The position numbers and the translations under genes are program-made. A stretch of DNA of 64,000 nt from Vitreoscilla filiformis (GTDB lineage: Bacteria > Pseudomonadota > Gammaproteobacteria > Burkholderiales > Burkholderiaceae_C). Below, piece by piece: positions 1 through 64,000 of the stretch (within the stretch, counting starts at the first letter, position 1; each line of letters begins with the position of its first letter). The stretch is taken from positions 2,170,001 through 2,234,000 of the forward strand of contig NZ_CP022423.1 of NCBI RefSeq assembly GCF_002222655.1, written 5' to 3'. The notes beneath the pieces are model-generated. The model searched no databases. It saw only the letters and a list, made by a program, of their open reading frames with translations, and had not been told where the DNA came from.

Positions 1-898
1 GCACCACTTGGCGCGTGATGCCGGCCAGCGCTTTGGCCACGTCACGCGCCTCGCCTTCGAGGCTGTCCCCCAAGATGTGGGCAGCATAGCCAGCGGCCCG
101 GGCCTGCGCGGCTGCGGCCTCCAGCGCCATCTGCGGCGTGGCGATGAAACGCCATTCGTGTCCGTTCAAACGCGCATCGCCGGGGCGAATGGGCGCGTGT
201 CCGCCTGCATTCAACAGGGCTTGCACCGCTGCTGGCACTGCGATGCGGTAGCGGTGGAGGATGGCCTTCGCCTCGGCGGCGGAGGTCGGATCGGCCACCG
301 TTGGGCCGGAGGCGATGACAGGCAGTTCATCACCCGGCACATCCGAAATCAACAGCGTCACGACCCGCGCCGGATGGCACGCTGCCGCCAGGCGTCCCCC
401 CTTGATGCCGGAGAGCTGGCGGCGCACGCAGTTCATCTCGGCAATGCTGGCGCCTGAAGCGAGTAGGGCGGCATTGACGGCTTGTTTGTCCGCCAGCGTC
501 AAGCCCGGCGCAGGTTCGACCAGCAGCGACGAACCGCCGCCCGAGATGAGCGCGATCACCAGATCATCTGCGGTGAGTCCGCTCACCACCTGGCGGATGC
601 GCTGGGCCGCTTGCAGGCTGGCCGCATCCGGCACCGGGTGCGCGGCTTCCATGATCTCGATGCGCTGGCAGGGTACGGCGTAACCGTAGCGCGTGACCAC
701 CCGGCCTTCCAGCGGGCCATCCCAGTGCTGTTCCAGCGCCTGCGCCATGGCGGCGGAAGCTTTGCCGGCGCCGATCACCACCGTGCGGCCCCTGGGGCGC
801 GGCGGCAGGTGTGCAGGCAGGCACAGCGCGGGCTGGGCGGCAGCGATGGCGGTGTCGAAGAGCTGGCGCAGCAGGGCGCACGGGGCGGGGGTGTTCAT
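1..898 (-). CDS. Glycerate 2-kinase (DUF4147/MOFRL family), C-terminus outside window
   Basis: I translated this frame directly from the minus strand; it is open from an ATG at 896-898 to the left edge. The protein begins [18 protein letters not shown], then shows [17 protein letters not shown] and [11 protein letters not shown], the two glycine-rich signatures of the glycerate kinase/GckA-TtuD family, and a later LISDVPGD. The family phosphorylates D-glycerate to 2-phosphoglycerate. The start overlaps the stop of the upstream hydroxypyruvate isomerase gene by 4 nt (ATGA), so the two are translationally coupled and form a glyoxylate/hydroxypyruvate assimilation operon. About 300 residues are visible; the family is usually 420-450 aa, so roughly a third is missing beyond the window. 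Confidence 0.9.
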
Positions 899-1710
899 GC
901 GCGGCGAGTGTCGCGCAGCCAGCCCAGGCCGTCACGGGTGCCCCCGGCCACGGCGCCGCGTGCCGGGCGGTATTCGCAGCCGATCCAGCCTTGCCAGCCG
1001 CAGGCCTCGGCCACCTCGTCGATCACGTTGAACAGATAAGGGTAGTTGAGTTCGCCCACGTCCGGCTCGTGGCGCTGTGGCACGCCAGCCAGTTGAAAGT
1101 GCCCGACGCGGCCCGTCGGCAGGTACTGGCGAATCTTCATCGCCACATCACCTTCGACAATCTGGCAGTGGTACAGATCGAACTGCACCTTCAGATTCGG
1201 CGCGCCAATGGCCTGCGCGATGCGGTGCGCTTCCGCCTGGTGGGTGAGGAAGTAGCCGGGGAAGTCTCGCGGGTTGATCGGTTCGATCAGCACCTCGCGC
1301 CCGAGGGTGGCGGCTTGTTCGGCGGCCCAAGCGAGGTTGGCCTCGTAGGTGGCTTGCAGCCGTGTGCGTTCCACCCCGGCAGGCGCCAGCCCGGCCATGA
1401 CGTGCAGGCGCGGGCAGTTCAGCGCTTGGGCGTAGTCGAGCGCCTGAGCGAACCCGGCGCGGAATTCCGCCTCGCGCCCCGGCAGGCAGGCGATGCCGCG
1501 CTCACCCGCGTCCCAATCCCCGGGCGGGGCGTTGAACAGCACTTGTTGCAGGCCGTGATCGGCCAAGCGCTGGGCGAGGTCGGCGGCGGCGAAGGCGTAG
1601 GGGAAGAGGTACTCCACCCCTTGAAACCCATCTGCTGCCGCTGCGGCGAAGCGATCCAGAAAAGGGTGTTCGTTGTAGAGCAGGGAGAGGTTGGCGGCGA
1701 AGCGGGGCAT
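895..1710 (-). CDS. hyi: Hydroxypyruvate isomerase
   Basis: A 271-aa TIM-barrel protein of the xylose-isomerase-like superfamily that interconverts hydroxypyruvate and tartronate semialdehyde in glyoxylate metabolism. It opens [20 protein letters not shown] and continues with GVEYLFPY. Metal-ligand regions are visible as [16 protein letters not shown] (Glu on the barrel) and [13 protein letters not shown] (Asp/His). The length equals that of the family. It precedes a glycerate kinase gene with a 4-nt overlap, the usual pairing of Hyi with the downstream kinase step. The tartronate semialdehyde reductase often found with it is not in view and may lie to the left. Confidence 0.93.
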
Positions 1711-1749
1711 GGCAAAGCCTTTCGGGCAAGCGGGCAGGGTACGGAGTGC

Positions 1750-4700
1750 TCAGCGTGACACGGCGAGTGGTTGCCCCAACCCCCGCAACACATCCCGAAT
1801 GAACTGCGCCCGCTCCCGCGCTTCGCCGATCTCCCGGTCGATGCGCAGCTTGTCATTGCCGGCCAGCTTGATAGCGCGGTTCTTCTGCACCAACTCGATG
1901 ATGCGCATCGGGTCAATCGGCGGATTCGGGCGGAAATAGAGGTTCATCACCTTCGGCCCCGCATCGATTTTGATCACGCCATACGGCTTGGCTTGGATGC
2001 GCAGCCGGTGCGTGTCAAACAGCGCCTGGCCTTGCGCCGGCAGTTTGCCGAATCGATCCGTCACTTCCTCCAACAACCGATCGACCTGCTCGGCCCGCTC
2101 GGCGCTGGCCAAACGTTTGTAGAGGTTCAGCCGCGTGTGGACATCACCGCAATACGCATCCGGCAGCAGCGCTGGGGTGTGCAGGTTGATCTCCGTCGTC
2201 GCGCCAAACACGGCGCTGTTCGGGCTCAACAAGTCCGGCTCCTCGCCGTTTTTCAGCGCCCGCACCGCCTCGGCCAGCATTTCGTTGTAAAGCTGGAAGC
2301 CGACTTCCATCATGTTGCCGCTCTGGTTGTCCCCCAGCACCTCGCCGGCGCCGCGAATCTCCAGATCGTGCATCGCCAGGTAAAAGCCCGAGCCCAGCTC
2401 TTCCATCGCCTGAATCGCTTCCAGCCGCTGCTGCGCTTGTTTCGTCAACCCTTGCACATCCGGCACCAGCAAATAGGCATAGGCCTGGTGGTGGCTGCGC
2501 CCGACCCGCCCGCGCAACTGGTGCAACTGCGCCAGCCCGAACTTGTCCGCCCGGGTGATGACGATGGTGTTGGCGCTGGGCACGTCAATGCCGGTTTCGA
2601 TGATGGTGGAGCACAGCAGCAGGTTGAAACGCTGGGCGGTGAAATCCCGCATCACGCGCTCCAACTCGCGCTCGGGCATCTGGCCATGCGCCACAGCGAT
2701 GCGCGCTTCGGGCAGCAACTCGGCCAGCTTTTGCCGCCGGTTCTCAATCGTCTCCACCTCGTTGTGCAGGAAGTACACCTGCCCGCCGCGCTTCAACTCG
2801 CGTAACACCGCCTCGCGGATCGTGCCGTGGTCTTCGTTGCGCACAAAGGTTTTGATCGCCAAACGGCGCTGCGGCGCGGTGGCAATCACGCTCAAATCGC
2901 GCAGGCCCTCCAGCGCCATGCCCAGCGTCCGGGGGATGGGCGTGGCGGTGAGCGTGAGCACGTCCACCTCGGCGCGCATGGCCTTCATCGCTTCCTTGTG
3001 GCGCACGCCGAAACGGTGCTCCTCGTCGATGATGAGCAGCCCCAGGCGGTTGAACTTCACGTCCTTGGAGAGCAGCTTGTGCGTGCCCACCACGATGTCG
3101 ATGGTGCCCGCCGCGATGCCTTCCATCGCCACCTTGACTTCCTTGGCGGTGCGAAAGCGCGACAGCTCCGCCACCTTCACCGGCCACTTGCCGAAGCGAT
3201 CGACGATGGTTTGATAGTGCTGTTCCGCCAACAACGTCGTCGGCGCAAGCAGGGCCACTTGTTTGCCGCCCATCACCGCGACGAAGGCGGCGCGCAACGC
3301 CACCTCGGTTTTGCCGAAGCCCACGTCGCCGCACACCAGCCGATCCATGGGCTGGGGGCTGATCATGTCTTGGATCACGGCGTGGATGGCGGCGGCCTGG
3401 TCGGCGGTTTCCTCAAAACCGAAGCTGGCGGCGAAAGCGTCGTAGTCGTGTTCCGACAGGCGGTGGGCGTGACCCTGACGCGCAGCGCGCAGCGCGTAGA
3501 GGTTGAGCAGCTCGGCCGCCGTGTCGCGCACCTGTTCGGCGGCTTTGCGCTTGGCTTTGTCCCACTGACCGGAGCCGAGTTTGTGCAGCGGCGCTTCTTC
3601 TGCACTCACACCGGTGTAGCGGCTGATGAGGTGCAGTTGCGCCACCGGCACGTACAGCGTGGCCTTGTCGGCATATTCCAGATGCAAGAATTCCGACGCG
3701 CCTTCGCCCAAATCGATGTGCATCAAGCCCTTGTAACGCCCGATGCCGTGCGCGCTGTGAACCACCGGATCGCCGATTTTCAGCTCAGATAAATCCTTGA
3801 TGAGCGCATCGACGTTGCTGGTTTGCTCCTGCTTGCGTCGGCGCCGAGCGGTGGGGGCGCTGGCAAACAGTTCGGTTTCGGTGATGAACTGGATCGCCTG
3901 CCCGATGGCCGGTTCATGCCAGAAAAACCCCGCCGCCAGCGGCGCTGCGGTGATCGCCACCCGTTCGGTGCCGATGACGAAATCCAGCAGCGAATCGGCA
4001 GCGGGCAGGTCGATGCGGTTGTCGCGCAGGGTGTCGAGCAGGCTTTCGCGCCGACCGGGGCTTTCGGCGACGATCAACACGCGGTGGGGCGTGCTTTGCA
4101 GGTGTTTGGCCAGGGCGGCGAGCGGTTCGGTGCTGCCGCGCTCGGCGCTCACATCGGGCAGCGGGCGGGCCCAATCAACTTCCCCGGCACTGCGCAGCGT
4201 CAGCACCGCATGGTGGCCCGCCGCGCTGAAAAACTCTTCCGGGCGCAGATAGAGCGCTTCGGGCGGCAACACGGGGCGTTCTGGATCGTGTTGCAGCAGG
4301 CGGTGGCGGTCTTTGGTGTCGGCGGCGAAGCGTTGCAGGGCGGCATCCACCTCACCGTGCAGCACCAAAGCAGCCGGCGTGCGACCGGGCAGCATCTGCG
4401 CGGTGGGCGTGAGCGGCGAGCCGAGGTAATCGAAGAAGCTGGCGGTTTCCTCAAAAAACAGCGGCAAGTAGTACTCGATGCCCGAGGCCACCAGCCCTTG
4501 CGCCATGTCTTTGTAGAGCCGATGTTTGGTCGGATCCCCGTCCATTTGCTCGCGCCAACGCTGGCGAAAGCGCGTGCGGGCCGCTTCATCGGTGGGAAAT
4601 TCGCGCCCGGGCAGCATCTGCACTTCGGGCACCGGGTAGAGGCTGCGCTGCGTGTCCGGGTCGAAGGTGCGGATGGAGTCGATTTCGTCGTCGAACAAAT

Positions 4701-5244
4701 CCACCCGGTAAGGCTGGAGCGAGCCCATCGGGAACAAGTCGATCAGGCTGCCACGCACGGCGTATTCCCCCGGCGACACGACTTGCGTCACATGGCTGTA
4801 GCCGGCCAGTGTCAGTTGACGCTTGAGTGCGGCCTCGTCCAGCCGTTCGCCCTTCTTGAAGGCAAACGTGGTGCCGGCCAGAAAACTCGGCGGCGCCAGC
4901 CGTGTCAGGGCGGTGGTGGCGGGCAGCAACACCACGTCGAGCTGGTTCTGGTGGATTTTCCACAGCGTCGCCAGCCGCTCGGAGATCAAATCTTGGTGCG
5001 GGCTGAAGGTGTCATAGGGCAGGGTTTCCCAATCGGGGAACACCGCCACCCGCAGCGAGGGGGCAAAGCAGGGAATTTCCTCGGCCAGCCGTTGGGCATC
5101 CGCCGGTTCGGCGGTGAGGATGGCCAGCAGTTGTTGTTTGTCGGCCTGGGCTTGGGCGTAGCGTGCCAACAGCAGCGCGTCCGCAGAACCGAGGGGGCGG
5201 GGCAGGGCAAAACGTTTGCCAGGGGCGATGACAGGGAGATGCAT
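1750..5244 (-). CDS. mfd: Transcription-repair coupling factor
   Basis: A full-length 1164-aa Mfd. It removes RNA polymerase stalled at DNA lesions and recruits UvrA. The N-terminal UvrB-like half (about residues 1-350) is followed by a CarD-like RNA-polymerase interaction module near residue 495 (IGDPVVHSAHGIGRYKG). The SF2 motor has Walker A GDVGFGKT near residue 638, a DEEH box near 741 and the TATPIPRTLGMAL motif of the RecG/Mfd group. The C-terminal TRCF domain is present. The gene stands alone, with 25 bp to the PEP-CTERM gene upstream on the same strand. Nothing unusual is seen. Confidence 0.97.
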   Translation of the reverse strand: MHLPVIAPGKRFALPRPLGSADALLLARYAQAQADKQQLLAILTAEPADAQRLAEEIPCFAPSLRVAVFPDWETLPYDTFSPHQDLISERLATLWKIHQNQLDVVLLPATTALTRLAPPSFLAGTTFAFKKGERLDEAALKRQLTLAGYSHVTQVVSPGEYAVRGSLIDLFPMGSLQPYRVDLFDDEIDSIRTFDPDTQRSLYPVPEVQMLPGREFPTDEAARTRFRQRWREQMDGDPTKHRLYKDMAQGLVASGIEYYLPLFFEETASFFDYLGSPLTPTAQMLPGRTPAALVLHGEVDAALQRFAADTKDRHRLLQHDPERPVLPPEALYLRPEEFFSAAGHHAVLTLRSAGEVDWARPLPDVSAERGSTEPLAALAKHLQSTPHRVLIVAESPGRRESLLDTLRDNRIDLPAADSLLDFVIGTERVAITAAPLAAGFFWHEPAIGQAIQFITETELFASAPTARRRRKQEQTSNVDALIKDLSELKIGDPVVHSAHGIGRYKGLMHIDLGEGASEFLHLEYADKATLYVPVAQLHLISRYTGVSAEEAPLHKLGSGQWDKAKRKAAEQVRDTAAELLNLYALRAARQGHAHRLSEHDYDAFAASFGFEETADQAAAIHAVIQDMISPQPMDRLVCGDVGFGKTEVALRAAFVAVMGGKQVALLAPTTLLAEQHYQTIVDRFGKWPVKVAELSRFRTAKEVKVAMEGIAAGTIDIVVGTHKLLSKDVKFNRLGLLIIDEEHRFGVRHKEAMKAMRAEVDVLTLTATPIPRTLGMALEGLRDLSVIATAPQRRLAIKTFVRNEDHGTIREAVLRELKRGGQVYFLHNEVETIENRRQKLAELLPEARIAVAHGQMPERELERVMRDFTAQRFNLLLCSTIIETGIDVPSANTIVITRADKFGLAQLHQLRGRVGRSHHQAYAYLLVPDVQGLTKQAQQRLEAIQAMEELGSGFYLAMHDLEIRGAGEVLGDNQSGNMMEVGFQLYNEMLAEAVRALKNGEEPDLLSPNSAVFGATTEINLHTPALLPDAYCGDVHTRLNLYKRLASAERAEQVDRLLEEVTDRFGKLPAQGQALFDTHRLRIQAKPYGVIKIDAGPKVMNLYFRPNPPIDPMRIIELVQKNRAIKLAGNDKLRIDREIGEARERAQFIRDVLRGLGQPLAVSR

Positions 5245-5269
5245 GGTGGCAGGAAAGCTGCCGGGGATT

Positions 5270-5896
5270 CTAGGGTGTAGGGCGTGAACGACGACGCGCC
5301 ACGCCGACCCAGGCGCCCCCCGCCAGCATCAGCGCCAAGGTGGCAGGCTCGGGCACGCTGCTGATGCTGTTGACGGCCACACTCACACGGCCACCCACCT
5401 CAGAATCCAACGAATCCGCAGTGGCATAGAACGTTTGGCTGAGATCGGCGCTGTCATAAATGGCGTGGGCGGAGGTGCTGGTCAGGTCGTACAAATTCAC
5501 CCAACTGCCGTTTTCCAACTGAAAAGACAGACCGTTGCCCGTGGTGTAACCGTCGGCTTGGTTTTGCACCAAGTTGTCATTGCCCTGGTAGGTGTCCGCA
5601 CCCAGGAGCCCGGTCACCGCCAAGCCATCGAATGTGCCGCTCACACCGACCACTTGTTCAAAGCTGAGGGCATCACCGGCGGTTTCGATCACCAAGGCGC
5701 TGGTCAGGCTGCCTTCCCAATAGGCGTCGCCTTCGGTGTCGATGGTGCCGAATTCGATGTCGACCGTGAAGGTGCGGGCGTGGCTGGGGGCTGTGCCCAA
5801 CATCGCTAAACCGAGCAGGCATCCGCCCAAAAAAGCGCTCAAACGTGATGACAGGCGCGCAAAAACAGCCGGCTTGTGATTCTGGACAGTGTGCAT
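5270..5896 (-). CDS. PEP-CTERM sorting-signal exported protein
   Basis: A 208-aa secreted protein of unknown substrate. It has an N-terminal signal (LGGCLLGLAMLGTAPSHA) and ends in a textbook PEP-CTERM tail: VPEP, a hydrophobic segment (TLALMLAGGAWVGVA) and an RRR cluster. Such tails are recognised by exosortase and tie the protein to the envelope or exopolysaccharide. The middle is acidic and beta-rich without a domain I recognise. I chose the ATG at 5896 because AAGGAG lies seven bases before it; another in-frame ATG at 5914 has no such site. No exosortase gene is in the window. Confidence 0.85.
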   Translation of the reverse strand: MHTVQNHKPAVFARLSSRLSAFLGGCLLGLAMLGTAPSHARTFTVDIEFGTIDTEGDAYWEGSLTSALVIETAGDALSFEQVVGVSGTFDGLAVTGLLGADTYQGNDNLVQNQADGYTTGNGLSFQLENGSWVNLYDLTSTSAHAIYDSADLSQTFYATADSLDSEVGGRVSVAVNSISSVPEPATLALMLAGGAWVGVARRRSRPTP

Positions 5897-6040
5897 TTTG
5901 AAACTCCTTGCCATGGAGAGAACTTCGGTGGATGCGGAGGCATTGTGGGCAGCGCTGTCCGGGTCACCCATACGGCAGATGCCGTAATTCGCCGGCATCA
6001 TCGGGGAAAGAGGCCGCAAGAGCGCACAGATAATCTCGGC

Positions 6041-7135
6041 ATGACTGCAACTTTCCCCACCCTCCCCGGGGCTGAACCCCGCCTCTACGCCCTGGTGCCT
6101 TGCGCCGGCACCGGCAGCCGCTCTGGCAGCTTCAACCCCAAACAGTACGAGCCAGTGGCCGGTCAGCCGCTGGTGGCGCACACCCTGGCGGCGCTGGCCC
6201 AGGTGACGCGCCTCACCGCCACGCTGGTGGTGCTCGCCCCGGACGATCTTCAGTTTGAAGACGATTTGCCCGGCTTGGCCGGCGACCGCCTGTGGCTGGC
6301 CAAAGTCGGCGGCGCCACCCGCGCCGAAAGCGTGGCCAACGGCCTGAACGAACTGCGCGCCCGAGGCGCCCAGCCGCACGACTGGGTGTTGGTTCACGAC
6401 GCCGCCCGCTGTCTGCTGCGCCCCGAGTGGGTCGATCGGCTGATCGATGCGTGCCAAGAGGACGAAGTCGGCGGCCTGCTGGCGCTGCCGGTGGCGGACA
6501 CACTCAAAGCCGAAGAGCCCGGCACCGCTGGGCGCGTGGCGGCCACGGTCAACCGTCAAGGCAAATGGGCGGCACAGACGCCCCAAATGTTCCGCCTCGG
6601 GCTGCTGGCGCCTGCGTTGGCCGGCGCGGGCGAACAGGTGACGGACGAAGCCAGCGCCGTGGAAGCCCTGGGCCACAGCCCCAAGCTGGTGCGCGGGGAG
6701 TTCGAAAACTTCAAAGTCACCTATCCGGGGGATTTCCACCTGGCCGAACGCTTGCTGGCCACCACCCGCCGGGGCGCTGAGTTGCGCGCCATGTTGCCGG
6801 CGCGGGACTTCGCACAGGCCCAGCAGTTTTACGAGGATCTGGGCTTCACCCGGGAGTTTGCGCAAAGCAACCTGGCGGGCTTCAAGCTCGGGCAAGCCGC
6901 TTTCTTGTTGCAGGACGCCTTCGACCCGCTGCGCGCCCAGCAAACCGTGATGCACCTCACCCTGGATGACATCGCCACCTTCTGGCAGCACCTGCAACGT
7001 CAGGGCGTGGCGGCGCGCTACGGCGTGACGATCGAGCCGCCGCAGCAGCGCCCCTGGGGGTTGATCGACATGACCTTGACCGACCCGAGTGGCGTGCTCT
7101 GGCGCATCGCCCAGCGCTTGGAGATGCCGCAATGA
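6041..7135 (+). CDS. ispD: IspD cytidylyltransferase with C-terminal glyoxalase/VOC-like domain
   Basis: A 364-aa protein. Residues 1 to about 243 are IspD, which couples CTP with methylerythritol 4-phosphate in the non-mevalonate isoprenoid pathway: [20 protein letters not shown] near the N-terminus (the PKQ nucleotide loop), [14 protein letters not shown] and [11 protein letters not shown]. From about residue 248 the frame continues without a stop into a ~115-aa VOC/glyoxalase-like module ([19 protein letters not shown], then [13 protein letters not shown]). An in-frame ATG at 6790 could also start that module separately. IspD alone is about 230 aa, so this is an unusual extension. It overlaps ispF by 4 nt (ATGA). 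The start at 6041 is the first ATG before the IspD homology. Confidence 0.92.
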
Positions 7136-7635
7136 GTGCCCCGGCGCTGCCCCCGCTGCGCATCGGCGAAGGCTGGGATGTGCATGCTTTGGTGCCAGGC
7201 CGCCCACTGGTGTTGGGGGGCGTCACGATCCCGCATCACCTGGGCCTGCTCGGGCATTCGGATGCCGATGCGTTGCTGCACGCCATCACCGATGCGCTGC
7301 TGGGCGGCGCGGGGTTGGGCGACATCGGTCGCCACTTTCCCGACACGGCGCTCGAATTCAAAGGCGCCGATTCGGCGGTGCTGTTGGCCGAAGCCTACCG
7401 GCGCGTGCGGGCGGCAGGCTGGCAGGTGGTGAACGTGGACAGCACCATCGTCGCGCAAGCGCCCAAGATGGCACCGCACATCCCGGCGATGCAAGCCCGC
7501 ATCGCCGAGTTGTTGGGCGTGACGCCCGACCGCATCAACGTCAAAGCCAAGACGGCGGAAAAAATGGGCCCGGTCGGGGAAGGCCGGGCCATCGAGACGC
7601 GTGCGGTTTGCCTGTTGGTGGCAGCGGCCATTTGA
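7132..7635 (+). CDS. ispF: 2-C-methyl-D-erythritol 2,4-cyclodiphosphate synthase
   Basis: A 167-aa IspF of normal size that cyclises CDP-methylerythritol 2-phosphate. Visible motifs are [11 protein letters not shown] (zinc-binding DVH), [20 protein letters not shown] and [12 protein letters not shown], and the C-terminal [19 protein letters not shown]. The more common RIGHGFDVH is slightly altered here, but the metal ligands remain. It is coupled to ispD by a 4-nt overlap and converges on the envZ-like gene with only 19 bp between them. Confidence 0.96.
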
Positions 7636-7654
7636 GCCACCGGGCGGCGGCTCA

Positions 7655-9184
7655 TCAGGTGTTGTGGCTGCCGCCCACGTTGCTGGGCATCAAGGAGCGT
7701 TTCAGGCGGATGTGGGCCACCAGCCCGGTTTTTTCCGCTGCGTTGTTCAGCTCCAGCGAAGCGTCGATGCGTTGCAGTGCTTTTTTCACCACCGCCAGCC
7801 CGAGGCCGGCGCCCGTGGCAGCGGTGCGGGCGGCATCGCCCCGGAAGAACGGCGTGGTCAGGTGGGAGAGCTTTTCCGGCGCCACGCCTTGGCCATAGTC
7901 CCGCACCGTGATGATGAGCGAATCCCCCGCCAACACGTGGGACACCTTCACCCGTGCAATGCCCGTGTCAATCGAACGCCCGTAACGCCGGGCGTTTTCG
8001 AACAGGTTGGCGAAAACGCGGCCCAACTCGGTGTCATCGCCCTTGACCATCAAGTTCGGCGGCAAGCGGGATTCGATGCGAATTTGCGACTTGTCCCGGA
8101 ACGCATTCGCCTCGCGCTCCACCACCGCCGAGACGTTCACAGGCACCACGTGCGTGCCTTCGGGGCGGGCGTAGTCCATGAACTTGTCGATGATGGCGTC
8201 GAGCTGATCGATGTCGCTGGCCATGTTGCGCCGGGCCTCTTCGTCGGCCACGCTGATTTCGGCCTCCAGACGCAGGCGCGCCAGCGGCGTGCGCAGATCG
8301 TGCGAGATGCCAGCCAGCATCACCGCACGCTCTTCTTCGACCTTGGCCAACTCCCGCGCCATGCGGTTGAACCCCATGTTGACCATGCGAATCTCGTTGG
8401 TCATGTTGGATTCGTCCAGGTGCGAGTCGTACTCACCTTCACCGATGCGGCTGGCGGCGAAAGACAAATCTTTGAGCGGTCGGTTGATGAGGCGCACAAA
8501 CCCTGCTGACAGCCCCGCTGTGATGATCACCAAACCCACCAGCCAAGGCCAGCCCAGCGGTGAGGCCATGCCCAAGCGCGAGGGGTCGGCCTGAAACCAG
8601 TATTGGCCACTGCCGACCGTCCATCCGATCCACAGCCCAGGCACGCCATCGACGGCGCTGGCCACAATCACATCTTCACGCAGTTGTTCATTCAGGGTTC
8701 GAACCAGCGCTTGGACGTGCAAACTGTTCGGCCAAGGGGTGATTTGGTTGGCGGGGGTGCGTTGTCGCAACGCCAGCCCCTCTTGGTCTTCCAACGACTT
8801 GAGCACCGCCGCTTGGCGCGTCGGCGGGGTTTCAAGGATCAATGCACGCGTCAGGCGCAGGGTGCTGACCAGTTGTTGCCCGGCCAGGGTGCCTTGTTCG
8901 CTTTGCCGGCTGATGGCCCAGTACCACATGCCCAACACCATGGCGAGCAGCAAACTGATGAGGCCAAAACTGCGCCAAAACAGGTTCACCGTCAGGCGGG
9001 GGCGGTGAACCTTGCCCTTGGATTTGTCGGGCAGGTTTGCCAAGGCGGACCAGTCGGTGTTGTCACCGGGGTTGCCGCCCTCCGGGCTGGTGGAGCGGGA
9101 ACCCGCCCCAGCAGAGCGGGCCGAAGCCACGTGCCTGCGCGCCTTGTCGTCCCCCGCCGCGCCTGAACGGGGCTTGGGGCTCAC
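7655..9184 (-). CDS. envZ: EnvZ-type osmosensing histidine kinase
   Basis: A 509-aa inner-membrane sensor kinase. A basic, Ser/Pro-rich N-terminal extension of about 75 residues precedes the first membrane helix (FGLISLLLAMVLGMWYWAIS). A periplasmic loop follows, then a second helix (WLVGLVIITAGLSAGFV), a HAMP linker, the phospho-acceptor box GISHDLRTPLARLRLE (His near residue 291) and an ATPase domain with NLFENARRYG and GAGLGLAVVKK. It starts with GTG overlapping the ompR stop (GTGA), so it is made with its regulator. The long cytoplasmic N-tail is longer than in E. coli EnvZ. Confidence 0.9.
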   Translation of the reverse strand: MSPKPRSGAAGDDKARRHVASARSAGAGSRSTSPEGGNPGDNTDWSALANLPDKSKGKVHRPRLTVNLFWRSFGLISLLLAMVLGMWYWAISRQSEQGTLAGQQLVSTLRLTRALILETPPTRQAAVLKSLEDQEGLALRQRTPANQITPWPNSLHVQALVRTLNEQLREDVIVASAVDGVPGLWIGWTVGSGQYWFQADPSRLGMASPLGWPWLVGLVIITAGLSAGFVRLINRPLKDLSFAASRIGEGEYDSHLDESNMTNEIRMVNMGFNRMARELAKVEEERAVMLAGISHDLRTPLARLRLEAEISVADEEARRNMASDIDQLDAIIDKFMDYARPEGTHVVPVNVSAVVEREANAFRDKSQIRIESRLPPNLMVKGDDTELGRVFANLFENARRYGRSIDTGIARVKVSHVLAGDSLIITVRDYGQGVAPEKLSHLTTPFFRGDAARTAATGAGLGLAVVKKALQRIDASLELNNAAEKTGLVAHIRLKRSLMPSNVGGSHNT

Positions 9185-9915
9185 GCCACTTCCTCCGGCA
9201 CAAAGACGTAGCCCACCCCCCAGACCGTCTGGATGTAACGGGGGTTCGAAGGATCGGGTTCAAGCAGTTTGCGCAGGCGGGAGATTTGCACATCCAAGCT
9301 GCGGTCGAACGGTTCAAACTCGCGGCCGCGTGCCAGTTGCGCCAGTTTGTCCCGCGACAGGGGCTGGCGGGGGTGGCGCACCAGCGCTTTGAGCATGGAA
9401 AACTCCCCCGTGGTCAAAGTGATTTGCTCACCGTCTTTGGTCAGGCGCCGCTGGGACAAATCGAATTCGAACGGGCCGAATTGGATGACTTGGTTGTCTT
9501 TGGCCGGTGCGCCGGGCGCTTCTTGGGGGGGGCGGCGGCGCAGCACCGCATGGATGCGAGCCAACAATTCACGCGGATTGAAGGGTTTGGGCAGGTAATC
9601 GTCCGCCCCGACTTCGAGGCCGACGATGCGATCCACATCTTCCACCTTGGCGGTCAGCATGATGATGGGGGTGGTGTCCCCCGAGGCGCGCAGGCGTCGG
9701 CAGATCGACAGGCCATCTTCACCCGGCATCATCAGGTCGAGCACGATCATGTCGATCGCTTCACGGCCTTGCAGGCGGGTCAACATCTTGCCGTCTTCGG
9801 CCAGCAAGACCTCGAAACCTTCTTGGGTGAGGTAGCGGCGCAGCAGGTCGCGGATGCGGGCGTCGTCATCGACGACGACGACGCGATCCTTGCGGGGAGT
9901 GACAGTCGAGTTCAT
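9181..9915 (-). CDS. ompR: OmpR-family response regulator
   Basis: A 244-aa two-domain regulator. The receiver domain has VVVDDDARIRDLL, the phosphorylation site DLMMPGEDG (Asp near residue 57) and the switch Lys in PKPFNPRELLARI. The winged-helix output domain is marked by LTTGEFSMLKALV and the C-terminal GVGYVFVPEE. The size matches OmpR (about 240 aa). The ATG at 9915 is preceded by GGAAG; longer upstream frames lack homology. It is the first gene of the ompR-envZ operon and controls envelope genes in response to osmotic state. Confidence 0.94.
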   Translation of the reverse strand: MNSTVTPRKDRVVVVDDDARIRDLLRRYLTQEGFEVLLAEDGKMLTRLQGREAIDMIVLDLMMPGEDGLSICRRLRASGDTTPIIMLTAKVEDVDRIVGLEVGADDYLPKPFNPRELLARIHAVLRRRPPQEAPGAPAKDNQVIQFGPFEFDLSQRRLTKDGEQITLTTGEFSMLKALVRHPRQPLSRDKLAQLARGREFEPFDRSLDVQISRLRKLLEPDPSNPRYIQTVWGVGYVFVPEEVA

Positions 9916-10027
9916 CGTGCTTCCGGGAAGGTCAGCTAATTTGTAACAGCCCCGATTGTGTGGTGGCCTCCCCGGATTTTTGGGCCCCAATGAACTCTGT
10001 TACAAATTCATGGGGCTGACGGCGGGC

Positions 10028-10810
10028 TTATTGCGCGACCCAGCCACCATCCATGTTGATGGCCGCGCCGCGCAGGTTGTGCGCCGCTGCCGAGCACAGG
10101 AACACGGCCAGCGCGCCCAGCTCGTCCGGCGTGGTGAACTGCTGCGAGGGCTGCTTTTCGGACAGCAAGGCGCGCTTGGCTTCGTCGTCGCTCACGCCCG
10201 CAGCGGCGGCGCGGGCATCGACCTGCTTTTGCACCAGCGGCGTCAGCACCCAGCCCGGGCAGATGGCGTTGACCGTCACGCCCGTGGTCGCGGTTTCCAG
10301 TGCCACGGTTTTGGTGAAACCCACCACGCCGTGTTTGGCCGCCACGTAGGCCGATTTTTGCGCCGAAGCCACCAGCCCATGCACCGAAGCCACGTTGATG
10401 ATGCGGCCCCAGTTGCGCGCCTTCATGCCCGGCAGTGCGGCGCGGGTGGCGTGGAACACCGAGCTGAGGTTGATGGCGATGATGGCGTCCCAGCGCTCCG
10501 CCGGGAAGTCTTCCACGGGGGCGACGTACTGAATGCCAGCGTTGTTCACCAGCACATCGACGCTGCCGAATTCAGCCTCGGCGGCGCGCACCATGGCTTC
10601 GATTTCGGCGGGCTTGCTCATGTCCGCGCCGTGATAGCTGACTTTGGCGCCCAGCGGGCCAGCCACAGCGGCGACTTCCGCTTGGGCCGCTTCGATGTCA
10701 CCAAAGCCATTGAGCATCACGTTGGCGCCTTGGGCGGCGAGCGCCTTGGCGATGCCCAGCCCGATGCCGCTGGTGGAGCCGGTGACGAGGGCGGTTTTGC
10801 CTTTCAACAT
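10028..10810 (-). CDS. bdhA: 3-hydroxybutyrate dehydrogenase (SDR family)
   Basis: A 260-aa classical short-chain dehydrogenase that interconverts 3-hydroxybutyrate and acetoacetate, here probably in poly-hydroxybutyrate turnover. It has the cofactor loop TGSTSGIGLGIAKALA, the NNAG motif (DVLVNNAGIQYVAPVEDFP), the catalytic Ser in NVASVHGL and YVAAKHGVVG with the Tyr-x3-Lys pair. WVLTPLVQKQ is typical of the BdhA group. The length is exactly that of the family. It is monocistronic and divergent from the hydrolase-relA pair. Confidence 0.93.
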   Translation of the reverse strand: MLKGKTALVTGSTSGIGLGIAKALAAQGANVMLNGFGDIEAAQAEVAAVAGPLGAKVSYHGADMSKPAEIEAMVRAAEAEFGSVDVLVNNAGIQYVAPVEDFPAERWDAIIAINLSSVFHATRAALPGMKARNWGRIINVASVHGLVASAQKSAYVAAKHGVVGFTKTVALETATTGVTVNAICPGWVLTPLVQKQVDARAAAAGVSDDEAKRALLSEKQPSQQFTTPDELGALAVFLCSAAAHNLRGAAINMDGGWVAQ

Positions 10811-10921
10811 GCGAAAGTCTCCTGAGGAACGTTGGAACGGTGAGAAGAAACCCAGCCAGGCGCGAAGCCGAGGTTGTTACAGTCGATTATCCCGACCTGG
10901 CTTGCACGGAGACAACGCCCC

Positions 10922-11827
10922 ATGACCACCGCCACGCCCTTTGCTGCTTCGATGCCCGCTGCGTTTGCACCGCGCCAACGGTTTGTGCAATGCCTGGATG
11001 CACGCGGCCTGCGCCGCCTGGCCTACACGGAGTGGGGCGATCCGGCGAATCGGCGCGTGTTGGTGTGCGTTCACGGCCTGACGCGCCAAGGGCGAGATTT
11101 CGATGTGCTGGCCCAGGCTTTGTGTCAACACTACCGCGTGGTGTGCCCAGACGTGGCAGGCCGAGGGAACTCGGACTGGCTCGCCGATCCTGCTGCCTAC
11201 ATCGTGCCCACCTACGTGGCCGACATGGTGACGCTGCTGGCCCGCTTGGATGCGGACAGCGTCGATTGGGTCGGCACCTCGATGGGGGGCCTCATCGGCA
11301 TGGGGCTGGCGGGCCTGAAAGGCTCACCCATTCGGCGTTTGGTGCTCAACGATGTCGGGCCGCGCATTGAATTTGCGGCGTTGGCCCGCATTGGCACCTA
11401 TGTGGGCTTGCCGGCCCATTGGGCGACGCTGGACGAAGCCGCCGACGCCCTGGCCGTGGTCTGCCAAGGGTTTGGCCCGCACAGCCGCGAACAGTGGCTG
11501 GCGCTGACCCGGCCCCAGCTTCGCCCCGATGGCGATGGCTTCAAACCGCATTACGACCCGGCCATCGGCTTGGCCTTCCGGGCCGTGACGCCGGCGCTGG
11601 CGCAGGCTGGGGAGCTGCTGCTGTGGCAAAACTTTGCCCGCATCACCTGCCCCACGTTGGTGCTGCGCGGGGAACTTTCCGATCTGCTGTCGGCCTCTAC
11701 CGTGGCAGAGATGTGTGCGTGCCGACCGCAGGTGCAGGCCCATGTCGTGGCAGGGGTGGGCCATGCGCCCACGCTGGTGCAGCCCGATCAGGTGGCTGTG
11801 GTGCGGGATTTTTTGTTGTCACCATGA
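10922..11827 (+). CDS. Alpha/beta-fold hydrolase
   Basis: A 301-aa hydrolase. The oxyanion region CVHGLTRQGRDFD, the nucleophile elbow WVGTSMGGLIGM (Ser), an acid in VLRGELSDLLS and the final His in GVGHAPTLVQPDQ complete a catalytic triad. The substrate cannot be told. I chose the ATG at 10922 (GGAG ten bases upstream) over a TTG at 10874. Its stop overlaps the relA start by 4 nt (ATGA), so it is co-translated with the alarmone synthetase, a gene order I recall from other Burkholderiales. Confidence 0.85.
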   Translation: MTTATPFAASMPAAFAPRQRFVQCLDARGLRRLAYTEWGDPANRRVLVCVHGLTRQGRDFDVLAQALCQHYRVVCPDVAGRGNSDWLADPAAYIVPTYVADMVTLLARLDADSVDWVGTSMGGLIGMGLAGLKGSPIRRLVLNDVGPRIEFAALARIGTYVGLPAHWATLDEAADALAVVCQGFGPHSREQWLALTRPQLRPDGDGFKPHYDPAIGLAFRAVTPALAQAGELLLWQNFARITCPTLVLRGELSDLLSASTVAEMCACRPQVQAHVVAGVGHAPTLVQPDQVAVVRDFLLSP

Positions 11828-14040
11828 AAAGTGAAGTTGTGAGTGAAGTGGCGGCGCCCATCGTGTCGCTGGCGCAGGTGGAATTGGCAGGGTCGCACGC
11901 TTTGGCGCGGGCGCGGGCGTTTGCCGAGCCCATGCTGGCCGGTCAAATTCTGGACACCGGCGAAGACGCCTTCAGCCATGCTGCGGGCGTGGCGGACATC
12001 CTGGCCCACATCGGTGGGGCGCCGTCGCTGCAAGCGGCGGCCTATCTGGTGTACGCCGGGGATTATTTGCAGCGGCCTGAAGAAGTCATCGAAAAAGCCT
12101 TTGGGGCGTCTTACGCCAGTTTGGTGACGTTGACGCGCAAGCTGGTGCAAATCCAGCGTGCCGCCCGCGAAGCGCAGTTGGCCGAAGAAGATCGCGCCGA
12201 GCAAACCGAGCGCGTGCGCAAAATGCTGCTGGCCTTCTCGCGGGATTTGCGCGTGGTGCTGCTGAGGTTGGCGTCGCGTTTGCAGACGCTGCGCTGGTAC
12301 GCCGCCAGCAAGCGGCCTTGCCCGCCCGCTTTGGCCGCCGAAAGCCGCCAAGTGTTCGCACCGCTGGCCAACCGCTTGGGCATTTGGCAGATCAAGTGGG
12401 AAATCGAGGATCTGGCGTTTCGCTTCCAGCAGCCCGACGAGTACAAACGCATCGCCAAGCTGTTGGCTGAAAAGCGCATCGAGCGCGAAGCCAGCGTCGA
12501 TGCGGTGCGCCGCCAGATGGCCGCCGATCTGCAAAACCACGGCGTGCCGGCGGTGGTCTATGGCCGGCCCAAGCACATTTACAGCATCTGGAAAAAGATG
12601 CAGGGCAAGAAGCTGGACTTCTCCCGCGTCATGGATGTGCGGGCGCTGCGCGTCGTGGTGGCGGATGTGCCGGCGTGTTACGCCGCGCTGGCGCGGGTGC
12701 ATGAGCGTTACCGTGCCGTGTCGGGCGAGTACGACGATTACATCGCCCGCCCCAAGCCCAACGGCTACCGTTCGCTGCACACCGTGGTGTTGGGCGACGA
12801 TGAGCGGCCTATTGAGGTGCAAATCCGCACCCAGGCCATGCACGAACATGCCGAATACGGCGTGGCCGCGCACTGGGCCTACAAAGAGGCGGGCACCAAA
12901 GGTTATGGCGGGGTGAGCGCCGCCGGTGAGTTCGAAGAGCGTGTGGCCGAGGCGCGCAAAGCCGTGCTGCGCCAGTTGCTGGCCTGGGAGCGAGACTTCA
13001 GCCAGCAAGGCGACGATGGCAGCGCCACCGTTCACGGGCGCTTCGATGACCGCATTTACGTCTTTACCCCGCAAGCCGCCGTGATCGAGCTGACGGTCGG
13101 CGGTACGCCGGTGGACTTCGCTTACGCCCTGCACACCACCGTGGGCCACCGCTGCCGGGGCGCTAAGGTCGATGGTCAGATGGTGCCGCTCAACACCGCG
13201 CTGGCCAATGGGCAGACGGTGGAAGTCATCACCGCCAAAGAGGGCGGGCCGTCGCTGGATTGGCTCAACGGCGAGCTGGGTTTCCTCAAGAGCAGCCGCG
13301 CCCGTGCCAAGGTGCGCGCCTGGTTCAACGCCCAAGCCCAGGTGGTGACGGTGGCGCGTGGGCGCGAGCTGGTGGAAAAACTGCTCCAGCGCGAAGGCCG
13401 CACCGCCCTCAAACTCGACGAGCTGGCCGCGCAGTTGGGCTTCAAGGATGCCGATGCGCTGTTCGAAGTCGTTGGCAAAGATGAATACTCGCTGCGCAAC
13501 ATCGAGGTGTTACTGCGCCCCCGCGAGCCCGAGCCCGCCGAAGAGCCCGTGGTGTTCAAGCCGGCGCGTCACGGCGCGGCTGGCGGCGTGCTGGTGGTGG
13601 GCGTCGAAAGCCTGTTGACCAATTTGGCACGCTGCTGCCGCCCGGCACCACCGGACACCATCAGCGGCTTCGTCACCCGGGGCAAAGGCGTGGCGGTGCA
13701 TCGCTGCGACTGCGCCAACTTCCGCCACACCGCCGAACGGTTTCCTGAGCGTGTGATCCCCGTGACATGGGGAGAATCGCCAGCCGGGCGGGAAGCGGTC
13801 TACCCGGTGGACGTGCTGGTCGAAGCCGGAGATCGCCACGGTTTGCTGCGGGACATTTCGGACGTCTTTGCCAAAGCGCGCACCAACGTCATCGGCGTCC
13901 ACACCCAGACCACCAAAAGCCCCGACGGTTCCACCGCCCGCATGACGTTTACCGCCGAAGTCACCGACGCCGCCCGCTTGCAGCAGGTGTTGCGCCAGGT
14001 GGCCCAAGTCGCCGGCGTGCGCTGGGTACGGCGGCGCTGA
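11824..14040 (+). CDS. relA: GTP pyrophosphokinase (RelA-type (p)ppGpp synthetase)
   Basis: A 738-aa long-form RSH protein. The N-terminal hydrolase-like domain has lost the HD metal site (SHAAGVADILAHIGGAP and VYAGDYL where His-Asp would be), which marks it as RelA rather than a bifunctional SpoT. The synthetase domain follows with VMDVRALRVVV, EYDDYIARPKPNGYRSLHTV and VEIQIRTQAMHEHAEYG-like signatures. TGS (IYVFTPQAAVIEL) and a C-terminal ACT domain (GLLRDISDVFAKA) complete it. It makes pppGpp on starved ribosomes. The ATG at 11824 sits in an ATGA overlap with the hydrolase. Confidence 0.93.
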   Translation: MKSEVVSEVAAPIVSLAQVELAGSHALARARAFAEPMLAGQILDTGEDAFSHAAGVADILAHIGGAPSLQAAAYLVYAGDYLQRPEEVIEKAFGASYASLVTLTRKLVQIQRAAREAQLAEEDRAEQTERVRKMLLAFSRDLRVVLLRLASRLQTLRWYAASKRPCPPALAAESRQVFAPLANRLGIWQIKWEIEDLAFRFQQPDEYKRIAKLLAEKRIEREASVDAVRRQMAADLQNHGVPAVVYGRPKHIYSIWKKMQGKKLDFSRVMDVRALRVVVADVPACYAALARVHERYRAVSGEYDDYIARPKPNGYRSLHTVVLGDDERPIEVQIRTQAMHEHAEYGVAAHWAYKEAGTKGYGGVSAAGEFEERVAEARKAVLRQLLAWERDFSQQGDDGSATVHGRFDDRIYVFTPQAAVIELTVGGTPVDFAYALHTTVGHRCRGAKVDGQMVPLNTALANGQTVEVITAKEGGPSLDWLNGELGFLKSSRARAKVRAWFNAQAQVVTVARGRELVEKLLQREGRTALKLDELAAQLGFKDADALFEVVGKDEYSLRNIEVLLRPREPEPAEEPVVFKPARHGAAGGVLVVGVESLLTNLARCCRPAPPDTISGFVTRGKGVAVHRCDCANFRHTAERFPERVIPVTWGESPAGREAVYPVDVLVEAGDRHGLLRDISDVFAKARTNVIGVHTQTTKSPDGSTARMTFTAEVTDAARLQQVLRQVAQVAGVRWVRRR

Positions 14041-14055
14041 CACAATCACGTCACC

Positions 14056-14913
14056 ATGAACACCACCACGCAACACACTGCATCCCCTCGTCAAGCCATC
14101 ACGGCGGAGCTGCGCACCTGGATCGTGGCGCAGGCCCGCGCCGGGTGTCGCCCGGAAGACGTGCTGGCTGCCATGAAAGCCAGCGGTTGGAACGAGGACG
14201 TGGCCTTGCAGGCCTTGGAGGACGTGCTGTCCACCCACCTGCGCGAGGTTCAAGCCAAGCCCATGCCGGAGCCGTCTCCGCTGGCAGCGGGCAACATCGT
14301 CAGCTTTGACGGGCACGAAGTTCAGGTGCTGCTGAGTTTGCGCCGCCCGCGTGTGGTGCTGTTCGGCGGGTTTCTCACCGACGCCGAGTGCGATGCCTTG
14401 GTCGAATTGGCCCGCCAGCGCCTGGCCCGTTCGGAAACTGTGGTCAACGCTACCGGTGGCAGCGAAGTCAACGACGCCCGCACCAGCGAAGGCATGTTCT
14501 TTTCCCGAGGGGAGAACGAGCTGTGTCGGCGTATCGAGGCCCGCATCGCCGCCTTGGTGAATTGGCCGGTGGAGAACGGCGAGGGCCTTCAGGTGCTGCG
14601 CTACCGCCCCGGCGCCGAGTACAAGGCCCACCACGATTACTTCGACCCAACCCAGCCCGGCAGCAGCACCATCCTGGCGCGGGGGGGGCAGCGCGTGGGC
14701 ACGCTGGTGATGTACCTCAACACTCCCGAGCGCGGTGGCGCCACCGGCTTCCCCGATGCCGGGCTGGACGTGGCTCCGATCAAGGGCAACGCCGTGTTTT
14801 TCGCCTACGAGCGGCCCGATCCGTCCATGCTCACGCTGCACAGCGGTTCGCCCGTCATCGCGGGTGAAAAGTGGGTGGCCACCAAGTGGATGCGCGAGGG
14901 CATTTTCAACTGA
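14056..14913 (+). CDS. 2OG-Fe(II) dioxygenase, prolyl 4-hydroxylase-like
   Basis: A 285-aa protein. The first ~80 residues form a small helical domain (ELRTWIVAQARAGCRPEDV). The rest is a prolyl-4-hydroxylase alpha-subunit-like double-stranded beta-helix: LFGGFLTDAECDALVELA, then YKAHHDYFDP with the iron-binding His-x-Asp, GTLVMYLNTPERGGATGFP, and the distal His in LHSGSPVIAGEKWVATKWMR with the 2-oxoglutarate Lys. The substrate is unknown; bacterial members act on proteins such as EF-Tu. It lies 15 bp after relA and may be co-transcribed. Confidence 0.88.
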   Translation: MNTTTQHTASPRQAITAELRTWIVAQARAGCRPEDVLAAMKASGWNEDVALQALEDVLSTHLREVQAKPMPEPSPLAAGNIVSFDGHEVQVLLSLRRPRVVLFGGFLTDAECDALVELARQRLARSETVVNATGGSEVNDARTSEGMFFSRGENELCRRIEARIAALVNWPVENGEGLQVLRYRPGAEYKAHHDYFDPTQPGSSTILARGGQRVGTLVMYLNTPERGGATGFPDAGLDVAPIKGNAVFFAYERPDPSMLTLHSGSPVIAGEKWVATKWMREGIFN

Positions 14914-14922
14914 CCCCCACCC

Positions 14923-16296
14923 TCACGGGGTGAAGCGGCCCCCTTGCGGCGGCACCCGCACCGCCCAGCCCAGTTCACGGGCGATGCGCTGGCGCAGGGC
15001 GTCGCTGGCGGCGGGCTCGCCGTGGATCACAAACGTTTGGCGCGGCGGGCGTTGGAAGTGGCGCAGCCAGTCCATCAGCTCGTTGGCGTCGGCGTGGCCG
15101 GAAAAGCCTTCCAGGTGCGTCACCTGGGCGCGAATGGGCACAAACTCGCCGTGGATTTTGATGTCCCGCTCGCCCGCCACCAAGCGCGCTCCCCGGCTGC
15201 CCCCCACCTGAAAACCTGCAAACACGATGTGGTGACGCGCATCCGGCCCCAGCGTTTTCAGGTGATTCAGCACGCGCCCACCCGTGGCCATGCCGCTGGA
15301 CGAAATGATCACCGCCGGCATGCGCGCACTCATTTGCGAGCGTTGCAAGCGCTGCGATTGCGCCGGGGTGGCGATGAGCTGCACGCCATCGCACAGGTTG
15401 GCCATCTCACGCTGGGGCACGCGCAGCAAGCGGCGGTGCTGGCGGTACAAAGCCGTGGCTTCGATGGCCATCGGGCTGTCCAGAAACACCGGCAGATGGC
15501 GTGGCAGCTCGCCGCGTGCTTTGAGGCGCTGAATCACCAACAGCAGCGCTTGGGCGCGCCCTACCGCGAACGCGGGCAGCAGCACCGAACCGCCCCCAGC
15601 GATGGTGTCGCGGACGATGTCGGCCAAGCGGGCGATGCTGTCTTCGTTGAGGTGCAAGCGGTTGCCGTAGGTCGATTCGACCAGCAACACATCGGCGTGC
15701 ATCACCGGTTCGGGCGGCGGCATGAGCAGATCCGCCGAGCGCCCCAAGTCGCCGGAGAACACCAGGGTTTGGCCGTCGTGCTGCAACCGCACGCAACTGG
15801 CGCCGAGCAAGTGGCCGGCGGGAATCAAATCCAGCATCAAGCCGTTGCCCAGGTCGCGCTGCTTGCCGTGGCCGACCGGTTCCATCTGGCTGACCGCCCG
15901 GCGTGCATCGGCTTGGGTGAACAGCGGCTTGGCGCGTTCGTGCTGGCTGAAGCCGTGGCGGTTGGCACGCCGGGCGTCCTCTTCTTGCAGATGAGCGGCG
16001 TCGAGCAGCACCACTTCGGCCAAATCGCGTGTGGCCGGGCTGGTGTAGATGGGCCCCCGATAGCCGTGGCGCACCAGCACGGGCAGCCAGCCGCAGTGGT
16101 CGAGGTGGGCATGGCTCAACACCACCGCCGCCAGCGAGCGCGGTTCAAACGTCGGGGCCTGCCAGTTGCGCTCGCGCAGCACCTTGAAGCCTTGGAACAG
16201 CCCGGCATCCAGCAGCACGCGCTGGCCGGCCCAGTCCACCAGATGGCGTGAACCCGTCACGCAGTCCGCTGCGCCGAGGAAATCGATCTGCATCAT
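14923..16296 (-). CDS. Metallo-beta-lactamase/beta-CASP RNA exonuclease-like protein
   Basis: A 457-aa protein of the RNA-processing MBL family (CPSF73/YsxJ-like). The metal-binding loop is LSHAHLDHCGWLPVL, followed by FSGDLGRSADLLMPPPEP, the beta-CASP motifs SSSGMATGGRVLNHL and the RNA-specificity end FSGHADANELMDWL with HGEPAASDALR. Such proteins cut or trim RNA using two zinc ions. The gene ends 10 bp from the converging dioxygenase gene and starts 86 bp from the end of rhlE on the same strand; an RNA-metabolism pair is plausible but not proven. Confidence 0.9.
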   Translation of the reverse strand: MMQIDFLGAADCVTGSRHLVDWAGQRVLLDAGLFQGFKVLRERNWQAPTFEPRSLAAVVLSHAHLDHCGWLPVLVRHGYRGPIYTSPATRDLAEVVLLDAAHLQEEDARRANRHGFSQHERAKPLFTQADARRAVSQMEPVGHGKQRDLGNGLMLDLIPAGHLLGASCVRLQHDGQTLVFSGDLGRSADLLMPPPEPVMHADVLLVESTYGNRLHLNEDSIARLADIVRDTIAGGGSVLLPAFAVGRAQALLLVIQRLKARGELPRHLPVFLDSPMAIEATALYRQHRRLLRVPQREMANLCDGVQLIATPAQSQRLQRSQMSARMPAVIISSSGMATGGRVLNHLKTLGPDARHHIVFAGFQVGGSRGARLVAGERDIKIHGEFVPIRAQVTHLEGFSGHADANELMDWLRHFQRPPRQTFVIHGEPAASDALRQRIARELGWAVRVPPQGGRFTP

Positions 16297-16382
16297 GACG
16301 CTCCTGCATCACCCGCCCCGTGGCGGGTTTCAGGCACATCATGGGCCGCGCACGGCGGCCTGTCATGACGCAGTGCAGCGTG

Positions 16383-17813
16383 TCAGTGGTGGCGCGAACC
16401 GCCGCCACGCGGCCCGGCGTTGCCGTGGCCATTGCGCGGGGCACCGCTGTTGCCGTTGCGCGGTGCGCCCCCATTGCGCGGGGCACCCGCGTCCGCCGGG
16501 CGGCGTTGGCCGCCAGAACCGGCTGGCGCGGCTGAACGGTTGCCCGTGTTGTGGCCACCCTGTGCGGGTCGGCCACTGCCGCCGCCGCCCGCTGGGCGAC
16601 CGCCCTTGCTGGCGCCCACGCCAATCGTCATGCGACGACCCAGCACGATGGGCTCGGGCTTTTCACCCGCTGGCGGCTCGAAACCGGGCACGCTTTCCTT
16701 GGGAATGCTGCGCTTGATGAGCTTTTCGATGTCCCGCAGGAACAGCTCCTCATCGACGCACACCAGCGACACGGCCTGACCTTCGGCGCCTGCGCGACCG
16801 GTGCGCCCGATGCGATGCACGTAGTCTTCCGGCACGTTGGGCAGCTCGAAGTTGACGACGTGCGGCAACTGGTCGATGTCGATGCCGCGAGCGGCGATGT
16901 CCGTGGCCACCAGCACTTGCAGATCGCCGCTCTTGAAGTCGGCCAGTGCCTTGGTGCGGGCGCCTTGGCTCTTGTTGCCGTGAATCGCCATGGCGCTGAT
17001 GCCATGGTCGTTCAGGTATTCGGCCAGGCGGTTGGCGCCGTGTTTCATGCGCGTGAACACCAGCACTTGATGCCAATCGCCTTGGCGGATCAAGTGGGCC
17101 AGCAGTTCTTTCTTGCGCTCACGTCCGACGGGGTGAATTTTCTGGGCGATGGTCTCGGCGGTGGCGTTGCGCCGGGCGACTTCGATCAGTTGCGGCCGGT
17201 TCAGGAGGCGTTCGGCCAGGGCCTTGATGTCATCGCTGAAGGTGGCGGAGAACAGCAGGCTTTGTTTCTGCTTCGGGACGATCGCCAGCACTTTTTTGAT
17301 GTCGTGGATGAAGCCCATGTCCAACATGCGGTCGGCTTCGTCCAAGATGAAAATTTCAACGTGCGACAGATCCAGCGTGCCTTGCTGGTGATGGTCCAGC
17401 AGGCGGCCCGGCGTGGCCACGAGGATGTCCACGCCCCGGCGCAGGCGGTCGATTTGCGGCTGCATGCCGACGCCGCCGAACATCACCATGCTGGTCAGCG
17501 GCAGGTATTTGCCGTACAGGCGCACGCTTTCTTCCACCTGGGCAGCCAGCTCACGGGTGGGCGTGAGAATCAGGGCGCGGATGGCGGGGCGACCCTTGGC
17601 GTCGCGTTTGGGCGCGCTGGCGGCCAAGCGGTGCAGGGTGGGCAGGGTGAAACCAGCGGTCTTGCCGGTGCCGGTTTGGGCGCCGGCGAGCAGGTCGCCG
17701 CCGGTCAACACGGCGGGGATCGCTTGGGATTGGATCGGGGTGGGGGTGGTGTAGCCCTGTTCACGCACGGCGCGAACAAGCGGTTCGGCCAGGCCGAGGG
17801 AATCAAAACTCAT
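16383..17813 (-). CDS. rhlE: DEAD-box RNA helicase RhlE
   Basis: A 476-aa ATP-dependent RNA helicase. Q-motif and Walker A ([20 protein letters not shown]) lie near residue 40, DEAD in [13 protein letters not shown] near 155, SAT in [12 protein letters not shown], and the C-terminal helicase motif [12 protein letters not shown]. The last ~90 residues are low-complexity Gly/Asn/Arg/Ala (repeats of APRNG), the RNA-binding tail usual for RhlE. It acts in ribosome assembly and cold adaptation. It stands divergent from ettA. Confidence 0.94.
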
Positions 17814-18020
17814 CGAGGCTCGCGGTCAGCAAGAAAAAGCATGGCCGCTGCCCGCTCAAAAACCAAGGAGCGCGGCGCGGCCTGCGAAGCGCGGCAGTGT
17901 AACAGCGGCCTCCGTGCGGGTTGACCTGGATCAGGCCCCAGCCCGGCGATAATCACCGGTTCGCGGCCGATTTTTGCGGCCTGCTCCCAACCCTTACGCA
18001 AAGCTCAACGGGCGATACAC

Positions 18021-19685
18021 ATGGCGCAATACGTCTTCACCATGAACCGCGTCGGCAAGACCGTGCCGCCGAAGCGACAGATCTTGAAGGACATCTCGCT
18101 GTCCTTCTTCCCCGGCGCCAAGATCGGTGTGCTGGGCCTGAACGGCTCGGGCAAGTCCACGCTGCTGAAAATCATGGCCGGTTTGGACAAGGACATCGAG
18201 GGCGAAGCCGTCCCGATGCCGGGCCTCAAGATCGGATACCTGCCGCAAGAGCCGCAGCTCAACCCCGAGCAGACCGTGCGCGAAGCGGTGGAAGAAGGCA
18301 TTGGCGGCGCCCTGGCGGCGCAAAAGCGCCTGGATGAGGTTTACGCCGCCTACGGCGAACCCGACGCCGACTTCGACGCCCTGGCCGCCGAACAAGCCGA
18401 GCTGGAAGCCATCATCGCCGCTGCCGGTGGCGAGAACACCGACCACCTGTTGGACATCGCCGCTGACGCCCTGCGCCTGCCTGTGTGGGAAGCCAAGATC
18501 GGCCCGTTGTCCGGCGGTGAAAAGCGCCGCGTGGCGCTGTGCCGTTTGCTGCTGTCCAAGCCGGACATGCTGCTGCTCGACGAACCGACCAACCACTTGG
18601 ACGCCGAATCGGTGGAATGGCTGGAGCAGTTCCTCAAGCGTTTTAGCGGCACCGTGGTGGCCATCACCCACGATCGCTACTTCCTGGACAACGCCGCCGA
18701 GTGGATTCTGGAACTCGACCGGGGTGTGGGCCACCCGTACAAGGGCAATTACACCGACTGGCTGGCTGGCAAGGACAAGCGTCTGGAGGCCGAACAGAAG
18801 TCCGAGGACGCCCGCGCCAAGGCCCTGAAGCAAGAACTGGAATGGGTGCGCAAGAACGCCAAGGGCCGCCAGGCCAAGAGCAAAGCGCGTCTGGCCCGCT
18901 TCGAGGAGTTGAGCGACGTCGAATACCAAAAGCGCAACGAAACGAACGAAATCTTCATCCCCGTGGCCGAGCGCCTGGGCAATGAAGTGATCGAGTTCAA
19001 GAACGTCTCCAAGAGCTTTGGGGATCGTGTGCTGATCGACAACCTCAGCTTCAAGGTGCCGGCGGGCGCCATCGTCGGCATCATCGGCCCGAACGGCGCG
19101 GGTAAATCGACGCTGTTCCGCATGATCCAAGGCGTGGAAACGCCGGATTCGGGCGAGGTGAGCATCGGCAAGACCGCCAAGCTGGCCTTCGTCGATCAGA
19201 GCCGCGAAGGTTTGGCGGCGGACAAAACGGTGTGGCAAGACGTGTCCGGCGGGCTGGACAACATCGTCGTCGGCAAGTTCGTCATGCCCAGCCGGGCCTA
19301 CATCGGGCGCTTCAACTTCAAGGGCAACGATCAGCAAAAGCTGGTGGGCAGCCTCTCGGGGGGTGAGCGCGGGCGCTTGCACTTGGCCAAGACGCTGGCC
19401 CAAGGCGGCAACGTGCTGATGCTGGATGAACCGTCGAACGACTTGGACGTGGAAACCCTGCGTGCGCTGGAAGATGCGCTGCTGGAGTTTGCCGGCTCGG
19501 CCATGATCATTTCGCACGATCGCTGGTTCTTGGATCGCATCTGCACCCACATCCTGGCCTGCGAAGGCGATTCGCAGTGGTTCTTCTACGACGGCAACTA
19601 TCAGGAATACGAAGCCGACAAGAAGAAACGCCTGGGTGAAGAAGGCGCCAAGCCGCATCGCTTGCGCTTCAAGGCTTTGAAGTAA
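18021..19685 (+). CDS. ettA: Energy-dependent translational throttle protein EttA (ABC-F)
   Basis: A 554-aa ABC-F ATPase with two nucleotide-binding domains and no membrane part. Walker A motifs are GLNGSGKST (about residue 40) and GPNGAGKST (about 356); signatures are PLSGGEKRRV and SLSGGERGRL; Walker B reads LLLDEPTNHLDAESVEWLE and LMLDEPSNDLDVETLRALE. The arm and linker between the domains are rich in Lys/Arg (KNAKGRQAKSKARLARFEEL). EttA gates the ribosomal E site according to ATP supply. A strong terminator follows 18 bp after the stop. Confidence 0.95.
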   Translation: MAQYVFTMNRVGKTVPPKRQILKDISLSFFPGAKIGVLGLNGSGKSTLLKIMAGLDKDIEGEAVPMPGLKIGYLPQEPQLNPEQTVREAVEEGIGGALAAQKRLDEVYAAYGEPDADFDALAAEQAELEAIIAAAGGENTDHLLDIAADALRLPVWEAKIGPLSGGEKRRVALCRLLLSKPDMLLLDEPTNHLDAESVEWLEQFLKRFSGTVVAITHDRYFLDNAAEWILELDRGVGHPYKGNYTDWLAGKDKRLEAEQKSEDARAKALKQELEWVRKNAKGRQAKSKARLARFEELSDVEYQKRNETNEIFIPVAERLGNEVIEFKNVSKSFGDRVLIDNLSFKVPAGAIVGIIGPNGAGKSTLFRMIQGVETPDSGEVSIGKTAKLAFVDQSREGLAADKTVWQDVSGGLDNIVVGKFVMPSRAYIGRFNFKGNDQQKLVGSLSGGERGRLHLAKTLAQGGNVLMLDEPSNDLDVETLRALEDALLEFAGSAMIISHDRWFLDRICTHILACEGDSQWFFYDGNYQEYEADKKKRLGEEGAKPHRLRFKALK

Positions 19686-19702
19686 TTCAAACCCACATTA
19701 AA

Positions 19703-19727
19703 AAACCGCCCGAGGGCGGTTTTTTTG
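19703..19727. terminator. Rho-independent terminator after ettA, bidirectional
   Basis: The stem AACCGCCC / GGGCGGTT with a short GA loop is flanked by A-runs on the left and a T-run on the right, so it works on both strands. It lies between the convergent ettA and AcoR-like genes. Confidence 0.85.
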
Positions 19728-19743
19728 TGATCGCGGTTTTCGC

Positions 19744-21948
19744 TCAATCCCCCAACGGGTTCTGCCACCGCAACTTGCGGTAAATCGTGTTGCGGCTGAT
19801 GCCCAGGCGCTTGGACGCCTCCGAAATGTTGCCGCCCGCCGCTTCCACGGCACGGCGAATGGCGTCGATTTCCATGTCCTGCAAAGAACGTGGCGGCTCG
19901 CTGGGGGCTGGGCCGGTGGGGCGGGTCGGGCTGGCGTTGGCACGTTCGCCACCGAGCGGCGGCCAGGTGGGCAAGGCGCTGGCCGGCGCAGGCGCGTAAA
20001 CGCTGGGCGGCAAAGCGACGGACGGGGCCATGTCCGATAGAGCCGACAGCGTCGGCGCCGGGGCCGGGCTGGCTTGGGCCGATGCAGCGGCCCGCAGCGC
20101 GTCTTCGATGAAGTCGTCGGACAGGTGATCGCGTGTGATCACCGATTCGTGCGCCGCCATCACCGCCGCCGTGCGCAGCACATTGAACAACTGGCGCACA
20201 TTGCCCGGCCAGTGGTAAGACTGGAACAACCGCACCACCTCCGAAGACAAGCTCAGGCGTCGCTCTGGGCATTGGCGTTCGAGGATGCGCTGCACCAAAG
20301 CCATCAAATCGGTGCGTTCACGCAGGCTGGGCAGGCGCACGGCCAAGCCGTTGAGCCGGTAATAAAGGTCTTCGCGGAAGGTCTTGGCCTCGATCATCTC
20401 GCGCAGGTTGCGGTGGGTGGCACAGATGATGGCCACGTCCACCGACACCGACTTGTTGCTCCCCAGCGGCGTCACCTGGCGTTCTTGCAGCACCCGCAGC
20501 AAGTGGGCTTGCAGGGGCAGGGGCATGTCACCGATTTCATCCAAGAACAAGGTGCCACCATTGGCCTGCACAATTTTGCCGACCGACCCCTTGCGCCGCG
20601 CCCCCGTGAACGCCCCTTCTTCGTAACCGAACAGCTCGGCTTCGATCAACGTGTCTGGGATCGAGGCGCAGTTGACCGCGATGAACGGCTGGCGTGCGCG
20701 CTCCGAATCTTGGTGAATCGCTCGGGCCAGCAACTCTTTGCCCGTGCCGGTTTCTCCCAACACCAACACCGGAATGTCCCGATTCAGGACACGGCGGATT
20801 TTGCCCACCACCGTGTCCACTTGCGCGTCGCCGGTTTGCAACTGCTTGAGGCCGCCACCGCTGGGGCGGGGGGCATCGTGGCTGGCGCTGGTGGACGCAC
20901 CCGCCGTGCTGCCAGGGGTGGACGGGGTGCGGATCGTGGCCTCTTCAATCGGCTGGGACGAGGTGCGCGAGGGGGCTTCCCCCATGTCGCTGCCTTGGCT
21001 CCACACCGACCAGTTGAAACGCGCATGGACATGGAATTGGCGCCCGTCCGGCGTTTGGGCGGGCGTGGGCACCGCCAGCGGCGAGCGGAAACGATCGGCC
21101 AAGGCGCCTACCGTCAAACCCAGCAGCGAGTTGACCGAGTGCATGCGCAGCGCCGCACCGCTCAGGCCGAGCTGTTCCAGGGCGCCCCGGTTGGCGCCGA
21201 CGATCTTGCCGTCCGGTGCCACCGCCAGAATGCCCTCCATCAGCGTGCCGATGAACTCGACGCGGCTGTGGAAATGCAGCCGCATGACGTTGCGGTAATC
21301 GTCCGTGAGCCAGTGGTTTTCGATCATGCGGGCGCTCATCTTCACCAGCGCCATGGTGTGCTGGTGGTAGCTGCGCTGGTCGCCTGAAACATCGAGCACC
21401 CCCAGGATGTTGCCGCGTGGATCGAGGATGGGCGCCGCCGAGCAGGTGAGAAAGTGATTGGCGTGCATGTAATGCTCGTCGGCGTGGACGAGCGTGGGCA
21501 CTTCATCGACCAGGGCGGTGCCCACGGCGTTCGTGCCCTTGGCCGCCTCCGACCAGTTGGCACCCGGGGACAGGGCCACTTTGGCGGCGCGGCTCAAAAA
21601 ATCATCGTCGCCGATGGAGTGCAAGATGGTGCCGGTGGCGTCGGTGAGCACCACCATGCTGTCGGTGTTGACGATTTGCTCGTAGAGCATTTCCATCACC
21701 GGCGCCGCGTGGGTGTAGAGGCGCAGGTTGCGATCCCGAGCGACGGTCAAATCCGTGCGTCCGAGCGGCGAATAGTCGGGCCGTTCGATGCGGGACAACC
21801 CCAGCGCCAAACAGCGCTCATGCGAGTGCTCAATGGCGGTGGCGTGGGTGGGGCCTGTCCCGGCAGGCCAGCCGTGGGGGCGGACGCTCGGGTCAGCCAG
21901 GCGCCGATTTCTCGATCCATGGGTGGAAGGCGGGAAGAAAGCGGACAT
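19744..21948 (-). CDS. Sigma-54-dependent activator, AcoR type
   Basis: A 734-aa enhancer-binding protein. The N-terminal half has a GAF domain ([33 protein letters not shown]) and a PAS-like part, as in AcoR-type regulators of acetoin or alcohol use. The AAA+ domain has Walker A GETGTGKE near residue 398 and the sigma-54 contact loop GAFTGA near 446. A Fis-type helix-turn-helix closes the protein ([19 protein letters not shown]). A Pro/Ala/Ser-rich linker separates AAA+ and Fis. The start at 21948 has GGAG eight bases upstream. It is divergent from pedF, whose promoter region has a matching sigma-54 site, so pedF-xoxJ is its likely target. Confidence 0.9.
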
Positions 21949-22252
21949 GGACGCGTCTCCTAAGTTGCGCCAACGCCATGCGTGGGCGGTTGGCTGCGTG
22001 GGTCAGTCTGGGCTGGCTGCTCTGAAATCGAACAGGGCGGCACGGTACGGCTGTCACACCGAGGGGTCAATCGTGGTTTTCCGCGCCAATCCGCAGCACT
22101 CTACCTGGGGCACACCCTGGGTCATGGTGGAACAACCAGGGGGGTGAAGGGGCTTGGCACGTGGTGGCACACCGATTGCAGTTTTGATGCCTGACAGCGC
22201 TGCCGCTGACACAGCTTCTTGAACCCCCACTCAGATGCAACGGAGACAACCG
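21949..22252. promoter_or_regulatory. Divergent intergenic region between the sigma-54 activator and pedF
   Basis: 304 bp without a gene. It holds a sigma-54 promoter at 22165-22180 for pedF and presumably the upstream sites of the activator. I see no other clear element; the reverse promoter for the activator gene was not identified. Confidence 0.6.
22165..22180 (+). promoter_or_regulatory. Sigma-54 (RpoN) promoter of pedF
   Basis: TGGCACACCGATTGCA matches the consensus TGGCAC-N5-TTGCA, with GG and GC separated by exactly 10 bp as RpoN requires. Transcription would start near 22190, some 60 bp before pedF. The sigma-54 activator is encoded just upstream in the other direction. Confidence 0.8.
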
Positions 22253-22741
22253 ATGAGCCGCTCTTCTTCCTTCTTCCCCCGTCACGCTGCCCATTGGCTG
22301 GCTGCCTTGGGTTTGGCCCTGTCGGCGGGTGCCGCGCTGGCCCACGGTGACGTGACCCCGCAGGCGGTCGATACCACCGAACTGCCGCAGCTCGGCGCTG
22401 AATGGCGTGCGGAAAACCCGTACCGTGGCAACGAGATTGCTGTTCGCATCGGCACATCGGCTTACACCCAGAACTGCGCCCGCTGCCACGGCCTGGAAGC
22501 GATTTCCGGCGGGATTGCCCCCGATCTGCGCAAGCTCGACAATGAATGCGCCACCCAGACCAATGCGCGCAAGAAGGCCCAATGCGTCGCCGAAGTGGAC
22601 GAGTACATGACGACCACCGTGCGTCGTGGCCGTACCCGCAACGGTGCCGTGTACATGCCGCCGTTTGAGGGCGTGTTGTCGCAAGAAGCGATCTGGGCGA
22701 TCAAGAGCTACCTGGAAACCCGCCGCGAGAAGCCGTTGTGA
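22253..22741 (+). CDS. pedF: Cytochrome c-550 PedF
   Basis: A 162-aa periplasmic monohaem cytochrome. It has a Sec signal (HWLAALGLALSAGAALAHG), haem motif CARCH near residue 82 and an axial Met in GAVYMPPFEG. PedF accepts electrons from PQQ-dependent alcohol dehydrogenases. I chose the ATG at 22253 because GGAG stands seven bases before it; the ATG at 22235 has none. The next gene starts on the last base of its stop codon (TGATG), so the pair is an operon. The PQQ dehydrogenase itself is not in the window. Confidence 0.9.
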   Translation: MSRSSSFFPRHAAHWLAALGLALSAGAALAHGDVTPQAVDTTELPQLGAEWRAENPYRGNEIAVRIGTSAYTQNCARCHGLEAISGGIAPDLRKLDNECATQTNARKKAQCVAEVDEYMTTTVRRGRTRNGAVYMPPFEGVLSQEAIWAIKSYLETRREKPL

Positions 22742-23607
22742 TGCACACCCCCACTTCCTTGATTCGCCGCCATTGGCTGGCCCGCTCGGCGGCTTTGGCC
22801 CTCGGTGCCGCTGGTGGCTGGGCCAGCGCCCAACCGGTTGCCGCCGCCGCCACACCCACGTTGGACAAGCTGCGCGAGCGTGGCCGTCTGGTGGTGGGGC
22901 TGTACAACGAATTGCCGCCGTTCCACGTCAAAGGCCAAGGCATTGAGGTGGAGTTGGCGCAGGCGCTGGCCAAGGCGCTGGGCTTGCAAGCGTCGCTGTT
23001 GCCGTTCAATGCCGACGAGAACATGAACGACGATTTGCGCAACATGGTCTGGCGGGGGCACTACCTGGGCCACGGCCCCGCCGATGTGCTGCTGCACGTT
23101 CCCGTGGATGCGCCGCTGATGGCCAGCAACCCGAAGGTGAAGATTTTTGCGCCTTACTACCGGGAGCGCGTGGTGATCGCCCGGGACGTGGCCAAGGTGC
23201 CGACGATGCCGGATTTGTCGGTCTTCAAGGGCCAAAAGATGGCCGTGCCGGGCCAGAGTTTGGCGGGCTGGTTGCTCATCGGTGCCGAGGGCGGGGCCTA
23301 CCGCGAACAGTTGCTCACCAAGTGGGCCGATGGCACTGAGGCAGCGCGGGCGTTGCAGCGGGGCGAGGTGGTCGCGGCGGCGGGGCATGCGTCGGAGTTG
23401 GAGTCGGTGCTGGCGGGCGATGCCCGTTTTGCCATCGAACCCCTGCCGCTGCCGAGGATGCGCGATGGCTGGGCGGTCGGTTGCGCCGTCAAGGCCGAAG
23501 CCACCGATTTGGCGCAAGCGTTGCAAGCCGCCATGAACCAATTGGCCAGCGACGGTTCGCTCGCCTCGATGTTTGGCCGGGCCAAGCTCAGTTGGCGCCA
23601 GCCTTGA
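22741..23607 (+). CDS. XoxJ-like periplasmic substrate-binding protein
   Basis: A 288-aa exported protein with a signal peptide (LARSAALALGAAGGWASA) followed by a type 2 periplasmic binding fold (LDKLRERGRLVVGLYNELPPF). This resembles the XoxJ/MxaJ group that accompanies PQQ alcohol dehydrogenases and their cytochromes; its position right after pedF supports this. It could also be an orphan amino-acid-type binding protein. Its ATG overlaps the pedF stop by one base. The 3' end overlaps the converging csx16 gene by 20 bp. Confidence 0.82.
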   Translation: MHTPTSLIRRHWLARSAALALGAAGGWASAQPVAAAATPTLDKLRERGRLVVGLYNELPPFHVKGQGIEVELAQALAKALGLQASLLPFNADENMNDDLRNMVWRGHYLGHGPADVLLHVPVDAPLMASNPKVKIFAPYYRERVVIARDVAKVPTMPDLSVFKGQKMAVPGQSLAGWLLIGAEGGAYREQLLTKWADGTEAARALQRGEVVAAAGHASELESVLAGDARFAIEPLPLPRMRDGWAVGCAVKAEATDLAQALQAAMNQLASDGSLASMFGRAKLSWRQP

Positions 23608-23947
23608 GGGGGTCTCCCACCCGCTGCACGTCGTAGCGCACCAGGGTGGCATTCAGGGCGCGGAGTTGTTCCGCGCTCAGTTCTTGGCCCCTCAGTTCGG
23701 GGGGCATGTCGAGCGTCAGGGCCCAGCATTCGGCCCCAGCGGCGCAGATCGCCGCCGCTAAGTTGAGCGGAAACACCCCGTAGTAGCTGACGTTCGGGTC
23801 GATGTCCTGCGTGTGCAGATGCGGCAGGCTCTCGACCGCCGTCGGGCTCAACAAGTGACGCACCCACTGCACCGCGCCGGGATGGCGCGTAATGACCAAG
23901 TGGCGGCGCTGCGGCGGCTGTGCTGGCAAGTTCAGGGGGGTGGTCAC
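23588..23947 (-). CDS. csx16: CRISPR-associated protein Csx16 (putative ring nuclease)
   Basis: A 119-aa protein. HLVITRHPGAVQWVRHLL near the start, DIDPNVSYYGVFPLNLAAAICA in the middle and LTLDMPPELRGQELSAEQL near the end are the hallmarks of the Csx16/VVA1548 family. Csx16 occurs only with type III CRISPR systems and has been assigned to small ring nucleases that degrade cyclic oligoadenylate and so switch the response off. The GTG at 23947 is chosen because GAGGAG lies six bases upstream; a longer frame to 24142 has no homology. It stands 6.5 kb from the rest of the CRISPR island, behind two copies of the palindrome also found at the CRISPR promoters. Confidence 0.86.
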   Translation of the reverse strand: MTTPLNLPAQPPQRRHLVITRHPGAVQWVRHLLSPTAVESLPHLHTQDIDPNVSYYGVFPLNLAAAICAAGAECWALTLDMPPELRGQELSAEQLRALNATLVRYDVQRVGDPLKAGAN

Positions 23948-24012
23948 AGGGGTCTCCTCGGTTGAAATGGAATGGGCCGCACTGTGCCTGGGTTTTTTTG
24001 CCATGGATGGCA

Positions 24013-24045
24013 CTGCAAGCTTGCTGATTTTTTGCAAGCTTGCAG
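24013..24045. promoter_or_regulatory. Tandem GCAAGCTTGC palindromes upstream of csx16
   Basis: Two copies of the 10-bp palindrome GCAAGCTTGC (24015-24024 and 24034-24043), 19 bp centre to centre, lie about 70-100 bp upstream of csx16 and about 80 bp upstream of the lipoprotein gene on the other strand. The same palindrome stands in front of three other CRISPR-linked transcription units in this window. The role as an operator is inferred. Confidence 0.6.
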
Positions 24046-24125
24046 AAAACCCTGAGTCCAGGGGTCGGCTGGCATCATGCCCTGGCGGTTTTCGATAGGG
24101 AAAACCCAGACCAACAAGCGCAGGG

Positions 24126-24620
24126 ATGATGACAACAAACAATCAGGGAGGGCCCCACCATGGTGGGACGCATGTACGGGTGGCGATGGCGCTACCCATC
24201 CCGGCGCTGCTGGTGGTTGTGGCGCTGGCGCTGGCAGGCTGCATGGTGCCACCCCACAGCCGCAGCAGCGTGCCCATCACCGACCGTGAGGATCTCCGCA
24301 GCGGGGCCGACGAGGCGCGCTGGGTGATGGAGCCAGCTGACAAAGTGGTCGGCAGTGTGAATCGCGTGCGGGTGACCGACTTGCGCACGCTCACCCAAGA
24401 CGGGCGTTTGCGCGTCATGGTGACGCTGCGCAACGAGCGCGGGCGGCGGGACGTGATCCGCCTGCGTGGGCGCTGGTTGGATGCGTGGGGCGTGTTGGCC
24501 GCCCCGCTGGGGGAATGGCACACCTTGGCGCTGGAAGGCGGGCAGGAGCAAGTGCTCATGCTGCCCGCGCCGGTGGGCCAAGCCGCTGACTTTCGCATCG
24601 AGCTGAGTTCGGCGGACTGA
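24126..24620 (+). CDS. YcfL-like (DUF1425) lipoprotein
   Basis: A protein of up to 164 aa with a lipobox (LALAGC) after a hydrophobic helix, so it is predicted to be lipidated and membrane-anchored. The mature part (VGSVNRVRVTDLRTLTQDGRLRVMVTLRNERG) resembles the DUF1425/YcfL family, whose role is unknown. The start is uncertain: ATGs at 24126 and 24129, a GTG at 24180 and an ATG at 24186 all precede the signal segment and none has a convincing ribosome site. It heads a run of exported proteins on the same strand. Confidence 0.7.
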   Translation: MMTTNNQGGPHHGGTHVRVAMALPIPALLVVVALALAGCMVPPHSRSSVPITDREDLRSGADEARWVMEPADKVVGSVNRVRVTDLRTLTQDGRLRVMVTLRNERGRRDVIRLRGRWLDAWGVLAAPLGEWHTLALEGGQEQVLMLPAPVGQAADFRIELSSAD

Positions 24621-24742
24621 GCGTCCGCCCACGAGTTCGCTTTCGTTCGCTTTCATCTGGGTTTGCAGACGCTGGCAAGCACGCCATCGGGCCGTGCGGG
24701 GGCGTGCTGCGCGCTTCATTTTCAACACAAGGACTTCAGGGC

Positions 24743-26257
24743 ATGAAACTCTCACACATCGCAGGGGCCTGCGCATTGGTCGGGCTGTGCTGGACGCTGC
24801 CAGCCGCTGCCGAAACTCTGTCCATCAGCGGCACGGGCCGGGTGCCCATTGGGGAGAACGTCGCCCACACCCGCCAAGCCGCCCTGCAAGCCGCCAAACG
24901 TGCGGCGTTGGTGGCGGCGGTCAACAAACTCAATGGCCCCAAGGCGGCGCAAGATCCCAAGGTTCAGGAAGCCATCGACACGATGTTGGAGCAAGTCGGC
25001 GATGACCTGATCGCCGAGCAAAACGCCAGCACCGATGCAAACCGCCAGTTTGTGCTGCGCGTGACGCTGGCGTTCGATGCCCTCAAGCTGCGTCAGATGT
25101 TGCAAGACGCCGGCATCGCCAGCACCACGGCCCGCCAGTTCCCCATTTTGGTGGTGATGGATGAGTTCTTCACCACAGCAACGGACAAAACCAAACCCCT
25201 GCGCGAACTGGTGGAGTTCCGTTCCGATCGGGCCAGCAGCTTCAGCCAAGCCGACCGGGCTTCTTTCGACAGCGCCAACGCTTCCAGCAGCTCCTCGGCG
25301 ATGGCTGGGCGCGAACACCGTGCGGCAGCGGTGGCGGCGGACAACGGCCAAGTCGCCGTCGCCGCACGCAGCCAGCAATCGGCCCAGTATGCGGCGCAAT
25401 CCCAGCGCAGCGCGAGTGAGCGCGTGTCGGCCAGCCGGGACAACTCGGTGGCGGCCAGCAGCCAAGAATCGGTGGCGTTCCGCAAGCTGGTGGAGTATCA
25501 GCCGCAGAACGTCGGGCCGGACGCCGTCAATTACACCTACTCGGCCCTGCTGCGCGAGGGCAATCAGTTTGACCTGAATTTGTTGGACAACGACCTGTTT
25601 CGCAGCCGCTATCTCAAAAACGCCAAACCCCTGACGCTGGCGGCCTTGCAGCAAGGCACCGAGCTGGGCCGCTACGTCCAAGCGGCGCGTGAGTTCAAGG
25701 CGGATTACTTCATGGCCGGCAACGCCATCATCATCCAAGGCCCCGTCGATCCTTCGACCGGGCAGGTGACGTGCGACGGGCTGGTGTCCCTCAAGGCGTA
25801 CTCGACCGAGGATGGCCACGTCCTGGCGGCGGATGCACGCACCGAAAGCGCTGCGGGCAACAGTGCCGATCAATGCCGGGTGAACGTGTCCAACAAGCTG
25901 GCGCGTTTTGTGGGCAGCACGCTGGGCAGCTCGATTCATGGGTTCTGGCGTCAGCGGCAGACCTATGGGCGCGAGTACACCATCCGTTTGGTCAGCTTGA
26001 AGGGCCAGCTCTCGGAAGACAACCGCGACGATTTTGCCGACGCGCTGGAAACCCTCCAAGGCGTGCAAAACAAGATCCAGGTGCGGCGCTCGGATCGGCA
26101 GGGCTACGAGGTGATGCTCACCTACAAGGGCGACGCCGACTTGGCGCGTGAAATCCGCCGTGCCGTGCGCGACAAGCGCGGGTTCTCGAACATGGGACGC
26201 AAGATGGATGGCACGACGATGCTGTTCTGTCTGGAGTCCGATTGCCCGAACCCTTGA
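24743..26257 (+). CDS. Exported protein with LPP20/FlgT-like N-terminus, function unknown
   Basis: A 504-aa secreted protein. A signal peptide (MKLSHIAGACALVGLCWTLP, cleaved after an AAA stretch) is followed by SISGTGRVPIGENVAHTRQ and a Lys/Ala-rich helix, similar to LPP20/FlgT-type envelope proteins. Residues about 165-250 are a low-complexity Ser/Ala/Gln/Arg spacer. The second half may be a repeat of the same alpha/beta fold (REYTIRLVSLKGQLSEDN). The ATG at 24743 follows GGA. It is 19 bp from the next gene. I cannot give a function; an envelope assembly role alongside its neighbours is the most that can be inferred. Confidence 0.65.
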   Translation: MKLSHIAGACALVGLCWTLPAAAETLSISGTGRVPIGENVAHTRQAALQAAKRAALVAAVNKLNGPKAAQDPKVQEAIDTMLEQVGDDLIAEQNASTDANRQFVLRVTLAFDALKLRQMLQDAGIASTTARQFPILVVMDEFFTTATDKTKPLRELVEFRSDRASSFSQADRASFDSANASSSSSAMAGREHRAAAVAADNGQVAVAARSQQSAQYAAQSQRSASERVSASRDNSVAASSQESVAFRKLVEYQPQNVGPDAVNYTYSALLREGNQFDLNLLDNDLFRSRYLKNAKPLTLAALQQGTELGRYVQAAREFKADYFMAGNAIIIQGPVDPSTGQVTCDGLVSLKAYSTEDGHVLAADARTESAAGNSADQCRVNVSNKLARFVGSTLGSSIHGFWRQRQTYGREYTIRLVSLKGQLSEDNRDDFADALETLQGVQNKIQVRRSDRQGYEVMLTYKGDADLAREIRRAVRDKRGFSNMGRKMDGTTMLFCLESDCPNP

Positions 26258-26276
26258 CGCGCAGCGGAGATCGATC

Positions 26277-28325
26277 ATGCACAAGACGATCCGAGCCGCT
26301 GCGGCGGCGGTGCTGGCGCTGGGCGCCGTGGGTGGGGCGGGGGCGGCGTCGCTCGGGGTGTATCCGATTCAGCAGTTGATCGGCTACCAAGGCGAGGGCA
26401 CGCAGCGCCAGATGATGGAGCCGGCCTTCGTGGCGGCGATTCAGCAAAAGGGCGCGCCGTTTTTCGTTGAGGCGTTCGTCAGCCAATTCCGGCAGCGTTT
26501 CGGGGCGACGGCGGCTGCGGCGATCGACAGCCACAACCGCCTGCGCACCTTCGCCGCCTCGCTGCAACTGACGCGGGCCTCTCACTACCAGGTGCAGGGG
26601 CTGGATGGCACGGTGACGCACTTTCTGCCCGTCACCCTGAGTTTGAACATCACCAACCCGCTGAGTGGGGAAGTGGTGTACTCGGTCAGCCGCACGCGCT
26701 ACGAAATGCTCAAGCTCACCGCCACCGCGCCTGCCGAGCAGGTGCGCGCCCAGCAGGTGGCGCTGTACCAGCGCAATGTGCTGCAACTCATTGAGGCGGT
26801 GGTGGCCGAAGCGGCGGAGAAGTTCAAGCCCACGGAAATCCGCGCTGGCGTGCAGAAGGTGTGGCACGAGGCGCTGATTTTGGATCGCGGGTTGGACGTG
26901 GGCATCGGCCCCGGCGATGACTTGCAAGACGCCAACGGCCAGCTCATCAAGGTGGTGCATGCGGGCAACGGTTATGCCGTGGCGGTGCCGGTGCTGGTGA
27001 CGCAGCTGGACACCAAAGCGTCGTTCGCCAAGTACACCACGATGGGGGTGGGCGACATCCGCAAACCCAAGGTGCTGGTGTTGCCGGATGCGGCGCGGCG
27101 CGGCCCGTCCGGGGCGGACGATGTGGTGGTCGAGCTGTTCGGGCAGTTGCTGGGGCGGGACACGGCGTTCACCCTCACCCCCGTGAACCGCAACCATCAG
27201 CAGGTGTTGAACGCGCTGGATCGGGAGACCCAGCTCGGGCAGGTGGCGGCCAAGCAGAACCGCGCTTTGCCGGAGTACTTCATCCGGCTGCGCTCGATGC
27301 CGTTCAAGTTCTACGAGGTGCCGACGAACTCGCCGACGGTCAAGCATCGTTTGTATGAAGCGATGGCCTTCGGGGAGTTGCTGGACAACGCCGGGGCGGT
27401 GGTCTACGCGACGACGGCGCGGGCGCACATCGATGACGAGATCGTCAACGGAGCGGGGTTCGACGTGCAGGCCCGCTACGAGGTGATGCTCAAGAACGTG
27501 GTCACGGAGTTGGCGCAGCAGTTTGGGCGCGGGGTGCGGTTCCGCCAGGTGTCCGCCCCGGTGGCGCAGGTGCTGGACGGGCAGCGCGTGGTGGTGACGG
27601 ACGCCAGTGACGCCCTGAGCGACGGGGCCACGGTGCGGGTGTTCCGCAGTGTGCCGGGGGTTGGATCGGGCGAGCCGGTGCGGGTGCCGATTTGGGAGGC
27701 GCAGGTGCTGGGCCGCACGGGCCATGCGGTGGAGCTGGCGCTGGTGTTGCCGCTGACGTCGGCGATGCAAAAAGACGGCGTGTTGCCCGAAGTGGGCGAT
27801 GTGGTGCTGGTGCAGGAGGCCGGGCGGCCGACTGAGCAAAGCGTGCGTTTTGAGCCCTGCGCCGCCGATGACGACCAGATTGGCAGTTTCAAGATACCGG
27901 ATTTTGGCCGGTTCGCGTATTTCCAATTTGGCGAACAGGCGGTGTTGCCGTTTTACAGCCGCTGGCAGGAAATCAAAGCGAGCATCGAGGATTTAACGCG
28001 CACGGCAGGGTTTCGGGACACGCTGAAGGTGCAAGAGCCCAAGAAGGTGGGTTATTGCATCCAGCCGGGCACCAAAATCGAAGTGCAAAAACAAACGTGT
28101 GAAGGGGGGCTGTGCAATTTCAAAGTCAGCGCCACGTTGGCTTTTGGCGTGAAAGGGCCGGGGGATGTGAAACCGCGCTATTTTGCCAAAAAAATCGAAC
28201 CGGTCATGTCCAATGTGCCGGAAGTGGGGTTTGAGACGGTGATTGCCAGCCATTTGATGGAATCGGCGCCGGCGTTGTTGAAAGACAGCGCCCGGCAATT
28301 ACAGTCCCAAAAATGGGGCCAGTGA
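26277..28325 (+). CDS. Large exported protein, function unknown
   Basis: A 682-aa protein with a clear signal peptide (RAAAAAVLALGAVGGAGA) and no domain I recognise. Segments such as KPKVLVLPDAARRGPSG and DEIVNGAGFDVQARYEVML suggest two alpha/beta nucleoside-like or TolB-N/CsgG-like folds. A Cys pair in YCIQPGTKIEVQKQTCEGG points to a disulphide in the periplasm. GCAGCGGAG precedes the ATG at 26277 and the previous stop is 19 bp away, so it is part of the same operon. Base use turns G-rich toward its 3' end, in line with the trend described for the left flank of array A. Confidence 0.65.
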   Translation: MHKTIRAAAAAVLALGAVGGAGAASLGVYPIQQLIGYQGEGTQRQMMEPAFVAAIQQKGAPFFVEAFVSQFRQRFGATAAAAIDSHNRLRTFAASLQLTRASHYQVQGLDGTVTHFLPVTLSLNITNPLSGEVVYSVSRTRYEMLKLTATAPAEQVRAQQVALYQRNVLQLIEAVVAEAAEKFKPTEIRAGVQKVWHEALILDRGLDVGIGPGDDLQDANGQLIKVVHAGNGYAVAVPVLVTQLDTKASFAKYTTMGVGDIRKPKVLVLPDAARRGPSGADDVVVELFGQLLGRDTAFTLTPVNRNHQQVLNALDRETQLGQVAAKQNRALPEYFIRLRSMPFKFYEVPTNSPTVKHRLYEAMAFGELLDNAGAVVYATTARAHIDDEIVNGAGFDVQARYEVMLKNVVTELAQQFGRGVRFRQVSAPVAQVLDGQRVVVTDASDALSDGATVRVFRSVPGVGSGEPVRVPIWEAQVLGRTGHAVELALVLPLTSAMQKDGVLPEVGDVVLVQEAGRPTEQSVRFEPCAADDDQIGSFKIPDFGRFAYFQFGEQAVLPFYSRWQEIKASIEDLTRTAGFRDTLKVQEPKKVGYCIQPGTKIEVQKQTCEGGLCNFKVSATLAFGVKGPGDVKPRYFAKKIEPVMSNVPEVGFETVIASHLMESAPALLKDSARQLQSQKWGQ

Positions 28326-28371
28326 CATCGCGGATGACGATGTGCTTTTTTAAACAGAAAGGGAAATTGTG

Positions 28372-29067
28372 ATGATCAAGAAATCGGTTCAAGGTGTGTC
28401 GGCGTGGATGGTGGCCGGTATGCTGGGGGTGGCATCGGTTGGGCCGGTGCAGGCGGCGGGGTTTGGGTTGCCGTCTTTGCCGTCATTGGGGGGTGGCGCG
28501 GCACAGGCGGGCTCGGATGTGGGGTCGCAAGTGGGGGCGTTTTTGAAATCGGTGCAGATTTCGAATGAACTGGTGACGCGCAGTGCGGTGCTGTTGTTGC
28601 AGGCAGTTTCCTCGAAAGAGCGGGGCGCAGAATTGCAAAAGCAGTTGGATACCCTGGGCAAAATCAGCGATCCGAAGGAAAAGGACGCTGAAAGTGCCAA
28701 ACTGGTGGCGAGTGTGAACGCTGAATTGGCGACTCAGCAGCAGAGCGCGCAAACTCAGGAGGGTTTGAAGCAGGCGTCGTCGGCGCAGAAAGTGGCGATG
28801 GGCAAGGGGTTGTTCAATCTGGCGCTGGGGATGCTGAAACTCAAGGATGCGAAGGACAGCGGCCAGGGGATTGTGGCCGGGGTGGGGCGTGCGCCGCTGG
28901 ATGCACCGAAGGTGGTGCCGGTGAAGGATGCGTTGCCGGTGTTATCGAGTTTGATGGACAACGGCAAAGCGATTTTGGACAGCGGCATGGCGCTGGCCAA
29001 GACGGCGGGGATTCAGCCCAAGTTGCCGACGAGTTCGGGAACGGCGCCGGTGGATGCGGAGATGTAA
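28372..29067 (+). CDS. Exported Ala/Gln-rich helical protein, function unknown
   Basis: A 231-aa protein with a signal peptide (WMVAGMLGVASVGPVQA) and a Gly/Pro-rich stretch (GFGLPSLPSLGGGAA). A long, mostly helical body follows with EKDAESAKLVASVNAELATQ and ends in Asp-Ala-Glu-Met. There is no recognisable family. GGGA lies upstream of the ATG at 28372. It probably continues the exported-protein operon. Confidence 0.65.
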   Translation: MIKKSVQGVSAWMVAGMLGVASVGPVQAAGFGLPSLPSLGGGAAQAGSDVGSQVGAFLKSVQISNELVTRSAVLLLQAVSSKERGAELQKQLDTLGKISDPKEKDAESAKLVASVNAELATQQQSAQTQEGLKQASSAQKVAMGKGLFNLALGMLKLKDAKDSGQGIVAGVGRAPLDAPKVVPVKDALPVLSSLMDNGKAILDSGMALAKTAGIQPKLPTSSGTAPVDAEM

Positions 29068-29138
29068 TTCAAGCGTGTGAATGCGGAGGGCAGGCGAGAG
29101 TTTGTCTTCTTTTTCAATGATGGGATGGAGTGAAAATC

Positions 29139-29546
29139 ATGGCCAATTTTGAAGTCAGCCGTCGGATTCAATCGGATCGGGCGATGGATTCGCACGCGGT
29201 GCGGGATTTTATCAAGGAGAAGTTGGGGAATACGTCCAAGTTCACGGTGTCGAGTGAAACGAACACGAACATGGTGTTGGAGGGGCGGGTGAAAGAATCG
29301 GTGTTCACGCCGATGACGAAGTTTGAGGCGAATGTGGAGGTTCGCGTTGAAAATGACAAGGCGCGAATTTCGATTCGTGGAAAGAGCAGCCCGAACTGGG
29401 TGTTCTGGGTGTTTTTTCTGGTGGGGTTGTTTACGGGGATTTTTTTGCTGATTGCTCTGGTGCTGTTTTTTGTGCAGCGGAACAAGCCGAAGGAAACGTT
29501 TGAGGGGATTTTGGGGGCGTTGGAAACGGAGTTTGGGAAGTTTTAG
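29139..29546 (+). CDS. Small membrane protein with one or two C-terminal helices, unknown
   Basis: A 135-aa protein. The first ~85 residues are soluble and beta-rich (MANFEVSRRIQSDRAMDSHA, then EANVEVRVENDKARISIRG). A hydrophobic hairpin follows (WVFWVFFLVGLFTGIFLLIA) and a short charged tail. The ATG at 29139 has GGAG nine bases upstream. No family recognised. A bidirectional terminator follows. Confidence 0.65.
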   Translation: MANFEVSRRIQSDRAMDSHAVRDFIKEKLGNTSKFTVSSETNTNMVLEGRVKESVFTPMTKFEANVEVRVENDKARISIRGKSSPNWVFWVFFLVGLFTGIFLLIALVLFFVQRNKPKETFEGILGALETEFGKF

Positions 29547-29570
29547 GGTGTGAATTTTCCAAGAAAAAAA

Positions 29571-29599
29571 GGGCGGAACCTGCGTTCCGCCCTTTTTTT
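29571..29599. terminator. Bidirectional rho-independent terminator
   Basis: GGGCGGAAC / GTTCCGCCC with a four-base loop, preceded by an A-run and followed by a T-run. It separates two convergent genes (ends at 29546 and 29616). Confidence 0.88.
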
Positions 29600-29615
29600 G
29601 TGGATGCTGAGAAAC

Positions 29616-29921
29616 TCAGGGTTTGCAAGCGCCCGGGGTGACGGAGGCGATGTCTCCCATGCCATCGGGTGGGGTGAGTTTCAGGCAGATGGGGGTGCCT
29701 TTTTTCTCGGATTCGGTGATGAATTTTTCACCGGGGATGGGGGAGCCGCCGCCGGCGTTGTAGACGTAATATTGTTTACCGTCTTTGGTTTTGAAGGTGT
29801 AGCCGTCTCCGGACTCGGAGAATTGGCCAATTTTTTTGACGGTGGCGGTGATTTGGGTGGGAGCCGCTGCGTTGGCACAGGTGGCGGCCAAAATAAGGGA
29901 TGCGCAGGCTAGAATTTTCAT
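29616..29921 (-). CDS. Small exported protein, function unknown
   Basis: A 101-aa protein with a signal peptide (MKILACASLILAATCANAA) and a small beta-rich mature part (KKIGQFSESGDGYTFKTKDG). Two Cys near the C-terminus (ICLKL, GACKP) could form a disulphide. It is 66 bp downstream of the IrmA-family gene and may share its transcript. No function can be assigned. Confidence 0.65.
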   Translation of the reverse strand: MKILACASLILAATCANAAAPTQITATVKKIGQFSESGDGYTFKTKDGKQYYVYNAGGGSPIPGEKFITESEKKGTPICLKLTPPDGMGDIASVTPGACKP

Positions 29922-29987
29922 AAAATTCTCCTAGGTGGAGGTTGTGGCGTTGAAATTGACGCCACTATGATGATAATCGAAAGGGGT

Positions 29988-30404
29988 TTATTTGCCAACG
30001 CGAATTTTAAAAGGTTTAAATTCGCGGGTGGTGAGGGTTTTGGTTTTGAGCAGATCGACCCGTTTGCCGTTGATGATGGCGGTGGCTTTGGCGACGGTGA
30101 TGATGAGATCGTCGGCGCAGGTTTCTTCGCTTTCTAGGAAGGCGTCTGCGTAGCGGTTGGCGGAGAATTGGCCGAACTGTTGGACTTCGAGGGTGCCGGA
30201 GGCGAGTTTTTTGCCGGCTTTATCGAGGAGGTTGACGGCAACTTGGAGGTTTTTGGTGTCTTCGGTGCCGCTGTCGAAGGTGAAGACGGCGGAACACTGT
30301 CCTTGGCCGGCCCAAACGGTGTTGGAGTGCCAGAATTCGATGGCGTGCGCGGGCAGGGCCAAGCTGGCGGCGAGGATGGCGAGGGAGGCCGGTGCGTATT
30401 TCAT
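29988..30404 (-). CDS. IrmA-family exported protein
   Basis: A 138-aa secreted protein. After the signal peptide (ASLAILAASLALPAHA) it reads IEFWHSNTVWAGQGQCSAVF, FDSGTEDTKNLQVAVNLLDK and ESEETCADDLIITVAKATA, the conserved core of the IrmA family (a fibronectin-III-like secreted fold with one disulphide, first named from uropathogenic E. coli). The role here is unknown. It lies 50 bp from the trailer end of CRISPR array A. Confidence 0.78.
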   Translation of the reverse strand: MKYAPASLAILAASLALPAHAIEFWHSNTVWAGQGQCSAVFTFDSGTEDTKNLQVAVNLLDKAGKKLASGTLEVQQFGQFSANRYADAFLESEETCADDLIITVAKATAIINGKRVDLLKTKTLTTREFKPFKIRVGK

Positions 30405-30452
30405 GAAAGTTTCCCTTTGAATGCGAGGTTGATTGCGTCAGTTCAGTGAGCG

Positions 30453-32004
30453 CAAATAATCCCTTCAAAGCCAGGGAAACCCGTCAGAAACCCAGATTGC
30501 AGGCGACGAGTCAGCGAAAGAGTCTTAATCCCTTCAAAGCCAGGGAAGCCAGTCAGACTGTACGGCCTTGACGGCTGGGTTCCTCAAGGGTCTTAATCCC
30601 TTCAAAGCCAGGGAAGCCAGTCAGACGACAAAGCTGCCCGCGTCGGGACGGCTGCGGTGTCTTAATCCCTTCAAAGCCAGGGAAGCCAGTCAGACATCAT
30701 TGGGGTATATATCGGTGCTTCCTGTAAGGTCTTAATCCCTTCAAAGCCAGGGAAGCCAGTCAGACTGCTTGATGCACGCACTCAAGCACTTATTGAGTCT
30801 TAATCCCTTCAAAGCCAGGGAAGCCAGTCAGACGACAATGGAGCAGCTCACGAATGCGCTGAATAGGTCTTAATCCCTTCAAAGCCAGGGAAGCCAGTCA
30901 GACAAACAGGAAATGAGCTAAGATCATGATGAACGTCTTAATCCCTTCAAAGCCAGGGAAGCCAGTCAGACATGCACGGGTATTTGGTGATGCACGGGTA
31001 TTTGTCTTAATCCCTTCAAAGCCAGGGAAGCCAGTCAGACACCTATACTCGGATGATACAGGTGGGGGAATTGTCTTAATCCCTTCAAAGCCAGGGAAGC
31101 CAGTCAGACACGAGGACATGGTGATCGATTCGGCTGTGCTGTCTTAATCCCTTCAAAGCCAGGGAAGCCAGTCAGACAGCCGCGCATCGTAACAATTGAG
31201 TCTAGTCCGTCTTAATCCCTTCAAAGCCAGGGAAGCCAGTCAGACCGCAAGGGGGCGCCTGAGCATGTGGTGACATTTGTCTTAATCCCTTCAAAGCCAG
31301 GGAAGCCAGTCAGACCCCACCAAGGGGCTGAACACCTCGTTGGATTCGTCTTAATCCCTTCAAAGCCAGGGAAGCCAGTCAGACAGCTTCCAGCCGTTGA
31401 CGTGATGGTGGGCAAGTCTTAATCCCTTCAAAGCCAGGGAAGCCAGTCAGACGCCAAAGCGCCGCCGAACGAGTTGCCCACCAAGTCTTAATCCCTTCAA
31501 AGCCAGGGAAGCCAGTCAGACAACGCCGCTACTGCACCTCAGTATGTTACTAGTCTTAATCCCTTCAAAGCCAGGGAAGCCAGTCAGACCCCCAAGGAAG
31601 TGATGGCCAAAATGCTGGCATGTCTTAATCCCTTCAAAGCCAGGGAAGCCAGTCAGACCTGGCGACGACTGACACCACCATGACCAAGTTGTCTTAATCC
31701 CTTCAAAGCCAGGGAAGCCAGTCAGACTGATTGTCACCCACGAAGATGACGAGGAGTGATGTCTTAATCCCTTCAAAGCCAGGGAAGCCAGTCAGACTCT
31801 GGGAGGCCGCTGAGGATGAGGCGCTTCGGTCTTAATCCCTTCAAAGCCAGGGAAGCCAGTCAGACGGCGGCGCGTGGGTCGATGAATGGGTCGTCCAGGT
31901 CTTAATCCCTTCAAAGCCAGGGAAGCCAGTCAGACCAATGGCGGCTCCACTGGAGCCAAGCGGTTTTGTCTTAATCCCTTCAAAGCCAGGGAAGCCAGTC
32001 AGAC
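30453..32004 (-). CRISPR. CRISPR array A: 23 repeats of 37 bp, 22 spacers, type III
   Basis: Plus-strand repeats begin GTCTTAATCCCTTCAAAGCC and end AGGGAAGCCAGTCAGAC. There are 22 intact copies, from 30522 to 32004, plus a degenerate terminal copy at 30453-30489. Spacers are 31-33 bp. The degenerate copy on the left and the conserved leader on the right show that transcription runs on the minus strand, giving crRNA with an ATTAAGAC 5' handle. A TCCCT/AGGGA stem is the likely Cas6 site. The leader-proximal spacer (31936-31967) equals part of the cas6 gene at 54834-54865. Another spacer (30972-31003) is an internal tandem duplication. Confidence 0.98.
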
Positions 32005-32115
32005 TCTTCGTTCGAAAAAATCCTTGTGTGACAAGCACTTGCAAGGGGGCTTGACAAAAAAATTTCCGAACGACGAGCTGACTGGAAAAGCATTTCTCAT
32101 GCCAATGTCTGACTG
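32005..32115 (-). promoter_or_regulatory. Leader of array A
   Basis: About 110 bp that are nearly identical to the leader of array D (53779-53890), including CTTCGTTCGAAAAAA next to the repeat and TGCCAATGTCTGACTG at the far end. It contains the motif CAAGCACTTGCAAG at 32032-32045, 27 bp from the repeat, shared with all leaders here. The upstream CARF gene ends at 32142 on the same strand, so read-through into the array is possible. Confidence 0.88.
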
Positions 32116-32141
32116 GCGGCGGCCAGTGTACTACAACCACC

Positions 32142-33341
32142 TCACGGTTCAAGCTGAATTCGGCTCGCCGGCAGCACCAAACTGTATCGGTTCCTCACCG
32201 AACGCCGACCCCCGTCATCAATCAACTGCCGCCCCGCCGGCCCCAACTCCTCCCCCAGTACCCGCCTCAATCGACTCAACTTCGACGACCACTGCGACCC
32301 ATCCATCCCACTCCTCACCGCCCGCTCCGCTCGCTCCAAATCCCGCAACGGCCCCCCACAATCCCGCAACGCCCCTAAATACGCTTGCGCCAAGTCTAAA
32401 TCACCCGCCTCCTTCGGCGGCGCCGGCAACGGCGCCAAACCCGCCACCTGCCGACGCGCCAATAATAATAAAACCGCCATCGGCTCCGGCGCTAAATAAC
32501 AACTCTGCCCCCCCAACGTCACCAACCGATTCCGAATCGATAATACCAACTCATGCGGCTGCAACGCAAACTGCGCCGCCTCCACCGCCGCACTGAAACT
32601 GCTCTTGCCTTCCAGCAACATCTGCGGCAAATCATTGCGCAACCGCACAAACGGAATCTCCGCCAGCATCACCTTCGCTTCGGATGCATCCGCCGGTTTC
32701 GTCCCTTCCAAATCTTTCACCTGAATCACCCTCGGCTTGGGCGAAGGATAAAAAAATTCGGCATTATGTTCAAATTGTGCCGTCACCAACACATGGCTCA
32801 ACCGATCCTGTGGCCGACCATACAAGGATAAAGCATACCCCAGAAAATACCCCATCGTTTTACGCCCCCCCGCAATGGAAGCATGCAACGCACACGCCGG
32901 ATCGAGGCTGAATTGGCGCACCTTTTCAATGATGAAATCAGCGGCGTGTTCGTTGTCTTGCTCGGTGCGCAAATCCGCCAAAAATTGGCCCGACGTGTTT
33001 TGAATCACATGCACATGGCTCGGCCCAAACGCCATGGCAGGTAATTGCCAATCCCGCAGCAAACGCGCCAACCAACCCGGCTCGTCCGACAACAACGCCA
33101 ACCGCACCCGCTCGGCCCCTTCCGTCGTCGTCAACACATGCAATTCGGTGGGCATGAACGCCGGGCGGCGTTGCACCGCCAGCGCGAACAGCGTTTCCGT
33201 CACCACTTGCGGCGAAAGCCCCGTCACCAGCACCAGCACGCGCCGGGGGTACTCCTGAGGCGCCCAGCCGGGGGACGGCGGCGCAGCCACCGGGGCCGGT
33301 GGGTTGTCGTTCGGGGCGAGAGGCAGAGGGGTTGTTTTCAT
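32142..33341 (-). CDS. NE0113-family CARF protein (Csm6-like/ring-nuclease type), copy 1
   Basis: A 399-aa type III accessory protein. After a Pro-rich N-tail it has a CARF-type Rossmann fold: RRVLVLVTGLSPQVVTETLF, HVLTTTEGAERVRLALL and the ligand motif LHASIAGGRKTMGYFLGYAL. This is the Cas_NE0113 pattern, annotated elsewhere as Csm6-type ring nuclease. CARF domains bind cyclic oligoadenylate. The C-terminal third (GPLRDLERAERAVRSGMDG, then RNRYSLVLPASRIQ) looks like a winged helix, so a regulatory role is possible. The ATG at 33341 is preferred over a TTG further up. It stands between array A and a divergent operon and has a paralogue at 41422-42618. Confidence 0.85.
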   Translation of the reverse strand: MKTTPLPLAPNDNPPAPVAAPPSPGWAPQEYPRRVLVLVTGLSPQVVTETLFALAVQRRPAFMPTELHVLTTTEGAERVRLALLSDEPGWLARLLRDWQLPAMAFGPSHVHVIQNTSGQFLADLRTEQDNEHAADFIIEKVRQFSLDPACALHASIAGGRKTMGYFLGYALSLYGRPQDRLSHVLVTAQFEHNAEFFYPSPKPRVIQVKDLEGTKPADASEAKVMLAEIPFVRLRNDLPQMLLEGKSSFSAAVEAAQFALQPHELVLSIRNRLVTLGGQSCYLAPEPMAVLLLLARRQVAGLAPLPAPPKEAGDLDLAQAYLGALRDCGGPLRDLERAERAVRSGMDGSQWSSKLSRLRRVLGEELGPAGRQLIDDGGRRSVRNRYSLVLPASRIQLEP

Positions 33342-33380
33342 GGGCGGGATGATGCCCGCAAGCCCCTGAGTTGGCAGCTT

Positions 33381-33394
33381 TTGCAAGCTTGCAA
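33381..33394. promoter_or_regulatory. TTGCAAGCTTGCAA palindrome in divergent promoter
   Basis: A perfect 14-bp palindrome 40-53 bp upstream of the CARF gene (minus) and about 110 bp upstream of the unknown gene at 33503 (plus). Partial copies (GGCAGC, GCAAGCC) flank it. It shares its core with the sites at csx16, array C and array D. Confidence 0.6.
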
Positions 33395-33502
33395 GCCTGC
33401 CAGCCGCTGGGCTGAACGCAACCTTGCCATGCCACCACCCCCGAACCCCCTCCGCCGATGATTCATCCCATCGATGTTTGACGCTGGATTGAGGAGTTCA
33501 CC

Positions 33503-34318
33503 ATGAGCCGTTCTGTCACCGCCACCACTGCCGCCCGCACCGCCTACGAGGGCAGCGTCATCACCCGCGCCATGGAGCGTGCCGGCAACAACCCGCATCT
33601 GAAGGGCCACATCCAGGAGGTCATGGTCAAAGACCTGCGCAACCTGGGCAACGTCTTCAACGGACGCACCACGGAGCTGACGCGCAGCACCACCGCCCGG
33701 GCCGTCGATCTGGTGACGAAGGAGGGCGGCAAGGTCGTCGAGCGCCTCCAGGTGAAGGATGTGGTGTCTTCAAGCGGGGTGAACAAGATCGTCAAACAAG
33801 TGGCCGAAGGCAAGTACCGCACGGTCAAGCTGGTCGGCAGCCCGGAGACCGCCGAGCGGGTCAACGCGGCGCTGGCCAAGGCGGGGCAGACCAAGCGCAT
33901 GGTCAGCAGCGGGGTTTCCACGGACACGACGACGCGCCTGGCCCAACAAGCCGGCGCGACGGGCTCGGGCTCACTCGGGTCGGCCATCGGCAACGCGGCC
34001 AAGAGCGGCGGCGCCGCTGGGGCGATGGTGGGCGCGGGGATCGAGGCCGTGCGCAGCGTGACCGACTGGGCCGATGGGCGCTGCGACGGCGTCGAGGCGC
34101 TGGGCTCGGTGGCCAAGGCTGGCGCCAAGGGCTACGTCACCGGGGCGGCGAGCAGCGCAGCGGCCACGGCTGGCGGGGCGATGGTGGCCAGCGGATTGGC
34201 GACGGTCGGCGCCGGGGCGGGGCTGACGGCTGTGGCCACAGTGGCCGCGCCGGTGATGGCTGCGGTGGCGGTGGGCTACGTGGTGTCGGAGGTGTTCGAC
34301 GCGCTGTTCGATTGGTGA
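33503..34318 (+). CDS. Predicted membrane protein with C-terminal glycine zipper, unknown
   Basis: A 271-aa protein I do not recognise. Residues 1-140 are polar and partly helical (GHIQEVMVKDLRNLGNVF, GKVVERLQVKDVVSSSGV). From about residue 150 it becomes Gly/Ala-rich with small-residue zippers (GSLGSAIGNAAKSGGAAGAM; TVGAGAGLTAVATVAAPVM) and a final acidic/aromatic end (EVFDALFDW), as in pore-forming or membrane-inserting proteins. GAGGAG lies six bases before the ATG. It is the first gene of a unit with a second small hydrophobic protein and a CARF nuclease, which makes a type III membrane effector the leading guess, not a finding. Confidence 0.6.
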   Translation: MSRSVTATTAARTAYEGSVITRAMERAGNNPHLKGHIQEVMVKDLRNLGNVFNGRTTELTRSTTARAVDLVTKEGGKVVERLQVKDVVSSSGVNKIVKQVAEGKYRTVKLVGSPETAERVNAALAKAGQTKRMVSSGVSTDTTTRLAQQAGATGSGSLGSAIGNAAKSGGAAGAMVGAGIEAVRSVTDWADGRCDGVEALGSVAKAGAKGYVTGAASSAAATAGGAMVASGLATVGAGAGLTAVATVAAPVMAAVAVGYVVSEVFDALFDW

Positions 34319-34390
34319 GCGGTTCTCAGCGGGCCTCAGAAGGGCCTGCGTGAAATGGATGGCAACGAAATTCAACCAGGAGGGTGAGAC

Positions 34391-34600
34391 ATGAGTGAGC
34401 GCAATGTGACGTCGGTGGTGGGTTCGGTGGTGCCGGTGCTGCCCGTGGCGAAGGGCGTGGCGGACGTGCTGACCGGGCGGCGAGACAGCACGGAGGTGGT
34501 GGTGAACACGGTGGTGTCCACGGGCGCGCCGGTGGTGCTGGGGGCGGCGCTCGGGCCGGTGGGGGTGTTGGCGGGGTTGTTCGTGTCGTTGTTTTGGTGA
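34391..34600 (+). CDS. Small hydrophobic protein (69 aa) beside CARF nuclease, unknown
   Basis: A 69-aa protein (MSERNVTSVVGSVVPVLPVA at the start) that ends in a strongly hydrophobic, Gly-rich helix (VLGAALGPVGVLAGLFVSLF). GGAGG stands seven bases upstream of the ATG, so translation is likely despite the small size. Its tail resembles the glycine-zipper end of the protein encoded just before. The CARF nuclease gene begins 53 bp after it. Confidence 0.6.
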   Translation: MSERNVTSVVGSVVPVLPVAKGVADVLTGRRDSTEVVVNTVVSTGAPVVLGAALGPVGVLAGLFVSLFW

Positions 34601-34653
34601 AGGAGGGTGAGATGGGCGCGATGGGTGTGAACAACGGTCAGGAGGGCGGGGGC

Positions 34654-36044
34654 ATGGCGGAATCGAACGAGGTGCTGGGGGTGCATGTGTGCATTGCCAC
34701 GGAGCAGGTGTTGGCCAATGCGTTGCCGTTGCGTTTGTTGCCGTGGCAGCGGGTGATCGTGGTGGCGAGTGATCACCTGCGGGGCAAGCAGCGCGGCAAA
34801 CTGATGCAGTTTTTGCGCTGGGCGGAGGAGGAGGTGTTGCGCCGTGGGGGTGTGCCGCAGGTGGGCATCCGGGTGGTGGAGCTGCGGGACGAGGGGATGC
34901 ACTGGGGGGATTTGCTGGGGTTTGCGCGGCGTTTGGCAGCGGAGTTGATGTTGGAGCTGGCGCCGGGGCAGCGTCTGGATGTGAACGTGACGGGGGGCAC
35001 CAAGCTGATGACGGAGGCGTTTGCCACGGCGTTTGCGGGCCAAGCGCGCTTGGTGTACTGCAACACGCAGGGGCAGGCGCTGGAGGTTCTGGATGCGTGC
35101 GGGGAGGTGCCGCCGCTGCCGTTGCCGCCGGACTTGCTGAGTTTGCCGGAGTACCTGCGGGCGCAGGGGCATGAGCTGCTGGGCTGTCAGGGGGGTGGGG
35201 ATGCGGTGTGGTGGCGCGGGGTGGCTGCGCGTCGGGCGCTGACGGTGGCGTTGGTGCAGGAGGGGACGCGCCTGCGCATGACGCCGGGCCTGCATAAGCG
35301 GCAGCGGTTGCTGAATGGGTTGCACGGTGTGGCGGCGGGGTGTTTGCCGCAACCGGCGCGGGGGCCGCAGCAGCCGGCGCGTGGGTTTGCGCAGGAGGGG
35401 GTGTTGGAGGGGGGGCGCCCCGGTCGGCGGTGTGGTGTGAACTGGTGGCGCAGTTGGCGGCGCACGGGGTGGCGCAGGTGGTGGAGTGGGATGAGCGGGG
35501 GCGGTTGGTGCTGCGCTGGGCGGATGAAGCGGCGGCGCGGTACATGGCGGGGGCGTATTTGGAGGAATACGCGGCGCTGTGCATGGAGGCGTTGGGGGTG
35601 CCGCTGGGGCAATGGGGGGTGAATGTGCGGTTGCGTCCGCAGGGGAGCCAATTGCAGGCAGGGGTGGATTACCAGGAGTTGGATTTGGCGGTGGTGTGGG
35701 GCAACCGGATGTGGGTGGTGGAGTGCAAGGCGGGGCAGCAGTTACACCGTTCGAGCGGGACGGGCCAGGAGGTGCTGAATCGTCTGGAGGCGTTGAAGGC
35801 GCATGTGGGGGGCTCGTTGGGTGAGGCGTGGTTGTTGGTGCCGTTGACGTTGCATCCGGAGTGGCAGCGTGGGGTGTTGGAGCGTGCGCGCCAGTATGGG
35901 GTGAAGGTGGTGCATGGTCGGCAGGGGATGGCGGGGTTGCCGGCGATGTTGGCGGGTGCGTTGGGGTTGAAGGTGGTGGAGGGGGGGTTGGGTGTGGGGT
36001 TGGTGGATTTAAGCCGGGCGTTGGATTTGGCGCCGCGTGGGTGA
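34654..36044 (+). pseudogene. Card1/Can2-like CARF nuclease, interrupted by a frameshift
   Basis: Two frames together make one ~463-aa protein. The first (from ATG 34654, AGGAGG eight bases upstream) carries the CARF domain: GVHVCIATEQVLANALPLRL and LDVNVTGGTKLMTEAFATAF. The second (to 36044) has the PD-(D/E)xK nuclease: YLEEYAALCMEALG, ELDLAVVWGNRMWVVECKAG. The switch is by -1 at a run of seven G (35409-35415). An intact homologue lies at 62936. cOA-activated nucleases of this group cut single-stranded DNA and/or RNA. A real one-base deletion, a base-calling error in the G-run, or programmed slippage are all possible. Confidence 0.8.
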
Positions 36045-36056
36045 GGGTGACGGCGT

Positions 36057-36099
36057 AAATAAAAGCGGGGGCTGAACAAATCAGCCCCCGCTTTTATTT
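36057..36099. terminator. Bidirectional terminator between CARF nuclease and array B
   Basis: A perfect 19-bp stem (AAATAAAAGCGGGGGCTGA and its complement) with loop ACAAA. It ends five bases from the trailer-end repeat of array B. It can stop both the plus-strand nuclease operon and minus-strand transcription of the array. Confidence 0.92.
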
Positions 36100-36103
36100 T
36101 GCA

Positions 36104-36739
36104 TATTAAATCCCCTTCAGAAACCGGGGAGCTTGAACGTGATGAGGACTTACTCAATCATCATCAGGCGGTCTTAATCCCCTTCAGAAACCGGGGAGCT
36201 TGAACAAGTTGTTCTTAAGGGCCATGGGTCCTTGACAGTCTTAATCCCCTTCAGAAACCGGGGAGCTTGAACGGATCAGTGTACAGTGTCAAAGATGTAT
36301 ATTGGTCTTAATCCCCTTCAGAAACCGGGGAGCTTGAACCGAATACGCGCGTGGGCAATTGGGGTGGTCGGGTCTTAATCCCCTTCAGAAACCGGGGAGC
36401 TTGAACCGGGGAGGAGTTCCTGCGCCGCCTCACCGAGGGTCTTAATCCCCTTCAGAAACCGGGGAGCTTGAACGACATCAAGTCGGGGGCCGGCCGCGCC
36501 GGCAGTCTTAATCCCCTTCAGAAACCGGGGAGCTTGAACCTGCATGGGAGCTTCTCCTGGTAAGGGAAAGTCTTAATCCCCTTCAGAAACCGGGGAGCTT
36601 GAACAGACGGGTTTGAACCTTCCGGGTTGGCGATGTGTCTTAATCCCCTTCAGAAACCGGGGAGCTTGAACCACAATCCTGTCATCTCCGAAGGAAGGGC
36701 GCATGTCTTAATCCCCTTCAGAAACCGGGGAGCTTGAAC
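36104..36739 (-). CRISPR. CRISPR array B: 10 repeats of 35 bp, 9 spacers, type III
   Basis: Plus-strand repeats begin GTCTTAATCCCCTTCAGAAA and end CCGGGGAGCTTGAAC. The leftmost copy (36104-36138) is degenerate at its 5' end. Spacers are 30-33 bp. The leader lies on the right, so the array is transcribed on the minus strand and the crRNA handle is ATTAAGAC, the same as in arrays A and D. A TCCCC/GGGGA stem is the likely Cas6 site. All copies carry the AGCTTGAAC end, unlike array C. Confidence 0.98.
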
Positions 36740-36917
36740 TCTAGCGTGTAACCCCCTTTAAAGTCAAGCACTTACAAGCGTTTTGCGGACAAGACCGACT
36801 TTCCTGACAACAACCGGAAAAATTCACCTCGCTTGACCCCCAAAAACACCAAAAAATCCTTATAAATCAACGTGCTGCCAAAAATATGATAACACACTCT
36901 CAAACCACCACCGCAAC
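36740..36917 (-). promoter_or_regulatory. Leader of array B
   Basis: The first 91 bp (TCTAGCGTGTAACCCCCTTT onward, to ACCTC at 36830) are almost identical to the leader of array C, and weaker similarity continues to about 36917. The shared motif CAAGCACTTACAAG is at 36765-36778, 25 bp from the repeat. On the minus strand TTGACT (36762-36767) and TAGAGT (36738-36743), 18 bp apart, could be a promoter that reads into the array. Confidence 0.85.
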
Positions 36918-36955
36918 CTTGCCGTCCGTGCATCCATCACCCGCCTCTGTGCATC

Positions 36956-38995
36956 ATGGGCCACATGCACACCGCCTCTTTCCTCGACCTCGCCCTCAGC
37001 GAACAAAACCTGTTGCAAGCTTGGGATCACGTCCGCACCAACGCCGGCGCACCCGGTAGCGATGGCGAAACCATCCAAAACTTCAGCCGCCACATTCTCC
37101 ACCACCTCCAACAACTCAAAACCGAACTCCTCTCCGGGCAATATCGCCCCCAACCCCTGCGATACGTCCCCATTCCCAAAAAGAACGGCGGCACCCGTAC
37201 CCTCGCCATCCCCACCGTGCGCGACAGAATCCTCCAAACCTCCGTCGCCCACGTCATGAGCCAATTTCTCGACCCCCAATTGGACGCCGCCAGCTACGCC
37301 TACCGCCCTGGCCGCAGCGTTTCTCAAGCCATCGCCTGTGTTCTCTCCTGCCGCGATGCGGGCTTGCAATGGGTTCTCGATGCCGATATTGAACAATTTT
37401 TCGATCATATCGATCACGAGATTTTAAACACTCAGCTCGAATCGTATTTTCCCAACGATCCCGTTTGCCAAATGGTGGCCGCCTGGATCGCCAACGGCTC
37501 TCCCGAACCCCATGCTGGTGTGCCCCAGGGTTCGCCCCTTTCCCCTTTGTTGGCGAATGTGTATCTCCATCCCCTGGATCGCCAGTTGCGCCAAGAACAT
37601 CAAACCCTCATCCGGTATGCCGACGATTTTGTCGTGCTCTGTGCCGATGAAAACCAAGCACGCCAAGCATGGGCCACCGTTCAACAGATATTGGCCGACT
37701 TGAAACTCCGGCTTCAACTGGAAAAAACCCACCTCACCACGTTCGACCAGGGGTTTAACTTTCTCGGTGTGCATTTTCACCGCCACACCGCCCAACCCCT
37801 CCACCCCCACGCCGCCCCTTGGGTGCTGCCGTCCGATACGCCCCCCGATGACCCCGCCAGCGGCCCGCCCGATGTGCCGCGCTGGTTGGAGTCCATCGAC
37901 CCCGCTTTGTCTTGTGACGACACCCCCGCCAGCGACGAGCCCCCCGCCACCCCGCCCGCCGCCCTGGAACCTCGGGCGCCGCTGCTGCAATCGTTGTACG
38001 TCACCGAGCCGGGGTGCTGGCTGACTCAGGAGCATGACCGGGTGGTCGTCAGCCACCAGCACACCGTGCGGGCCAGCGTGCCGTTGGGGCAGGTGGATCA
38101 GGTGGCGATTCTGAGCAACGCCATGGTGTCCACCGCGTTGCTGCGGCGTTGTGCGCAGCGGCGGGTGAGTGTCGTCATGGGCGGATGGGGAACGGAGTTG
38201 CTGACGCTGGACCGGGGCGCGTTGGCCGATCACGCGCTGTGGCAAGCGCAATGGGATTTGCAAGCCGAACCAGAACGCGGGCTGATGTTGGCGCGGTGTT
38301 TGGTGGCGGGCAAATTGCACAACAGTTGCACGATTTTGCGGCGCTTCAGCCGCCGTGAAGGGCGTGAGGCGGTGGAGCCGCTGGTGCAAAGCATGTTGCA
38401 GGACGAGCGCAAGCTTGCAGCGGCGGAACGGTTGGAGGTCATCCGGGGTTTGGAGGGGGCGGCGGCGCGGGCGTATTTTGCGGCGCTGCGGGGTTTGTTG
38501 CCACCGGGGGTTGATTTTCCGGGGCGGCAGCGGCACCCGCCGCCCGATCCGGTGAATGCGTGTTTATCGCTGGGATATGGGGTGCTGGCGCACAACCTGC
38601 ACACGCTCATTCGGTTGGAGGGGTTAAATGCCCATCTGGGGCATTTGCATGTGGCCACGCCGGGGAGTTTGGCGCTGGTGTCTGATCTGATGGAAGAATT
38701 CCGGGCGCCGGTGGTGGATGCGGTGGTTTTGACGCTGTGGCGCGAGGGGCGGTTACAGGCGTCTGATTTTGAATGCCGGCTGGGGGACGATGCGGAGGGG
38801 TGGCCGTGCCGGATGGTGTCGGCAGCGCGGAAAAGGTTGGTGGATGCGCTGGAGGAGAAACTCGAAAGTCACATGGTGCATCCGAGGCTGGAGAGGTTAT
38901 TGGATTTACGCCGGATCATGCAAGCGCAGGTTCGGCATTATCGGAGTGTGGTGATGGGGGAGGTGGGGGTGTATCACCCGTTCAAACTACGATAA
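36956..38995 (+). CDS. cas1: Reverse transcriptase-Cas1 fusion protein
   Basis: A 679-aa fusion. Residues 1 to about 290 are a group II intron-type reverse transcriptase: GAPGSDGETIQNF, WVLDADIEQFFDHIDHE (catalytic Asp), GVPQGSPLSPLLANVYLHPL and LIRYADDFVVLC (YADD near 222). An acidic Pro-rich linker leads to Cas1 from about 340, with its catalytic residues in place: E500 in GLEGAAARAYFAAL, H565 in LGHLH, D577 and E580 in SDLMEEFR. There is no N-terminal Cas6 domain as in some RT-Cas1. Such proteins can acquire spacers from RNA. Coding-strand composition changes from C-rich (RT half) to G-rich (Cas1 half). Two cas2 genes follow. Confidence 0.96.
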   Translation: MGHMHTASFLDLALSEQNLLQAWDHVRTNAGAPGSDGETIQNFSRHILHHLQQLKTELLSGQYRPQPLRYVPIPKKNGGTRTLAIPTVRDRILQTSVAHVMSQFLDPQLDAASYAYRPGRSVSQAIACVLSCRDAGLQWVLDADIEQFFDHIDHEILNTQLESYFPNDPVCQMVAAWIANGSPEPHAGVPQGSPLSPLLANVYLHPLDRQLRQEHQTLIRYADDFVVLCADENQARQAWATVQQILADLKLRLQLEKTHLTTFDQGFNFLGVHFHRHTAQPLHPHAAPWVLPSDTPPDDPASGPPDVPRWLESIDPALSCDDTPASDEPPATPPAALEPRAPLLQSLYVTEPGCWLTQEHDRVVVSHQHTVRASVPLGQVDQVAILSNAMVSTALLRRCAQRRVSVVMGGWGTELLTLDRGALADHALWQAQWDLQAEPERGLMLARCLVAGKLHNSCTILRRFSRREGREAVEPLVQSMLQDERKLAAAERLEVIRGLEGAAARAYFAALRGLLPPGVDFPGRQRHPPPDPVNACLSLGYGVLAHNLHTLIRLEGLNAHLGHLHVATPGSLALVSDLMEEFRAPVVDAVVLTLWREGRLQASDFECRLGDDAEGWPCRMVSAARKRLVDALEEKLESHMVHPRLERLLDLRRIMQAQVRHYRSVVMGEVGVYHPFKLR

Positions 38996-39005
38996 GGGGG
39001 CGATC

Positions 39006-39287
39006 ATGCGGCGATTATGGGTGGTGAGTTATGACGTTGCGGACGATGGCCGTCGGCAGCGGGTGGCGACGTGGTTATTGGGCTGGGGGGATCGGGTGTT
39101 GGAGAGTGTTTTTGAGTGTGTCTGGCGGGCGGATCAATTAGAGAAGGTGGTGGGAGACTTATCGGGGCTGATCGATCCGGCGCAAGATCGGGTGTGGTTG
39201 GTGCCGATTTGTCGGCGGTGTTTATGGGCGGCGAAGGTGAATGGATTGGGGCGGCGGGTGGGGCCGTGTGCGCACCATGTGGTGTGA
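39006..39287 (+). CDS. cas2: Cas2, first tandem copy
   Basis: A 93-aa Cas2 with the ferredoxin-like core: RLWVVSYDVADDGRRQRVA, then GDRVLESVFECV and a LIDPAQDRVWLVPICRRC beta strand. Cas2 forms the central dimer of the Cas1-Cas2 integrase. It starts 10 bp after RT-cas1 with GGGG upstream. A second cas2 of the same length follows after 12 bp. Confidence 0.93.
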   Translation: MRRLWVVSYDVADDGRRQRVATWLLGWGDRVLESVFECVWRADQLEKVVGDLSGLIDPAQDRVWLVPICRRCLWAAKVNGLGRRVGPCAHHVV

Positions 39288-39299
39288 GGGGGAGGGGAG

Positions 39300-39581
39300 A
39301 TGAAAAGGCGATGGGTGGTGAGTTATGACATTGCGAGTCCGAGCCGACGGCGGCGGGTGGTGCAATGTTTGCTGGATCATGGGGAGAGGGTGCAGGAGAG
39401 TGTGTATGAGTTGTTATTGAGGGAAGGGGAGTGGGGGGTATTGTGTGGGGTGTTGAATGGTTTGATTGATCCGGTGGAGGATCAATGGCGTGCGTGGCCG
39501 TTGTGTGAAGCGGATCACGCCGACGCGATTCAATTAGGGCTTCCCAGCCCCGAACCCCCGACCCACGCGGTGGTTGTGTAA
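39300..39581 (+). CDS. cas2: Cas2, second tandem copy, ending inside array C
   Basis: A 93-aa Cas2 paralogue: RRWVVSYDIASPSRRRRVVQ, GERVQESVYELLL and LIDPVEDQWRAWPLC. The DD of the first copy reads AS here, but the leading Asp is kept. GGAGGGG precedes the ATG. The stop codon TAA (39579-39581) is formed by the TAAT of the terminal CRISPR repeat of array C, so the last residues have been adjusted to or by the array. Two cas2 genes could give homo- or heterodimers. Confidence 0.9.
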   Translation: MKRRWVVSYDIASPSRRRRVVQCLLDHGERVQESVYELLLREGEWGVLCGVLNGLIDPVEDQWRAWPLCEADHADAIQLGLPSPEPPTHAVVV

Positions 39582-41068
39582 TCCCCTTCAGAAACCGGGG
39601 AGCGTGAACGGAAGAGGCACGTCGGTTTGATGAAATTATTGCGTCTTAATCCCCTTCAGAAACCGGGGAGCGTGAACGGTGAGGATATCCACCGCTTCAT
39701 TCCTTGATCGTCTTAATCCCCTTCAGAAACCGGGGAGTGTGAACGCCGAAATCGAAGCACTTCGTAGTCGGCGACAGTCTTAATCCCCTTCAGAAACCGG
39801 GGAGTGTGAACGTTTGAGGCGGCCGATGCGGCCACCGTGGATGTCTTAATCCCCTTCAGAAACCGGGGAGTGTGAACTCGATGCGGCCACCGTGGATCAC
39901 ACCTGGCTGTCTTAATCCCCTTCAGAAACCGGGGAGTGTGAACCACCCAATTCGTGGAGGACCTCGCCAAGCTTGTCTTAATCCCCTTCAGAAACCGGGG
40001 AGTGTGAACGAGCCAGTCGACCTGACGGGCTCCGGTCTCGGTCTTAATCCCCTTCAGAAACCGGGGAGTGTGAACTGGGACGAGGAGAAAGACCCCTCGG
40101 GGCTGAGTCTTAATCCCCTTCAGAAACCGGGGAGTGTGAACCGATGCTGCAGATGCAGCGCAGTTCGCCAAGTCTTAATCCCCTTCAGAAACCGGGGAGT
40201 GTGAACGCTTGGAGAGCCCCCGTGCCAATGAGCTATTGTCTTAATCCCCTTCAGAAACCGGGGAGTGTGAACGGAAGACCAGATCCCGGGAGAAGTCTGG
40301 GAAGGTCTTAATCCCCTTCAGAAACCGGGGAGTGTGAACGAAGGCGGACGGATTTCTGCATGCTGAGATTGGTCTTAATCCCCTTCAGAAACCGGGGAGT
40401 GTGAACTGCGAGGAACCAGTCAACCTGACAGACTCCGGGTCTTAATCCCCTTCAGAAACCGGGGAGTGTGAACGCGAGAAGCCCTCACACATGCAGAGCT
40501 CGACGGTCTTAATCCCCTTCAGAAACCGGGGAGTGTGAACCCGATGTCGAGGCATTGACTGGGGGAACGGGTCTTAATCCCCTTCAGAAACCGGGGAGTG
40601 TGAACTGGAGTGTTTCCACCAACCCCCTGCCAAAAAAGTCTTAATCCCCTTCAGAAACCGGGGAGTGTGAACGAAGGAGTTCTCCCTCCAGTTTGGCGAC
40701 ATAGTCTTAATCCCCTTCAGAAACCGGGGAGTGTGAACACTCAGGCCGCTGCGGCAGCTGAGCAGGCTGGTCTTAATCCCCTTCAGAAACCGGGGAGTGT
40801 GAACAAGAACTTGCGAAAGTCCTTCAAACTGAGAGTCTTAATCCCCTTCAGAAACCGGGGAGTGTGAACCTCTCCTACTGTCGCCACCAAGGCCTTGACG
40901 GTCTTAATCCCCTTCAGAAACCGGGGAGTGTGAACTCTTGAAGAAGGCACAGAAGCCGCTGAGGAAGTCTTAATCCCCTTCAGAAACCGGGGAGTGTGAA
41001 CCGCACTTGCCTGGATCTTCAGGCAGAAAGCGCGTCTTAATCCCCTTCAGAAACCGGGGAGTGTGAAC
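39575..41068 (-). CRISPR. CRISPR array C: 23 repeats of 35 bp, 22 spacers, type III
   Basis: The same family as array B, but with a changed end: the two trailer-end copies (39575, 39643) read GGGGAGCGTGAAC and the other 21 read GGGGAGTGTGAAC. The leftmost copy has lost its GTCT. Spacers are 30-33 bp. The leader is on the right and transcription is on the minus strand, towards cas2 and RT-cas1 in antisense. Spacers at 39812-39842 and 39878-39908 overlap by 19 nt; those at 40010-40040 and 40407-40438 are diverged versions of one target. Confidence 0.98.
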
Positions 41069-41421
41069 TCTAGCGTGTAACCCCCTTTAAAGTCAAGGAC
41101 TTACAAGCGTTTTGCGGACAAGACCGACTTTCCTGACAACAACCGGAAAAATTCACCTCACCCACCCCCCAAAAATGCCAAAAAGTCCTTTGAAATCAAG
41201 CTGCTGACAAGAATTTGAGAACCACTCTCAACAACCACCCCGCCAACCATGGCAGCGCAGCCTGCCACACACCTCATGCCAACAGCCTAAACCGCAAGCT
41301 TGCAGTCAACCCCGAACCCCTCATCACCATGTCACAGTTAACTCCAGACCTCAGCCCCCTCCTCAGTCGGTAACGACACAATAGGGGGCGAATCCACCAA
41401 CCCAGACAGGATGACCCCCCG
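41069..41421. promoter_or_regulatory. Leader of array C and promoter region of the III-B operon
   Basis: 353 bp without a gene. Positions 41069-41159 repeat the leader of array B almost exactly, with weaker similarity to about 41245. The shared motif reads CAAGGACTTACAAG at 41094-41107, 25 bp from the repeat. The rest is the divergent promoter for the CARF-cas6-cmr operon and holds the palindrome at 41292-41305. I found no other gene. Confidence 0.8.
41292..41305. promoter_or_regulatory. CCGCAAGCTTGCAG palindromic site upstream of the III-B operon
   Basis: Identical over 14 bp to the site at 53997-54010 before the III-D operon, although the surroundings differ. It lies about 120 bp before the CARF gene start. 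Confidence 0.6.
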
Positions 41422-42618
41422 ATGACCCTCGACGCCGCCTCCACCTCCCCCCAGCGCCCCAAACGCATCCTGGTGTGCGTCTCCGGCACCTCCCCCGCCA
41501 TCGTCACCGAAACCCTCTACGCCCTCGTCTCCGACGAGTCTGGGCCCTTCCTCCCCGACGAAATCCACGTCATCACCACCACCGTCGGCCGCCAAAAAAT
41601 CCGCGACCACCTGCTTCACCCCACCCAAGGCCACTTCCTGCGCATGGTGCAGGAGTTTCCCCACAAATTCCCCACCCCCCCGCGCTTCGATGACAGCACC
41701 TTGCACGTCATCGCCAACAAAACCACCGGCATCGATCTGGCGGACATCGTCAGTCTCGACGACAACCGCGCCGCCGCCCAGACCATCTACCGAGTCCTGC
41801 GGGAACTCAAAACCCAGCCCGGTGGCGCCCAGATTCACGCCTCCGTGGCCGGTGGCCGCAAGAGCATGAGTTTTTACATGGGCCAAGCCTTTTCACTGCT
41901 GGCCGATGAGGGTGATGTGCTGTCGCATGTGCTGGTGAGCGAGCCGTTCGAGAATCCGGGCTACGGGTTTTTCTACCCACCCGCCACGCCCCGCGAGCTG
42001 ACCGACCGCTTCAGCAAACTCCCGCCCTGCCACACCGCCGACGCCCGTTTGGAACTGGCGCAAATGAGCACGTTCAAGCTCGGCCCCGTGCTGCGCACAG
42101 CCCTGCCCGCCGCCGCGCTCGAAGACTTTGACGAAGCCGTCAACCTCGCCCAAGGCCTGATCGCCTCCCTCGACGCCCGACTCGCAGTGCGCACGCAAGG
42201 GCACAACCGAAGCGGCGTTCTCCACCTGCTGGGCCACACCATCAAACTACCCCCGGCTCAGTTCTGCCTGCTGCTGTTGCATGCCACCGCCCAGCAACTG
42301 CACGCCAGCGGCCAGATCGAGCGCACCGACCTGCTGCACACCGACAGCACCCTGACCTTCGACGACTGGAACGCCATTGGCGAAGCCTGCAACCTGAGTC
42401 GTTGGAAGGCCACCCAAGCGCCGCACGCCGAAACCGCGTTCTCCAGAATCATCGGGCTGTGCCAACCCAAGATCGGCGCCGTCGCCCAGCGCTTGCGCAT
42501 CGAAGCCATCCAAGACCGGCGCCAGCTCACCGCCAACGCCCCGCAGTTTCGGGTGGACATTGCTTCCACCCCGCTGCGGCTGTGCCTAGAGCGCATCGTC
42601 AAACGGATGGCCGCATGA
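41422..42618 (+). CDS. NE0113-family CARF protein (Csm6-like/ring-nuclease type), copy 2
   Basis: A 398-aa protein. CARF features are RILVCVSGTSPAIVTETLYA, HVITTTVGRQKIRDHLL and IHASVAGGRKSMSFYMGQAF, closely parallel to copy 1 (32142-33341). The C-terminal third differs in detail but has a similar helical layout (QRLRIEAIQDRRQLTANAP). It is the first gene of the III-B operon and its stop overlaps cas6 by 4 nt (ATGA), so it is made together with the effector complex. It probably senses or degrades cyclic oligoadenylate; whether it also cuts RNA cannot be seen. Confidence 0.85.
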   Translation: MTLDAASTSPQRPKRILVCVSGTSPAIVTETLYALVSDESGPFLPDEIHVITTTVGRQKIRDHLLHPTQGHFLRMVQEFPHKFPTPPRFDDSTLHVIANKTTGIDLADIVSLDDNRAAAQTIYRVLRELKTQPGGAQIHASVAGGRKSMSFYMGQAFSLLADEGDVLSHVLVSEPFENPGYGFFYPPATPRELTDRFSKLPPCHTADARLELAQMSTFKLGPVLRTALPAAALEDFDEAVNLAQGLIASLDARLAVRTQGHNRSGVLHLLGHTIKLPPAQFCLLLLHATAQQLHASGQIERTDLLHTDSTLTFDDWNAIGEACNLSRWKATQAPHAETAFSRIIGLCQPKIGAVAQRLRIEAIQDRRQLTANAPQFRVDIASTPLRLCLERIVKRMAA

Positions 42619-43622
42619 ACGCCGCCCTGCCCGAATGGCATGGGCCCACCCCGGTGGGCTTGAGCGCCCCGGCCATGCGCTGGTGGCACCTGGAACTGAG
42701 CCACCGACTGCTGGACGATTTGCACTTGCCCACCCCCGGCAGTTTGGGGGCGCTGTACCGCAGCGTGTTCGGGCTGGCGTTGCATGAGCGGGCGCCGCAC
42801 CTGTTCGAACGCTTCGCCGGCGAGCAGAGCGACGCGCCCCGCCCCTGGTGGCTGTGGCCCACCGATTTGGCCGACGATACCTGCGTGCCTGCCGGGGCGG
42901 TGTTGAACGTGCGCCTGGGGCTGCACACCAGCGCTTTACCCGAGTTGGCGGCGTGCCTGCAAGCCTTTGAAGATTTTGAGCGCCATGGCTTGGGTGCGCA
43001 GCGCAGCCGCTTGCGGTTGGAGGCCGTGCGCTGGCTCACCCCGCAAGGCCCCGTGCCCTTGCACAGCCCGGACGATGCCCAGCATCCACCCACCCCCTGG
43101 CAGGCCGATGACGTGTGGCGTTCCGCACGGGCCGAGTTGACCGCCGGGCAGGGCGGGGCGCTGTGGGTGCAGACAGTGACGCCGTTGCGCCTGAAAGTCG
43201 CCAGCCGACTGGTGACCGAACCGCCCCCGCTGAGTGTGTTGTTGCTGGGGTGTTTCATGCGGCTGGGTGTGTTGCTGACGCTGTCGCGTGAGCCGGGCGA
43301 AGCGGGCCAAGTGCCCCCCGCCTGGTTGAGCGACGCTGAAAAAGCCCCCTGGCTGGGGTGGAGCCGCTGCTTGCTGCCCGATCTGGCTTGGACACAGCGT
43401 GCGCAGGTGCATCGTTGGTCATCGCGCCAACAACGGGCCATTCGGATGGATGGCTTAGCGGGGGCTTGGGCGTATCCGAGCGAGGCCTGCGCGGCCCTGC
43501 CGTGGTTGCGCCTGGGCGAGCACCTGCAACTCGGAGGGAAGACGACGGTGGGGATGGGGGCGTTCCACATTCACATCGGCGGGCCTGCTTCATCGATTCT
43601 CACGTCACAGATTGCTGCATGA
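42615..43622 (+). CDS. cas6: Cas6 crRNA-processing endonuclease, III-B operon copy
   Basis: A 335-aa RAMP endonuclease of the Cas6 C-terminal (PF10040) type, which cuts pre-crRNA in the repeat. RWWHLELSHRLLDDLHLPTP opens the fold; the C-terminal RAMP domain has VHRWSSRQQRAIRMDGLAGA and the glycine-rich loop LGEHLQLGGKTTVGMGAF. The last ~75 residues are almost the same as in the second Cas6 (54117-55115), whereas the rest has drifted. ATGA overlaps join it to the CARF gene before and cmr1 after. Confidence 0.92.
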   Translation: MNAALPEWHGPTPVGLSAPAMRWWHLELSHRLLDDLHLPTPGSLGALYRSVFGLALHERAPHLFERFAGEQSDAPRPWWLWPTDLADDTCVPAGAVLNVRLGLHTSALPELAACLQAFEDFERHGLGAQRSRLRLEAVRWLTPQGPVPLHSPDDAQHPPTPWQADDVWRSARAELTAGQGGALWVQTVTPLRLKVASRLVTEPPPLSVLLLGCFMRLGVLLTLSREPGEAGQVPPAWLSDAEKAPWLGWSRCLLPDLAWTQRAQVHRWSSRQQRAIRMDGLAGAWAYPSEACAALPWLRLGEHLQLGGKTTVGMGAFHIHIGGPASSILTSQIAA

Positions 43623-44809
43623 AAACCGTTTGCGCTTCATTTGAAATTGTCACGCCGATGTTCATCGGCAGCAGTGACCCCACGAAACCCGAGGGCGTGC
43701 GTTCCTCCAGCGTCAAAGGTGCGTTGCGCTTTTGGTGGCGTGCGCTGAATTGGGCGCGGATGACCGGTGCCAGCGACGCCGAGAAACTGAGGAACCTCCA
43801 CCAAGAGGAAAGCCGGTTGTTTGGGGTGTCCGCTGGAGATGACGCGGGCGGGCAGGGCGTGTTCATGCTTCAGGTGCGGGACACCAGCCAGCGGGCTGTG
43901 CAACAGCCCTTCGGCCATGGGTTCGATGCCGGCATCCTTTACTTGCTTGGCATGGGTTTGGGCAGTTTTTCCCAGGGTAATCACTGTACCCGTTCAGCTT
44001 TGCCTGCCGTGCCGGGCAAGGGGTTTGAAGTCAAGCTGTTGTTTCGCCCGAAAACTGCGCCGGACGATGTGCGCGCTGTGACAGCGGCCTTGCAGACCTT
44101 CGGCCTGCTGGGAGCGCTGGGCAGCCGGGCGCGTCATGGCATGGGCTCTGTGGCGATGACGGCCATGCAAAGCAGCGGGTTGGAGCTGGATTCGTGGCAG
44201 GCCCCGGACACGCCAGAGCGCTACCGCGAGCAACTGGGCAAGTTGCTGAAACAGCCCCGAACCGCAGCCGGCCTGCCACCATTGAGCGCTTTTTGCCAGC
44301 AGACACGCCTGGATCTGTCCTGTCAGCACCGCGACATGCAGCAACTGCTGGCCTTGCTGGGGCGGGAGCAGCAGGCCTACCGGAGCTACGGCAACAACGG
44401 CAAGGTGAATGGCGCGGACTCTGAGCGCAACTTCGTTCCCGATCACGATGACATGCTCACCGTGGCCAACGGTCACTCGGTTGCCAAGGCGCCACAACGG
44501 GTGGTGTTTGGCCTGCCGCACAACTACTTCTTTTCCAGCACCAAAGCCAAGGTTGATGTGAATTACCGGCCAGACGATGAGGAAGGCCGCCGCGCCAGCC
44601 CGCTGTTGCTGCACGTCCATCGCATCGGCGAGCAATACGTGGCCGTGCATACCTTGCTGGAGTCGCGCTTCTTGCCAGAAGAGCGGCCCACTGTGCAAAT
44701 CAAGCCAGGGAAAGGGCGCACGGTGAACGTTCCGGTTCAAGTCAATTGGCAGGTGCTGCACACCTACCTCGACCGCTTCAAGAAAAACACTGCATGGAGC
44801 CCCCTGTGA
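43619..44809 (+). CDS. cmr1: Cmr1, type III-B RAMP subunit
   Basis: A 396-aa protein. The N-terminal RAMP reads ASFEIVTPMFIGSSDPTKPE and SSVKGALRFWWRALNWA, the classic Cmr1 signature. A second RAMP follows with LLGALGSRARHGMGSVAMTA. Cmr1 caps the head of the III-B complex near the 3' end of the crRNA. It starts in an ATGA overlap with cas6. Confidence 0.92.
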   Translation: MKTVCASFEIVTPMFIGSSDPTKPEGVRSSSVKGALRFWWRALNWARMTGASDAEKLRNLHQEESRLFGVSAGDDAGGQGVFMLQVRDTSQRAVQQPFGHGFDAGILYLLGMGLGSFSQGNHCTRSALPAVPGKGFEVKLLFRPKTAPDDVRAVTAALQTFGLLGALGSRARHGMGSVAMTAMQSSGLELDSWQAPDTPERYREQLGKLLKQPRTAAGLPPLSAFCQQTRLDLSCQHRDMQQLLALLGREQQAYRSYGNNGKVNGADSERNFVPDHDDMLTVANGHSVAKAPQRVVFGLPHNYFFSSTKAKVDVNYRPDDEEGRRASPLLLHVHRIGEQYVAVHTLLESRFLPEERPTVQIKPGKGRTVNVPVQVNWQVLHTYLDRFKKNTAWSPL

Positions 44810-46893
44810 GCGATCAATATTTTCATTTCACCATCGGCCCGGTGCAAGGCTTTGTGGCGCAAGCCCGGCGCACGCGGGATTTTTGGGCGGGGTCGTTCCT
44901 GCTGTCTTGGCTGGCGGGTGTGGCCATGGCGGAGGTCAACAGGCAAGGTGGAAAAATTCAGTTTCCAGTGCCACCAAAGAACTATCTTGACTGGATTCAA
45001 GGACAGCACAAAGGCGAGAAACCACCGCGCCAAGGGGCCATCCCCAATCGGTTCAAATCGACCTGCGCCAAAGTGCCGGCTGAGTTTGATCCGGAGCTTG
45101 TCGTGTCAGCCATTCAAGACGCTTGGATCGCTCTGGCGGATCATGTGTGGAAGGGTGACAAACTGGATGGGTTTGCAGCTTCCGGCACACGGGCCATTTG
45201 GGATCGGCAACACGCCAATTTCTGGGAAGTTTCCTGGGCCATCACCGACAAAAAAGAAGAAACCAGCCTGCTCGATCAGCGTAAAAACTGGCGCAACCAC
45301 GGTTTCACCCAGCATGAACCGGGTGTCAAATGCATGGTGATGGACGGATGGCAAGAGCTGTCCGGCCAAGCTCGACCGGGCGATGCAGAAAAAAACTTCT
45401 GGCAGGAATTGATCACTAGCGACCTGCCAGGCATCCAAGCCGACCTCGGCCAGGCCAGTAGCAAACAGAAAGAGCGTCCCAAGCAATTGGAACAACTCTG
45501 CGCGTTGGCCTACGTCAAGCGCCGGTTCACGCGGCACTTTGCGTCTTTTGAAACCACCTTGCCAAACTCCGAGCTGAAACTCAAGGGGTGGAAACTCAGC
45601 CACGGCATGCCATCGGTGTCTTACATGGCGGCGGTGCATTGGCTGAAGGAACTGGTGAAAAGCGGCAGTGATTCGGAAGTGGAAAACTTGCTGGGCCTCG
45701 CCCGCGACGTTTCCCGTGACAGAGTCGAATGGGATACCGAAATCCAATGCCTGCGCCAAGCCGCCGATGAGCGCCAATGGCACGCCAATAATCCGAAACG
45801 CCAGTTGCTGGCCTTGGACGGACAGTTGTTTTTCCGCCATGTGCAAGAGCAACCCCAAGCGTATGGCTACGATGTGGAAAAAACCAAGCGTTTTGCCAAA
45901 GAGCTGGGTAAGTTTTGCAATGGCCACGAATTACCATCGGCCCCGTCTCCCTACTATGCCATTTTGCTGATGGATGGGGATTCGCTCGGCGTTCACATGA
46001 GCGACCTGGACAAACAAACAGCCATTTCAGCCGCGCTGAATGCGTTTACCGGGGGTGTTCCTGACATCGTTGAAAAGCACAACGGCTGTTTGATTTACGC
46101 GGGCGGTGATGATGTATTGGCCATTTTGCCGCTGGAAAATGCGCTGGGGTGTGCTGCTGCGGTGCGAGTGCATTACCTGAAGAGCTTTGAGGCGCAGGAA
46201 CCCAAGATTCCATCGACCATTTCCGCTGCCGTGGCTTTTGCGCATGTCAAAACCCCGCTGGGCATGGTGTTGGCGGATTTACACCCGCTGCTGGATGACG
46301 TCGCCAAGGATGGGTCTGGCCGTGACAGTGTGGCGGTGCGCGTCTGGAAAACCAGCGGGCAGGTGTTGCAGTGGGCGCAGCCGTGGAAGATCGCCCTGCA
46401 TGACGGCGAACGCCGTGCCGACGGTGAGTTGGAGGTGGAAACGCTGGCCCGGCTGTTTGCCAAGGATGGCAGCACAGGGTCTGATCTCGACGGACGTTTT
46501 TCCAACAAGTTCTTCTTCAAGATTGAGGAGCGTCTGGCCGTGCTGGCCGACCCGCGCCTGCTCAAGGACAAGGACAAGGACAAGGACAAGGACAAGGACA
46601 AGGACAAGGACAAGGACAGGCGTGCAGTCCCGGTGCTGAATTACGAGCAACTGCTGGACTTGCTAGCGGTGGACTTCTGGCACAGCGACACCAACCGCCA
46701 GCGCGTCAGCCTGGCCCGGGCGCGTGAGCACATTGAACCGCTGCTGACCCAGTGCCAGCCCCGTGAGCGGGTCATGAAAGAGGGCAAGGAGCTGCTGCCG
46801 GTAGCCCGGTGGAAGCACCACGAACTGGCCGCAGACGGCGCGCTGTTGGTGCGCTTTCTAGCCACCAAGGGCATGGAGGGAGATGGGCAATGA
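44806..46893 (+). CDS. cas10: Cas10/Cmr2, cyclic oligoadenylate synthase of III-B
   Basis: A 695-aa large subunit. It opens HFTIGPVQGFVAQARRTRDF and WAGSFLLSWLAGVAM, the usual Cmr2 start without a visible N-terminal HD nuclease. The second palm domain carries an intact GGDD (residues 433-436, LIYAGGDDVLAILP), so it should make cyclic oligoadenylate on target RNA binding. Near residue 590 there is a (Lys-Asp)9 stretch from a hexanucleotide repeat. I chose the GTG at 44806 because it overlaps the cmr1 stop and has GGAG upstream; an ATG at 44794 would add four residues. Confidence 0.93.
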   Translation: MSDQYFHFTIGPVQGFVAQARRTRDFWAGSFLLSWLAGVAMAEVNRQGGKIQFPVPPKNYLDWIQGQHKGEKPPRQGAIPNRFKSTCAKVPAEFDPELVVSAIQDAWIALADHVWKGDKLDGFAASGTRAIWDRQHANFWEVSWAITDKKEETSLLDQRKNWRNHGFTQHEPGVKCMVMDGWQELSGQARPGDAEKNFWQELITSDLPGIQADLGQASSKQKERPKQLEQLCALAYVKRRFTRHFASFETTLPNSELKLKGWKLSHGMPSVSYMAAVHWLKELVKSGSDSEVENLLGLARDVSRDRVEWDTEIQCLRQAADERQWHANNPKRQLLALDGQLFFRHVQEQPQAYGYDVEKTKRFAKELGKFCNGHELPSAPSPYYAILLMDGDSLGVHMSDLDKQTAISAALNAFTGGVPDIVEKHNGCLIYAGGDDVLAILPLENALGCAAAVRVHYLKSFEAQEPKIPSTISAAVAFAHVKTPLGMVLADLHPLLDDVAKDGSGRDSVAVRVWKTSGQVLQWAQPWKIALHDGERRADGELEVETLARLFAKDGSTGSDLDGRFSNKFFFKIEERLAVLADPRLLKDKDKDKDKDKDKDKDKDRRAVPVLNYEQLLDLLAVDFWHSDTNRQRVSLARAREHIEPLLTQCQPRERVMKEGKELLPVARWKHHELAADGALLVRFLATKGMEGDGQ
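46564..46617 (+). repeat. (AAGGAC)9 hexanucleotide repeat in cas10/cmr2
   Basis: Nine perfect copies of AAGGAC give alternating Lys-Asp. Copy-number change would keep the frame and lengthen or shorten a charged linker between the palm domain and the C-terminal domain. Confidence 0.95.
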
Positions 46894-48155
46894 GTAACCG
46901 CAACGGAAAAAACAAGGCCAAGGGCAACAAGGCTAAACAGAGCCAAAGCACTCACAAATTACCCAGCGCCTCAAAATCTTCCAAGGTGCCGACCGAGATG
47001 CAACCCAAACCGGCTTTTTCTGGTGATGCTCAAACATGGCAGTTCGAGCCGCTGGACACCTGGTTCTTCCGCGAATCCCGCCCGTTGGAATCGGTCGGGG
47101 GGGCGCAATTGACGAGCCAGTTTCCGCCGCCGGTGCGTACCTTGGTCGGGGCCATTCGCACCACGATCGGGGATGCGCTGGGTGTCAACTGGCAGGACTA
47201 CCAAAGCCAGCCAGACCACCCCTTGCGTGCGCAGATGGGCTCTCCCACCGAGTTGGCGCCGCTGCGGATCGAAGGCCCTTACTTGATGCAAAACGGCCAG
47301 CGGCTTTACCCCGCGCCCTTGGTGGTGATGGGGAAGAGCGAAGGCACCGGCATGACCCGCTTGGCCCCGAGCGAAACACCCGTTCGGTGCGACTTGGGGC
47401 GGGTGCATCTGCCGAAAGCTGCCGAGCGGGTCAAACCGCTGGACGAATGCTGGTTGACCGCCCAGGGCTTGGTGGCTGTGCTGGAGGGCAAGGTGCCCTC
47501 TGAGGATCAGATGTGCAAGGCCAAGTCCATGGTTCACGCAGAGCCCCGCCTGGGCATCGCGCTGGACGGCCACGCCCGCCGCCCGTTGAATGGCTTGCTG
47601 TACCAGACCCGGCATCTGCGCTTGAAAGAAGGCGTGTCGGTTGGGTTGACGGTGCGGGGGCTCGATCTCGCCGAGAAGTCCGGCCAATTGGGGCCCAAGG
47701 GCGTCGCCCGGCTCGGGGGCGAAGGGCGGTTGGCGGCTTGGTCTCGCCATACCGAGCAGAAGCTGCCTCAAGTGAGCCTGAAGCAGGATGCCAAACGCCT
47801 GATGCTGACCCTGCTCACCCCGGCCCGTTTCAGCCAAGGTTGGTTGCCGGATGGGTTCGAGCAGAAACAGAAGACCTGCAACGGTGAGGACGTGACGGGC
47901 TGGTGTGGCAAGTTGGCAGATCGGTCTGTCACCTTGGTGTGCGCCGTCACCGGCAAGCCCTTGCGCCAAGGCGGTTGGGACATGGCCACCCATCAACCGC
48001 GTGACCTGTACGGCCTGGTGCCCGCTGGCAGTTGTTACTTCTTCGAGCTGGACAGCGCAGAGGATGCGCAAGCCATCGCCAAAGCCTGCCACGGCGGCCA
48101 GCTTGGCCACGACCAGGCCTGGGGTTACGGCCAAGTCGCCGTCGGTGTTTGGTGA
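46890..48155 (+). CDS. cmr3: Cmr3, type III-B RAMP subunit (Cas5-like)
   Basis: A 421-aa protein. A Lys/Ser-rich N-terminal tail of about 45 residues precedes WQFEPLDTWFFRESRPLESV and FPPPVRTLVGAIRTTIGDAL, the Cmr3 signature. A glycine-rich end follows (GHDQAWGYGQVAVGVW). Cmr3 holds the 5' handle of the crRNA against Cas10. The basic tail is longer than usual. It starts in an ATGA overlap with cas10. Confidence 0.92.
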   Translation: MSNRNGKNKAKGNKAKQSQSTHKLPSASKSSKVPTEMQPKPAFSGDAQTWQFEPLDTWFFRESRPLESVGGAQLTSQFPPPVRTLVGAIRTTIGDALGVNWQDYQSQPDHPLRAQMGSPTELAPLRIEGPYLMQNGQRLYPAPLVVMGKSEGTGMTRLAPSETPVRCDLGRVHLPKAAERVKPLDECWLTAQGLVAVLEGKVPSEDQMCKAKSMVHAEPRLGIALDGHARRPLNGLLYQTRHLRLKEGVSVGLTVRGLDLAEKSGQLGPKGVARLGGEGRLAAWSRHTEQKLPQVSLKQDAKRLMLTLLTPARFSQGWLPDGFEQKQKTCNGEDVTGWCGKLADRSVTLVCAVTGKPLRQGGWDMATHQPRDLYGLVPAGSCYFFELDSAEDAQAIAKACHGGQLGHDQAWGYGQVAVGVW

Positions 48156-48206
48156 CGCGCCCGCACTGCGTTTTCTGATTCTTCTTTCATTGACCGGATT
48201 CACACC

Positions 48207-49103
48207 ATGATGCAACACGCTTTGCTCGGCTTGACCGCCGAAACCTCCCTGCACGCAGGCACGGGCCGCCGTACCGGTGTCATCGATCTGCCCATCATGC
48301 GCGAGGCGCACACCCACTGGCCGTGCGTTTACGGTTCAGCGGTCAAAGGGGCGTTGCGCAGCCAGGCGCAACGCCTGGGGCATGCTTGGCTGACCGAAGT
48401 GTTCGGCCCCGATACGAACAACGCCAGTGACCACGCCGGTGCCCTGACTGTGGGCGATGCCCGTTTGCTGCTGCTGCCGGTGCGCAGCTTGAACAGCCAT
48501 TTCAAGTGGGTGACGTGCCCGGCCTTGCTGCGCCGCGCCAAGGCGGACGCCCTGCGGTTGGGCATCACCGATGCCCAGGACGCGGAAGACATCAAGCGCG
48601 TGCTGTCGGACGACACGGCAGTGGCCCCTCACGGCGGCGGGTCGGAGACTCAAGTGTTCCTGGAGGAGTTCAGCTTCAGTGTTCAGCGGCCCAACCTGTC
48701 GGCGCTGGTGGCTTGGCTGGCTCGCTTCGGCACGGACGAAGCCGCTTTTGCCGAACAGCTCAAGGCGCAACTGATGATCGTCTCGGACGACATGTTCAAC
48801 CACCTTGCCAGCTTTGCCACCCCAGTGACGCCGCACATTGCCATCCACAACGACCGCAAAGTGGTGAAGGACGGCGCCCTTTGGTACGAGGAAACCCTCC
48901 CGCCGGACACCGTGTTGTATGTGGCACTGGCCGCCAACCGCAGCCGAGCCAAGGATTCAGCGCAAAGCGCGGCCTGGGTGTTGGAGCAGGCCCTGAGCCT
49001 GTTCCCCCAAGAGCGGCCTTACGTGCAACTCGGCGGCAATGAAACCGTGGGCATGGGGTGGTGCCGCGTGCGCACCGTGGACAGCAGCATCAAGGGAGCC
49101 TGA
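48207..49103 (+). CDS. cmr4: Cmr4, type III-B backbone nuclease (Cas7)
   Basis: A 298-aa Cas7-type subunit that forms the backbone and cuts target RNA at 6-nt steps. LTAETSLHAGTGRRTGVIDLP contains the catalytic Asp (D27), followed by WPCVYGSAVKGALRSQAQ. The C-terminal glycine loop is QLGGNETVGMGWCRV. There are 51 bp after cmr3, the only real gap in the operon before cmr5. Confidence 0.94.
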   Translation: MMQHALLGLTAETSLHAGTGRRTGVIDLPIMREAHTHWPCVYGSAVKGALRSQAQRLGHAWLTEVFGPDTNNASDHAGALTVGDARLLLLPVRSLNSHFKWVTCPALLRRAKADALRLGITDAQDAEDIKRVLSDDTAVAPHGGGSETQVFLEEFSFSVQRPNLSALVAWLARFGTDEAAFAEQLKAQLMIVSDDMFNHLASFATPVTPHIAIHNDRKVVKDGALWYEETLPPDTVLYVALAANRSRAKDSAQSAAWVLEQALSLFPQERPYVQLGGNETVGMGWCRVRTVDSSIKGA

Positions 49104-49107
49104 AACC

Positions 49108-49476
49108 ATGCAAACCCTGCAACAAGAGCGCGCCAAGCATGCGCTGGAAAAAGTGAAAGCTTGGGTGCCTTTGAATGAAGGCGCCAAACTCAAGGCCCGC
49201 ACCCATGAACTGCCGTTCATGATTCACGCCAACGGGCTGGGCCAAGCGGCTGCCTTCTTCAAGAGCAAAGGCAACAAGGATGGCTATGGTGTGGTCTTTC
49301 TGGCGCTGCAAAGCTGGCTGGCGCAGCCCAAGCGCCCATTCGAAGGCCAGACCGATTTGATGGACGCCATCGTCAACGCTGATTTGCGCACCTACCGCGT
49401 CGCCCAAGCTGAAGCGATGGCGTACATGGATTGGGTGAAGAAATTCGCCAGTGCTTATCTGAGCGACCAGGCTTAA
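49108..49476 (+). CDS. cmr5: Cmr5, type III-B small subunit (Cas11)
   Basis: A 122-aa helical protein: QQERAKHALEKVKAWVPLNE, LPFMIHANGLGQAAAFFKSK and LAQPKRPFEGQTDLMDAIV. These are the Cmr5 landmarks. It lines the inner side of the backbone beside the target strand. AGGGAG precedes the ATG at 49108. Confidence 0.93.
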   Translation: MQTLQQERAKHALEKVKAWVPLNEGAKLKARTHELPFMIHANGLGQAAAFFKSKGNKDGYGVVFLALQSWLAQPKRPFEGQTDLMDAIVNADLRTYRVAQAEAMAYMDWVKKFASAYLSDQA

Positions 49477-49493
49477 ATCTGAGGGATCACACG

Positions 49494-50717
49494 ATGGCGT
49501 CTTATCCGTTTTACCGTGCCAGCGCAGCGCAAGCCCAGGCGCTGGGCCGAGTTCCCAACCTGCCGAATGCCAACATTGGGCTGTGGTTCACCCGCTTTTA
49601 TGACGGTTTCAAGGCGCCGTCTTGGGAAATTGACACCGAAAGCAAACGCGGCTTCATTGATGCCACGGTGCAACTGGCCGACAAGCAAGGAACGACGGGC
49701 AAAGCCTGTTTGGAATTGATGGCCAAACGCCAGAAAAACTTGTGCGAGGCTTTGGGCGGGGTGTGCCGCACCCTGCGCACCAGTGCGCCGCTGCTCACGG
49801 GTTCCGGGTTGAGTCATCCGGTGGAAAACGGCTTCACCTTTCACCCGACCTTGGGTGTGCCGTATTTGCCTGCGTCGGGGGTCAAAGGGGTGCTGCGCGC
49901 TTGGGTTGAAGTTTGGAGCGATTTGCCTGAGGACGAACGCCAGCGCCGCATTGCCCATTGGTTCGGTGCTGCCAAAGGTACCGAGGGGCTGCCCGAAGAT
50001 CAACCCGAGCAAGCCGGCGCGTTGATTTTTTTCGATGCCCTGCCGCTGGATTGGATGCGGCTGCGCTGCGATATTCTCACGCCCCATATGGGAAAATGGT
50101 ATGAGCAGGGCGGAGAAATTGGCAGCAGCAACTTCGCCGAAGTTGCGCCCGGAGATTGGTACAGCCCCGTGCCTTCGCCGTTTTTGGTGGTGGATCGGGG
50201 GGCTTCGTTCTTGTTTGGCATTGCACCGCGCTGCACGGGGGATGCCCAACAAGATGTCTTAGCGCGTGAGGCCGCAGGCGAGGCCATGGAAACCCTGCTG
50301 CTGGCCCTGGAGTGGGCGGGTTACGGTGCGAAGACGGCGGCGGGGTATGGCGTCATGCAGCGTGATGGGGCGCGTGAGCAGAAGCTGAACGAGGCTTGTG
50401 CAGAAGATCGCCGTCAGTTGGCCGAGAAAGAACAGCAGCAGCAACGCGAGATTGCGAAAACCCACATGTCCCCAGCCGATCGGGCCATGGCGGATTTGTT
50501 CGATCAGCGTGCAGACAAAAACCAAGATGAACGGACGGTGTTGTTTTCGGCGCTCAAGGCAGGCAAACTGAATGAGCATCGAATCCAGGCAGCCGAACGG
50601 CTATGCGCGTTGATGCAACAGCAAAAGCGTTGGCGTGAAAAGTCCGAAAAGAAAAACCCGGATAAGGATTCTCTGTACCAAGACACACTGTTGGTCAAAA
50701 AATGGCTCGCACCTTGA
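49494..50717 (+). CDS. cmr6: Cmr6, type III-B RAMP subunit
   Basis: A 407-aa RAMP protein. SAPLLTGSGLSHPVENGFTF, HPTLGVPYLPASGVKGVLRA and YGAKTAAGYGVMQRD are typical of Cmr6, which caps the backbone near Cmr1. The last ~110 residues are a charged, helical extension (EQQQQREIAKTHMSPADRAM) not needed for the fold and longer than common. GAGGG precedes the ATG at 49494. It closes the III-B operon. Confidence 0.93.
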   Translation: MASYPFYRASAAQAQALGRVPNLPNANIGLWFTRFYDGFKAPSWEIDTESKRGFIDATVQLADKQGTTGKACLELMAKRQKNLCEALGGVCRTLRTSAPLLTGSGLSHPVENGFTFHPTLGVPYLPASGVKGVLRAWVEVWSDLPEDERQRRIAHWFGAAKGTEGLPEDQPEQAGALIFFDALPLDWMRLRCDILTPHMGKWYEQGGEIGSSNFAEVAPGDWYSPVPSPFLVVDRGASFLFGIAPRCTGDAQQDVLAREAAGEAMETLLLALEWAGYGAKTAAGYGVMQRDGAREQKLNEACAEDRRQLAEKEQQQQREIAKTHMSPADRAMADLFDQRADKNQDERTVLFSALKAGKLNEHRIQAAERLCALMQQQKRWREKSEKKNPDKDSLYQDTLLVKKWLAP

Positions 50718-50742
50718 ACACCAACATTCAATTGGGGGCACC

Positions 50743-52335
50743 ATGAGCAGATCCACTGCCACGCGGTGCAAGCTGCCCATCGGCATCCAGACCTTCCGCG
50801 AGATTCGCGAGGACGGCCACTACTACGTGGACAAGACCGGGCAGGTGCTCGACCTGATCGAGTCTGGCAAGCACTACTTCCTGAGCCGCCCCAGGCGTTT
50901 CGGCAAGAGCCTGCTGTTGGACACCTTCAAGGCATTGTTCGAGGGTCAGCAAGCCTTGTTCACCGGGTTGGCCGCCGAGACGCGCTGGGACTGGACGCGG
51001 CACCATCCGGTGATCCGCATCGACTTTGGCGGCGGTGTGCTGCAAACCCGCTCAGAGCTGGATCGGCGCATCGACGAGATCTTGCTGGATGTGCAGCGCG
51101 AACTGGGTATCACCGATCTGCCGGGCTACACCAGCCTCACCGGGCGCTTTGCCGAGCTGATTCGCCAAGCGCACGCCAAGTTCGGCGCCCCCGCCGTGGT
51201 GCTGGTGGACGAGTACGACAAACCCATCCTGGACAACATCACCGACCGAGACACCGCCACCGCCATGCGCGAGGGGCTGCGCAATCTCTACTCGGTGCTC
51301 AAGGGGGCGGATGCGCACCTAAAGTTCGTTTTCATCACCGGGGTGAGCAAGTTCAGCAAGGTCAGCCTGTTCTCCGGCCTGAACAACCTGACAGACATCA
51401 CGCTGGATGCACCCTACAGCGCCCTGTGCGGCTACACCGATGAGGATCTGGACACGGTGTTCGCGCCTGAGCTGCCGGGCCTGGATCGGGACGAGATCCG
51501 GCGTTGGTACAACGGCTACAACTGGGGCGGCACCAGCGTCTACAACCCGTTTGATGTGCTGCTGCTGTTTCGCTCGCGAGAGTTCCGGCCCTACTGGTTC
51601 GAGACAGGCACGCCGACGTTTCTAATCAAGCTGCTGACCGAGCGGCATTGGTTCACGCCCGATCTGGCGCAAACGGTGGCCACCGAGACGCTGCTGTCAG
51701 CGTTTGATGTGGACATGATCGAATCCGAAGCGCTGCTGTTTCAAGCCGGATATTTGACGATTGACAGCGTGTGGGTGATTCCGGGGCGGCGCGAGTTCAC
51801 GCTGAAGTACCCGAACAAGGAAGTGCAGGCCAGCCTGAATGACAGTCTGCTGCGCACCTTGACGGGCGGGGCGCGGTACTCGGAGCGCCAAGTCAGCCGC
51901 TTGTATCGGTTGCTGCAAGCGCAAGACGTGTCTGCTTTGCGCGAGCTGTTTCATGCGTTTTTTGCCAGCATTCCGCACGATTGGTATCGCAACAGCCCGA
52001 TCGCGCAGTACGAGGGTTACTGGGCCAGTGTGTTCTATAGCCACTTTGCGGCGTTGGGGCTGGACATCACGCTGGAAGACACCACCAACCACGGTCGCAT
52101 CGACATGGCAGTGATGTTTGGCGCGGCGGTGTGGATTTTCGAGTTCAAGGTGGTGGAGCTGGTGCCCGAGGGCCAAGCTTTGGCGCAAATCCAGGCACGG
52201 GGCTACGCGGACAAGTACCGCAGCCGCAGCGGCCCGATCCACTTGGTGGGCGTGGAGTTCAGCAAGGCTGGGCGCAACATCGTGGGGTTCGCGTCCGAGA
52301 CCTTGCCGGGTGGACTGACGGCAAGCTTGCCGTGA
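50743..52335 (+). CDS. AAA-ATPase-like protein with C-terminal PD-(D/E)xK nuclease domain
   Basis: A 530-aa protein of the AAA-ATPase-like (PF09820) plus DUF1703 (PF08011) type. IGIQTFREIREDGHYYVDKT leads to a P-loop (FLSRPRRFGKSLLLDTFKAL) and Walker B (AVVLVDEYDKPILDN). The end has a nuclease-like core, GRIDMAVMFGAAVWIFEFKV. The family is common and scattered in bacteria with no proven role; a selfish or defence function is often suspected. It starts 25 bp after cmr6 and may be transcribed with it. Palindrome ACGGCAAGCTTGCCGT overlaps its last codons. Confidence 0.82.
   Translation: MSRSTATRCKLPIGIQTFREIREDGHYYVDKTGQVLDLIESGKHYFLSRPRRFGKSLLLDTFKALFEGQQALFTGLAAETRWDWTRHHPVIRIDFGGGVLQTRSELDRRIDEILLDVQRELGITDLPGYTSLTGRFAELIRQAHAKFGAPAVVLVDEYDKPILDNITDRDTATAMREGLRNLYSVLKGADAHLKFVFITGVSKFSKVSLFSGLNNLTDITLDAPYSALCGYTDEDLDTVFAPELPGLDRDEIRRWYNGYNWGGTSVYNPFDVLLLFRSREFRPYWFETGTPTFLIKLLTERHWFTPDLAQTVATETLLSAFDVDMIESEALLFQAGYLTIDSVWVIPGRREFTLKYPNKEVQASLNDSLLRTLTGGARYSERQVSRLYRLLQAQDVSALRELFHAFFASIPHDWYRNSPIAQYEGYWASVFYSHFAALGLDITLEDTTNHGRIDMAVMFGAAVWIFEFKVVELVPEGQALAQIQARGYADKYRSRSGPIHLVGVEFSKAGRNIVGFASETLPGGLTASLP
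52318..52333. promoter_or_regulatory. ACGGCAAGCTTGCCGT palindrome upstream of the gene at 52403
   Basis: A perfect 16-bp palindrome with the same GCAAGCTTGC core as the sites before other CRISPR-linked units. It overlaps the end of the ATPase-nuclease gene, 70 bp before the next start. Because it lies in coding sequence it may be chance. Confidence 0.4.
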
Positions 52336-52402
52336 CGCACAGAAGCTGGGTGCCAACCTGATACTTCCGTCACGCAACAGGCAGCTTCAGGAGGGCAGCG
52401 AC

Positions 52403-53245
52403 ATGGGATTCTTGTCAACCATTGGCGGTTGGATCGGCTCGGCGGCACGGGTGGTCTCGAAGGTGGTCAGGGGGGTTCACCAGCTTCTGAGCGACGCCCC
52501 GGTGACCGATGAATACCGGCAGGTGATCCGGGTGATGGATGCGCCGGTGTCGCAGCCCGCAACATCGGTGCGCCTGGATGTTGACTTCATGAATGCGGCC
52601 ATGCGGCAGACGCAACAGCGGGCGGATGAGGCGTTGCGCCAGGTCGAGGAACATCGGCAGCAGCAGATCGAGATGCAGCGGCGTTTGGTGCTGCGCAGCC
52701 AGGTGATGGAGCTGGCGTTGCAAGCGTCGGCTTTTGATCGGTTCGCCAACAACATCCAGTTGCATGCGGCGAACCTGAACATTCACCTTCAGAACATCCG
52801 CAACATTTCGGGGTTGGTGGAAGATGTGAATGCGCTGCGTTTTGGCCTCAAGCGCACGATGGGCGTGGTGAATCATCTGGCCAATATCGTCAACCACGCG
52901 GGGATTGGGCGGGTCGAGAAATTGGCGGGCATTGATGTGGAGCGTGAGCAGGGGGCGATTTCGATTCGTGCGGCGCACAGTGCGTTCGAGCACACGCGGG
53001 GTTTGCTGGGTGGGGAAATTGGCGCCATGATTGAATTGGCGGAGCAGCACTTGCGGGATGTGCGCAAAGTCCAGATGGATGCCTGTGGTCAGGGTGAGTT
53101 TGGCCGCCAGATTCGGGACATGCTGGAAACGCGCATCGTGCCCCAGCTTACCCGCACCCGGGAGATGGGGCTGTTTCTGCACAATGACGTGGTGTGCAAT
53201 TTTCCGCTGTTGCCGGATCAGGATAATCGCCCGACGCGGTTCTGA
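52403..53245 (+). CDS. Coiled-coil protein with amphipathic N-terminus, unknown
   Basis: A 280-aa protein I cannot assign. The first ~30 residues form a Gly-broken amphipathic helix (MGFLSTIGGWIGSAARVVSK). Residues 60-110 are a long Gln/Arg/Glu-rich coiled coil (RADEALRQVEEHRQQQIEMQ), and the rest is helical with a short Pro-rich end. AGGAGG is nine bases before the ATG. It lies between the III-B and III-D modules, followed by a strong terminator and array D. A membrane-associated accessory protein is conceivable but unsupported beyond context. Confidence 0.6.
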   Translation: MGFLSTIGGWIGSAARVVSKVVRGVHQLLSDAPVTDEYRQVIRVMDAPVSQPATSVRLDVDFMNAAMRQTQQRADEALRQVEEHRQQQIEMQRRLVLRSQVMELALQASAFDRFANNIQLHAANLNIHLQNIRNISGLVEDVNALRFGLKRTMGVVNHLANIVNHAGIGRVEKLAGIDVEREQGAISIRAAHSAFEHTRGLLGGEIGAMIELAEQHLRDVRKVQMDACGQGEFGRQIRDMLETRIVPQLTRTREMGLFLHNDVVCNFPLLPDQDNRPTRF

Positions 53246-53315
53246 ACGGTTTCATTTGGGGGAGGCGGGCGTCCTGCATTGATGAATGGGGAAGCCTGTC
53301 GGACGGATATGTTTT

Positions 53316-53352
53316 GCCCAGCAGCCGCGAAATACGGCTGCTGGGCTTTTTT
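53316..53352 (+). terminator. Rho-independent terminator
   Basis: A perfect 12-bp stem GCCCAGCAGCCG / CGGCTGCTGGGC with a 7-base loop and seven T. It ends the unit that contains the unknown gene at 52403, 48 bp before array D. Confidence 0.93.
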
Positions 53353-53399
53353 ATGTCCGAAGCGGGGGCAATGCACCCCCGCACCCCTGATCTGACGTG

Positions 53400-53778
53400 T
53401 TCCTAATCCCTTCAAAGCCAGGGAAGTCAGTCAGACACCACCCGCACGCGCCAGGTCAATCAGCCGGGTCTTAATCCCTTCAAAGCCAGGGAAGTCAGTC
53501 AGACCAATAGAGTTTAAATAGCGGAGAGGTCTGTTGTCTTAATCCCTTCAAAGCCAGGGAAGTCAGTCAGACAGCGGTGCGCCAGCATCGCCGCGATTGC
53601 TGTGTCTTAATCCCTTCAAAGCCAGGGAAGTCAGTCAGGTCCAGCAGGGCCAAGCCATCGTCGGCGAAACGTGTCTTAATCCCTTCAAAGCCAGGGAAGT
53701 CAGTCAGACGAAGAAAGTGCTTTCAAGATTCACTCTGAACTGTCTTAATCCCTTCAAAGCCAGGGAAGTCAGTCAGAC
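53400..53778 (-). CRISPR. CRISPR array D: 6 repeats of 37 bp, 5 spacers, type III
   Basis: The same family as array A with one base changed (AGGGAAGTCAGTCAGAC). The leftmost copy begins TTCCTAAT instead of GTCTTAAT and the copy at 53604 ends GGT instead of GAC. Spacers are 31-32 bp. The leader is on the right and transcription is on the minus strand, divergent from the III-D operon. Confidence 0.97.
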
Positions 53779-54116
53779 CTTCGTTCGAAAAAACCCTTGT
53801 GTGACAAGCACTTACAACGGGGGTTGACAAAAATTTTTCCGAACGACGAGCTGACTGCGAAAGCACTTTTCATGCCAATGTCTGACTGACTGAGGAAACT
53901 TTAGCACATCTTTGCAGGCCCACAGCCTAACCCCCGTGCCGCCGCCCCAACAAAACCGCGCGCAGCATGCCATCCTTCCGCCAAACCCGTCAAAAACCGC
54001 AAGCTTGCAGAGTCCGCCAAATCCACCCAGGCTGTGACAAAGTGCGCCCCTCCTCCTGCATTTCTGCAATCTAACGCCAGAATGAGGCGGACGCCCTTCA
54101 CCCTCACCTCGTCACC
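53779..54116. promoter_or_regulatory. Leader of array D and promoter region of the III-D operon
   Basis: 338 bp without a gene. Positions 53779-53890 repeat the leader of array A; the shared motif is CAAGCACTTACAAC at 53805-53818, 26 bp from the repeat. The remainder is C/A-rich and contains the palindrome CCGCAAGCTTGCAG (53997-54010), about 107 bp before cas6. No other gene seen. Confidence 0.8.
53997..54010. promoter_or_regulatory. CCGCAAGCTTGCAG palindromic site upstream of the III-D operon
   Basis: Same 14-bp sequence and nearly the same distance to the first gene as at the III-B operon (41292-41305), in otherwise different surroundings. Likely a shared operator. Confidence 0.6.
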
Positions 54117-55115
54117 ATGACCCGGGACACCCCACCCCCTCCGCCTTGCAATCCCCCCGCCGGCTTGGCTCTGCCCGCAATGCAGTGGTTCCACCTCGAA
54201 CTCACCCATCGCCTGCTGGACGATCTCTCCCTGCCCGCTCCGGGCGGGCTGGGGGCGCTTTACCGCAGCGTGTTCGGCCTCGCACTCCACCGCCGGGCTC
54301 CCACCCTCTGCGAACGCTATGCCGGCGATCAGAGTGACAGCCTGCGCCCTTGGTGGTTGTGGCCGCCAGATCTGGGCGATGAAACCGACCTGCCCGCAGG
54401 CACCGTGCTGCGCGCCCGCTTCAGCTTGCATGCCAGCTCAGCACCGGATGTGGACGCTTGCCTCCAAGCCTTCGACGACTTCGGCCTGCTCGGATTGGGC
54501 ACCGAACGCAGCCGGGCCGTGTTGGACGAGGTGGCATGGCTCACCCCCAGCGGCCCCGAACCTGTGGGCGCCGCCGTCCCACCGCCTTGGTGCGCGCAAG
54601 ACGTGTGGCAAACCGCCCAGGCCGAGCTGACCGAGCGGCCCAATCCGCAGCAGAGCGGGGTGTGGCTGAACAGCGTGACACCGCTGCGACTCAAGTTTCG
54701 AAGCGCATTGATCACCCAGCCGCCTCCGCTCAGTGAGGTGCTGCAAGCGTGTTTCACCCGTCTGGGGGCGATGCTGCGGCTGGCACAACCCACCTCCGCC
54801 CGCCACCCGACCACTTGGTTGAGCCCAGAAGACAAAACCGCTTGGCTCCAGTGGAGCCGCCATTGGATGCCCGATCTGGCTTGGACACAGCGTGCGCAAG
54901 TGCATCGTTGGTCATCGCGCCAACAGCGGGCGATTCGCATCGATGGCCTGACGGGCGCATGGGCGTATCCGCCCGAAGCCTGCCCAGCCCTGCCGTGGTT
55001 GCGCCTGGGCGAACACCTGCAACTCGGAGGGAAAACGACGGTGGGGATGGGGGCGTTCAACGTCGCTTTGCGGCAACCCCATGGCGATGACAACGAAGAA
55101 GGAGGCCAAGCATGA
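54117..55115 (+). CDS. cas6: Cas6 crRNA-processing endonuclease, III-D operon copy
   Basis: A 332-aa paralogue of the Cas6 at 42615. It keeps WFHLELTHRLLDDLSLPAP and GALYRSVFGLALHRRAP in the first part and is nearly identical at the end (VHRWSSRQQRAIRIDGLTGA, LGEHLQLGGKTTVGMGAF). The middle is clearly diverged. The stretch 54834-54865 is the exact source or match of the newest spacer in array A. Its stop overlaps the cas10 start (ATGA). It probably matures crRNA for the III-D complex. Confidence 0.92.
   Translation: MTRDTPPPPPCNPPAGLALPAMQWFHLELTHRLLDDLSLPAPGGLGALYRSVFGLALHRRAPTLCERYAGDQSDSLRPWWLWPPDLGDETDLPAGTVLRARFSLHASSAPDVDACLQAFDDFGLLGLGTERSRAVLDEVAWLTPSGPEPVGAAVPPPWCAQDVWQTAQAELTERPNPQQSGVWLNSVTPLRLKFRSALITQPPPLSEVLQACFTRLGAMLRLAQPTSARHPTTWLSPEDKTAWLQWSRHWMPDLAWTQRAQVHRWSSRQQRAIRIDGLTGAWAYPPEACPALPWLRLGEHLQLGGKTTVGMGAFNVALRQPHGDDNEEGGQA
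54834..54865 (+). other. Protospacer in cas6 matching a spacer of array A (self-match)
   Basis: The 32 bases here (AAAACCGCTTGGCTCCAGTG, then 12 more) are the exact reverse complement of the spacer at 31936-31967. The crRNA made from array A would have the same sense as the cas6 mRNA, so it cannot pair with that mRNA. The identity runs three more bases into the repeat end (GAC). Confidence 0.95.
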
Positions 55116-56770
55116 CCCAATATGCCTTGATATTTGAGGCGGAATCGATCCAGTCTTACATTTTTGATTCGGGCCGGTTGTCCGATGCCGTGGGTGCCAG
55201 CGTGCGGCTAGATCAACTCTGCGGCGATTTGGCGCCAGCCGGTCCGGAGGATAAAAAAACTCCCGATGATTTGCTGTCCCGCGTGATTGCCACCGTTCTG
55301 GGGCGTGAAATCCAAAAGAAAAATGACCCCGATGTCGCGTTTTCCCGCCGTGGTGGCGGTGCGTTTATCGCGCTGTTTCAAAGCGCCGCGTTGCGCGATC
55401 GGGTGCAAGCGCTGTGGTCGGCCACACTGGCGGATGTCGCACCCGGGTTGCGGTTCGGACTGGTGGCCAGCGAAGGCATCCATGCGCTGGCGGCTGCCGA
55501 AGCGGGCATGCAAGCCATGAAATGGCAACGCAACCAGCCCGCTCCCAGTTTGCCGGAAACCGGGCCGCTCACCCGCTTGGCACCCCGGACGGGCCGGGCA
55601 GCGGTGCAAACCATGACCGAAAACGCGCAAAAAGAATGGGTCGATGCTCAAACGCTGGTGCATCGCCAACGCGCCCGCCGTTTCAACCACGACCGCTTGA
55701 CCGCTCGGTTCAGCACCGATTTGCAGAACTGGCCCAGTGATTTGGAGCGAGAGTTCCCTTTTAATCAAGCGGGGCACAAAGAAATTGCCGTCGTCCATGC
55801 CGATGGCAATGGATTGGGCGTGGCGTTGCAGGAACTGGCAAAGCACTGCAAGAAAACGCCGGATCATTATGTTGAAGCGTATGCGGGGTTTTCGGAAGCT
55901 GTCAGCCAAGCCACCCGAGCGGCGGCGGCCCACGCGACGAACACTGTGCTGGCACCCAAAACCCGCAAGGATGGTTTCGTGCCCGCCCGCCCTTTGGTGT
56001 TGGGCGGTGATGACCTCACCATCCTGTTGCGCCCGGATGTGGCGGTGCCCTTCACCCAAGCGTTTCTGGCAGCGTTTGAAGTGGAGACCGAAAAAGAGCT
56101 GAAAGAGGCGCGGCAAAAATTCAACTTTTTGCCGGTCAAGCTCACGGCGGCTGCGGGCATCGCCATTGTGCAGGCCAGTCATCCGTTTGACCGGGCGTTG
56201 CACTTGGCGGAGTCGCTGTGCGGCATGGTGAAGAGCGCCACCAAAAAGCGGGTGACGGCGTCCGAGAAAGAGGCGCCTTCGGGCTTGATGTTCTATCGCC
56301 AAACCGTGTCCCTGCTGGATGACTGGCAGGACGTTCAGCGCGTCGAGACCACCCCCAAGGAGGCGGAGGAGGGCGTGCGCTATTGCACCGTCCATGGGCC
56401 GTACCTGTTGCATGCGTCGAAAGGGGAGCCGACCTTGCCCGCCTTGGCGCAGTTACAGACCTTGGCCGATGTGCTGGCCCGCCCAGCCCTGGCCAACGGG
56501 CCAGTGCGTCAGCTCATCACCCAGTTGCACCAATCGCCCGCCACGGCACGCAAGAGCTGGCAGCGCATTTGGGAAATGCTGGCGCACCGCCAAGACGCAG
56601 CCACTCAAACAGCGCTGCGCCAGGCACTCCAGGCATTGGGCCTGCCTGCTGCGCCAGATGCGCTGCCCTGTGCGCACCGCTCTGAATCCCCCAGCGATCT
56701 GCACAGCACTCCCTTGAACGATGCGTTGACGCTGGCTCATCTGGCCGTGACTCAGGAGGAAGAGGCATGA
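55112..56770 (+). CDS. cas10: Cas10, III-D-like large subunit with GGDD
   Basis: A 552-aa Cas10, much shorter than the III-B copy. It starts at once with a palm-like domain (LIFEAESIQSYIFDSGRLSD), so no HD nuclease is visible. The catalytic palm has intact GGDD (residues 298-301, LVLGGDDLTILLRP). It should make cyclic oligoadenylate. It begins in an ATGA overlap with cas6 and ends in one with the Cas7 gene. Confidence 0.92.
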   Translation: MTQYALIFEAESIQSYIFDSGRLSDAVGASVRLDQLCGDLAPAGPEDKKTPDDLLSRVIATVLGREIQKKNDPDVAFSRRGGGAFIALFQSAALRDRVQALWSATLADVAPGLRFGLVASEGIHALAAAEAGMQAMKWQRNQPAPSLPETGPLTRLAPRTGRAAVQTMTENAQKEWVDAQTLVHRQRARRFNHDRLTARFSTDLQNWPSDLEREFPFNQAGHKEIAVVHADGNGLGVALQELAKHCKKTPDHYVEAYAGFSEAVSQATRAAAAHATNTVLAPKTRKDGFVPARPLVLGGDDLTILLRPDVAVPFTQAFLAAFEVETEKELKEARQKFNFLPVKLTAAAGIAIVQASHPFDRALHLAESLCGMVKSATKKRVTASEKEAPSGLMFYRQTVSLLDDWQDVQRVETTPKEAEEGVRYCTVHGPYLLHASKGEPTLPALAQLQTLADVLARPALANGPVRQLITQLHQSPATARKSWQRIWEMLAHRQDAATQTALRQALQALGLPAAPDALPCAHRSESPSDLHSTPLNDALTLAHLAVTQEEEA

Positions 56771-57390
56771 GTTCATCTCTCAACCCAAGCACCCGCCCCT
56801 TGGCGGTTGAGGTGCTGGATTTGTGGCACGCCGGCAGTGGCCGGGGCCAGGGCCGGTCGCTGGACGCCGTGGTTGTGGTGGATCCGCAAGGGTTGCCTTA
56901 TTTGCCGGGCCGCCAGCTCAAAGGCTTGTTACGGGATGCCGTGCGCTGCTTGGAGCACTGGGGCCACGTCCCTGCCGACACCACCGCCTACCTGTTTGGG
57001 GACAAGGTACTCACCGGTGTTTCCGACGATCTGCGCTTGCTGCGCAGCCGACCAGGGGTGCTGCACGTGAGCAATGCCACGCTGACGCAGGCAGAGCGTG
57101 ACTGGTTGGTGTCGCCTGCTGGCCGGCAACAGTTACCCCGCTTATTCGTGGAGGTGTTTTCTACCGCCATGGATGACCAGGGCGTGGCCAAGGATCAGAC
57201 GCTGCGCGCCATCCAGATGGTGGTGCCCATGACGTTGCATGCCACCTTGACGCTGGATGTGAGCGATCCCCAGCAGGCCGCCCCCTTGTGGGCCGTGTTG
57301 AAGCAGGGGGCGCAGTTGGTGCAGCACGTGGGTGCCCATCGATCCCGGGGGGCTGGCCGCGCCCGACTGAATTTGAAGGAGGCTGCATGA
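56767..57390 (+). CDS. Single Cas7 (Csm3-like RAMP), III-D operon
   Basis: A 207-aa Csm3-type backbone subunit. GSGRGQGRSLDAVVVVDPQG carries Asp33 at the position of the RNA-cutting Asp of Csm3, followed by LPYLPGRQLKGLLRDAVRCL. The C-terminal glycine loop is GAHRSRGAGRARLNL. It stands alone, not fused to the neighbouring Csx10. Its start and stop are both in 4-nt overlaps. Confidence 0.88.
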   Translation: MSSSLNPSTRPLAVEVLDLWHAGSGRGQGRSLDAVVVVDPQGLPYLPGRQLKGLLRDAVRCLEHWGHVPADTTAYLFGDKVLTGVSDDLRLLRSRPGVLHVSNATLTQAERDWLVSPAGRQQLPRLFVEVFSTAMDDQGVAKDQTLRAIQMVVPMTLHATLTLDVSDPQQAAPLWAVLKQGAQLVQHVGAHRSRGAGRARLNLKEAA

Positions 57391-59051
57391 AGCGCTACCA
57401 GTTAGACATCACCTTGCTGGATGACTTGGTGTTCAGCCAACGCTCAGCCACTCAGGGCAACCACGAGGCGCTGGACCGCATTCCGGGCACGGCATTGTGG
57501 GGGTGGGCGGCGGCTTGGTTGCACCGTCACCATGCTGGCGACGCGCAGGCCCTGGCCCACGAAGAGGGGCTGCGCTTCTCGGATGCTCGCCCCCTCAGTC
57601 CGCATGGTCTGCCCACGTTCGTTGTGCCGCTGAGCTGGGTTTATGACAAAGGGGACACAGAGGGGTACTTCATCAAAAACACCGAGGGCACCGCCAGCAA
57701 GCGACTGCACGCACAGAAGCTGCGCAACTTGGCCCACGCCGACGCCAAGGCGGACGATTTCAAGCAAGCCAAAGGTCTGCGTGGTGGCTATGTGAGCGAG
57801 GCGGGGGAGCACGTCACGCCCGACACCCAATACCGTTTGCGCACCGCCTTGCAGGAGGAGACGGGCACGGCGCGTGCCGGCCAACTGTTTGGTTATCAGA
57901 GTTTGCAGGCAGGGCAGCGTTTCCGAGCGACCATGCAAGTGGCTGCGGGTGTGCCAGCGGCCCCGGTTGAGGCGTTGCTCCGAGCGATGGCACAGCAAGT
58001 GCGCCTTGGGCGTTCGCGTTCGGGTGAATATGGGCGGGTGCGGGTGTCGATTCAAGAGATGCCGGCGCCGGTGGTTGCGCCGAGTGTGCGAGGGCAGCGG
58101 GTGGTGGTGTGGTTGCTGTCCGATGCATTGCTGCGCGATGCCCATGGTCGCCCGTGCCTCACGCCTGAACCCACCGTGATGGGGCTGCCCGGTGCGCGGT
58201 TCGTCCCCCAACACAGCGCTTTGCGCCATCGGCGCTACAGCGCATGGAACGCCCATCGCAACACCTACGCCACCGAGTGCCAGGTGATCCAAGCTGGCAG
58301 TGTGTTGGTGTTCGAGCGGGATCGGGCCTTCACGCCTGAAGAGTTGCGCCAGTTGCAGGGGGGTGTGGGGGTGTCTGGGGCGCAAGGTTTGGGGGAGGTC
58401 TGGGTGAATCCGCCGCTGCTGGCCGATGTCCGCCCGGTGTTCCGGCAGACCACCATGACGGCTCCGGCCACTGCCGCCACGGTGCCTGTGCGGGCACCGG
58501 ATACGCCACTGATGAAGTTCCTCCAGCGCACGCCAGAAAGCGCGGTGAAGGTGGATCAGGGGGCCTTGAAGCTGGCCCAAGACTGGCAACAGAAGATCAC
58601 CAGCCATCTCATGGCTGTGCGTCGCTACCGAGGCACCCCCGAGCACCTGCCGCTGGGGCCGTCACCGTCCCAGTGGGGCGGGCTGGCCTCGGCGCTGGAG
58701 GCTTGCCTGGAGCCAGCTCACTACAACGACAAGGTGCAGAGCAAGGTGCTGGGTATCTCCGCAAGCTCGGGGCCGACCCGTTCTGCGCAGGGCAGCACTG
58801 GTGTGCATCGCAACACTCAGGCCCTGGAGGGCTGGAATGTGAGCCACAGCAACTCGGAGCCGTTAGGGGGGCTCATGAATCAGCTGTTGCGGAAACACTT
58901 GGATCTGCACATGCAGGCTGGCGCCGCCGCAGCCGATTGGCGGCGAGCTGTGCGCCAGGCGGTTCATGCCTGCCAAGCCATCCGCCGTGCTGATCTGCAT
59001 TGGTTGGAAGCACTCGACAAGGTCTGCAAGAAAGAGAGCAGCGAATCATGA
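57387..59051 (+). CDS. csx10: Csx10 (Cas5-type RAMP of type III-D)
   Basis: A 554-aa RAMP protein. YQLDITLLDDLVFSQRSATQ with IPGTALWGWAAAWLH is the Csx10 start; LGRSRSGEYGRVRVSIQEM is the glycine loop of the first RAMP fold, and GVGVSGAQGLGEVWVNPPLL that of the second. A C-terminal helical region of about 160 residues (LMKFLQRTPESAVKVDQGAL onward) could stand in for a small subunit (Cas11). Csx10 marks the subtype as III-D. It binds the crRNA 5' handle next to Cas10. Confidence 0.86.
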   Translation: MKRYQLDITLLDDLVFSQRSATQGNHEALDRIPGTALWGWAAAWLHRHHAGDAQALAHEEGLRFSDARPLSPHGLPTFVVPLSWVYDKGDTEGYFIKNTEGTASKRLHAQKLRNLAHADAKADDFKQAKGLRGGYVSEAGEHVTPDTQYRLRTALQEETGTARAGQLFGYQSLQAGQRFRATMQVAAGVPAAPVEALLRAMAQQVRLGRSRSGEYGRVRVSIQEMPAPVVAPSVRGQRVVVWLLSDALLRDAHGRPCLTPEPTVMGLPGARFVPQHSALRHRRYSAWNAHRNTYATECQVIQAGSVLVFERDRAFTPEELRQLQGGVGVSGAQGLGEVWVNPPLLADVRPVFRQTTMTAPATAATVPVRAPDTPLMKFLQRTPESAVKVDQGALKLAQDWQQKITSHLMAVRRYRGTPEHLPLGPSPSQWGGLASALEACLEPAHYNDKVQSKVLGISASSGPTRSAQGSTGVHRNTQALEGWNVSHSNSEPLGGLMNQLLRKHLDLHMQAGAAAADWRRAVRQAVHACQAIRRADLHWLEALDKVCKKESSES

Positions 59052-60550
59052 GAACCGATCATTCTTGTGTGGATGTTTGGCGCTTGGTGCTGGAGGCCCG
59101 TTCTCCGTTGAGCATCGCCAGCGGCAAGGATGAGCTGGTGGACGATGTGGTGCTGGCCTTGACACCTGCCGGATTGCCCTACATCCCTGGCACAGCCTTG
59201 GCGGGTGTGTTGCGCCACGCGCTCCAAGCCCATGTGCAAGATGAGTTAGGCGTCAACGGGGCCAAGGAAGTGGCGGACGATGTATTCGGCTACGCCCAAG
59301 GCGATGATGGTCGCGCCTCGCGTTTCGAATGCACGCATGCCCACATCCACGACAGCCGCGACCGGGTGGTGTCCGACGTATTGGCGGAGGTGTCACCCAA
59401 CGAGCCGATTTTGGGGCCGCTGGTGCATCGTTTACCCACCAAGCGCCAGCGCGTGCGCATCAATGCCCACGGTGCCGCAGCCGATACGGGGCACTTCGAT
59501 CGCACTGTGGTGCCTGCTGGGCATCGCTTCAGTGTGGAGCTGAGGCTTTGGAGCGTGAATGCCCAAGCAGCCGAAACCGCCCGGAATTGGTTGGAAGGGC
59601 TGTTGAGTTCGCCAGCGTTGAGTGTGGGCGGTCTCACCCGCAGCGGCTTGGGGCGCCTGAAGGTGGTGCGCGGGGCGTATCGGCGGCTTGATTTGCGCAA
59701 CGCCCGCGAGTTGGGCGTTTTTCTGGATCGACCTGCCGCGCTGGATCAGATCCGGGGCTTGCATCCGTGGAAAGCCGCGACTGCGGAATCTCCTTGGGCC
59801 ACGCTGCCGCTGAACTTGCGGGCCGAAGGCGCACTGCGCGTGGGCCAAGGCAGCCAAGCGTTGAGCCGGCACGGCAGGGAGATCAAGCTGGCGGATGCCA
59901 TGCCCTATGTGGAGCCGTGTGTCGTCTGGGAATCCCCCTCGAAGGGGCAACTGACACAGCGGGTGGTGATCCCGGCCACGGCCATCAAGGGGGCAGTGGC
60001 GCATCGGTTGGCGTTCCATGACCGGCGCCACCGAGGGGAGTGGGCCACACCGGACAGCGTGCGCACCGCTTTGGCCGAGCACGCGCCCAAGCCAACCGGC
60101 GTCGCGGCTTGGCTGGGCACGATCAAGGGAGAGCAAGGCGCGTCTTACGCCGGTGGGCTGATGTTCGAGGACATCACCTTGCCCCTGCCTTCGGTTCCTT
60201 CACCGCAGGTGGGTCACCGTACCCACAACAGCATTGACCGCTTCACCGGCAGCGTGCGAGATGGGCTGCTGTTCACTGAGGAATATCTGTTTCGGGTGTC
60301 GCTGCCCACAGCGCTGCACCTGAGTCTGGCCGCTTGCCGGCGGACGGATGGTGTGGCCTGGCAGGCACTGCAAGACACCCTGGAGGATTTGGTGCAAGGG
60401 CGTTTAGCGATCGGGGCAGACAGCGCAAGCGGGCTGGGGTATCTGGAAGGCGACTACTCCCGTGAAGACTTCGAAGCGCTGCGCCAAGCAGCCCTGCAAG
60501 CGTGCGGCTCGCCCGCTGATGCCACTGCACAGGAGATGATTCATGAGTGA
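59048..60550 (+). CDS. Double Cas7 (two fused Csm3-like RAMP domains), III-D operon
   Basis: A 500-aa protein with two RAMP units. The first has SPLSIASGKDELVDDVVLAL with Asp33 aligned to the Csm3 catalytic Asp and GLPYIPGTALAGVLRHALQA, ending in GGLTRSGLGRLKVVRG. The second begins near residue 290 (MPYVEPCVVWESPSKGQL, VVIPATAIKGAVAHRLAFHD) and ends in IGADSASGLGYLEGDY; I see no clear catalytic Asp in it. It corresponds in layout to the Cas7-2x subunit of the III-Dv complex known from Synechocystis. ATGA overlap with csx10. Confidence 0.85.
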   Translation: MRTDHSCVDVWRLVLEARSPLSIASGKDELVDDVVLALTPAGLPYIPGTALAGVLRHALQAHVQDELGVNGAKEVADDVFGYAQGDDGRASRFECTHAHIHDSRDRVVSDVLAEVSPNEPILGPLVHRLPTKRQRVRINAHGAAADTGHFDRTVVPAGHRFSVELRLWSVNAQAAETARNWLEGLLSSPALSVGGLTRSGLGRLKVVRGAYRRLDLRNARELGVFLDRPAALDQIRGLHPWKAATAESPWATLPLNLRAEGALRVGQGSQALSRHGREIKLADAMPYVEPCVVWESPSKGQLTQRVVIPATAIKGAVAHRLAFHDRRHRGEWATPDSVRTALAEHAPKPTGVAAWLGTIKGEQGASYAGGLMFEDITLPLPSVPSPQVGHRTHNSIDRFTGSVRDGLLFTEEYLFRVSLPTALHLSLAACRRTDGVAWQALQDTLEDLVQGRLAIGADSASGLGYLEGDYSREDFEALRQAALQACGSPADATAQEMIHE

Positions 60551-61097
60551 AGACACAACCACACGCGCCCAACGTGTCGGCAAGCTGAAGCAATTGCAGC
60601 AAGATCTGGAGCAACTCGAACAAGCTGTGCTGCCCGAAGCGCTGGCAGGCACCCGCTGGACACGCTACGCCTTACGCGGGTTGAAGCTGACCACTCGCAG
60701 GATCAGCAGCCATGACGAGCTGCTGCAACAGCTCCGGCAGTGGGCCGGGTGCGGCTGGGTGGAGGCCACGGGGGCGATCCATGAGGTCAGCGGACAGCAA
60801 GCGCTCGCCGAGGTGCATGGGCGTGTGTTGTGTGCGGATCTGAGTGGCCCGACGGCTGCGCTGCGTGTGCGTCCCTCCGGTTCGGGCTGGAGTTTCACCG
60901 AGGTGCAAGAGCTGGCCGATCCGCTGGTTGAAGGGGTCGAGCCTGTGTTGGTGTGCAGTGTTCACCATGCCAGCGTGCGTGGCAGCCGAGAAAAACTGCA
61001 TTACCGGGTGGCACGCACGGTGCCGGCCAATGACAGCACGCTGCGCGTGCTGGACAGCTGGTTTGCTGGTTTTATGAACCCGATCCGGATCGAATGA
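60543..61097 (+). CDS. Csx19-position protein of the III-D operon
   Basis: A 184-aa protein that starts inside the end of the double-Cas7 gene (8-nt overlap). After a helical N-terminus (LKQLQQDLEQLEQAVLPEAL) it has a beta-rich body (GRVLCADLSGPTAALRVRPS, HYRVARTVPANDSTLRVLDS). I do not recognise the sequence with certainty. It has the size and operon place of Csx19 (TIGR03984 type) in III-D systems, between the double Cas7 and the TIGR03986 gene, so I assign it by position only. Confidence 0.55.
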   Translation: MSEDTTTRAQRVGKLKQLQQDLEQLEQAVLPEALAGTRWTRYALRGLKLTTRRISSHDELLQQLRQWAGCGWVEATGAIHEVSGQQALAEVHGRVLCADLSGPTAALRVRPSGSGWSFTEVQELADPLVEGVEPVLVCSVHHASVRGSREKLHYRVARTVPANDSTLRVLDSWFAGFMNPIRIE

Positions 61098-61116
61098 GGC
61101 GCAAGGGAGACACAGC

Positions 61117-62907
61117 ATGAGCATTGACAAAATCACATCGGCCTATAACTTCGTGCCGCTGCAAGCCAAGGTGGTGACGCCGGATTGGCAAGACCGAACC
61201 AGCCAAGATGTGCCGTTGCAGGACGGTTTGTGTGCCGAGATTGATTTGACGCTGACCAATCACACGCCTTTGCTGGTGGGGGGCAGTGACACAGAAGCGG
61301 GGCCGAAACGATTCCATTGCCACCCGGACGGCATTCCGGCGATTCCTGGATCGAGCTTTCGGGGAATGATCAGGAACGTTCTGGAGATTGCCTCATGTGC
61401 GTCGATGAAACTCATTGATGACCGCGCACTTTCTTTGCGAGACCTTGATTTGGACGCGTACAAGCAGGCGTTCAGAAGTAAACCAAGAGCGGGCTGGTTG
61501 AGCTTTTGCCATGATAGAAAAAGCTGGATCATCTTGGAGGTTGACTATGGGTTCATTGAGCAACGGCAAATTCAGAGACTCGGGCAAGCGCATGACTTGA
61601 TTTTTGCACAATGGGAAACGGCATCCGACGATGATAAGCGCAAGGCTGAGCTGAAATATCGTGCGGTTGGTAAGCCGTTGAAGCAGCGATTCATGCTTGA
61701 TGATGATTTAATGCGCACATACAAGCCTTGCCCGAAAGACAAGCCAGGTACTGTTGGGTATGTTGTGTTTACGGGTCAACCCGGTGACATGGATAAAAAC
61801 CCAAGCGAACACAAAAAAAATAACAAACATAGGGAGTTTGTTTTCCTTGATAGTGAAAAATCTACCAATGGCACACTGACGGTGCCCGCTGGGGTGATGC
61901 AAAAGTTTATTCAGAATCATTCAGACTCAAGCGATTGGAAGTACTTGCTGAGTCCTGATTCAGTGTTGAAAAACAAAGGAGTTCCTGTTTTCTTTTTGAC
62001 TGAAAAAAATCAGCAGAAGGCGTCCGTTTCATCGCTGGGGCTTGCGATGATGTACCGGATACCGGGGTTTTACTCCCTGGGTGAGTTGGCACTCAAGCAG
62101 CAGCGTCGGGAAAGCAAGCTCGATTTTGTGGAGACGCTATTTGGCCTCATCAAGCAGAGTGATCATGAACAAAGTCGGCGTTCCCGCGTCAGCTTTGGCG
62201 ACTTGCGCTTGACGGGAAGCAACACCAAACCATGGGAAGCCCCCAGCGCGTTCAGCCAGCCGACTGTGCTCAACGGTCCCAAGCCAAGCTTCTACCCCAA
62301 CTACATCGTCCAAAAGGAGCGTGGTGGCAAGCTGTCCGGGCCAGCGACGACTCTGATGGATTCTTCGGCGAAGCTCCGTGGCTGGAAGCGTTACCCGGTG
62401 CATGCACCGGCCAGTGTGAAGGGTGTTCCACCCCCACCAGAAAAAAGCCAAGCCAGTGTGCAAACACAACTTCAACCCCTGCGAGCGGGGCTTTCATTTG
62501 CGGGCCGCGTGCGGCTGCACAACGTTACTCGCGAGGAGCTGGGGGCCGTGCTCTGGGCGTTGACGTGGGGAGGGAATTCCGAGCTGCGCCATAGTCTTGG
62601 CATGGGAAAACCCTTTGGGCTCGGGCAAGTGAGCGTGAATATCACTCAGTTGAATGTGCGTTCTAACGATACGCCCCAGCTGGGAAATAATGAAATTCGA
62701 TCCTACGTGCAAGCATTTGAACGCTGGATGGAAAAAAATGTGCCCGCATGGAAGAGTGTTTTGCATGAGTTGCTAGCCATGGCCAACCCAGCCGCGCCGG
62801 GTGTTAGTCAGCTGCGCCCGCTAAAGCTGAATATGGCTGGGAAAAGTGAGTTCAGAGAAGCGAAGCAGAAAAAACTGGCCCTTCAACCGTACTCAGCAAT
62901 CCGTTGA
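61117..62907 (+). CDS. TIGR03986-type RAMP (Cas7 with insertion), III-D operon
   Basis: A 596-aa Cas7-like protein. The RAMP core appears at TNHTPLLVGGSDTEAGPKRF and PDGIPAIPGSSFRGMIRNVL, is interrupted by about 250 residues that are Lys/Asp-rich and lower in GC, and resumes at RVSFGDLRLTGSNTKPWEAP with the glycine loop LRHSLGMGKPFGLGQVSVNI. By alignment to Csm3 there is no Asp at the cutting position. It fits the Cas7-insertion subunit of III-Dv. The lower GC of 61.4-62.1 kb suggests the insertion has its own history. Confidence 0.82.
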   Translation: MSIDKITSAYNFVPLQAKVVTPDWQDRTSQDVPLQDGLCAEIDLTLTNHTPLLVGGSDTEAGPKRFHCHPDGIPAIPGSSFRGMIRNVLEIASCASMKLIDDRALSLRDLDLDAYKQAFRSKPRAGWLSFCHDRKSWIILEVDYGFIEQRQIQRLGQAHDLIFAQWETASDDDKRKAELKYRAVGKPLKQRFMLDDDLMRTYKPCPKDKPGTVGYVVFTGQPGDMDKNPSEHKKNNKHREFVFLDSEKSTNGTLTVPAGVMQKFIQNHSDSSDWKYLLSPDSVLKNKGVPVFFLTEKNQQKASVSSLGLAMMYRIPGFYSLGELALKQQRRESKLDFVETLFGLIKQSDHEQSRRSRVSFGDLRLTGSNTKPWEAPSAFSQPTVLNGPKPSFYPNYIVQKERGGKLSGPATTLMDSSAKLRGWKRYPVHAPASVKGVPPPPEKSQASVQTQLQPLRAGLSFAGRVRLHNVTREELGAVLWALTWGGNSELRHSLGMGKPFGLGQVSVNITQLNVRSNDTPQLGNNEIRSYVQAFERWMEKNVPAWKSVLHELLAMANPAAPGVSQLRPLKLNMAGKSEFREAKQKKLALQPYSAIR

Positions 62908-62935
62908 AATACTTTTTTCACTGAAAGGACGAAGC

Positions 62936-64000
62936 GTGCATAACACATCCAGCACCGTCGTACACGTCTGCATTGCCACCGGGCAAAATGCCGCCAACTT
63001 GATTCCCCTCAAGCAGTTGCAAGCGGCTGAGGTCTTAATTCTACAAACGCCGACCATGCGCGATGCCGCTTCTAATCTGGAAACAGCGCTGCGCCAAGAA
63101 GGCCGTCAGATTCGCCGCCAAGACTTTGACGATCGCAGTCCTTCCACCATTGAGGCCAGTGCGCACCAAGTCGCTGAACAATTGGATGGCCGGCAGGTGA
63201 TTTTGCATGCCACGGGTGGCACCAAATTGATGGTGCTGGCGCTGCGGGATGCTCTGCGTCTGCTGGAAACCGGCAGTGGCAAACTGGACATTGTTTATGC
63301 CGATACCCATCGGCAGCAGCTTGACTGGCTAGGCTCTGATCCTCGTACCGAAGCGATGGCCGATGTGCTCGATCTGCAAGACATGATTCTGGTGCAGGGC
63401 TATCGCATTGAGAGTGATACCCGTCCGGCAGCGGTACAAGCGCGGGCCAGTGCTCGTGCAGCATTAACCCGGGAAATGGGTGATAACGCTGCACGCTACG
63501 GCAAATTCTTCAGTGCATTGGCTGGAATGGCCTGTGCCTCTGTCGGGGGCAATCTGGAGCAGGCTTTTGAGTTTGCACCCGGTGGCATCAACGCCAAACT
63601 TTTGCACCAAGCAGCCAGTCATGGGCTGTTAAGCTGGGAAGGTGACGAGCGACTTACCTTCTCCGATCTGGACGCAGCAAAATACTTTGCGGGAGGGTGG
63701 CTGGAGGAGTTCGTTTTTCTCAAGCTCTCCGGCATGGCCAAACGTGGGCGTTATGGCTGCAATGTGATTGTCAATTCATCCAAAGGCCAAGGCGTCCGCA
63801 ACGAAATTGACGCCATGCTGCTGCACCGCAACCGCGCACTGTTGATCGAATGCAAAACCGGCCAACAAAACAAGGCGCAAGACGCGCTCTATAAACTCGC
63901 ACAGCTGCGCCAATCCTTGGGTGGGAGCGTGGCTGCGGCGCTGTACCTCAGTGCGCAAGCCGTGAGCGAGGATGTCCACAGGCGTGCCAAAGAGTCCAAC
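62936..64000 (+). CDS. Card1/Can2-like CARF nuclease, C-terminus outside window
   Basis: Open from a GTG at 62936 (AGGA upstream) to the right edge; 355 codons are visible. The CARF domain has TVVHVCIATGQNAANLIPLK and VILHATGGTKLMVLALRDAL. The nuclease domain has WLEEFVFLKLSGMAKRGRYG and NEIDAMLLHRNRALLIECKT, a PD-(D/E)xK site. It is the intact counterpart of the frameshifted gene at 34654-36044. It follows the last III-D gene by 28 bp and is its likely cyclic-oligoadenylate-driven effector. Confidence 0.9.
   Translation, partial: MHNTSSTVVHVCIATGQNAANLIPLKQLQAAEVLILQTPTMRDAASNLETALRQEGRQIRRQDFDDRSPSTIEASAHQVAEQLDGRQVILHATGGTKLMVLALRDALRLLETGSGKLDIVYADTHRQQLDWLGSDPRTEAMADVLDLQDMILVQGYRIESDTRPAAVQARASARAALTREMGDNAARYGKFFSALAGMACASVGGNLEQAFEFAPGGINAKLLHQAASHGLLSWEGDERLTFSDLDAAKYFAGGWLEEFVFLKLSGMAKRGRYGCNVIVNSSKGQGVRNEIDAMLLHRNRALLIECKTGQQNKAQDALYKLAQLRQSLGGSVAAALYLSAQAVSEDVHRRAKESN

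Follow-up and report, generated by a model that had tools for sequence, protein, structure and literature searches.

The window analysed here, a stretch of 64,000 nt from Vitreoscilla filiformis (NZ_CP022423.1), contains the CRISPR arrays A, B, C and D, an RT-Cas1 fusion gene and a type III-D module with its own cas6 gene, and a further array, E, lies just outside it. These features are as follows.

30453..32004 (-), CRISPR array A, with 23 repeats of 37 nt (GTCTTAATCCCTTCAAAGCCAGGGAAGCCAGTCAGAC on the plus strand) and 22 spacers; the leftmost repeat is degenerate and the array reads right to left
32005..32135 (-), array A leader, conserved in sequence between arrays A, D (leader at 53779-53908) and E, the last of which is outside the window
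36104..36739 (-), CRISPR array B, of a 35-nt repeat family, with 9 spacers, none of them self-matching
36956..38995 (+), RT-Cas1 fusion gene (RT at about 13-277, Cas1 at about 346-679), flanked by arrays B and C
39575..41068 (-), CRISPR array C, of the 35-nt repeat family, with 22 spacers, none of them self-matching
53400..53778 (-), CRISPR array D, with 6 repeats and 5 spacers; it has an A-family repeat and leader
54117..55115 (+), cas6 of the III-D module, 332 aa, an open frame
55112..62907 (+), III-D effector genes: cas10 (GGDD), cas7-like, cas5-like and more cas7-like genes
L196:4070-6446 (window-equivalent 66,069-68,445), CRISPR array E, with 35 repeats, just outside the window

Within the III-D module, the frame at 60543-61097 had no PADLOC or Pfam match. 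A gene for a small protein with an IrmA domain (PF18673; 29988-30404) lies beside the trailer end of array A.

Spacer A1, the leader-proximal spacer of array A, is identical to a part of the III-D cas6 gene, and the relevant positions are the following.

31936..31967 (-), spacer A1, 32 nt, leader-proximal; the sense of its crRNA is that of cas6
54834..54865 (+), protospacer of A1 inside the III-D cas6, with AAGAC directly upstream
31935..31972 (-), 38-nt identity between A1 and cas6, in which the spacer is extended by 5 nt into the repeat on the handle side and by 1 nt into the repeat on the opposite side
43341..43372 (+), counterpart of the A1 protospacer in the III-B cas6 paralogue, with 10 mismatches and thus not the source

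An earlier, sequence-only reading had described A1 as the reverse complement of 54834-54865, which is correct and slightly understated, as 31935-31972 and 54829-54866 form an inverted pair of 38 nt with 100% complementarity, the sole long one between 20 and 60 kb. That reading had also let the match run 3 bases (GAC) into the repeat; the overlap at the handle side is real, but its length is 5 nt (AAGAC), with 1 nt more at the other end. The uniqueness of the match, which had been left to be confirmed, was established in the own genome (3,787,551 bases in 3 contigs), where, at up to 3 mismatches, the A1 32-mer has just two occurrences, the spacer itself and the cas6 site, and where a reversed A1 control pattern had no match. 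With an E-value of 1.4e-8, the exact 32-nt match is far above chance expectation. The III-B and III-D cas6 genes are 85% identical along 251 nt spanning the A1 site. The III-B gene was considered as a source of A1 and rejected, and III-D cas6 is taken as the source because the III-B gene differs at 10 of the 32 positions.

Arrays A to D each have a degenerate repeat at the left end and a conserved leader at the right end, which bears out the earlier placement of A1 next to the leader. The 3′ end of the minus-strand repeat, ATTAAGAC, is handle-like, as are those of the B and C repeats. Leader, degenerate far-end repeat and handle end agree in that the arrays read on the minus strand, as had been claimed together with a non-targeting orientation of A1; plus-strand transcription, which would have spoken against that claim, is not what we found. 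Because array A reads from the right, the A1 crRNA (ATTAAGAC-AAAACCGC...) has the same sense as cas6 mRNA, and it therefore does not pair with this mRNA.

A1 is not the only spacer with a match in the own genome. When the 58 spacers of the window were searched against it, all 58 were recovered in place and four (A1, A8, A10 and D2) also matched outside the arrays; the three besides A1 are listed below.

31453..31484 (-), spacer A8, exact match in an alpha/beta-hydrolase gene (G000:C1:1441380-1441411), crRNA in sense
31316..31347 (-), spacer A10, exact match in a cytochrome c gene (G000:C1:1058355-1058386), crRNA in sense
53641..53672 (-), spacer D2, match of 31/32 nt in a 200-aa frame without known product (G000:C1:1856187-1856217), crRNA in sense

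From our reading of the neighbouring proteins, the A8 target presumably lies in an aromatic-degradation-like cluster and the A10 target in a Sox-like cluster. The repeat at the D2 side (53604-53640) is altered: its end is CAGGT rather than CAGAC, and the changed bases prolong the genome match, as if the integration cut had fallen within the repeat. In array E, outside the window, spacer E11 matches csy3 (cas7f) of the type I-F locus at 27 of 31 positions, also in sense (L199:6167-6197); this csy3 gene is on the second contig (C2, 282 kb), and E11 differs from it by 1 inner mismatch and by 3 bases at the leader-distal end. Thus, all five self-matching crRNAs (A1, A8, A10, D2 and E11) are in sense orientation (one-sided p = 0.031), and without the inexact E11 the count is four of four (p = 0.0625). 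The self-match search of the own genome covered arrays A to E and the I-C array; none of the 53 spacers of the type I-C array was self-matching (40 of 43 candidates scored). DNA folding z-scores of the five sources (-1.25, -1.33, -0.57, -1.67 and +1.39) gave no distinctive hairpin preference.

The sequence-only reading had named the RT-Cas1 as the adaptation protein of array A, which does not fit the array families. A plain cas1 (330 aa) and cas2 (95 aa) are found at L196:6581-7873 (window-equivalent 68.6-69.9 kb, about 4.6-5.9 kb past the window end), where they lie directly beyond the leader of array E. The E repeat is the A repeat with 1 base changed, and the E leader aligns almost throughout with those of A and D, while the leaders of B and C, between which the RT-Cas1 gene sits, are a separate family. 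A Cas1 search of the genome gave 5 places above the family cut-off, 3 of them strong. On these sequence comparisons, the simplest assignment would connect arrays A, D and E with the plain Cas1-Cas2, and B and C with the RT-Cas1. From the array families and the cas1-cas2 pair beside E, we infer which Cas1 acquired A1, namely the plain one. The RT-Cas1 was judged unlikely as the agent once array E and the plain cas1-cas2 had been found outside the window, although it could reach array A in trans. The rates of self-matching spacers differ between the families in the same direction, at 5 of 59 distinct spacers for A/D/E vs. 0 of 31 for B/C, which is not significant (p = 0.16); the value of p = 0.041 obtained for A/D alone (4/27 vs. 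0/31) was weakened once E was added, and that of p = 0.011 for A/D/E against B/C and I-C together (5/59 vs. 0/84) depends on a pooling chosen afterwards.

The same reading had suggested that A1 was captured from the cas6 transcript. It is reported that most RNA-derived spacers of RT-Cas1 systems have at least 2 noncoded nucleotides at their junctions (PMC11014452). The junctions of A1, A8 and A10 have 0 noncoded bases and that of D2 has 1, which favors DNA as the source of these four of the five self spacers. The last 3 bases of E11 differ from csy3 at the leader-distal end, where a sense RNA would have its tail, and E11 could thus carry an RNA-type tail. Given this sequence evidence, A1 was probably taken from DNA, and the proposed origin from the transcript is not supported, given its junctions and the position of array A outside the RT-Cas1 family. 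RNA capture, in which the RT-Cas1 would have taken a piece of the cas6 mRNA and, acting in trans, integrated it into array A, therefore appears unlikely to us. It would agree with the presence of the RT active-site motif RYADD in the RT-Cas1, with the finding that all five self-matches are genic and sense, with a report that host RNA is taken in both directions by an RT-Cas1 (PMC5576922), and with the place of the differing bases in E11. Against it, in addition to the junctions, are the plain Cas1-Cas2 beside the array family to which A belongs, the lack of self-matches among the 31 spacers of the RT-Cas1-adjacent arrays B and C, and the lack of rRNA or tRNA genes among the five sources.

We consider it probable that A1, the newest spacer of array A, is a silent self spacer, i.e., host DNA that the plain Cas1-Cas2 captured by chance and that survived in sense orientation through the loss of antisense captures. 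Within the III-D array family (A, D and E), the plain Cas1-Cas2 would take host DNA now and then, cas6 included, and insert it in either direction. Where the crRNA paired with a host mRNA, type III interference would follow and the capture would be lost with the cell; sense captures, which could not pair with mRNA, would persist as harmless passengers. Random orientation at capture together with loss of antisense captures would then account for the five sense survivors, and we infer that selection removed the antisense ones, although the five self-match events are few. As far as can be judged from their frames, the type III effector genes appear open, with GGDD in both predicted Cas10 proteins. 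The orientation of the non-self spacers was judged from codon use only, because no phage or plasmid source was found for them. A codon-use model, which is 80% accurate on held-out host genes and makes a weak strand test, called 54 of 85 non-self spacers targeting (p = 0.0165), or 34 of 54 for A/D/E alone (p = 0.076), a lean opposite to that of the self spacers, while the count of open frames disagrees with the model (the crRNA strand is the more open one for 24 spacers and the complement for 13, with 17 ties; p = 0.10).

The searches for a foreign source gave the following results. Neither phage nor plasmid collections contained a match to the 58 window spacers (blastn, E limit 0.1), nor was there one for the E spacers in phages or for E11, alone of array E, in plasmids. 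The four degenerate patterns back-translated from spacers C10/C16, C18/C19, A11 and A13 had no match in viral contigs. The A1 pattern was absent from 298 other relatives at up to 3 mismatches; a better match to A1 in a phage or plasmid, which would have spoken against the sequence-only reading, was thus absent from the collections and relatives searched. E11 was absent, also at up to 3 mismatches, from 398 other family genomes. When the window spacers were searched in 299 relatives, with two candidates per genome scored, 31 of 62 known matches were recovered in the own genome, so that absence in that search proves little; within the same limit of two candidates per genome, the best matches seen in other genomes for A8 and A10 were of 90-94%. 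Because other genomes gave these weaker matches for A8 and A10 and no match for E11, at least the exact matches are likely, by sequence comparison, to derive from the own genome or from a strain nearly identical to it. We regard it as quite improbable that A1 and E11 came from incoming elements with near-identical cas genes, as products of competition between elements. The inner and end mismatches between E11 and the resident csy3 on contig C2 would suit such an origin, and E11 may come from a related foreign csy3. However, A1 is identical to the resident cas6 along 38 nt, both spacers were unmatched in the phages, plasmids and relatives named above, and a spacer in sense orientation would be useless against the mRNA of the element.

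It is still less probable, and in our judgment very improbable, that the A1 crRNA tunes cas6, via an antisense cas6 RNA or as a decoy. What speaks for such regulation is that A1 matches exactly the maturation nuclease of its own system and that E11, another of the self spacers, likewise resembles a cas gene. The A1 crRNA, however, does not pair with cas6 mRNA, its match lies within the coding region, and the handle-matching flank is expected to block Cas10 activation. A crude scan of 54.0-57.5 kb, which has little power (0.4 sites expected in shuffles), gave a promoter-like site on neither strand. In a set of 729 spacers from other loci, most of them with RT-Cas1, the one match to an own cas locus at up to 5 mismatches was an artefact of an N-run, and the effective number is somewhat lower than 729, given that the set includes loci matching the Cas1 part only (L063, L065-L067), a non-CRISPR repeat (L094) and the N-run artefact itself (L134). 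With no real own-locus match in this set, a spacer against cas6 is therefore no conserved regulator. The earlier alternative of a relic of autoregulation by crRNA is disfavored by the same result and by a guide that cannot pair with its mRNA.

The principle underlying the reading of A1 as a silent self spacer is already published (Silas 2017), and A1 is a new case of a known kind. In the RT-Cas1-containing III-B system of Marinomonas mediterranea, host spacers antisense to mRNA are reported to be purged by type III interference, which leaves a sense bias (PMC5576922); the survival of non-pairing host-gene spacers is similar to what we observed. The new spacers of that study were obtained under RT-Cas1 overexpression (PMC5576922), whereas those described here are resident in a natural genome, belong to an array family next to a plain Cas1-Cas2 and probably derive from DNA. 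The RT-less type III system of Thermus thermophilus is described as taking both strands without an orienting mechanism, with the bias arising from selection (PMC7515739), which is also similar to our reading. In contrast, the bias selected in T. thermophilus was toward phage targeting, and the small chromosome-derived fraction of its spacers is reported to lack a strong strand bias (PMC7515739). On average, 65% of type III spacers are reported to lie on the coding strand (PMC8482600). Inactive self-targeting spacers were described by Stern et al. 2010 (via PMC6990116); unlike in those, the first reason for silence here would be the orientation to mRNA, and one of the targets is the own cas6. 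In the literature searched we recognized no report of a spacer matching the own cas6 gene, which is no proof of absence. A1 is accordingly a clean natural case of a type III CRISPR system that coexists with own-genome spacers, including one derived from its cas6 gene. It should also be noted that a nearby RT-Cas1 does not prove that a self spacer is a record of RNA, and that the array family and the junction nucleotides are to be checked first.

Among related genomes, RT-Cas1 is rare, being found at E ≤ 1e-60 in 3 of 399 order genomes including the own one. At E ≤ 1e-40 the search gave matches in 36 of 399 family genomes, again including the own one, and by the query ranges listed both RT and Cas1 were matched only in the own genome, G541 and G422. 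One scan of genome contigs for RT-Cas1 loci gave no relatives, and a second covered the best 80 of 556 loci, many of them RT-only. From fetched loci of relatives 334 spacers were built, of which 132, belonging to six genomes, were searched for self-matches; 2 matches outside arrays were found, which are not clearly sense. An RT-Cas1-associated spacer of the family relative G422 matches a region of unassigned frames at 32 of 36 nt (L151:14468-14503 and L183:8125-8160), and its 4 differing bases lie toward the handle, resembling a noncoded tail. The match in G786 (28/30 nt) is in a palindrome after a gene that we take, by recognition, to be rplL. The sense rule is neither supported nor refuted by these two matches.

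The flanks of the protospacers may add to the tolerance of self spacers. The 5 nt upstream are AAGAC for A1, AAGAT for D2, TGGAT for A8, TTGGC for A10 and GGTAT for E11. The AAGAC next to the cas6 protospacer equals the handle end of the crRNA, so that even an antisense cas6 RNA would base-pair with the handle and thereby look like “self”; the earlier suggestion that an overlap at the handle side would help type III self-discrimination gains support from this 5-nt extension. Over the five sites, AAGAC is matched at 14 of 25 flank positions (p = 0.0006), whereas sites in host genes average 1.2 of 5, and AGA at -4 to -2 is matched at 10 of 15 (p = 0.0002); this test is post hoc, chosen after A1 had been seen, and no non-self protospacer was found that would separate a tolerance filter from an acquisition motif. 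Two of the five self sources are cas genes (cas6 and csy3), for which the probability would be about 0.002 on the assumption that cas loci occupy 60 kb, a figure that is post hoc and derived from a tiny count. A two-layer tolerance filter, made up of sense survivors and handle-like flanks with antisense transcripts ignored, and with CRISPR loci as hot spots of capture, is conceivable and rather doubtful. If the flank enrichment holds true in more genomes, two rules of self-tolerance would be measurable from sequence alone.

The same genome also contains a I-C locus (54 repeats; L197), a 15-repeat array with a repeat that looks I-E-like by eye (L195) and, on its second contig, the I-F locus (L199). 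After the RT-Cas1 gene, at about 39010-39560, we recognized by eye two similar tandem cas2-like frames that have a 25-nt stretch in common. Spacers E24, E25 and E26 (L196:4657-4826) are identical in succession, probably as a result of duplication of a repeat unit. In array C (39812-40438), spacer C18 overlaps C19, while C10 and C16 represent variants of a single sequence, and the same target was therefore sampled repeatedly.
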